Source: Actinomycetota bacterium (lineage in GTDB: Bacteria > Actinomycetota > Geothermincolia > Fen-727 > Anoxymicrobiaceae). From it: 35,395 nucleotides of DNA. The stretch spans positions 13,492 to 48,886 of the forward strand of contig PMJJ01000048.1 of assembly GCA_003157385.1 (NCBI GenBank), written 5' to 3'. The position numbers were made by a program, and so were the translations under genes. The notes beneath the pieces are model-generated. The model saw nothing but the letters and a program-made list of their open reading frames with translations. It made no database searches and had not been told where the DNA came from. The first letter of the stretch is position 1. Each line of letters opens with the position of its first letter. Of the stretch, positions 1 to 35,395 are shown in pieces.

Positions 1-2
1 CG

Positions 3-752
3 CGGGTGCCGGGCAAGTTTCTCCACTGCCGCCGTCGTCGACTTGTGAGGCAGGCTCTCCTTCTTTCGCATGTTCGCGACTATGGCCTCCAGCGCGGCGG
101 CCCCCGCGGCGGAGCGCAGCACCTTCTTCACCGGTGAGCCCTCCGGGTGCCACATCGCCGGCGGCGAGCCCATAGTGATCCCGCCGGCCAGCTGGTCGCG
201 GCGGCGCTCCACAAGGGCGGAGTCGGAGACGACCTTGCCGTTTTCGAAGGCCGCGCCCTGAAGGAACATGTAGAGCACCTTGCCGCCCATGCTGTGGCCG
301 ATATAGAAGACCGGTTTGCCGGTGGCGTCCGCGACGCCGTCGACCAGCGCCGGGGCGTCCAGGATAGCCAGGTTGTCGATGGAGTGGCTCCAGTTGGCGC
401 ACTCGCTCAGGTAGGGCTCGCGGCCGCAGCCCCGGAACGAGGACACCCACACGTCGAAGCCCCCCCGCGCCAGGTAGACCGCCAGGTTGCGCCCCTGGCG
501 GGGCAGGTCGAAGGTGAAGCCCGTGCCGCTGAACCCGTGGCACATCAGCACCGGCGTCCCGCCCGGATTGGCGTAGCGCTTGAGCCGCAGCTTCAGGCCG
601 TCGGCGGTCTCGAACTCGCGCAGCTCGACCGCCAGGCCCTCCGCCACGTCCTGCTCCTGGCCGGGAAGAGGCGTGTCGAGGCCCATCTTGATGCCGAAGC
701 CGTAGAGGCCGAGCGCGGCAAGCGCGGAAAGGGTGCCGGTGAATCTGCCCAT
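3..752 (-). CDS. alpha/beta hydrolase, 3' end cut by window edge
   Basis: Minus-strand frame open from ATG at 752 to the window edge; translation contains VLMCHGFSGTG and VFYIGHSMGG (nucleophile elbow GxSxG). The plus ORF 147..866 is its antisense shadow. Confidence 0.85.
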   Translation of the reverse strand, partial: MGRFTGTLSALAALGLYGFGIKMGLDTPLPGQEQDVAEGLAVELREFETADGLKLRLKRYANPGGTPVLMCHGFSGTGFTFDLPRQGRNLAVYLARGGFDVWVSSFRGCGREPYLSECANWSHSIDNLAILDAPALVDGVADATGKPVFYIGHSMGGKVLYMFLQGAAFENGKVVSDSALVERRRDQLAGGITMGSPPAMWHPEGSPVKKVLRSAAGAAALEAIVANMRKKESLPHKSTTAAVEKLARHP

Positions 753-894
753 GGATGTCTCTCCTTCATCGCGCTACAGATGCGGAGCGTATGCTGCGGG
801 TCAATGATAAGGCACTTGAGCCGTCATGAGAATGTCGGGCCGGCGCTGTCTCGCGATACAATATGATGGCAGGCTAGCGACAGAAAGGTCCGGC

Positions 895-1746
895 ATGGCG
901 GATGGCTTTTTCGAGGTGCCCTCCGAGACCGTCCTCACCTCGGAGGGCCCGGTCGAGCTGCCCATGCTGTTCTACGACGTGTCGGTCAGGCAGCTCAACT
1001 TCCTGGTGGACTATCGCGCCGCGCTCTCCAGGCTCGAGGGGACCGGGCTGGCCCCCTGCCGCTTCCGCGGCCATGCGCTGGCGAGCCTCATCCTCTACAA
1101 CTACCGGGACGTCTCGATCGGCCCCTACGACGAGGTGACCATCGTGCTCCTGGCCTACCCGCTTGCTGGCCGGGACCCGAAACCGTACTGGCCCAACCTG
1201 ATCAAGCGGGACGGATATCGCTGGGCCATCGGCGCATACGTGCTGGAGATGCCGGTGACCATACCGGCCGCCCGCGCCGCGGGGCGCGAGATCTGGGGCT
1301 ATCCCAAGTACCTGACCGACGTTCCTCTCGAGATCTCCGACAGGGCTTTCTCCTACAGGGTCATGGACGGGCCGGGAGGCGAGGAGGTGCTGTCGGTCGA
1401 GTGCACGCCTTGGCCGGGCCTCACTATGAGGGCCGGCGACCTGGTCACTCTCTCCAATCACGAGGACGCGATCATGAGGACGGTGGTGGAGGTGGACGCG
1501 GCCTACAGGAACTCCACCTGCCGGAGGCTTCGCATCACGGCCTCCTCGTCGGACCACCGGTTCGCGTGCACCGTACGAGACCTGGGGCTTGACCGAACGC
1601 GGCCGTTCCTGGTCCAGAGCACCGATTCTTTCCGCTCCAGGCTCAACCGCGGCTGGCCCGTCGCAGGCCAGCGAACGACGACGCCGCCCTATCCGGTTGA
1701 AGGTGAGGCGCCGGCCCGCTGGCCCGGGGGCGTCCGGGGCCTCTAG
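895..1746 (+). CDS. acetoacetate decarboxylase family protein
   Basis: ORF 826..1746 with internal ATG 895; motifs YDEVTIVLLAYP, YVLEMPVTIPAARAAGREIWGYPKYL typical of the ADC fold. Confidence 0.8.
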   Translation: MADGFFEVPSETVLTSEGPVELPMLFYDVSVRQLNFLVDYRAALSRLEGTGLAPCRFRGHALASLILYNYRDVSIGPYDEVTIVLLAYPLAGRDPKPYWPNLIKRDGYRWAIGAYVLEMPVTIPAARAAGREIWGYPKYLTDVPLEISDRAFSYRVMDGPGGEEVLSVECTPWPGLTMRAGDLVTLSNHEDAIMRTVVEVDAAYRNSTCRRLRITASSSDHRFACTVRDLGLDRTRPFLVQSTDSFRSRLNRGWPVAGQRTTTPPYPVEGEAPARWPGGVRGL

Positions 1747-2177
1747 AGAGTCTTGCCGAACAGGAAGCCCAACTGCTTGAAGCCCTGCGTCTTGTAGAAC
1801 TCGTGCGCTCCCGTCCTCTGGAATCCCGAGTCGAGCTCGATCGCCACGCAGCCGCGGTCGGAGGCGGCGCCGGCGGCCGTCTCCAGCAGGGAGGCCCCCA
1901 CGCCCGTCTTCCTGTAGCCTTCCCTCACGATCAGGATGTCCACGTAGGCGGTCATCCCCGCGAACAGGAGAGAGTTCTTGATGTTCATGGCGCAGAAGCC
2001 GATGAGCTTTTCGTCCTCCATCGCGCAGAAGGATGCTTCCGTGCCGACCTCCAGCGAGGCGTTGAAGACCTTCTGGAGCCTGCTGCCGTCCAGGTTGGTC
2101 TCGGGCCACAGATGCTGGAGCAATTCGAGCACCTGCTCGAAGTCCTCCTCGCGGCAATCGCGTATCTCGGCAGCCAT
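1743..2177 (-). CDS. GNAT family N-acetyltransferase
   Basis: MAAEIRDCREEDFEQVLELL...VREGYRKTGVGASLLETA; start at 2177 preceded by GGAG-type RBS. Confidence 0.85.
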   Translation of the reverse strand: MAAEIRDCREEDFEQVLELLQHLWPETNLDGSRLQKVFNASLEVGTEASFCAMEDEKLIGFCAMNIKNSLLFAGMTAYVDILIVREGYRKTGVGASLLETAAGAASDRGCVAIELDSGFQRTGAHEFYKTQGFKQLGFLFGKTL

Positions 2178-2343
2178 TTTTAATCTCCTCAATAATGCGC
2201 CTCCGGCCACTTCGCCGGCGCGCCGTGTCGTCTCCGAAAAGGATGATACAACCGTGCGGCTGCGTGCTCAAGCGTTGCTTGCTCGGCCTGCCGCCGCCGG
2301 CGTCGTTGTATCATTGGCGCAGTCACGATGGCGTAGGAGGAAG

Positions 2344-3003
2344 ATGGAACCGGTCATCCGTGCCGCGTCGGCCGCAGACGCTGGAGCAATCGCATACGCC
2401 GCTTACCTTGCTGGGCAGGGCCACTGCCGCGCGTCCACCTACGACCTCATGATACCGGGTGGGCGGCCCGGGCCCACCGCCGAGAGGATCTATCTGATCA
2501 AGCGCCTGGTCGAGGCCGAGACCGTCTGCTGGCTCCACTACTCACACTACCGCGTCGCGGTCCTCGACGGGAGCGTGGCCGCGTCCATCGGCGCCTTCCG
2601 CGCTGAGGACTCCGGGAACATCGATCTCATCAAGGCGCTGAGGGAGACCGGGTGGACCGACGAAGAGATCGCGCGGATGTCCACCGAGGTCCGGGTGTAT
2701 GCCAGGGTGGAGCCACCGGTCCCCCGCGACGCGTGGATGATCGAGAACGCCGCGGTGCTGCCGGGGTTCCGCCGCATGGGGCTCATGACGGCACTGCTGG
2801 AGGCGGTCGTCGATGAGGGTCGCCGGACGGGCTTGAAGACCGCGCTGCTGGCCTGTCACATGGGCAACGAGGCCGCGCGGCGGCTGTACGAGCGGGCCGG
2901 TTTCGTCATCACCGCCGAGAGGACGGACACCGAGTTCGAGACCGTCTTCGGGTGCCCCGGGATGTGGCAGATGACGCTCGAGCTTCAGGGACCGACCCGG
3001 TAG
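2344..3003 (+). CDS. GNAT family N-acetyltransferase
   Basis: MEPVIRAASAADAGAIAYAAYLAG...VLPGFRRMGLMTALLEAVVDEG; RBS gtaggaggaag before ATG 2344. Confidence 0.8.
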   Translation: MEPVIRAASAADAGAIAYAAYLAGQGHCRASTYDLMIPGGRPGPTAERIYLIKRLVEAETVCWLHYSHYRVAVLDGSVAASIGAFRAEDSGNIDLIKALRETGWTDEEIARMSTEVRVYARVEPPVPRDAWMIENAAVLPGFRRMGLMTALLEAVVDEGRRTGLKTALLACHMGNEAARRLYERAGFVITAERTDTEFETVFGCPGMWQMTLELQGPTR

Positions 3004-3005
3004 AC

Positions 3006-5432
3006 TCAGGCTGCGCGGCCGGAATCCATCAGACCGGTCATGCGGTTCTCGCTGGTCCTCCAGCCGGACAGCCTCCAGGCCACCTCCATCAGGATTATCC
3101 CCGCCACGGAGATCGCGACGGTCTGGATGATGATGGTCCACTGGGGTATGTCGAGGGCGAAGAAGTCACGCAGGTACGGCACAGTGAGGATGATCAACAG
3201 GCCGAGCAGCATGGCCGCGACCAGACCTTCCTTCCACCAGGTCCAGGGCTTGCAGAGGACCCCCAGTATCCACAGGCCCAGCACCACCAGCACCAGCGTC
3301 GCGGTGGTGCGCGACTCGGCGATGGCGATCCAGGGGTAGATGTGGGAGAGCGCGGCGGCGCTGAACGCGGCCAGGGCCGCAACGATCCCGGCGGGGATGG
3401 TGAACCGCATGACCCGTTTGACGAACCCCGGCCGGTAACGCGCCGTGTTCGGCGCGAACGAGAGCACGAACGCGGGGGCGCCGATGGTCAGGCCGCTCAC
3501 CAGCGTGAGGTGGCGCGGGAGGAAGATGAAGGCCCAGCCCGCGAGGCCTATGGCGATCGAGAGCAGCGTCGCGTACACGGTCTTGGTGAGGAACAGGTTC
3601 GCCACGCGCTCCATGTTGCCTATCACCCTGCGGCCTTCGCCCACCACCGCCGGCAGCGTCTCGAAGCGGCCGTCCAGCAGCACCAGCTGAGCCACGGCCC
3701 TGGAGGCCGGCGAGCCGGTCCCCATGGCGATGCCGATGTCCGCTTTCTTCAGCGCCAGCACGTCGTTCACGCCATCGCCGGTCATGGCGACCACGTGGCC
3801 CCTGCTCTGCAGAGCCGCGACCATCGCCTCTTTCTGGTTGGGCTTCACGCGCCCGAAGACCGTGGAGGTCTCCAGCACCGCGGCGAGATCTTCCTGGTCG
3901 TCCGGGAGCGTGCGCGCGTCCACCGGCTGGCCCACGTCTATCACGCCGGCCGTCCTGGCTACCGCGCCGACCGTAACGGGGTTGTCGCCCGAGATCACCT
4001 TGATGGTGACACCCTGCTCGTAGAAGTAGGCAAGGGTCTCCGGCGCGTCGCCGCGCACGCGCTCCTCGAAGACCACTATGGACGCCGGGTCCAACGCGGG
4101 CAGGGTCTCTTCGGTGATGTCGCGCTCGGCGCGGGCCAGCAGCAGCACCCGCAGGCCGGTGCCAGCAAGCTGCGAGACTTGATCGCCCAGTTCCTCGTGT
4201 GAGCCGATCTCATCCATCATGACCTCAGGCGCGCCGAGCACCCAGGTCCCGTTGTCCCCGAACGACTCCGAGCTCCACTTCCTCACCGACGAGAAAGGCA
4301 CCCGGCCGGTTATCTCCCAGCCTTCAGGCGCCTCGAACGCCTCGGAGATCGCCTCCAGCGTGCTGCTCTTGGAGGCGGCGTCCATGCCGAAGCCGCCAAG
4401 GACCTGCTCAAGCTCCGCCTCGTCGTGGGCGCTTACCGCGACGGGGACCATCCTGTTGAACGCGAGCTTTCCCTCCGTGAGGGTCCCGGTCTTGTCCAGG
4501 CAGACCACGTCGACGCGGGCGAGTCCCTCAACCGCGGGCAGCTCCTGCACCAGCACGTTCTTGCGGCCGAGCACCACCACGCTCACGGCGAACGCCACGC
4601 TGGTCAGCAGCACCAGTCCCTCGGGGACCATCCCGACCAGCCCCGCCACCGTCCCGGTCGCCGCGCGATGGAAGGTCCCGAAGACCTTCAGCTGGCTCAC
4701 CAGCAGCAGGATGCCCACCGGCAGCATGACCCAGGTGATGTAGCGGAGGATCATGTTGATGCTGTCGCGCAGCTCGGAGGAGACCAGCTGGAACTGGCGG
4801 GCCTCCGACGCCAGCTTGCGGGCGTAGGCGTCGGCCCCGACCTTCTGGGCCCTGAAGCTGCCTGTGCCCGCGACGATGAAGCTCCCGGACTTGACCTCGT
4901 CGCCCGGCTTCTTCACCACCGGGACCGACTCGCCCGTCAGCAGCGACTCGTCGACCTCCAGCCCCTGCGCCTCGAGCACGGCGCCGTCCGCCACCACCTG
5001 CTCGCCGGTGGACAGCAGCACCACGTCGTCGACGACCACTTTGCCGAGCGCTATCTCCTCCTCGCGGCCGTCGCGGACCACCCGCGTCTTGGCCTCGCTG
5101 ATCAGGGTAAGCCTGTCCAGCGTCCACTTCGCGCGCACCTCCTGCACGATGCCGATGAGCGTGTTGACCACGAGCACCGCGCCGAAGAGGGCGTCGCGGG
5201 GGGAGCCGAAAATGAGGATCACCACGAACAGGGAGCCGAGGATCGCGTTGAACCTGGTGAAAACGTTTCCCCTGATGATGTCGGTGTAGTTGCGGCTCGA
5301 CTTCTGCTGGACCGCGTTGGTCTCGCCGCGGGCTTCTCGCTCGGCAACCTCGGCCGCGGTCAGGCCCCTGGTGCCCCCGGGCGCTTCGTCTCGCGCGTAG
5401 ATCTGGGTCGAAACCGGCAAGCGCCCTCCCAT
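3006..5432 (-). CDS. cation-translocating P-type ATPase (CtpE-like)
   Basis: 808 aa; DESLLTGESVPV, VCLDKTGTLTEGKL, AMTGDGVNDVLALKKADIGIAMG and multiple TM segments. Confidence 0.93.
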   Translation of the reverse strand: MGGRLPVSTQIYARDEAPGGTRGLTAAEVAEREARGETNAVQQKSSRNYTDIIRGNVFTRFNAILGSLFVVILIFGSPRDALFGAVLVVNTLIGIVQEVRAKWTLDRLTLISEAKTRVVRDGREEEIALGKVVVDDVVLLSTGEQVVADGAVLEAQGLEVDESLLTGESVPVVKKPGDEVKSGSFIVAGTGSFRAQKVGADAYARKLASEARQFQLVSSELRDSINMILRYITWVMLPVGILLLVSQLKVFGTFHRAATGTVAGLVGMVPEGLVLLTSVAFAVSVVVLGRKNVLVQELPAVEGLARVDVVCLDKTGTLTEGKLAFNRMVPVAVSAHDEAELEQVLGGFGMDAASKSSTLEAISEAFEAPEGWEITGRVPFSSVRKWSSESFGDNGTWVLGAPEVMMDEIGSHEELGDQVSQLAGTGLRVLLLARAERDITEETLPALDPASIVVFEERVRGDAPETLAYFYEQGVTIKVISGDNPVTVGAVARTAGVIDVGQPVDARTLPDDQEDLAAVLETSTVFGRVKPNQKEAMVAALQSRGHVVAMTGDGVNDVLALKKADIGIAMGTGSPASRAVAQLVLLDGRFETLPAVVGEGRRVIGNMERVANLFLTKTVYATLLSIAIGLAGWAFIFLPRHLTLVSGLTIGAPAFVLSFAPNTARYRPGFVKRVMRFTIPAGIVAALAAFSAAALSHIYPWIAIAESRTTATLVLVVLGLWILGVLCKPWTWWKEGLVAAMLLGLLIILTVPYLRDFFALDIPQWTIIIQTVAISVAGIILMEVAWRLSGWRTSENRMTGLMDSGRAA

Positions 5433-5491
5433 GGAGAAATGGAAACGTCGCGATTCTACGTTGTTAGGTTAGCAGCGGGCGTGACCAAAAC

Positions 5492-5518
5492 GCAAAACGG
5501 GGACAGCCCCCATTTTGC
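5492..5518. repeat. REP-like dyad element (copy A, divergent core)
   Basis: gcaaaacgggg-acagc-ccccattttgc, followed by gcaccatggtgc. Confidence 0.55.
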
Positions 5519-5598
5519 ACCATGGTGCGTCTTGAGCGGTCGCCGGCCCGGGCCTCTTGATATACTTTCAGCTACCACTTCCGACGAAAGGAAACGAC

Positions 5599-6687
5599 AT
5601 GGCACCGGACCTCGAGCTTTCGGACGAGCAGCGAAGGAAGGCGGAGGCGGACAACCAGAAAGCGCTGGAGCGCGAGGGACTGAAGCCCGGCGTGGTCGAG
5701 CAGTGGGAGGACTCCTACCGGACGTCCGGACGGCCCGACGCCTTCGAGTGGTGGTACTTCGACGCGAAGTTCGAAAGCGGGTGGACGGCGGTGGTCGTCT
5801 TCAGCACCAAGCCCATGACCAAGCCCGGCGCGCCGCTGAAACCCTCCGCCCAGATGATAATCCACGACCCCGGTGGCAAGCGAATGAGGCTCGGCGCCGC
5901 CATGGGGCCTGACGATCTCGAGGCTTCCACCGATTCCTGCGAGGTGCGAATCGGTCCCAGCCACGTCAAAGGTGACCTGAGCACCTACGTGCTGCACGCC
6001 GAGGGCGAGGGTGCCGCGCTCGACCTGACCTTCGAGCGAGGCGCGCCGTCGTGGAGGCCGGGCGCCGGCATGAGCTACTTCGACAAGAAGAAGGATAAGT
6101 ATCTCGGCTGGGTGGTGCCCATCCCCTACGGCACGGTCAGCGGGACCATCACCGTCGACGGCAAGGCGCACGAGGTCAAGGGCACCGGCTACCACGACCA
6201 CAACTGGGGCAACATCAGCCCGGGGCTGGGGATCGACCACTGGTACTGGGGCAGGGCCCACGTAGGAGAGTTCAGCATGATCTTCGTAGAGATCGTGACC
6301 GCGAAGGTGCCCGGCATGGGGAGCCTGAAGGTCCCCTCCTTCTACCTGGCCAGGGGCGAGGAGATCATCACCGACGACGCCATGCCCATGAGCCTGGTGA
6401 CCAGGGACTACGTCGACGGGCCCGGCGGCAGGCCGTACCCCAGGGTGCTCGACTGGCAGTGGCACACGCCCGACGGTGACATCGAGTTCAGTATCACCAA
6501 CCCGTCGCTGATTGAGACTATCAACGTCCTCGAGGACATGCCCAGGTGGGAGCAGGCGCTGATCCACCTGTTCGCCAAGCCCCTCTATTACGACTTCAAC
6601 GCCGACATCGCATTCAAGATCGACTACGCCGGGATCAAGGCCGAGGTCGAGGGCTCGGCGCTCTACGAGATCATGATGCTGAGGTGA
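5599..6687 (+). CDS. AttH/CrtC-like (lipocalin-like, hydroxyneurosporene synthase-type) protein
   Basis: FEWWYFDAKFESGWTAVVVF and GTGYHDHNWGNISPG motifs typical of CrtC/AttH-like folds; ATG 5599. Confidence 0.7.
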   Translation: MAPDLELSDEQRRKAEADNQKALEREGLKPGVVEQWEDSYRTSGRPDAFEWWYFDAKFESGWTAVVVFSTKPMTKPGAPLKPSAQMIIHDPGGKRMRLGAAMGPDDLEASTDSCEVRIGPSHVKGDLSTYVLHAEGEGAALDLTFERGAPSWRPGAGMSYFDKKKDKYLGWVVPIPYGTVSGTITVDGKAHEVKGTGYHDHNWGNISPGLGIDHWYWGRAHVGEFSMIFVEIVTAKVPGMGSLKVPSFYLARGEEIITDDAMPMSLVTRDYVDGPGGRPYPRVLDWQWHTPDGDIEFSITNPSLIETINVLEDMPRWEQALIHLFAKPLYYDFNADIAFKIDYAGIKAEVEGSALYEIMMLR

Positions 6688-6691
6688 TGGC

Positions 6692-7927
6692 ATGAAGACG
6701 GTGACAGTGCCCAACCTGCTCTGGTACGGCAACGAGCCGCGCACGCTGGAGTTCCCAAAGCGATGGGACGTGAGCGTGCTGGAGCCGCCGGGCTTCTCCA
6801 AGCCGGCGCTGGACGACGCCGGCATCCTCGAGGCACTCTCCTCGCCCATCGGCTCGCCGACCCTGGCCGAGCTGGCGGCCGGGGCCAGCGAGGTTGCCAT
6901 ACTGTTCGATGACATCACCCGGCCCACCCCGGTCTCGCGGCTGCTGCCGCACGTATTGGGGCCGATCCACGACGCGGGTATACCTCGCGGGAACGTGCGG
7001 TTCATCCCGGCGCTGGGGATGCACGGCGCGATGAACAACCTCGACTTCCGCAAGAAGCTGGGCGACGAAGTGGTGCGCGACTACGCCATCTTCAACCACA
7101 ACCCCTACGAGAACTGCGTCGATGTAGGGGTGAGCCCTTCAGGCGTGCCCATCCAGCTGAACCGCGAGTTCATGGCCTGCGACCTCAAGATCGGGATCGG
7201 GTGCATAACCCCCCACGTCCACGTCGGCTTCGGCGGGGGCGGGAAGATGATCATGCCGGGCATCGCCTCCTTCGAGACCATCAAGGCGTTCCACATGGAA
7301 GTGCCCGCGCGGGATTTCACCTCCCTGGGGCTCGGGAGGATCGAGGGGAACGTGATGCACGCGGAGGTCACCGACGTCTGCAGGATGTCGGGGCTGCAGT
7401 TCAAGGCCGACGCGCTCATAAACGACCGCGGCCAGATTACCGAGGTGTTCGCCGGCGACCCCATTGAAGCGCATCGCGCCGGGGTCGCGGTGGCGAAGGA
7501 TCACTACGGGACGCCTCCGTCGACCGGCAACGACATCGTGGTGGTCAACGCGTATGCGAAGTACAACGAGATGGCCATCTGCATGATGATGGCGCTGGGG
7601 TGCGTGAACTTCGCGCCGGCGGGAACGGTCGTCCTCATCGTGGACGCCCCCGAGGGGCAGGTCTGCCACTACCTTCTCAACCGCTTCGGCAAGGAGTACG
7701 GCGGCGCCGGCTACATACCGCGCGCCGAGCCGCCGGGCGGCATCAACGGCATCGTCTGCACCGCCTATCCCAGCCGGACGATGTGCGACTGGTTCGTCTC
7801 GGCCGAGAGCGTGACCGTGACGGGCGACTGGCCGGCGACGCTGCCACTGCTGGAGGAGCGCTACCCGCAGGGAGCCTCGGTGGCGGTGATCCCCGATGGG
7901 ACCATGCAGTACTTCAGAGAGGCCTGA
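6692..7927 (+). CDS. LarA-family (DUF2088) nickel-pincer racemase-like protein
   Basis: FDDITRPTPVSRLLPHVLG, ALGMHG, TPHVHVGFGGGGKMIMPGIAS match LarA-type conserved blocks including the putative active-site His and Lys. Confidence 0.85.
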   Translation: MKTVTVPNLLWYGNEPRTLEFPKRWDVSVLEPPGFSKPALDDAGILEALSSPIGSPTLAELAAGASEVAILFDDITRPTPVSRLLPHVLGPIHDAGIPRGNVRFIPALGMHGAMNNLDFRKKLGDEVVRDYAIFNHNPYENCVDVGVSPSGVPIQLNREFMACDLKIGIGCITPHVHVGFGGGGKMIMPGIASFETIKAFHMEVPARDFTSLGLGRIEGNVMHAEVTDVCRMSGLQFKADALINDRGQITEVFAGDPIEAHRAGVAVAKDHYGTPPSTGNDIVVVNAYAKYNEMAICMMMALGCVNFAPAGTVVLIVDAPEGQVCHYLLNRFGKEYGGAGYIPRAEPPGGINGIVCTAYPSRTMCDWFVSAESVTVTGDWPATLPLLEERYPQGASVAVIPDGTMQYFREA

Positions 7928-7928
7928 G

Positions 7929-8198
7929 ATGGAGCAGGACGTCATCATCATCAACGAGGCGGATAACGTGGCCGTCGCCAGGCGCGACATCCCGGCGGGG
8001 GAAGAGGTGGCTCTGCCGACGGGAGGGTCACTCACCACCGCCGCCGACATCCCCAGGGGGCACAAGGTGGCGCTGGTGGCGATCGCGGAGGGGGGGCGCG
8101 TGATCAAGTACGGTGAGTGCATCGGGGTGGCTGGCGCCGACATCGGACCGGGCGACTGGGTCCACACCCACAACATCGAGGCGGCGGATAAGCCATGA
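7929..8198 (+). CDS. UxaA family small subunit (SAF domain)
   Basis: 90 aa MEQDVIIINEADNVAVARRDIPAGEEV...IPRGHKVALVAIAEGGRVIKYGECIGVAGADIGPGDWVHTHNIE, classic UxaA N-terminal/SAF pattern. Confidence 0.9.
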   Translation: MEQDVIIINEADNVAVARRDIPAGEEVALPTGGSLTTAADIPRGHKVALVAIAEGGRVIKYGECIGVAGADIGPGDWVHTHNIEAADKP

Positions 8199-9355
8199 GG
8201 TCCTTCAAGGGGTACCCGCGGCCCGACGGCAAGGTGGGCGCCAGAAACCACGTCGTGGTCATGCCCACGGTCTCCTGCGCGAACGGCGTCGCCGGCGCCA
8301 TCGCACGGCAGGTCGAGGGCGTCGTGCCTCTGTACCACGGCCACGGCTGCGGCAGGGGAGGGCGCGACCTCGAGCTGCACTTCCGCGCGCTGGCGGGCCT
8401 GCTGGCCAACCCCAACGTCGCGGCGGCCCTTCTCGTGGGGCTCGGCTGCGAGGTGGTGAAGGCGCGGTTCCTGGCCGACATGGCGGAGGCGGGCGGCAAA
8501 CCGGTCGAGCACTTCGAGATCCAGGAGGTGGGTGGGTCGCGCCGCGCCGCGCAGAAGGGCGCGGCAATCGCGAGGTCGCTGCTGGAGACGGCGAGCGCGT
8601 GCGAGCGGGTCGAGGCCTCCCCGCAGGATCTGCTGCTGGGCCTGAAGTGCGGGGGCTCGGACTCGCTGTCGGGTGTCACGGCTAACCCGCTGGTGGGCGA
8701 GGTAGCCGACAGGGTCGTGGCGGCGGGCGGGACCACGGTGCTCACCGAGAGCACCGAGATGATCGGTACCAGCCACATCCTCGAGCGCCGTGCGAGCGAC
8801 CCGGAGGTGGCCGCCCGCGTGAAAGAGATGATAGAGGCTGCGGACCGGCGCACGCACGAGATAATGGGTCCCATGGCCTCACTGGTGATCGCCCCGGGGA
8901 ATCTGGAGGGCGGCATGAGCTCGATCCAGGAGAAGTCGCTCGGCTGCATCGCCAAGGCCGGGACGTCGCCGGTGATGCAGGTCGTCGATTACGCGGAGAC
9001 GCCGCAGGCCACCGGCCTGGTCCTCATGGACGGGCCCGGCTACGACACCGAGTCGATGACCGGGCTGGCCGCGGCGGGGGTGCAGGTGATGATGTTCACC
9101 ACGGGGCGCGGCAACCCGATCGGCTATCCCGTAGTGCCCGTCATCAAGATCGCCAGCAACACGCCACTCTTCCGGGCGATGGAGGACGACATGGACGTGG
9201 ACGCCGAGGCCGCGCTCGACGGCGCAAGCCTCACAGGCGCCGGCGACGCGCTGGAGGAGCTACTGCTGCGGGTGCTCGAAGGGGAGCAGACGAAGGCGGA
9301 GCTCAACGGGCAGGACGGGATCATCTGCCTCTACACCACCAACCCCGCCTTCTGA
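8195..9355 (+). CDS. UxaA family (altronate dehydratase-like / SuyB-like) large subunit
   Basis: MRSFKGYPRPDGKVGARNHVVVMPTVSCANGVA...HGCGRGG...GLKCGGSDSLSGVTANPLVG; ATGA overlap with the small subunit. Confidence 0.9.
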   Translation: MRSFKGYPRPDGKVGARNHVVVMPTVSCANGVAGAIARQVEGVVPLYHGHGCGRGGRDLELHFRALAGLLANPNVAAALLVGLGCEVVKARFLADMAEAGGKPVEHFEIQEVGGSRRAAQKGAAIARSLLETASACERVEASPQDLLLGLKCGGSDSLSGVTANPLVGEVADRVVAAGGTTVLTESTEMIGTSHILERRASDPEVAARVKEMIEAADRRTHEIMGPMASLVIAPGNLEGGMSSIQEKSLGCIAKAGTSPVMQVVDYAETPQATGLVLMDGPGYDTESMTGLAAAGVQVMMFTTGRGNPIGYPVVPVIKIASNTPLFRAMEDDMDVDAEAALDGASLTGAGDALEELLLRVLEGEQTKAELNGQDGIICLYTTNPAF

Positions 9356-9402
9356 AAAAGAGGGGTCAGGCACTTTTCGCCCGTTTTTTCTCACCTTGAC
9401 GT
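9354..9402. repeat. REP-like element (copy B, degenerate arms)
   Basis: tgaaaaagaggggtcaggcacttttcgcccgttttttctca directly at the uxaA-like stop codon; core GGGGTCAGGCAC. Confidence 0.5.
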
Positions 9403-9475
9403 CGTGCAGTCGTGACATTGATCTGTCGCGCGACCTTGAGATCGAGTGGCTTATGATCTTGGTTCCTCCCGTTGC

Positions 9476-10342
9476 TCACCTTCGACGAGCAACGTCCGTC
9501 ACGGGGGGGTCGAAGGCGGAGAGCTTGCCCAGGTACTTGCCGAAGACGTCCCACACGGGCTGGCCGACCTCGACCAGGATCCTCTCCAGGAATATCTCGT
9601 GGTTCACCAGGTCCATGGCGTTGGTCACCAGCCCCTTGTTGAGCGTGAAGACTCCTTCGACATTGGCAGCCGAGAAGATGGAGCCGGTGATGCAGCGCTC
9701 GCTGTCGGCGACCAGCACGAACTGCCGGCCCATGACCGGCACCGCGTGGTGCTTGGAGCGGCTGTGCTGGACGGCCCCCGCCCCGCGCTCCTGCAGCTTC
9801 CTGAGCCCGCGGTGGGGGCTGTAGAGGATCATCGCGATCTCGACGCCGCGGTCCATCGCCGCCAGCAGCGACGGCAGCAGCACCTCGAACTCCTCCGACC
9901 ACAGCGCCACGTGCAGCGTCTTTGCCGATTCGTCGGTCAGGCTCATCCCGCGTGCTATCAGGTCCGCCTCCGAGGTCACCCGCCAGAGGACCTCGACGAC
10001 CTGCGGGTCCCTCTTGTACCTCTCCAGCGCCTCACGCGCACGCCCGCAGGCTTCCTCGGTCGCCTGCTCTATGCTGTCGACCAGTTCCTTGGGGTCGGTG
10101 GGGGCGAACATCCTGCCATCGTGACCCTTGCCCTCGACGCGTACCGCCGCTCCCCGCGCCACCAGCTTGTCGAGGACCTCGTAGATCTTGGCCCGGGGGA
10201 CGCCGCTCAGGCCGGCGACCTGGTACCCGTTGGCCGGCGCCGCGTCCAGCAGAGCGCAGTACGCCCTTGCCTCGTAGTCGCTGAATCCCAGCTCCCCCAG
10301 CGTCTTGAAGGTATCACCGCTGAAAGCCTCTGCCCGTGCCAA
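9476..10342 (-). CDS. TrmB family transcriptional regulator
   Basis: LGELGFSDYEARAYCALLDAAPANGYQVAGLSGVPRAKIYEVLDKLVARGAAVRVEG (TrmB wHTH) plus a C-terminal TrmB-type ligand domain; TTG start at 10342 with GAGGAG RBS. Confidence 0.85.
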   Translation of the reverse strand: MARAEAFSGDTFKTLGELGFSDYEARAYCALLDAAPANGYQVAGLSGVPRAKIYEVLDKLVARGAAVRVEGKGHDGRMFAPTDPKELVDSIEQATEEACGRAREALERYKRDPQVVEVLWRVTSEADLIARGMSLTDESAKTLHVALWSEEFEVLLPSLLAAMDRGVEIAMILYSPHRGLRKLQERGAGAVQHSRSKHHAVPVMGRQFVLVADSERCITGSIFSAANVEGVFTLNKGLVTNAMDLVNHEIFLERILVEVGQPVWDVFGKYLGKLSAFDPPVTDVARRR

Positions 10343-10395
10343 TCGCCGCTCCTCGTGCAGTCTCCGCCGCCGGCCGCGAACCAATGATACAGGGG

Positions 10396-10445
10396 TTGAC
10401 GTTCCGGCAGCGAATCCAATATAGTGACTACTATAGGAGTTACTA
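10396..10445 (+). promoter_or_regulatory. promoter plus 24-bp imperfect palindrome, candidate TrmB operator
   Basis: TTGACG (10396-10401), 18-nt spacer, TATAGT (10420-10425); TAGTGACTACTATAGGAGTTACTA (10422-10445), 20/24 positions symmetric, overlapping the -10. Confidence 0.6.
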
Positions 10446-10511
10446 ACGCGAAACGCAAGCAGCCGGCGCCCCGAGGCGCCGCTCGCATTCAGCAGGAAAG
10501 GGGGAGTCACG

Positions 10512-11576
10512 ATGGTGAAGATGCTCGACCGCGACGGCAGCCCCTTCGGCGCGCACCGCGTCCTGGAGCCGGCCGGCGCCCTCCCCCAGGCCGCGTGGAG
10601 GTTGGACAACGACGTCGATAGGCTTTGGCGCAACGAGATCCTCGTCGACGTCTCCGCCCTCAACGTGGACTCCGCAAGCTTCACTCAGCTCATGCGGGCG
10701 TCGGGCGGCGACAAGGCCGAACTGGCGAGCTCGATACTCGACATCGTCGAGGCGCGCGGCAAGCTCGAGAACCCCGAGACGGGCTCGGGGGGGATATTCA
10801 CCGGAACAGTGCTTGCCGTGGGAGACTCGGTCGCCGGCCGCACGCGAAAGGGCGAAGAGATCGCCTCACTGGTGTCACTGACCCTGACGCCCTTGAAGAT
10901 AGTCAAGATCAAGGACATCGATGCGGCGACCGACCGGGTGGAGGTCGAGGCCCGCGCGTTGCTCTTCGAGGCCGGGCAGTTCGCTCCGATGCCGCCGGAC
11001 ATGCCTGAGCCGCTGGCACTCGCCGTGCTCGATGTCTGCGGCGCACCGTCCCGGATGGCGGCGATGACCGGGCCCGGCGATACGGTCGTCATCATCGGTG
11101 CGGGAGGCAAGGCGGGGATGCTGTGCGCGCAGGCCGCGCGGAATAACGTGGAGGGGGAGGGAACCGTGATCGGGGTCGACCACCCTGACGGCAACCTCGA
11201 TCTGCTGGTATCGCTGGGGCTCTGCGACGCGCACCTGGCGATCGACGCCACAGACGCTCTCGAGGTCCATCAGCGGATCGCCGACATAACCGGCGGCCGC
11301 ATGGCGGACCTGGTCGTCAACTGCGTGAACGTGCCGGACACCGAGATGGCCTCCATCCTCGCGTGCGCCGAAGGAGGGCTGGTCTACTTCTTCGGGATGG
11401 CGACGTCCTTCTCCAGGGCGGCCCTCGGCGCGGAGGGAGTCGGGCGCGATGTCAGGATGCTCATCGGCAACGGATTCACGACGGAGCACGCGGCGTACGC
11501 GCTCGACCTGCTGCGCGGGCGCCCGGACCTTCGCGACCTGTACGAGTCGATCTACGCTCAGGGGAGCAAGCGATGA
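10512..11576 (+). CDS. kdd: L-erythro-3,5-diaminohexanoate dehydrogenase
   Basis: MVKMLDRDGSPFGAHRVLEPAGALPQAAWRLDN...ILVDVSALNVDSASFTQL; adjacency to kamA. Confidence 0.85.
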   Translation: MVKMLDRDGSPFGAHRVLEPAGALPQAAWRLDNDVDRLWRNEILVDVSALNVDSASFTQLMRASGGDKAELASSILDIVEARGKLENPETGSGGIFTGTVLAVGDSVAGRTRKGEEIASLVSLTLTPLKIVKIKDIDAATDRVEVEARALLFEAGQFAPMPPDMPEPLALAVLDVCGAPSRMAAMTGPGDTVVIIGAGGKAGMLCAQAARNNVEGEGTVIGVDHPDGNLDLLVSLGLCDAHLAIDATDALEVHQRIADITGGRMADLVVNCVNVPDTEMASILACAEGGLVYFFGMATSFSRAALGAEGVGRDVRMLIGNGFTTEHAAYALDLLRGRPDLRDLYESIYAQGSKR

Positions 11577-12796
11577 AGACATACGAAAAAGTGGATTACC
11601 GGAAGCTGCCGATGTTCGTCGGCGTAACAGGCGAGCAGTGGAACGACTGGCGCTGGCAGGCCGCGAACGTCATCAGGGACACGGAAACGCTCTCACGGGT
11701 CATAGACCTGAGTGAGGATGAAAAGGCGGAGCTCGAGCGATGCCTTCAGCGCTTCCGGATGGCCATAACGCCGTATTACGCGGCCCTCATGGACGACAGC
11801 CATCCGCTGTGCTCGATCCGGTTGCAGTCAGTCCCGAGTGCCCGCGAGCTGCTGGAATGCGACGCGGATCTGGCCGACCCCCTCTGTGAGGACGCGGACT
11901 CGCCGGTGCCGGGGCTGACCCACCGCTACCCTGACAGGGTGCTGTTCCTGGTGACCAACAGGTGCTCGATGTACTGCAGGCACTGCACGCGCCGCCGCCT
12001 GGTGGGCTTCCAGGACCGACACCTCACCGAGTCGCAGCTCGATGCCTGCATCCGCTACATCGCGCGTCACCCGGAGATCAGGGACGTCCTTCTGTCGGGC
12101 GGCGACCCGCTGACGCTCCCGGACGTCAGGCTGGAGTCCATCCTCAGCCGGCTGCGCGCGATCGACCACGTCGAGATAATACGGATCGGCACGCGGATGC
12201 CGGTGGTGCTGCCGATGCGCATCACCGACGAGCTGGTCGCCATGCTGCGCAAATACCAGCCCATCTACGTCAACACGCACTTCAACCACTACAAGGAGAT
12301 TACCGCCGAGGCCGCCGCCGCCTGCGCGAAGCTCGCCGACGGAGGCTTCCCGCTGGGCAACCAGAGCGTGCTGCTGCGCGACGTCAACGACTGCCCGCGC
12401 ATCATGAAGAAGCTGGTGCAGGAGCTGCTGGCCATCCGTGTAAAGCCCTATTACCTCTACCAGTGCGACCTGTCTCAGGGGATCGGGCACTTCCGCACCT
12501 CGGTCGCCCGCGGCATGGAGATAATAGAGAACCTGCGCGGCCACACCAGCGGGCTCGCGGTGCCCACCTTCGTGGTGGACGCTCCCGGCGGCGGCGGCAA
12601 GATACCGGTGATGCCCAACTACCTGCTCTCGTACTCGGACAAGCGGATCATCCTCCGCAACTACGAGGGTGACATCACCACTTACACGCAGCCGGAGAAC
12701 ATCTACTCCGACTGCTGGTGCGAGTTGTGCCGCGAGGATCGCTACGAATCGAACTCGATCCTGCGTGAATCGACGCTCATGTCCCCGCTGGCATAG
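11573..12796 (+). CDS. kamA: lysine 2,3-aminomutase, radical SAM
   Basis: VTNRCSMYCRHCTRRRLVG (CxxxCxxC), VLLSGGDPLTL, FVVDAPGGGGKIPVMPNYL; ATGA overlap with kdd. Confidence 0.93.
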   Translation: MKTYEKVDYRKLPMFVGVTGEQWNDWRWQAANVIRDTETLSRVIDLSEDEKAELERCLQRFRMAITPYYAALMDDSHPLCSIRLQSVPSARELLECDADLADPLCEDADSPVPGLTHRYPDRVLFLVTNRCSMYCRHCTRRRLVGFQDRHLTESQLDACIRYIARHPEIRDVLLSGGDPLTLPDVRLESILSRLRAIDHVEIIRIGTRMPVVLPMRITDELVAMLRKYQPIYVNTHFNHYKEITAEAAAACAKLADGGFPLGNQSVLLRDVNDCPRIMKKLVQELLAIRVKPYYLYQCDLSQGIGHFRTSVARGMEIIENLRGHTSGLAVPTFVVDAPGGGGKIPVMPNYLLSYSDKRIILRNYEGDITTYTQPENIYSDCWCELCREDRYESNSILRESTLMSPLA

Positions 12797-12851
12797 AGGA
12801 CCTGGCGCGATGAGATACCCGCCCGTATGACTTCCTCGTTACGGGGCCGGC

Positions 12852-14468
12852 TCACCGGGGCCCGCCGCTCGCGCCGGGCGCCTGGAAGCAGGTCTCCCCG
12901 CCGGCGACCGTGCGCAGGACCTTGATGTTCGAGATGCGCTCAGTCGCCACGTCGACCGGGTTCGCGTCGAGGAGCACCATGTCCGCGCGCTTGCCCGGCG
13001 AGATGCTGCCGCGAACTTCCTCCTGGTGCTGCGCGAAAGCCGCGTCCCGCGTATACATCCTGACCGCCTCGGCCGCGGTCAGGCACTCCTGAGTCTCGAA
13101 CCCGTCGCGGGTCACGCAGCAGTGGATCGCGCTCAGCACGTCGGTGGACTCCACCGGCGCGTCCGAGGAGCCGGCGAGCCGAACCCCGGCGTCCAGCATG
13201 GAGCGGAACGGATAGGTCATCCGGACCCGCTCGCCCAGCCTCTCGCCCAGCCAGCCCTTCTCCGTGTGCACGTACAGCGGCGTGACCGCGGCGACGACCC
13301 CGAGCCGCGCCATGTCCTCGATAAGCCGCTCGTCCAGCACAGAGGCGTGCTCCAGCCTGTGCCGCGCGTCGGCGCGCGGGTGCTCGCGCTGCAGGCGCGC
13401 ATAAAGGTCGACGACGGTGCGGTTGGCGGCGTCGCCGATCGCGTGAGTCGCTATCTGCAGTCCCATGTTGTGTGCCGCGACCATGCGCCGGTACAGCTCG
13501 GCTTCGTCGTAGATGAGAAAACCGGTGTTGTCCGGCGCGTCACTGAACGGCCGGCTCATGAAGGCGGTGCGCGAGCCCAGGCTGCCGTCCGCGAAGATCT
13601 TCATCGCGCCGACCCGGTGCCCGGCTCCCCCCGGCTGCTCCAGCGGCGTCCGCCTCGCCTCCACGATTTTTTCGATGTCGCGCGCGATGAGCATGCCGAA
13701 GATCGTCTGCGGCATGCCGTCCAGCAGCAGTTGCATAGCCAACAGGTCGAGCATGCCCTGCTCGCCCCCCGGCCCTTCCGCGTCGGTCTGCAGCACCGCG
13801 CCCAGCGACGTGATCCCGCGCGCCGCAAGCCTGTCGAACGTGTTGCGCGCACTCTCGAGGAACACCGGGATGTCCGGTGGCGGCATCAGCGACAGGACGA
13901 CCTGCGCAGCTGCCTCGCGGAACGGCCCCGCCGGGTACCCGTCAGGCTCCCGGTCGATGAAGCCACCGGGAGGGTCGGACGTTGAGGCGTCGATGCCGGC
14001 GACCTCGATCGCGGCTGTGTTCGCGATGAGCATGTGACCGTCGTAGCGGACTATGACGGCCGGCCTGCCCCCGACCGCCCGGTCCATTTCCTGCCTGCTC
14101 AGCATCCGCTTCTCGGCCAGCTTCTGGTCGTCGAAGTCCAGGCCGAGGACCCAGGCGCCCTCGCCCGCCTCCGCCGCGGACTCGCCCAGGATCTCCTGCA
14201 CGTCAGCCACCGAGCGGGCCTTGCCCAGCGCCGCGTTCATCTCGAAGAAGGCGAGCATCACCGGGTGGATGTGCGTGTCGATGAAGCCGGGCAGCAGCGC
14301 CCCTCCACCGAGGTCGACCTCTTCGTGCCCGGTGCCCATCGCCGCGCGGCACTCCTCGACGGAGCCTACCGCTGCGATCTCCTCGCCCCGCACCGCGATC
14401 GCCCGGGCCCTGGGCCGCGACTCGTCTACCGTATAGACCTCGCAGTTGAGATAGAGACGCTCCGGCAT
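12852..14468 (-). CDS. amidohydrolase family protein (YtcJ-like)
   Basis: GGALLPGFIDTHIHPV, KIFADGSLGSRTAFMSRPFSD, IGDAANRTVVDLY, GSDAPVESTDVLSAI; start chosen at MPERLY. Confidence 0.9.
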   Translation of the reverse strand: MPERLYLNCEVYTVDESRPRARAIAVRGEEIAAVGSVEECRAAMGTGHEEVDLGGGALLPGFIDTHIHPVMLAFFEMNAALGKARSVADVQEILGESAAEAGEGAWVLGLDFDDQKLAEKRMLSRQEMDRAVGGRPAVIVRYDGHMLIANTAAIEVAGIDASTSDPPGGFIDREPDGYPAGPFREAAAQVVLSLMPPPDIPVFLESARNTFDRLAARGITSLGAVLQTDAEGPGGEQGMLDLLAMQLLLDGMPQTIFGMLIARDIEKIVEARRTPLEQPGGAGHRVGAMKIFADGSLGSRTAFMSRPFSDAPDNTGFLIYDEAELYRRMVAAHNMGLQIATHAIGDAANRTVVDLYARLQREHPRADARHRLEHASVLDERLIEDMARLGVVAAVTPLYVHTEKGWLGERLGERVRMTYPFRSMLDAGVRLAGSSDAPVESTDVLSAIHCCVTRDGFETQECLTAAEAVRMYTRDAAFAQHQEEVRGSISPGKRADMVLLDANPVDVATERISNIKVLRTVAGGETCFQAPGASGGPR

Positions 14469-14541
14469 TTCCCCCCGCATGTCCTTCCAGTGATGGTGTT
14501 TGAACGGCCAACCGATATTAGATGGAAAACGCGCGAGGTGC

Positions 14542-14580
14542 AAAAACGCACCAAGGTGTCAGGTACCATGGTGCGTTTTG
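14542..14580. repeat. REP-like dyad element (copy C)
   Basis: aaaaacgcacca-aggtgtcaggtacca-tggtgcgttttg: 11/12 paired arms, loop core GGTGTCAGGTACC. Confidence 0.8.
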
Positions 14581-14599
14581 ACGCTTGGCCGCCGCCGCG

Positions 14600-15040
14600 T
14601 CAGTCCCGCGAGTAGAGACCGACCAGCTCAGCGGTTTCTATGATGTGCGCTTTGACCCTGTGCATCAGCTGGTCGGCAGTGATGAACGGCGGCAGGTCGA
14701 GAGCGGTGTTCAGCGCGTAAAGCCTGAAGAAGTACCTGTGCGTGCCCGACGGCGGACAGGGCCCGGCGTAGCCGCTCTTCCCGGTGGAGGTCACGGCCTG
14801 GATCGACTCGGGGGGCACTTCCCCCTCCGGTATCTCCTCGATCCGCGGGTCGATGTTGAACACGACCCAGTGCACGAAGTCGCCACTCGGCGCGTCAGGG
14901 TCGTCGACCACCAGGACCAGGCTCTCGGCGTTGTCCGGCACATCGCCGATCTCGAGCGCCGGGTTGATGCTCTCGCCGTCGCAGGTGAACCTGGCCGGGA
15001 TCTCCTCGAAGTTGGCGAACTCCGGGCTGGACAGCTTCAA
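14600..15040 (-). CDS. YbhB/YbcL family PEBP-like protein
   Basis: FTCDGESINPALEIGDVPDNAESLVLVVDDPDAPSGDFVHWVVFNID...GPCPPSGTHRYFFRLYAL; probable TTG start. Confidence 0.9.
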   Translation of the reverse strand: MKLSSPEFANFEEIPARFTCDGESINPALEIGDVPDNAESLVLVVDDPDAPSGDFVHWVVFNIDPRIEEIPEGEVPPESIQAVTSTGKSGYAGPCPPSGTHRYFFRLYALNTALDLPPFITADQLMHRVKAHIIETAELVGLYSRD

Positions 15041-15191
15041 TGTCGTCGCCTCCTTGGTTTCACGTGCCGCCCTCCGCGGCCTGCTGCTGTCGTTTTCTTG
15101 TGGAGCGCGCCGATACCTGCAAAGCGCGGTTGCAACAGGCACGGCAAGGCATGGGATAATGTCGGTGATATCCGAACTATGGAGGTTCCAG

Positions 15192-15647
15192 ATGGCGATC
15201 GCGTTGATGGCCGACTTTGTGGCGAGAGTCCCGCGCCTGCGGTTCCGGGGCCTTGGATTGCTGATCGCGGTGGCGATCTACCTGGTCCTGTGCGCCCTTG
15301 TCGGGCTGTGGGCCGGACACGTCGCCCAGAACCGCGGAAGGCAGTTCTCTCTCTATTTCGCAATCGCGTTCATCGTGTCGCTGTGCGGCTTGCTACCCGG
15401 CATCGTCGTGGTCATCGTCGCCTACGCCCAGGGGCCCAGCACGGGCACGCCGCCTCAGATGCCCGGCGCATCAGGAGCTCCACCGGGCGGGCAGTACACC
15501 CCGGTGCCGCCGCCGTTACAGCCACCACCATCGCCTCCGCAAGCGCCGCCTCCTCCACCGCCGGTGGAGCCGCAGGCGAGCGGGCAGGTGAAGCAGAATC
15601 CCGATGGAGGCTACGAGTACACTCCGCCGCCTCCGCCGCCCAGGTGA
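15192..15647 (+). CDS. two-TM membrane protein with proline-rich C-terminal tail
   Basis: GGAGG RBS then ATG 15192; hydrophobic segments followed by PPPLQPPPSPPQAPPPPPPVEPQ...YTPPPPPPR. Confidence 0.6.
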   Translation: MAIALMADFVARVPRLRFRGLGLLIAVAIYLVLCALVGLWAGHVAQNRGRQFSLYFAIAFIVSLCGLLPGIVVVIVAYAQGPSTGTPPQMPGASGAPPGGQYTPVPPPLQPPPSPPQAPPPPPPVEPQASGQVKQNPDGGYEYTPPPPPPR

Positions 15648-15725
15648 CGTGCATCGCGCCGGTGGATGTGCGTGAGGAGCTGAGGCCTCGCCGAGTCAAC
15701 CGGGTCATGCCAGTGACGGCACCTG

Positions 15726-16832
15726 TCACATGTAACCGAGGCGTCGGTACAGGCGCGTCCTGAAAGTCTCGTGCAGGTGGAGCGCCGTCTGCGGGCACAG
15801 CTCCATGCAGCAGTAGCAGGCGATACACTTCTCGTAGTCGTACTCCGGCGCGCCCTTCTTCTCCACCGTGATCGCACCGGCCGGGCAGATGTCGGCGCAG
15901 GAGCGGCAGGAGGTGCAGACGTACTCGTCGACATCGAAGCGCGGCCTGCCGATGTCGGGGAAGAACGCCATGATCCAGGTGCCGGAGAAGCGCTGTGGGA
16001 TGCTGGGCACCGGGCGCCTGAACCGCTTGAGCCTGCTGGCGTCCCCCTCGACTTCGATCTCCTCTGCGGCGATGGGCCCCAGGCCGAGCTCGTGGGCGTA
16101 CTCGATCGACCTGATGGTCTCGGGCTTCATCCCCATCATGCGCGACATGACGCTGTCCATCGCCACGCCGTTGTCGGACGCCATCAGCTTGCCCGCGTGG
16201 TACAAGAACTTGTTCTGCGGCCCGTTGCCCTGGATGCCGACCACCGCGTCCATGACGATAAGGTCGGGCACGCGCAGCCGGTATACCTCGGTCACCATCT
16301 CGGAGAACACGGGGTAGCGCGGGTAGGCAAGGTGCAGGCGCGCCTTGTCGCCGCCGACCAGGAAGCCGTAGCTGTTCTTGATCGCGCCGGTGTTGCGCGT
16401 CATCACGTGCGTCTTGAACTTCGGCACTGAGATGAGGACGTCGGTCTCGAGCACCTTCCTGGAGATGTTGACCTCGACGTCGTGCCCGATCAGCTTCACC
16501 CGCCGGCTCTCTCTGGCGATATTCTCGAACGCGCCCAGCGAGGCTTCCATCAGCCCGGAGATCCTGGCGCTCTTCTCCACGGCGCCGTAGCCGGAGGTGC
16601 CGGGGTTGTCGCCCACGGTGACCGTCGCACCGTCCTGGCGGAGCCGCTCGACCAGCGCCGTGATGACCGCCGGGTGCGTGTTCGCGTGCGTCTCGGGCTC
16701 GTACATGCCGACCATGTTCGGCTTGAGCAGAACTGTCTTGCCGGCGACGTCCAGGGGGAATCGCTCGAAGACGGCGTCCACGGCCTCGCGCATCTTCTCG
16801 TAGGTCGCGTCGAGGATGAGCACCCTAGCCAT
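15726..16832 (-). CDS. DUF362 domain-containing protein with C-terminal 4Fe-4S dicluster ferredoxin domain
   Basis: VLLKPNMVG, VTVGDNPG; CTSCRSCADICPAGA and CIACYCCMELCP. Confidence 0.92.
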   Translation of the reverse strand: MARVLILDATYEKMREAVDAVFERFPLDVAGKTVLLKPNMVGMYEPETHANTHPAVITALVERLRQDGATVTVGDNPGTSGYGAVEKSARISGLMEASLGAFENIARESRRVKLIGHDVEVNISRKVLETDVLISVPKFKTHVMTRNTGAIKNSYGFLVGGDKARLHLAYPRYPVFSEMVTEVYRLRVPDLIVMDAVVGIQGNGPQNKFLYHAGKLMASDNGVAMDSVMSRMMGMKPETIRSIEYAHELGLGPIAAEEIEVEGDASRLKRFRRPVPSIPQRFSGTWIMAFFPDIGRPRFDVDEYVCTSCRSCADICPAGAITVEKKGAPEYDYEKCIACYCCMELCPQTALHLHETFRTRLYRRLGYM

Positions 16833-17532
16833 CGTCACCACTCGAGGCTGAGTGCCTCTGGGCCAGCTTCTCGAGCATGACGTGGTCGATGTACCAGTTG
16901 GTCGGGATGATGAGCAACCAGAGGTACTTGGCGAACCTGACGCTCGCGAACGAAAGGGGGATGGAAAGCAGGAAGATGACGGCCATGTTCAGGTAGCCGA
17001 AGGAAAAGCGGCGGTAGAGCTTCTTGTCCACCTTGTCCACCAGCCGGTTGTCGTGGGTGCCGTACCAGAAGAGGAGCGTGATTATGATCCCTGCGACAGC
17101 GAGGCTCAAGGCGTAGAAGATGAAGGCGGTCCGCGAAGTCGGGTACTGGCTCACCAGGCTCGTGGGGAACGGGATGAACACGATGGTCATCAGGAACAGG
17201 AGGTTGAGCCACAGCAGGCCGCGGTCGTGCCGCCTGAAGTGGCTGAAGACCTGGTGGTGACCGATCCAGAAGAGACCGATGATGAGGAACGAGACGATGT
17301 AGGCCTCGAATATCGGTATGAGCTTCACGATCTCGTGCGGCAGCTTCTTGTCGGCGACGGTCGGCGCGACGTGCGGGACATGGATGCTCAGGACCAGCAG
17401 CGTGATGGCCACGGCGAAGACGCCGTCGCTGAAGGACATGATGCGCCCCAGGCTCAGGCCGCCCACATCCGGATTGTCCGCCCCGGGCTCCTGTTGCTCC
17501 TCCAGACCTCCCTCGGATCGTTTCTTTTGCAT
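16825..17532 (-). CDS. TMEM175 family (DUF1211) potassium channel-like membrane protein
   Basis: LGRIMSFSDGVFAVAITLLVLSIHVP (FSDGVFAIA-type motif) and multiple TM segments; 8-bp overlap with the downstream DUF362 gene. Confidence 0.88.
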   Translation of the reverse strand: MQKKRSEGGLEEQQEPGADNPDVGGLSLGRIMSFSDGVFAVAITLLVLSIHVPHVAPTVADKKLPHEIVKLIPIFEAYIVSFLIIGLFWIGHHQVFSHFRRHDRGLLWLNLLFLMTIVFIPFPTSLVSQYPTSRTAFIFYALSLAVAGIIITLLFWYGTHDNRLVDKVDKKLYRRFSFGYLNMAVIFLLSIPLSFASVRFAKYLWLLIIPTNWYIDHVMLEKLAQRHSASSGDDG

Positions 17533-17698
17533 CTGCGCTCCCTGGTAGATCGCTTTGCCCGGCACGGGTAATGCTACTAGTAGTGAGGCTCGGAGAGAAC
17601 CCTGGCTGAGGCAACAAACAGAGGGGCGGCTCGCAGGAACGGAGGCGCGGGCGCCTTATAAGACGGTATCGGCTGCTCAGGCGAGGCGTGGAGGTGCG

Positions 17699-18217
17699 AT
17701 GCTCGAGGTGACCGCGCGGGATTTCAAGCTGAGGCATTTCCGTCAGGGGGATGCCGACGCCATCGTGAAGTACGCCAACAACCGCAAGATCTACAGGCCG
17801 ACGATGGAGATGCCCTACCCGTTCAAGCGGCGGGACGCGGTCGAGTGGATCGAGCAGAACCGCGCCGAGAAGGCCCGCAAGCACCCGGGCATGCTGAGCC
17901 TCGCCATAGTCGTAGACGGCGAGGCCGCCGGCTGCATCGGGCTCTCGGACATCGAGGGCCACAAGGCCGCGGTGGGCTACTGGCTCGCCGAAGAGCTATG
18001 GGGGAGAGGGATAATGACCAGGGCCCTCAAGCTCACCACGCGCTACGCGCTGAACGACATGGGTCTGCGCCGGCTGTGCGCCCACGTGTTCCTGTTCAAC
18101 AGGGCGTCGATGCGGGTGCTCGAGAAAGGCAGCTTCAAGCGCGAAGGAATCCTGCGCAAAGAGACCGAGAAAGACGGCAGGCTCTACGACATGGTCCTCT
18201 ACGCCAAAGTAAGATAG
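17699..18217 (+). CDS. GNAT family N-acetyltransferase (RimJ/RimL-like)
   Basis: LRHFRQGDADAIVKYANNRKIY...GYWLAEELWGRGIMTRALKLTTRYALNDMGLRRLCAHVFLFNRASMRVLEKGSFKREG. Confidence 0.92.
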   Translation: MLEVTARDFKLRHFRQGDADAIVKYANNRKIYRPTMEMPYPFKRRDAVEWIEQNRAEKARKHPGMLSLAIVVDGEAAGCIGLSDIEGHKAAVGYWLAEELWGRGIMTRALKLTTRYALNDMGLRRLCAHVFLFNRASMRVLEKGSFKREGILRKETEKDGRLYDMVLYAKVR

Positions 18218-18361
18218 GGACAGTACTTTCTACTTTTTTTCTACTTTCCAAGGTGGGGGCAGGTACTTTCCACTTTCTTATTCTACTCCGGACAGGTGTC
18301 CGCGAATTCAATTGGTAAGCCAATCGTATGAGTAGAAAAAAAGTGGAAAGTACCTGGCCCT
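18217..18361. repeat. compound REP-like dyad element (copy D)
   Basis: gggcaggtactttccactttcttattctact (18257-18287) facing agtagaaaaaaagtggaaagtacctggccc (18331-18360), plus a partial direct copy gggacagtactttctacttttttt from 18217; fills the space between two convergent stop codons. Confidence 0.85.
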
Positions 18362-20363
18362 ACTGGCAGAGGGTTTCGATTATCGACTCCGGGCGGCCAT
18401 CCTCGTCCAGGCGCAGGAGCCAGCGCGCCTCGCTGCTGACCTCTTCGCCGTCGCGCGTCCTGTAGGTGACAGGGCCGAGCCACAGCCCTTCGTTCATCAG
18501 GTCGAACTCGATGTCCGTCAGCGGTCTGGCAAAGCTCGCCTTAAGCAGCTCCCGGTAGTCCTGGCCTAGCGCCTCCTCGCGGGTCCACCCGAACGTCTTG
18601 CCCGCCTGCTCGTTCCAGTAGGTTATCTTGCTGTTCATGTCGCGGATTATGACCGGGACCGGTATCAGGTCCGTGACCGCCGCTTTCGCCACCAGGGCCG
18701 CGACGCGTTCCTCCAGCTCCAGCTCCAGGGCCTTGCGCTCCGTGATGTCGTAATCGATCTCCAGCACCCCGTTGGGCTGCCCGGCCTCGTCCAGGCGGAC
18801 CGCCTGCCTGCTGGATACGCTCAGCACGCGGCCTTTGCGCGTCTTCACCAACAGCTCGCCCTCCCACCTTCCCTCGCCAAGGAGCATTTCCTCGACCTCG
18901 TCCCAGGGGGCCAGTGGCTCGGTCTCGAGCAGCTCGCGCCAGTCCTTGCCCAATGCCTCCTCGCGCTTCCAGCCGAACATCTCCTCGGCGCCCGCGTTCC
19001 AGAACTGGATCCTGCCTTCCATGTCACGGACCATGACGGTCTCGTGCGTGAGGTCCAGCAACTGCGCCTGCTCCCGCATCCTGTCGGCGTACCGCTCCAG
19101 GTCCGCGGACGCCTTCTTCTGGTCCGTGATGTCGCCCGCCGAGGCGACCACGGTGTCGACACTCCCGTCCTGCTTCTTTACGGGCGAGAAGGTGTACTCG
19201 AAGTCCCGGATGCCCTGCGGCGTGGGGAACTCCACCTCGCCGACCCAGGGCTCGCCGTTGCGCATGACGTTCTCGCGCCGCATGTCCAGCGCCCGCATCG
19301 CGCTCTCGGGGAAGCCCAGGTCCCACCAGTATTTTCCTGACATCTGCGACTGCTCGAGCCCGAACAGCTCCGCCGCCGCCCGGTTCACGTACACGAACTT
19401 GCCCTTGTCGTCGAACATGTAGAACTGCCTGGGGGAGGCCGACAGGATCTGGTCGAGCACGCGGGCCTGGTCCTGGAACCGGACCGACAGCCCGGTCAGC
19501 GATTGCTCGATCCGCTTGCGCTCCTCGATCTCGGCGCGCAGCTCCTCGTTGACCTGCTGAAGCTGCGCGGTCCTCTCCAGCACGCGCTCCTCCAGGTCCT
19601 CGCGCGAGCGCTGCAGAGCCTCGGAGACCAGGCGCTGCTCGGTGACGTCCCGGGAGAATATCGCCAGCCTCTCGACCTTCTTCCCCGTGCTGTCGAAGAC
19701 CGGGTAGATCACGTTGCTCAGCCTCATGCCATCGCGCGTGTCCTCGAACCGGGCCGGCTCAAGCGCCCTGACGACGTTCTCCATATACCTGCGCCGTGCC
19801 ATCGAGAGCTCGCGAGGCATGTACTCTCCGAGCCTGGTCCCGACCATCTCCTCGGGGGTCCGGGCCAGGCGCGCCGCGCCGGTGTTGTTGATCGTCAGGA
19901 TGACGGCGTCCAGGTCGATGAGCATCAGGGTCTCGGGGGTGGCGTTCAGCAGGGCGCTCAAGTTCTCCTCATGCCGCTTGAGCTCTTCCTGGGTCTTTCG
20001 CAGGGCGGCCCGTTTGAGCGACTGCTCGACGACCTGGGGGAGCATCGAGGGAAGCCTCGAGTCCTTCACCACGTAGCCCGCCGCGCTCAGCCGGAACGCC
20101 TCCGCCGCGATCTCCTCGGCGCCCGCGCCCGTGACTATGATGACCTCGGGATGCTCCTCGTGCGCCGTTATCTCGGAAAGCAACTGCAGGCCGTCGCCGT
20201 CGGGCAGGTTATAGTCGAGCACCACCACGTCGTAGAAGCCCTCAGCCAGCTCCTTGCGGGCTTCCGCCAGGTCGCCCGCGGTATCGGCCCCGGCCCCGAA
20301 GCGCTTTTCCAGCAGCCGGCGCATGGTCTTCGCCTGGTCGGGGTCGTCGTCTACTATTAGCAA
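18360..20363 (-). CDS. response regulator receiver plus multiple PAS domains, no kinase domain; likely truncated
   Basis: MLIVDDDPDQAKTMRRLL...VVVLDYNLPDGDG...GYVVKDS; repeated PAS/PAC blocks (YDITERKALELE); ends ...ESIIETLCQ without HisKA/HATPase. Confidence 0.88.
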   Translation of the reverse strand: MLIVDDDPDQAKTMRRLLEKRFGAGADTAGDLAEARKELAEGFYDVVVLDYNLPDGDGLQLLSEITAHEEHPEVIIVTGAGAEEIAAEAFRLSAAGYVVKDSRLPSMLPQVVEQSLKRAALRKTQEELKRHEENLSALLNATPETLMLIDLDAVILTINNTGAARLARTPEEMVGTRLGEYMPRELSMARRRYMENVVRALEPARFEDTRDGMRLSNVIYPVFDSTGKKVERLAIFSRDVTEQRLVSEALQRSREDLEERVLERTAQLQQVNEELRAEIEERKRIEQSLTGLSVRFQDQARVLDQILSASPRQFYMFDDKGKFVYVNRAAAELFGLEQSQMSGKYWWDLGFPESAMRALDMRRENVMRNGEPWVGEVEFPTPQGIRDFEYTFSPVKKQDGSVDTVVASAGDITDQKKASADLERYADRMREQAQLLDLTHETVMVRDMEGRIQFWNAGAEEMFGWKREEALGKDWRELLETEPLAPWDEVEEMLLGEGRWEGELLVKTRKGRVLSVSSRQAVRLDEAGQPNGVLEIDYDITERKALELELEERVAALVAKAAVTDLIPVPVIIRDMNSKITYWNEQAGKTFGWTREEALGQDYRELLKASFARPLTDIEFDLMNEGLWLGPVTYRTRDGEEVSSEARWLLRLDEDGRPESIIETLCQ

Positions 20364-20538
20364 CTTCCACTTGTTATCGGCGCTGATGTCTTCACCTCAC
20401 GACAGAATCTCGAAGACGGACGCTACTCAATTCAACTCGCGAGGGCTCGACCCTTCTTTGCTTGAAATGCTTAACTGGGCCCACGTGAAAGCAGGACGAG
20501 CAATGCCGTCTAAGCTCGAGGGCGCCGGGAGACGAGGT

Positions 20539-21186
20539 TCAGTCCCGCTTGACTCCCTCGGCGGCGACCGGATGGACCAGGGCGTCGAGCTTGCTGACCA
20601 GCCTGTACGAGCTCTGGAGGTTCAGCACGACGTCCGCCCTTATCCTCTCGAGCCTTTCCGCCGTCTCGGGCCCGCAGTCGCTACCCAGCCTGCTGAGCTT
20701 CTCGCCCGCGGTCCGCAATCCGTCGAGCTCTATCCGGAGGTCGATCGCGGCGGCGTGGATGGACTCGAGCAAGCCCTCCAGCCGCAGGTCGGGCCCGGTG
20801 TTGCTCCGCGATTTCTTGAGCGCTGCGTCGGCCAGGGCCCACTCGACCGCCTCGGGCAGCGAGACGGAGAGCTTGCGGTCCTTGGCCGCGTACCCGGAAG
20901 CCCCCATCCTGAACGAGAGGTAGGCGAGCTCCTCGTCCCCGTGGCCGGTGATCATGACTACGGGGGGATGTCCGTCCGCCGCGGTTATCTCGTCCAGCAT
21001 GTCCAGGCCGCTGCAGTCGGGGAGCTGGTAGTCCAGGGTTATCACGTCGTAGGAGTTGTTGGCGAGGGCGACCCTTGCATCCGCGCAGCTCGGCTGGATG
21101 TCGATATTCGCGCTGAAGCGCCTCTCCAGGAGCATGGCGATCATCCGCGCGGTGTCCCTGTTGTCGTCTATCACCAGGATGCGCAT
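20539..21186 (-). CDS. response regulator receiver protein with C-terminal helical extension
   Basis: MRILVIDDNRDTARMIAMLL...YDVITLDYQLPDCSGLDML...VVMITGHGDE...GYAAKDRK; no HTH output recognised. Confidence 0.85.
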   Translation of the reverse strand: MRILVIDDNRDTARMIAMLLERRFSANIDIQPSCADARVALANNSYDVITLDYQLPDCSGLDMLDEITAADGHPPVVMITGHGDEELAYLSFRMGASGYAAKDRKLSVSLPEAVEWALADAALKKSRSNTGPDLRLEGLLESIHAAAIDLRIELDGLRTAGEKLSRLGSDCGPETAERLERIRADVVLNLQSSYRLVSKLDALVHPVAAEGVKRD

Positions 21187-21423
21187 TCCCGTCTACCCTT
21201 CCTCATCGTGCCCGCATTCGGCTCTCTCACGTTATAATGTTCGACGCCGGCGACGGCTTGCCTATCTTGTGCGAGTTGCCGATATGACCGCCGGGTTGCG
21301 TGGCGCGGTGAACCGCCAGGGCGCGGGAGCGTCAAACAAGCATGATGGCTTGAAGGGCTGGCAATACTTGCGCGACGAATAATGTAAGATGATGGCGTAT
21401 TCTGGGGATGAAGGGCAGCGGTT

Positions 21424-23142
21424 GTGGTTAAGAGCAAGGCTCTGGCTCTAACTGAGGTGGCGGCGCGGGCACTGCAGACGGCGGTGCCGGTGATAGCCGT
21501 CGTGGCCATTTACTACGCGCTGATGCTGGCCATCCTCAACTTCATGCAGGCCCTCGGCCACAGGTTCGAGGCGGTCGCCAGCGGCGTCGGCCACATCACG
21601 CACTTCACGCACCTCACCACCTGGGAAGGGCCCGCGCTCATACCCGCGCTGCTGGGCATTGGCATGCTCCTCCTCGCCTACGAACTCTGGCTCCGCAAGC
21701 GGATGGCCATCGTGGTGCTCTGCGGCTTCATCGTCGCCCAGGCGTTCGTGGACGCCTCACGGGGGATGCGCCGCCCGGGGCTCATGCTGACCCTGCTTCT
21801 GGCTATGGTGCTGGCGGCGGCGTTCAAGGCTTTCCCGGGACGGACCGACCCGGCGGCGACGAGGAGACTCAAGAAGGCGCTGCCGATCCTTGCCGGAGGC
21901 TTCTTCGCCTACGGGATCACCGGGCTCTACCTGCTCAGAGGCAGCCTGGGCATCCACACCACGAACCTCTACAGGCTCGCCTACAAGGCTATTGCGGTCG
22001 CCGTCGGCGACAGCGGCTTTACTTTCCACGGGCTGGCGCTTGCTTTCAGGTGCTCCATGATCTTCCTGGCGCTGGGCTCCATCATCTTGCTGGCGTACCT
22101 GGTGTTCAGGCCGTTCAGGGAAGAGGAAGGCGCGTCCAACGCTGACCGGGAGCGCGCGCGCAACATCGTGGAGAACTACGGCTCGGACTCGCTCGCCTAC
22201 TTCAACCTGCGCAGCGACAAGCAGACCTTCTTCCACCGCGACTCGTTCCTGGCCTACAAGGTGGTCGGCGACGTGGCGGTGATATCGGGCGACCCGGTGG
22301 GGCCCGCCGACAACATTTCCGGGATCGTCGGCGCTTTCCACGAGTACTGCCTCGACAGGGGCTGGAGGCTGTCCATCCTCGGCGCCAGCGGCAATCTGAT
22401 GCCGTACTACGAGGAGGCCGGGCTGCGCGGCTTTGAGCTGGGAGAGGAGACCGTCGTCAACGTCGAGGACTTCACACTCGAGGGCCGGCAGGTCCGCAAG
22501 CTGAGGCAGTCGGTCAACAAGCTCGCCAAGGCCGGCTACACCATGGAGTTCATGTACAACGCGAGCATCCCGGCGCACATAAAGCACGAGCTGGTGAACA
22601 TCTCGGTGGACTGGCGCGGGGGCAAGCAGGAGACGGGCTTCTCGATGGGCCTGGGCAGGCTGATGAGCTCCGAGGACCCCGACTGCCTGTTCTGCGTGGC
22701 CTACGACCCGGACAACAAGCCCGTGGGCTTCCTGCACTTCGTCCCGATGTACCCGCACGTGGGCTACTCGCTCGACGTGCACCGCTCCAAGATCGGCTCG
22801 CCGGGGGCGGTCTCCGAGTTCATGATCGCCAGGACCGCCGAGTTCCTCCACTCGGAGGGCTACCGGCAGATGTCGCTGCACTTCCTGGCCCTGGCTGAGA
22901 ACTACCGCGACGACCGGGACGGCCCGGGCAGCTCGTTCTACCGGGGCCTCGCCAGGGTGCTCGACCACATCCTACCGATCGTCTCGGTGTACCACTTCGA
23001 CAAGAAGTTTTTCCCCGCGTGGAAGAAACGCTACCTGCTGCACGTCGGCGTAGTCGACCTCCTGCTGGTCGGGCTCGCCGCGGTTTCCGCTGAGTCCGCT
23101 CTGGGGATAACCAGGCCGTCGGACCGCAAGAAGAAAGAGTAG
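21424..23142 (+). CDS. DUF2156 / phosphatidylglycerol lysyltransferase-like membrane protein
   Basis: N-terminal TM segments then ENYGSDSLAYFNLRSDKQTFFHRDSFLAYKVVGDVAVISGDPVG (LPG synthetase C-terminal domain); GTG start. Confidence 0.85.
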   Translation: MVKSKALALTEVAARALQTAVPVIAVVAIYYALMLAILNFMQALGHRFEAVASGVGHITHFTHLTTWEGPALIPALLGIGMLLLAYELWLRKRMAIVVLCGFIVAQAFVDASRGMRRPGLMLTLLLAMVLAAAFKAFPGRTDPAATRRLKKALPILAGGFFAYGITGLYLLRGSLGIHTTNLYRLAYKAIAVAVGDSGFTFHGLALAFRCSMIFLALGSIILLAYLVFRPFREEEGASNADRERARNIVENYGSDSLAYFNLRSDKQTFFHRDSFLAYKVVGDVAVISGDPVGPADNISGIVGAFHEYCLDRGWRLSILGASGNLMPYYEEAGLRGFELGEETVVNVEDFTLEGRQVRKLRQSVNKLAKAGYTMEFMYNASIPAHIKHELVNISVDWRGGKQETGFSMGLGRLMSSEDPDCLFCVAYDPDNKPVGFLHFVPMYPHVGYSLDVHRSKIGSPGAVSEFMIARTAEFLHSEGYRQMSLHFLALAENYRDDRDGPGSSFYRGLARVLDHILPIVSVYHFDKKFFPAWKKRYLLHVGVVDLLLVGLAAVSAESALGITRPSDRKKKE

Positions 23143-23233
23143 CGGCCCGACCGGCCGCGCCCGACCCCCCGGCTTCGAAGCCACTGGTGTACAATGTCTC
23201 GCGTACACAGCTGGCTTTACGATCGGTGCACAA

Positions 23234-23854
23234 GTGCTTGTTGACCTTCACGTTCACACGAACATCTCGTCCCGTTGCTCCTCGGTGATGCCCGACGAGC
23301 TGGTCGAGCGCGCACAAGAGCTGGGGCTCGACGCCGTCTGTGTGACCGAGCATTCGACTTACCGCGGGGCTCAGGTCAACTACGAGTACGCCAAAGAGCA
23401 CGACTTCCTGGTGTTCAGGGGAATGGAGGTCTACACCGAGCAGGGAGACATGCTGGTCATCGGGTGGGACACCAACATCCGCTACTACCTCTTCCCGTTC
23501 GAGGACCTCAAGCGTGAGGTCGATGAGCGCAACGGGATCATCATTCCGGCGCACCCCTGCCGGGGCGAGGCGGACGCGCGGCACCGCAGCAAGGGTGAGA
23601 TAGAGGAGGAGCTCCTGGACTCGATCTGCGCGATCGAGACGCGCAACGGCGCGATGACGCGCAAGAGCAACGACCAGGCTGAGGGACTGCGCAAGAGGTA
23701 CAAGCTCTTCGGCACCGGCGGCAGCGACGCGCACCACGTGAGCCACATCGGCCGCTGCCTGACCGTCTTCGAGGAGGAGCCCGGCGACGAGGTCGAGCTT
23801 ATCGAGGCGCTACGCGGCGGCAAGTACCGCGCCTGCTACCTCGAGGACCTCTGA
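23234..23854 (+). CDS. PHP domain metal-dependent phosphoesterase
   Basis: MLVDLHVHTNISSRCS...VTEHSTYRG...IIIPAHPCRG...GTGGSDAHH; GTG start. Confidence 0.93.
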   Translation: MLVDLHVHTNISSRCSSVMPDELVERAQELGLDAVCVTEHSTYRGAQVNYEYAKEHDFLVFRGMEVYTEQGDMLVIGWDTNIRYYLFPFEDLKREVDERNGIIIPAHPCRGEADARHRSKGEIEEELLDSICAIETRNGAMTRKSNDQAEGLRKRYKLFGTGGSDAHHVSHIGRCLTVFEEEPGDEVELIEALRGGKYRACYLEDL

Positions 23855-23951
23855 CGGGGACAGGTACTTTCCACTTTTTTTCTACTCTCGATCGCCGTGC
23901 CCGCTGACCCGCGGAAAGTAGAAAAAAATGTGGAAAGTACCTGTCCCCGTC
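23853..23951. repeat. REP-like dyad element with long near-perfect arms (copy E)
   Basis: gacggggacaggtactttccactttttttctact (23853-23886) vs agtagaaaaaaatgtggaaagtacctgtccccgtc (23917-23951): ~34-bp arms differing by a single-base indel, 30-nt spacer. Confidence 0.92.
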
Positions 23952-23957
23952 ATCAGA

Positions 23958-23985
23958 TTGACTAAACGGTCAAAACTAATAGAAT
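23958..23985 (+). promoter_or_regulatory. sigma70-type promoter with overlapping TTGAC-N6-GTCAA palindrome
   Basis: TTGACT (23958-23963), 16-nt spacer, TAGAAT (23980-23985); TTGACTAAACGGTCAA (23958-23973) is a perfect dyad of 5-bp arms. Confidence 0.6.
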
Positions 23986-24146
23986 TATCAACGCTCTGGT
24001 TAAGGAGATGGCCGGCGGTGAATGGTTTGATGGGAAAAAAATCGAGAGCTTGCGCAAGTGTGTGGTGGTGTCCGGACGGAGGATGGACGGGCGCGCTGAC
24101 CACCGACCGACCCCATTTGACCAGGAAATCCAGATTGTCGGAATAG

Positions 24147-24176
24147 TGACCCCTCGTGCCAGGGGTCATCTTTTTT
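24147..24176 (+). terminator. intrinsic terminator inside the leader of the DUF35/thiolase operon
   Basis: tgacccct-cgtgcc-aggggtca followed by tctttttt. Confidence 0.8.
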
Positions 24177-24214
24177 GAACCCGTGAATTGGTTCGGCGAA
24201 AAGAGGTGAGGCAG

Positions 24215-24679
24215 TTGGCTGATTGGAAGTCCGAGGTGGAGGAGGTCGTCTTCCCGGGCAAAATATGTGTGCCCTACTCCTGGACCGTCGGCAGCACCCT
24301 CAGCAGGTGGTACGTCCAGCTGCGGGATGACGGCGAGATCTGGGCGAACCGCTGTCCGTCATGCGGCACGGTCTACGTCCCTCCCAAGATCAAGTGCATC
24401 AAGTGCTACAAGGACATGAACGACTGGGTGAAGCTTCCCGGCACGGGAACCATCGAGACGTTCACCGTCGTGAACAAGGAGCGTCCGGGGCTCGACCCGA
24501 AGAAGCCCCCCTTCGTCTACGCGGTCATCAAGATGGACGGCGCCGACACCGGCATGGTCCACCTGATCGGCGGCGTCGAGCCCGAGAAGGTGAAGGTAGG
24601 CATGCGGGTCGCGCCGGTGCTCGAGAAAGAGCGCGACGGACATATCACGGACATCAAGCACTTCAAGCCCATAGCTTGA
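24215..24679 (+). CDS. Zn-ribbon/OB-fold DUF35 protein (thiolase partner)
   Basis: CPSCGTVYVPPKIKCIKCYKDMNDWVKLPGTGTIETFTVV; TTG start with agaggtgag RBS. Confidence 0.9.
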   Translation: MADWKSEVEEVVFPGKICVPYSWTVGSTLSRWYVQLRDDGEIWANRCPSCGTVYVPPKIKCIKCYKDMNDWVKLPGTGTIETFTVVNKERPGLDPKKPPFVYAVIKMDGADTGMVHLIGGVEPEKVKVGMRVAPVLEKERDGHITDIKHFKPIA

Positions 24680-24710
24680 GGCAGTGGAATCAGGAATGGT
24701 GGTGAGATAA

Positions 24711-25847
24711 TTGGAGAGAGTAGCTGTCATAGGCGTGGGCCAGACCAAGTACGAGACGGACAAGCGTGAGACCTTCCACGAGCTGGTCTGGGAGGTCGCG
24801 AACAAGGCCCTCAACGACGCCGGGATAACGGTCAGGGAGATCGACAACGTCGTTACCATCTCGAGCGACTTCTGGGACGGGCGGACTATCTCGACCATGG
24901 CGGTCAGCGATACGTCGGGCGGATACGACAAGGACATCACGACGGTCGAGGGCGACGGGACGTTCGGAGTCCTTTACGGCATGATGAGGATCCTCTCGGG
25001 CTCCTTCGGCACCACGATGGTGGTCGCCCACCACAAGGGCTCCGAGAGCAATATGGCTGGCATAACGAACACCTCCTTCGACCCGCTGGTCGAGCGCAAG
25101 CTCGGTCTGGACGCGATCACTTCCTCCGCGCTGCAGGCGCGCAGGTACATGACGGTGTCGGGCGGGACCGAGGAGCAGTTCGCTCTTGTTTCGGTCAAGA
25201 ACCACGGCAACGCGATGCGCAACCCGTTCGCCCAGCTCCCCATGGACATCACGGTCGAAGACGTGATGGCCTCGGAGATGCTGGCGAGCCCGCTCAAGAA
25301 GCTGGACTGCTCGCCCGTCTCGGACGGCGCGGCCGCGGTGGTGCTGGCGGCAGAGCGCAGCGCCAAGAAGATGACTACCAACAAGAAGAGGGTCTGGCTG
25401 AACGGCGTGGGCCACTGCACGGACGCCTACAGGCTCGGCGACCGCGACCTCGCGGACACCAGGGCGCTCAAGAAGGCCGCCAAGAAGGCTTACGACATGG
25501 CCGGCGTGACCCTCGACGATATCGACGTAGCCGAAGTTTACGACGCGTTCTCCTACATGGAGCCGCTGTGGCTGGAGGGACTCGGGTTCTGCGAGGACGG
25601 GCAGGGGCCGGAGCAGATCGAGCGCGGAAACTTCACGCTCGACTCGGAACTGCCGGTCAACCCCTCGGGCGGGAGGCTGTCGGCCAACCCCGTCCAGGTG
25701 GCCGGGCTCGCGGGTGTGATCGAGTGCGTCCTTCAGTGCCGTGGCGAGGCCGGCAGGCGACAGGTCAGGGGTGCCGAGGTTGCGCTTGCGCACGGCATCA
25801 ACGGCATGTGCGGCCAGTCCCACTGCGTCTGGATACTGGGTAAGTAG
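24711..25847 (+). CDS. thiolase-like (SCP2/DitF-type) protein
   Basis: MERVAVIGVGQTKYETD...SDGAAAVVLA...DIDVAEVYDAF...NPSGGRLSANPVQVAG...NGMCGQSHCVWILG. Confidence 0.9.
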   Translation: MERVAVIGVGQTKYETDKRETFHELVWEVANKALNDAGITVREIDNVVTISSDFWDGRTISTMAVSDTSGGYDKDITTVEGDGTFGVLYGMMRILSGSFGTTMVVAHHKGSESNMAGITNTSFDPLVERKLGLDAITSSALQARRYMTVSGGTEEQFALVSVKNHGNAMRNPFAQLPMDITVEDVMASEMLASPLKKLDCSPVSDGAAAVVLAAERSAKKMTTNKKRVWLNGVGHCTDAYRLGDRDLADTRALKKAAKKAYDMAGVTLDDIDVAEVYDAFSYMEPLWLEGLGFCEDGQGPEQIERGNFTLDSELPVNPSGGRLSANPVQVAGLAGVIECVLQCRGEAGRRQVRGAEVALAHGINGMCGQSHCVWILGK

Positions 25848-25857
25848 GGGGTGCGAC

Positions 25858-27012
25858 ATGGGAAAAAGAGTTGGAATAGTTGGAGTAGGACAGACTCATC
25901 ACGCGTCCCACAGGCTTGACGCCTCGGGCGTGGAGGTAATAGCCGAAGCCGTCACCCGTTGCCTGGATGACGCGCAGACGACGCTCGATGCCGTGGATGC
26001 CATCATCATCGGCAACATGGACCACTTCGAGAACATCAACTATGTGGACATGTGGGCGGTCGACGGCCTGGGCGGCTGCATGAAGCCGGTATTCAAGGTC
26101 ACCACCGGTGGCACCACGGGCACCACGGTCGGCGCCGCCGCGTACTACAGCGCGGCCTCCGGAATGTTCGACACGGTCATGGCGGTCGGCTGGGAGAAGA
26201 ACTCGGAGTCGGACACGCAGGCCGCCATCGCGACCTGCGCTAACCCGGTGCTAGAGCGCGACCCGTTCGCCGGGGCCATCGGCCCGCTGGCGACCGAGTA
26301 CTCGATGTACATGAAGGCCTACGGCGCCACGGAAGAGGACGCGGCCATCGTCGCGGCTCGCGACCGCAACAACGCGCTCAACAACCCGTACGCCCACAAC
26401 CGCATGCACGTCACGGTCGAGGACGTCATGAACTCGCCGATGCTCTCGTACCCGGTGAAGTTCCTCGACATGTGCCCGCGCTCCGACGGCGCCTGCGCTG
26501 TCATCTTCGCGGTCGAGGAGAAGGCCAAGAAGATGTGCGACAGGCCGGCGTGGATACACGCGTCGGTCGTGCGCCACGACTACACGCACTTCGGCGACCT
26601 GGAGTGGCAGTGGATGCCAACCCTCGAGCGGGCGACGCTGCAGGCGTACAAGTACGCTGGCATCACCAACCCGGTCAAGGAGTTCGACGTGGCGGAGCTC
26701 TACCAGCCCTGCTCGACAACGGGCGTCAAGTGGCTGGACTCGATGTGGTTCTGCGAGAGGGGCCAGGGGCCCAAGCTGATCCGCAGCGGGGCGACGCACA
26801 TGGACGGCATCATCCCCATCAACCCGTCGGGCGGAGTCGTCGCGACCAATCCCATCGGCGCCACGGCGCTGATCAGGGTCGCAGAGGCGGCCTGGCAGAT
26901 CATGGGCAGGGCCGGCGACAGGCAGATACCGAACGTGAAGAAGGCTCTGGCCACCGGCTTCGGCGGCTGCAGCTGGTCCGACGTATTCGTGCTGGGCGCG
27001 GATCTACCATAA
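25858..27012 (+). CDS. thiolase-like (SCP2/DitF-type) protein, paralog of the preceding gene
   Basis: MGKRVGIVGVGQTHHASH...KVTTGGTTGTTVGAAAYYSA...INPSGGVVATNPIGATAL. Confidence 0.9.
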   Translation: MGKRVGIVGVGQTHHASHRLDASGVEVIAEAVTRCLDDAQTTLDAVDAIIIGNMDHFENINYVDMWAVDGLGGCMKPVFKVTTGGTTGTTVGAAAYYSAASGMFDTVMAVGWEKNSESDTQAAIATCANPVLERDPFAGAIGPLATEYSMYMKAYGATEEDAAIVAARDRNNALNNPYAHNRMHVTVEDVMNSPMLSYPVKFLDMCPRSDGACAVIFAVEEKAKKMCDRPAWIHASVVRHDYTHFGDLEWQWMPTLERATLQAYKYAGITNPVKEFDVAELYQPCSTTGVKWLDSMWFCERGQGPKLIRSGATHMDGIIPINPSGGVVATNPIGATALIRVAEAAWQIMGRAGDRQIPNVKKALATGFGGCSWSDVFVLGADLP

Positions 27013-27030
27013 GTCGAGGGAGGTTAACGA

Positions 27031-27708
27031 ATGGGTATTTACACTGATAAGAGGAAGTCGACGACCACCCCCGACGGGTACGAGTTGCTGATGCACGAGT
27101 CGGGGCACCTCGAGTACGACTTCGGCTGGCACATGGGCCCGTACTGGAGCAAGTACCTCAACGAGATGAGGGACAACGGCCGGTTCATGGGCGTCAAGTG
27201 CCCCGAGTGCGGCATGGTCTATATCCCGCCGCGCAAGGCCTGCGCGAAGTGCTACAAGGAGATGAACGAGTGGGTCGAGTGCGGCCCCGAGGGCATACTC
27301 AAGGGCTTCACGGTCGTGCGGTTCCCGTACATAGACCCCAACAACGGCCACCTGATGAAGGTGCCGTTCACCGCCGTCTGGATCAACCTGGACGGCTCGG
27401 ATACACGGATGATGCACTTCTGCGACGAGCTCGACGAGATGAAGCTCGAGGTCGGCATGCGGATGAAGGCGAAATGGGCCAAGAAGCCCAGGCCGACGTC
27501 CATCCACGCGGTCGACCACTTCGAGATCATCAAGGGCGAGCCCATCGTCGAGGAGGTCCTGCCCGAGAGGCTGAAGGGCCCGATCAAGATGGAGCTCCCC
27601 ACCAAGAAGACGGCCAAGAGGCCCGGCGCGAAGGCGGCCGCGGCAAAGAAGAAAGCGGCGGCCAAGAAAGCCGCTGCGAAAAAGAAAGTGGCCGCCAAGA
27701 AGAAGTAG
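27031..27708 (+). CDS. Zn-ribbon/OB-fold DUF35 protein with Lys/Ala-rich C-terminal tail
   Basis: CPECGMVYIPPRKACAKCYKEMNEW plus tail TKKTAKRPGAKAAAAKKKAAAKKAAAKKKVAAKKK. Confidence 0.9.
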   Translation: MGIYTDKRKSTTTPDGYELLMHESGHLEYDFGWHMGPYWSKYLNEMRDNGRFMGVKCPECGMVYIPPRKACAKCYKEMNEWVECGPEGILKGFTVVRFPYIDPNNGHLMKVPFTAVWINLDGSDTRMMHFCDELDEMKLEVGMRMKAKWAKKPRPTSIHAVDHFEIIKGEPIVEEVLPERLKGPIKMELPTKKTAKRPGAKAAAAKKKAAAKKAAAKKKVAAKKK

Positions 27709-27727
27709 CATCGGTATAGAGCAACTA

Positions 27728-27765
27728 GAATGCACCACTGGTACCTGACACCGGTGGTGCATTTC
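27728..27765. repeat. REP-like dyad element (copy F)
   Basis: agaatgcaccac-tggtacctgacaccg-gtggtgcatttct; loop contains GGTGTCAGGTACCA on the reverse strand, identical to copy C. Confidence 0.75.
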
Positions 27766-27783
27766 TTTTGTATGGGGTGGCTG

Positions 27784-28226
27784 TCACCCGTTGATTATTC
27801 TGCGGGCGTGGTCGAAGCAATTCTTGTACCAGCTCTGGAAGGCCCTCACCGCTACGCCGGTATTGTGGCAATCGATGATGTGGCCGGGGTCAACGTAGAT
27901 GACGACATGGGTCACTTTCGTCCTGGCCAGGTTGCGGTAATCGTCGTGGGGCTTGTTACCGTGAACACGCTGCAGGCCTGTCCGCCGATATTGACTTTCG
28001 ATGCGGCGCTGAAGCCCGTGCCTGTGAGGACCACGCTGGAATAGACCGGACCGGACACTGGGTGAACGGACGCCACGTGTGGCGCTCCGCTACCGGTCGC
28101 GGTCACCTGGCTGGTGTAGGAAGGGCCGGTGCCTTTCGCCGCGCCGCCGCTGCCGCACGAAGCCAGCGAGACGACCAGGATCAGGGAACCACCAACCAGT
28201 ATCGCCAATTTGGCCTTTGTCTTCAT
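27784..28226 (-). pseudogene. TIG/IPT-type lipoprotein N-terminal part followed out of frame by an amidase/NlpC-like C-terminal remnant
   Basis: ORF 27912..28226 has a lipobox (VSLASCGSGG) and a TIG-like segment ending TTITATWPGRK*; another minus frame continues YRNLARTKVTHVVIYVDPGHIIDCHNTGVAVRAFQSWYKNCFDHARRIING* to 27784. Confidence 0.6.
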
Positions 28227-28332
28227 GCCACCGACTTGCTCATCCGCTATCCGATAGTGCTCTCACCCGACATCTCCCACGTCCGTCGGCCTTAAACGTT
28301 GCTTAAACCCAACGTGAAAGTCTAATGCCGAA

Positions 28333-29195
28333 TTACTTCTCTACACGGACAAACTCCAGCTTCACCGGCATGGCAAAGGCCATCTTCGCGGCCAGCTCAT
28401 CGGCTTTGGACTTCGAGAAACTTCCAGTGATTTGCGCAGTGCCGCCTGTTATTGGCTCTTTGATATTAGGAGCCGCTATGACAACGTAGTCAACGACAAC
28501 TGCGAGTTGCTTGTTGAGTTAGCTTCTGTGATAGCTGCGAAGTCTCGCGAGCCGGCAGGGGTCATCGTCATCGTTATGGTGTAGCCAACTCCAGGGTGTG
28601 GCTCGGCTTTTGCGTCCTGGATCTCTGCTCCGGTCAATTCCGTCGGACCCAGCTTTAAAATCACTGTCGTGCCGTTTTCCTTGAAAGGCAGCGTGATCGG
28701 CTTGTCCGGCTGGAGAGCTTCCCCGGTGGAGACATGCCATGCCGGATCGTTCTTCAGCGCGGGATTATTCTGGATGTCTGAAACCCTTTTCGAGTCGAGC
28801 ACTACGCGGTACCCGACGACCCCACCGGTCAGCAGACGCCTGGCATTGTCTGCCTGCCCTTTCGCAACAGATACGTCGATAGTATCATCCGTGCCCAGTC
28901 CCACATTCGTGACTCTTACGCCCCCCGCAGTCAGTCTCTCACGAGCTATTCTCGTGGTTTCTGATAGTAGACTGCTGCTCGTTGGCCCTTTCACCCGGAA
29001 CACCAGCCGCTCGGTGGAGGTGCCGGGGACTAGAGTCACCACCAGCACTACGACGAGCGCGACCAGAAATGCCGCCAGAGCTATGGCAGTCGGGGTAACC
29101 CACTTTCTGCGCCTATTCTCTTCGAGCTTCGCTCCGCAGTTCGAACAGAAGGATTTCTCAGCCGGATTCTCGTGACCGCAGTTCGCGCATTTCAT
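28333..29195 (-). pseudogene. zinc-ribbon + TM + SecD periplasmic-domain-like protein, interrupted by a frameshift near 28510-28520
   Basis: ORF 28476..29270 (MKCANCGHENPAEKSFCSNCG...; GPTELTGAEIQDAKAEPHPGVGYTITMTMTPAGSRDFAAITEAN); after AAN the other frame reads NKQLAVVVDYVVIAAPNIKEPITGGTAQITGSFSKSKADELAAKMAFAMPVKLEFVRVEK*. Confidence 0.75.
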
Positions 29196-29385
29196 ATGCA
29201 AGATCTCCCGGTAAACTTTGCCGCCATCACACCCTGAAATCATTCTAAGTGTAACGTTTCGGTATTTCACCTTCTGGCACAGCGAAAGATACTGTTAACG
29301 TGCTCGATGATAGAGGCTATCGCTAAGCAAGTGCTCGATAACAGAGGGTTATCAAGCATTCCGCTCGGTCTCGGCCTGTTATGGA

Positions 29386-29487
29386 CTAGAGATACTTGGG
29401 CGGCCTTCCCACCGGTCGGGTCATCAGGTTGTCTATCTCCCGGTAGAGGTTTTCGGTGCACCCAATGGGTTCTCGCCCCCTGAAGTA
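29386..29487 (-). pseudogene. unassigned protein-coding remnant
   Basis: Minus frame between two stops reads YFRGREPIGCTENLYREIDNLMTRPVGRPPKYL*, protein-like but with no start or neighbour in frame. Confidence 0.25.
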
Positions 29488-29651
29488 CTACATGGCCAGT
29501 TTTTGGCTTCCTAATGCATCCTTAAGCAATACAAGAGGTGAGTCCTTCCTGTTTGATATGATTTATGCGGGCTAATACAATTAGACGAGGGAACTCACCC
29601 GCAGGGTCGGGGGCTCGTGCTCGGGAACTTACGCTGAAACCGGGAGGAGAG

Positions 29652-30158
29652 ATGAGGAAGAGCAACAGTGTGCTTATCATCGCCGTGTTCGTTGCGCTGC
29701 TCGCGGGCATGCTGGCCGCGGGCTGTGGGAGTTCCGGGACGTCGAAGGCGACGACCCCGACCTCACCGAAGAGCAAGACCGCGTCTACGGCGACCGGGAC
29801 GGTCGTGCCAACAGAAGCCGAGCTCGGCGTGCCCGTCTACCCCGGCGCGCAGATGGACGAGAACTCCGCCCTCACCAGCACCGACGCCTCAGGCAAGAAA
29901 GAGGTCATCGCGGCGCAGATGTGGACCACCGACGGCACGGACCCGGTCATCGCCTGGTACAAGGACAAGCTCTCGGGGAAGCCTGAGTTCAAGGAGATGC
30001 CGGTGGTCGAGGCGGGGCAGAACTCCACGATCCTGGCCTGGAAAGAGGGCGACAAGTACAAGATGATCACCATCGGGCCCGGGACCATCGACCACAAGGG
30101 CCAGACGGTGATCGGCCTGGGCGCGGGCACACCGCCGGTGCCAGGCGGCACCCAGTAA
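29652..30158 (+). CDS. lipoprotein of unknown function
   Basis: MRKSNSVLIIAVFVALLAGMLAAGCGSSG (signal peptide + lipobox); RBS gggaggaga. Confidence 0.75.
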   Translation: MRKSNSVLIIAVFVALLAGMLAAGCGSSGTSKATTPTSPKSKTASTATGTVVPTEAELGVPVYPGAQMDENSALTSTDASGKKEVIAAQMWTTDGTDPVIAWYKDKLSGKPEFKEMPVVEAGQNSTILAWKEGDKYKMITIGPGTIDHKGQTVIGLGAGTPPVPGGTQ

Positions 30159-30195
30159 AAATGCAAAAATGGCGCCAGGCACCAATTTTGCATTT
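30158..30195. repeat. REP-like dyad element (copy G)
   Basis: aaatgcaaaaat-ggcgccaggcacc-aattttgcattt between convergent stop codons. Confidence 0.75.
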
Positions 30196-30206
30196 AGCGG
30201 GGTTCT

Positions 30207-31130
30207 CTATCTATTTCCGATCGGCGTCTTGACCTTCAACGCCGCACGCAGCAGCTCGACGCGCAGTGTCTGACCTTCCGGCACGTAGAAGAGGTCGCCG
30301 TCGGCCTGTGCCTTCACCGTTGTTCCGGGAGTGATCTCAACCCAGTCGGTCTCGGCCACGGTCGCCTGCGGCCAGACGGTGGCGAGACCCACCGCGGCCG
30401 AAGCGAGCACCATCGGGGAGAGCGGCCTGGGCCCCGGCCTGAAAGCCGCGACCTTCATCACCCCTCCGTCCACGCGCAGGCCGTTGAATATCCGGACGTG
30501 CCGCGCGAACTTCCTGGTGTGCCCCACAACCATGATGAGGAACTCCCCGTCCCAGGTGCCGTGCTCGTGCTCGATGCGCATCGCCAGGCGGGGCGGCTTC
30601 TTCCAGATGAGGTATAGAGCCGCGAAGACATATCTCACCAGCGGGAAACGCTTGTAGTACTGCGCCCGGTCGGCCACCGACGCGTCGTATCCCAGGCCTA
30701 TGACGTTGGTGGCGTACCTCCCGTTGAACTTCAGCAGGTCGACCTCGGTGACATCGGCGGCCAGCAGGAACTGCAGCGCCTTGCGCTTGCTCTTGCCGAT
30801 GCCGATGAGTCGCGCGAAGTCGTTGCCCCGGCCGGCCGGGATCACCGCCAGCACCGGGCGGTCGTCCGGTGGCCGCTTCATCAGGCCGTTCACAATCTCC
30901 TGGACGGTGCCGTCTCCCCCGATGGCGACTATCGCGTCGATGTGGTGATCGAGCTCGGCCACGATCTTCTCGGCGTGGCCCGCGGTGCGGGTGAGAACAG
31001 TCTCGAAGTCGATTCGTCTGATGACCAGCCTGGAGATCAGCCAGAGCGCTTTGCGAAGGCCCTTGCCCATGCGAGACATGGGGTTGATGATCACCAGGTA
31101 CTTGTCGCTCGACCCACGTAGCAGCCGCAC
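30207..31130 (-). CDS. diacylglycerol/lipid kinase family protein
   Basis: YLVIINPMSRMGKG, AIGGDGTVQEIVNGL, IPAGRGNDFARLIGI. Confidence 0.92.
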   Translation of the reverse strand: MRLLRGSSDKYLVIINPMSRMGKGLRKALWLISRLVIRRIDFETVLTRTAGHAEKIVAELDHHIDAIVAIGGDGTVQEIVNGLMKRPPDDRPVLAVIPAGRGNDFARLIGIGKSKRKALQFLLAADVTEVDLLKFNGRYATNVIGLGYDASVADRAQYYKRFPLVRYVFAALYLIWKKPPRLAMRIEHEHGTWDGEFLIMVVGHTRKFARHVRIFNGLRVDGGVMKVAAFRPGPRPLSPMVLASAAVGLATVWPQATVAETDWVEITPGTTVKAQADGDLFYVPEGQTLRVELLRAALKVKTPIGNR

Positions 31131-31134
31131 CGGC

Positions 31135-32016
31135 TCACTCTCCCAGCAGGACTTCCTTGATGTACTGATAAGTCTCGGCCGTCTTGGCGATTATCTCGGG
31201 CGGAAGCGGGGGCGGAGGTGGCTTCTTTTCCCAGTCGAGCGTCTCCAGGTAGTCTCGCAGCACCTGCTTGTCCAGGTTCTCCTGCTCGTGTCCCGGCTCC
31301 CACTTCTGACGCGGCCAGAAGCGCGACGAGTCGGGCGTGAAGATCTCGTCGATCAGGATCATGCGGTCCTCGATGGTCCCGAACTCGTACTTGGTGTCCG
31401 CGAGGATTACTTGGTGGGACTCGGCGATCTCGCAGCCGCGAGTGTAGAGTGCCAGGCTGGCGGTCTCGATCTCGCGGGCGAGCGCCTTGCCGATCTGCTC
31501 CTCTATGGTCCGCATCGTGACGTTCTCGTCGTGCTCCCCGACGTCGGCCTTGGTCGACGGGGTGAAGATCGGTTCGGGCAGCCTGTCGGCGAGCCGCAGC
31601 TCGGGCGGAAGAGGTATCCCGCAGACCGACCCGTTTCGCTGGTAGTCTTTCCAGCCGCTGCCGGCCAGGTAACCCCGCACCACGCACTCCACGGGCAGCG
31701 GCTGGGCCTTGAGGACCAGCATCGAGCGCCCCTGGAGCATGTCCTTGAAGGGGAGGAGGTCCGGCGGGAGCTGGCTCATATCGGTCGTGACCACGTGGTT
31801 CTCGATGATGTCCGCGGTCTTTTCAAACCAGAACGCCGCCAGCTGGTTGAGGACCTCACCTTTGCCGGGGATTCCCTCCGCCATGATCACGTCGAACGCG
31901 GAGATGCGGTCGGTGCTGATTATGAGGAGGAGGTCGCCCACCTCGTAGATGTCGCGCACCTTGCCCCGGCGGAAGAGCGGCAGGCCGAGGAAAGAGGTAT
32001 CGGAGATGACTTCCAT
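31135..32016 (-). CDS. purC: phosphoribosylaminoimidazole-succinocarboxamide synthase
   Basis: FRRGKVRDIYEVGDLLLIISTDRISAFDVIMAEGIPGKGEVLN; ECVVRGYLAGSGWKDYQ; SAICAR synthetase signatures. Confidence 0.96.
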   Translation of the reverse strand: MEVISDTSFLGLPLFRRGKVRDIYEVGDLLLIISTDRISAFDVIMAEGIPGKGEVLNQLAAFWFEKTADIIENHVVTTDMSQLPPDLLPFKDMLQGRSMLVLKAQPLPVECVVRGYLAGSGWKDYQRNGSVCGIPLPPELRLADRLPEPIFTPSTKADVGEHDENVTMRTIEEQIGKALAREIETASLALYTRGCEIAESHQVILADTKYEFGTIEDRMILIDEIFTPDSSRFWPRQKWEPGHEQENLDKQVLRDYLETLDWEKKPPPPPLPPEIIAKTAETYQYIKEVLLGE

Positions 32017-32183
32017 TGCGCCCCCTGTCTATAGCATGCAAGTTCCGGGGTGAGACCGTAATACTTGCGTTTCCATCACGCCACGCCCGCTTCGCGCCGG
32101 CTCTACAAGCCACATACCGGCGAGACGCGAACGCATAAGTAATATCAGATTGGTCGGCGATTGAGAATCGTCTCCGCGATGTC

Positions 32184-32218
32184 AAAAAAAATCCGGGGCG
32201 CCGCCTCGGCACCCCGGA
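32184..32218 (-). terminator. intrinsic terminator of the minus-strand gene 32251..32637
   Basis: Reverse complement tccggggtgccgaggcggcgccccggattttttttga: GC-rich hairpin followed by T8. Confidence 0.85.
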
Positions 32219-32250
32219 AAGGTCGTTACCCGTTTTCTGTAAGCCGTGAG

Positions 32251-32637
32251 CTACTCGCACTTGCCGTCGCCGGCGAGCTTGAAACCAAGCTTGATCCAGA
32301 TCGGGTAGGTCAGGAACATCATGGCCGCGAGCGCGTGGCCGGTCGTGCTGACGTTCTCGTGGTCGAAGTTGAAGACGCCGCTGTTTATCATCCAGTCGCG
32401 CCCTGACTCCGCGCCGCACATCTCCCACATCCAACGTACCCACTCCAGGTTGAAGTAGAGCGATATGCTGGTGATCCAGAAGCCGAGGATAGTGGCCAGG
32501 CTGATCCACCACACCGTCTTCTTCCGCTGGTCCATGTCCTCGATGGCCTTATTGAGGATCTTGCCCACGATAAAGCCGATGGACAGGAGCCAGGGACCGT
32601 CGATAAGGAAGCTGTCGTATGGTATCAAGTACACCAC
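32251..32637 (-). CDS. small multi-TM membrane protein, unknown function
   Basis: 128 aa with 3-4 hydrophobic segments; followed by a strong intrinsic terminator. Confidence 0.7.
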   Translation of the reverse strand: MVYLIPYDSFLIDGPWLLSIGFIVGKILNKAIEDMDQRKKTVWWISLATILGFWITSISLYFNLEWVRWMWEMCGAESGRDWMINSGVFNFDHENVSTTGHALAAMMFLTYPIWIKLGFKLAGDGKCE

Positions 32638-32769
32638 CCCTTCCTAGGTAGTATGTCGGGCGACCACGAGAATTATATACGATAACTCCCGAAATCAACC
32701 CTGAAAAACATCATCGAGACAGGGGGCGTGACGACGCCCTCCGCTCGCTCTGTCAGGGCCTGCTTTCAA

Positions 32770-33609
32770 TCAATCCTCGTCCGGCCTGATCTCCTTGCGC
32801 CGGTCGCAGAGCGCCTGCGCGAAGAGGTCCCCGCCGATATCGAACGCCATCGGGGACAGCCTCTTGGGGATGTAGTCCATCCAGTTGATGAACGACTGGA
32901 TGACCCTGCGCCTGCGATGCTTGATGCCCCTGACGATCTTGCGCGCCATGGCCTGCGGCGTCGAGCCCAGAGCGTTTATGTACCAGAGCACGATCTTCTG
33001 AGGCAGCGTGCTCGCGTGGACGTCTTTGTAGAACGGCGTGCTGATGAGCCCCGGGAAGACCGTGGTCACGCGGATCTTGAACAGCCCCAGCTCCCAGGTC
33101 AGGCACTCGGAGTAGGTGGCGAGCGCGGCCTTGCTGGCGGCGTAGGCGCCCCAGGTGGGGACCGGGAAGAACACCTGCCCGGTGGACATGTTGACTATCT
33201 GTCCCCCGCCCTTGGCGATCATCGAGGGCAGGAACGCGTTGACCATGTCCAGCACCGCGAAGAAGTTGATCGCCATCAGGCGCTTCCAGGTGTCGTCGGA
33301 GGTGTGGCGCAGGTCCTGGTTGTGGCCGATGCCCGCGTTGTTCACCAGGACGTCGACCGTCCCGATCTTGCCGGTGACCTCGGCCGCCAGCTCCTGGATC
33401 TGCTCTTTCTTGGTCACGTCGACTACTTTCCATATGACCTTGGAGCCGAGTGATTCCAGCTGATCAGCGGTTACCCTCAGGCCGTCCTCGTCGATGTCGA
33501 TTATGACGAAGTTGGCGCCCTCGTTGGCCAGGAGCAGGCAGGTCTCCTTGCCGATACCGCTCGCGGCGCCCGATAAGAGCACCCATTTCCCATGAAGGTC
33601 CTGAACCAT
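32770..33609 (-). CDS. SDR family NAD(P)-dependent oxidoreductase
   Basis: KWVLLSGAASGIGKETCLLLANEGANFVIIDID; LVNNAGIG; YAASKAAL. Confidence 0.94.
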   Translation of the reverse strand: MVQDLHGKWVLLSGAASGIGKETCLLLANEGANFVIIDIDEDGLRVTADQLESLGSKVIWKVVDVTKKEQIQELAAEVTGKIGTVDVLVNNAGIGHNQDLRHTSDDTWKRLMAINFFAVLDMVNAFLPSMIAKGGGQIVNMSTGQVFFPVPTWGAYAASKAALATYSECLTWELGLFKIRVTTVFPGLISTPFYKDVHASTLPQKIVLWYINALGSTPQAMARKIVRGIKHRRRRVIQSFINWMDYIPKRLSPMAFDIGGDLFAQALCDRRKEIRPDED

Positions 33610-33842
33610 GGCTAACCTCCTGTATCTTTCGTGGAGAGCCTGCTCTCCTTGATGCACCAACAGAGTAGTTTATACGAGTGAGCCGCCGTTTCCAATAAGT
33701 GAAACGCCGGAAACTTAATCTGGCTATAGTGACGGGATTCCGTCCTCTGCGCCCTGACGCGACCCCGTTGGAAGCAGGATAAGCGCATTTTCCGGCCTAT
33801 TCAACAAGGGAAAGAGCGGCGGGCGGGAGGAACGCGGCATCC

Positions 33843-35129
33843 ATGGACTCACAACCCGGAGCGGGCAGGCAAGCTGGGGAAGGGGCGCGCCGCACCCTTT
33901 TCCACGGAGGGGTGCTGTCGGCCCTGGGCCACCGCGACTACGCGATCCTCTGGACCAGCGAGCTCTTCAGCAACGTGGGGACCTGGGTGCAGACCGCCGC
34001 GCTGCTGTGGCTCATCAAGAATGTTCTCCACTCCAACAGCTGGGTGGGGACGGTCAACCTGGTCAACTTCGTCCCGGTCATGTTCCTGGTGCCGTTCACG
34101 GGAACCCTTGCGGACAGGTACGACCGTCGCGCGCTGCTCATCTTGAGCGAAGTCATCATGATGGCCGGCGCGTTCGCGCTGGCGGTGGCCGCATCCTTCA
34201 GCGTGGACAACAAGGCCGTGATACTGATCACTGTCGGGGTCATCGGTGTGGGCGTCGCCATCAGCTTCCCCGCCTGGGAATCGCTGCTCCCGGACATCGT
34301 GCCGCGCGAGGACGTGTTGAACGCGATCGCGCTCTCCAGCGCGCAGTGGAACGCGGCCCGGCTGGTCGGGCCACTCATAGCCGCCGCCATCCTCGCCTTC
34401 TCCTCACCGGCGGTGGCCTTCTATATCAACGCGGTGACCTTCGGCTTCGTCATTGTCGCCCTGTTCTTCATCCGCCCGCAGCGGGTGCCCGAGCCAACCG
34501 AAGAGAGGATGATGCACGGCGTGCTGGACGGCTTTGCCTACGCCTGGGACAACAGGTGGATGACCTATCTGCTGTCCGTCCTGTCGGTCGTCGCTTTCTT
34601 CGGCATGTCCTACATCGTGCTCATCCCGGGGCTGGTACAGGACGTGCTCCACAGGGGGAGCAGCGCGTACGGCGTCCTGCTGGCCACGACCGGGCTGGGC
34701 GCCATCGTGGGGTCCCTGCTGGTGAGCTACCTGATCCGTTTCGTGAAAGAGCCCGCGCTGATACAGGGCTCTTTTCTGTCGCTGGGGATAATGCTCGTCG
34801 CCTTCGCGCTGTTCCGGCCGTTCCTGCTCTCGTGCATCGCTTCGTTCGGCTGTGCCGTCAGCTTTATAATAGCCGGCTCCGCTGCGAACGCGATGCTGCT
34901 GAACCGCTCCACGAGGGACATGAGAGGCAGGGTCTCCAGCCTGTTTATAATCGTCTACGTGGGGATATCCGCGATAGGCGGGGTGTTCCTCGCCTACCTG
35001 TCGGACGTGCGCTCGGTCCCGTTCAGCCTGGCCCTCGGCGGGGCCGTCTGCATCGGCGTGGCGGCCCTGGTGATAACCTTCCCGCGCCTGGTGGGCGGTG
35101 ATAGTACCACTGAGGCGGTGACCCTTTGA
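33843..35129 (+). CDS. MFS transporter (MFS_3/EntS-like)
   Basis: LGHRDYAILWTSELFSNVGTWVQTAALLWLI...GTLADRYDRRALLILSEVIMM; about 12 TM segments. Confidence 0.93.
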   Translation: MDSQPGAGRQAGEGARRTLFHGGVLSALGHRDYAILWTSELFSNVGTWVQTAALLWLIKNVLHSNSWVGTVNLVNFVPVMFLVPFTGTLADRYDRRALLILSEVIMMAGAFALAVAASFSVDNKAVILITVGVIGVGVAISFPAWESLLPDIVPREDVLNAIALSSAQWNAARLVGPLIAAAILAFSSPAVAFYINAVTFGFVIVALFFIRPQRVPEPTEERMMHGVLDGFAYAWDNRWMTYLLSVLSVVAFFGMSYIVLIPGLVQDVLHRGSSAYGVLLATTGLGAIVGSLLVSYLIRFVKEPALIQGSFLSLGIMLVAFALFRPFLLSCIASFGCAVSFIIAGSAANAMLLNRSTRDMRGRVSSLFIIVYVGISAIGGVFLAYLSDVRSVPFSLALGGAVCIGVAALVITFPRLVGGDSTTEAVTL

Positions 35130-35145
35130 AGCCGCGGTCGCGTGC

Positions 35146-35151
35146 TATAAT
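35146..35151 (+). promoter_or_regulatory. -10 element TATAAT of the tRNA-Ser gene
   Basis: gctataatc, 10 nt upstream of the tRNA 5' end; CTTTGA 16 nt further upstream as a possible -35. Confidence 0.55.
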
Positions 35152-35161
35152 CTTACTCCAC

Positions 35162-35203
35162 GGAGGGGTGCCCGAGTGGCCGTAAGGGAGACGCCTGCTA
35201 AGC
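35162..35203 (+). tRNA. 5' half of tRNA-Ser(GCU); gene interrupted in the 3' anticodon stem
   Basis: GGAGGGG TG CCC-GAGTGGCCGTAA-GGG A GACGC-CTGCTAA-GC then TGACATCACC instead of GTC; no variable arm, T arm (GGTTCGAATCC) or 3' acceptor CCCCTCC follows in the remaining 192 nt. Confidence 0.75.
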
Positions 35204-35395
35204 TGACATCACCAATACCTCCGACCCTGACCGCAAGCAACCGCATGGTTAAGCCAAAACGGCAAGCAGGGTTTGTCCTGCAGTACAATCAAAACCCTGT
35301 TTATGGCAAACGCTTGCTTCTATAAACCACCCCCCTGAAGTACGCCTCACGACAGTATCACGCAGTTGTGATGGCCACGTCCCGTCAAGTGGTGT

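Follow-up and report, generated by a model that had tools for sequence, protein, structure and literature searches.

Core-sharing intergenic repeats of an Anoxymicrobiaceae bacterium and their probable derivation from TIRtrons

Among the described systems, the closest to the repeats considered here appear to be the TIRtrons, in which, according to the main text of Di Nocera et al. (2013; PMC3733652), a Y1 transposase (TIRYT) lies between inverted repeats with the common motif GGGGWSAS, while further repeats, some of them self-complementary, occur elsewhere in the genome singly, as dimers or in groups; the same source notes the stop-proximal placement of REPs in other bacteria. Enzymes of TnpA-Y1 subclass 2.1 carry NHYH and Y-x-x-LNP motifs and a C-terminal helix-turn-helix (HTH_23/28, Bac_DnaA_C-like) (PMC6006769), and REP-like sequences were not found near the genes of this subclass (Quentin et al., 2018; PMC6006769). 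The GTAG REPs and REPINs, with their RAYT transposases, are short intergenic palindromes near gene 3' ends that form dimers and clusters and include transposase-flanking copies.

The window analysed here, a stretch of 35,395 nt from an Actinomycetota bacterium of the Anoxymicrobiaceae, contains repeats that can be compared with these systems. As in the TIRtrons of the main text of PMC3733652, the inverted repeats fit GGGGWSAS (here GGGGACAG and GGGGTCAG) and recur away from any transposase gene; in contrast to them, the gene copy in the present host is a remnant, a palindromic GGTGYCAGRYACC variant stands beside the GGGG form, and the sequence families themselves are absent from that text. Proteins of related genomes share the motifs of subclass 2.1, but clear hairpins lie beside several of their genes. 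With the GTAG REPs the present repeats have in common their short palindromic form, location and grouping and the presence of copies beside transposase genes, whereas they show no GTAG/GTGG foot as the defining tag; what is conserved is a core, GGKGYCAGRYAC, which either lies within a hairpin or forms the outer end when the inverted repeat is long.

Repeat families with a common core

An earlier note on this DNA had read seven or more intergenic dyads, A to G, as a single family. The core sites that it listed for B to G are exact matches to GGNGNCAGGYAC where it had placed them (9362+, 14555+, 18255+, 23856+, 23937-, 27741- and 30171+) and, with up to one mismatch, the window holds 19 matches compared with 7.8 ± 2.8 in shuffled sequence, a count that none of 100 shuffles reached. 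In the host assembly (2.58 Mb), GGNGNCAGGYAC has 130 matches as against 16 for the reversed pattern, and GGGGACAGGTACTTTC has 41 as against 0 for its control; the note had named a core frequency no higher than chance, or absence of the elements elsewhere in the genome, as grounds for giving up the idea, and what is found is a pronounced excess and families scattered through the assembly. The core also exceeds its control in all nine same-family relatives, weakly so in one of them (G002, 41 vs 23). The window gave no match in Rfam, WhiB, a marker of Actinomycetota, was likewise unmatched, and literature queries with the core sequences matched only human, mouse, pig and other animal work.

These are real repeats with a common core, but they form at least three families (E, B and C/F/G) rather than the one originally supposed; nearly all copies are intergenic and most lie 3' of genes. 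Elements of the E family have bodies that mostly measure 84-107 bp and ~30-nt terminal inverted repeats (GGGGACAGGTACTTTCYAC...), with GGGGACAGGTACTTTCYACTTTTTTTCTACT at either end; 61 arms and 23 pairs, some of them nested, are present in 618 kb of sampled sequence. Element E itself (23852..23952) consists of two inverted ~30-nt terminal repeats (GGGGACAGGTACTTTCCACTTTTTTTCTACT) and lies 1 nt past the TGA stop of a plus-strand gene (23288-23854); its inverted repeat spans 30 nt with 97% complementarity (23852-23881 / 23923-23952) and folds with z = -11.5 relative to shuffles. The E stem shows little covariation (2/20 pairs, term 0.07), and the arms, as read from the sequence, have three inward frames without a stop codon. 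Element D (18216..18361), in which a degenerate extra E-type arm (18216-18247) precedes a complete E-type element (18255-18361), fills the gap between convergent stops at 18217 and 18360.

The B family (GGGGTCAGGCACTTTTCG; layout GTAGAAANGGGGTCAGGCACTTTTCG...TTTCTAC) is represented in the window by a plus-strand copy at 9356..9393, with the core GGGGTCAGGCAC at 9362-9373, directly 3' of a plus-strand stop at 9355, and has other copies in the genome; in many of the B copies GTAGAAA precedes the core on its 5' side, where it belongs to a stem. Another large amplification is seen in G007, the relative with the closest recR identity (85%), whose 1.8-Mb genome has one transposase-like gene (L184) and 193 core matches; nearly all of the matches listed are GGGGTCAGGCAC, and the copies seen continue with cgtctacct(t/c)tccgtctac.

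The C/F/G family comprises short hairpins, e.g. AAATGCACCACCGGTGCCAGGCACCGGTGGTGCATTT; G has a stem of another type, ATGCAAAAT...ATTTTGCAT. Its window members are C (14543..14579, plus strand; AAAACGCACCAAGGTGTCAGGTACCATGGTGCGTTTT; z -5.0), F (27728..27764, minus strand; z -5.1) and G (30159..30195, plus strand; ATGCAAAAAT stem; z -4.3), the last of which lies between convergent stops at 30158 and 30207 and closely resembles a hairpin next to one of the transposase genes of relatives (G012, L073 2230). Across the window, folding relative to shuffles is between z -4.3 and -7.8 for C, D, F and G and about 0 for B. In this family the core is self-complementary, GGTG (or GGCG) pairing with YACC, so that it continues the stem and does not merely occupy the loop of an unrelated one, as had been proposed. 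The terminal repeat of the E arms fits GGGGWSAS as GGGGACAG, and B and many arms in relatives fit it as GGGGTCAG; C, F and G have GGTGYCAG or GGCGCCAG in its place, and their feet (AAATGCA/AAACGCA) show no common GTAG/GTGG tag by inspection.

The hairpin A (5492..5518, plus strand; GCAAAACGGGGACAGCCCCCATTTTGC), read directly from the sequence, retains in GGGGACAGCCCCC half of the core only and is a weak member, and a supposed cousin at 15713-15729 was rejected, its core being unmatched even with one mismatch allowed; neither is therefore relied on. A terminator-like hairpin at 24146-24169 (GTGACCCCTCGTGCCAGGGGTCAT, followed by CTTTTTT) has GGGGTCA in its arms, which resembles the repeat ends with a different core order.

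Placement of the elements relative to genes

With the gene calls of the present analysis, six of the seven copies in the window either follow a stop on its 3' side or are enclosed by convergent stops, as the earlier note had it, and A lies in a divergent gap. Placement was further assessed in the 618 kb around core matches, a sample biased to element-bearing regions, with genes called by a simple codon-based caller made for the analysis. Coding sequence makes up 88% of the sample, yet all 23 paired E elements stay clear of called genes. In 17 of 21 cases an edge of E lies within 4 nt of a stop, compared with 6.8 expected if the element is placed uniformly within its gap, only the element-bearing gaps of the sample being used (0/5000 simulations); some nested E pairs have common arms and are not independent. 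Relative to the share of intergenic bases, E is frequent in convergent gaps (10/22; P = 0.0003) and rare in divergent ones (1/22; P = 0.003). Convergent gaps without elements have a median length of 29 nt, so the short gaps around E are not odd by themselves.

The place occupied by E in the window can be recognized in relatives that lack the element. The gene upstream of it aligns end to end at its C-terminus, down to the same last residue, with the ortholog in G007, where no element follows, and the promoter-like sequence TTGACT-16-TAGAAT, which starts just past E (23958..23985, plus strand), recurs after the ortholog of this gene in G001, G002, G005 and G006, likewise without an element. On one side of E, then, is a stop codon and on the other a promoter-like sequence, both of them conserved; since these relatives stand outside the genus, the empty place is not exact to the base.

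Transposases of the relatives and the remnant in the host

The earlier note had proposed a search for a Y1 or RAYT gene flanked by the same core, and such genes exist in relatives, with a remnant in the host. Y1_Tnp genes are present in eight of the nine same-family relatives (in G001, with a 3.9-Mb genome, matches to the Y1 transposase number 13 and those to the core 236), and in a wider set of relatives an inverted repeat scoring at least 15 flanks 27 of 62 Y1 genes, compared with none of 62 in shuffled sequence. The flanks of these 62 genes contain 112 core-like motifs as against 7 reversed ones, and many of the genes in the same-family relatives have flanking inverted repeats that include the core GGKGYCAG. 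The flanking arms read GGGGTCAGGTCTTG... and GGTGTCAGGCACC..., the flanking core repeats are AATGGGGTCAGGTCTTGTTTTTTGCATACCC in G018, ACCTACACAAAGGTGTCAGGCACCTTTGTGTAGGT in G020 and CCGTTGGTGTCAGGCACCAACGG in G005, and hairpins of the same build as the B and C/F/G repeats flank TIRYT-like genes in G003, G004, G005, G012, G020 and G025. No intact gene flanked by the E sequence itself was seen, and none of 59 relatives carries that sequence; a scan for GGGGACAGGTACTTTCYAC in one genome each of 85,462 species returned two single matches in Bacteroidales, a number near chance.

Aligned proteins of same-family relatives and of the wider class (alignment A1) have NH[YF]H, Y-x-x-LNP and a C-terminal HTH. 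The five that were tested score with Y1_Tnp and, for the most part under the NCBIfam cut-off, with REP_Tyr_transpos, and most of them give weak C-terminal HTH or DnaA-C matches, below the Pfam cut-offs. Judged by motifs and profiles, the enzymes of the relatives look like TIRYTs (subclass 2.1) and not like the classical RAYTs of GTAG REPs, so that the REP/RAYT-type affinity originally suggested for the dyads stands in a refined form, with TIRYT-like enzymes and several core-sharing families.

In the host assembly, which is 85% complete, neither a Y1_Tnp search nor a profile of the relatives' proteins detected an intact Y1 transposase. The profile has a single match (contig C107, 4498-4665; E = 3.6e-5), confined to the C-terminal HTH, which marks a short remnant of 58 profile positions between E-type arms at 4387-4414 and 4659-4692 that are 89% complementary, the left one being degenerate. 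The remnant and its E-type inverted repeats lie directly 3' of a gene which, from reading the sequence, we take to be recR. In G004 and G001 a full-length transposase gene starts just 3' of recR, and GGGGTCAG repeats occur no more than 10 nt from the stop of recR; in the seven other relatives no transposase was found 3' of recR within the stretch examined. In G008 (L194), several C-type hairpins (GGTGCCAGGCACCAGTGGCGCATTTTT) are located 3' of recR, where others carry the transposase or its remnant. The remnant inside E arms at recR, together with the intact genes at the same site in G004 and G001, ties E to TIRtrons by descent. Six host contigs (C30, C46, C53, C66, C88 and C104) end within or near E arms, so an intact transposase gene may be hidden in the gaps of the assembly.

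Origin of the repeats

So what are these dyads? It is highly probable that they belong to the REP/TIR kind of mobile repeats and are non-autonomous, E representing the terminal inverted repeats of a TIRtron that has lost its gene, and B and C/F/G sister families presumably moved by related enzymes. Against this stand the want of an intact Y1 gene in the host assembly, the shortness of the remnant and its degenerate left arm, the failure to see the E sequence around an intact gene and the sparse covariation of its stem. An intact cognate transposase in the same genome is usual, although repeats and TIRtrons can occur apart; given that the host retains a C-terminal remnant only, we file E as derived from a TIRtron rather than as a functional unit. 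For B and C/F/G, which have the look of sister families, no enzyme was seen. E and the related families are, then, additional members of a known sort of mobile repeat and a well-preserved example of it.

A reading of the dyads as host transcription terminators or RNA-stabilizing 3' hairpins, alike through common function and not through mobility, would suit their 3' location and convergent bias, the 25 terminator-like sites in the region compared with 9.6 expected, F and G among them, and the A-tracts and T-tracts at the feet of C-type hairpins. Nevertheless, terminators would not be expected to place one 12-base core in unrelated stems or to form inverted pairs around transposase genes, no T-run lies beyond the stem of E, and the sequence families differ among related genera; we consider this explanation very unlikely and any use as terminators possibly a secondary role. 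Still more improbable, to the point of being barely credible, is that E arose as a MITE from an insertion sequence of the DDE type, with no relation to Y1 transposases: the ~30-nt terminal inverted repeats and the ~90-bp body are MITE-like, but inspection of the flanks of 22 paired E elements revealed no target-site duplication, and the sole coding remnant seen between E arms is the C-terminus of a Y1-type transposase.

It is also conceivable, albeit unlikely, that E alone derives from a TIRtron and that B and C/F/G, never mobilized by a TIRYT, came to have the core in common with it by chance or secondary recruitment. Such separate origins would agree with the fact that no transposase remnant was found alongside B or C/F/G in the host; the hairpins of the same build beside TIRYT-like genes in six relatives argue against them.

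Under the preferred derivation from TIRtrons, the ancestral unit would have been a Y1 (HUH) tyrosine transposase with a C-terminal helix-turn-helix, set between inverted repeats. At the replication fork the enzyme would have recognized the core and its hairpin in single-stranded form and would have cut and rejoined the repeat, spreading copies into intergenic DNA, chiefly beside stop codons, where insertion does the least harm and where the hairpin may double as a transcript end; transposition is here an inference, as is terminator activity. In this strain the family may have lost its mobility; alternatively, the unassembled part of the genome may contain the enzyme gene.

A more tentative proposal, to which we would give a little less than even chances, is that TIRYTs with a C-terminal HTH recognize the one core GGKGYCAGRYAC in two forms, as the GGGG end of a long inverted repeat and as a self-complementary GGTG REP hairpin. 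The GGTG form would then be a class of REP without a GTAG foot that arose from TIRs by replacement of the third base, G->T, linking TIRs to REPs within one lineage.

Since their description in 2013, TIRYTs and their repeats have received little study; in the literature searched, two papers alone name them. The present lineage brings together units that are intact, one that has decayed at an orthologous site, the repeat families derived from them, and relatives in which the place orthologous to that of an element is empty. It provides natural substrates for asking whether TIRYTs mobilize repeats and how terminal repeats become REPs.
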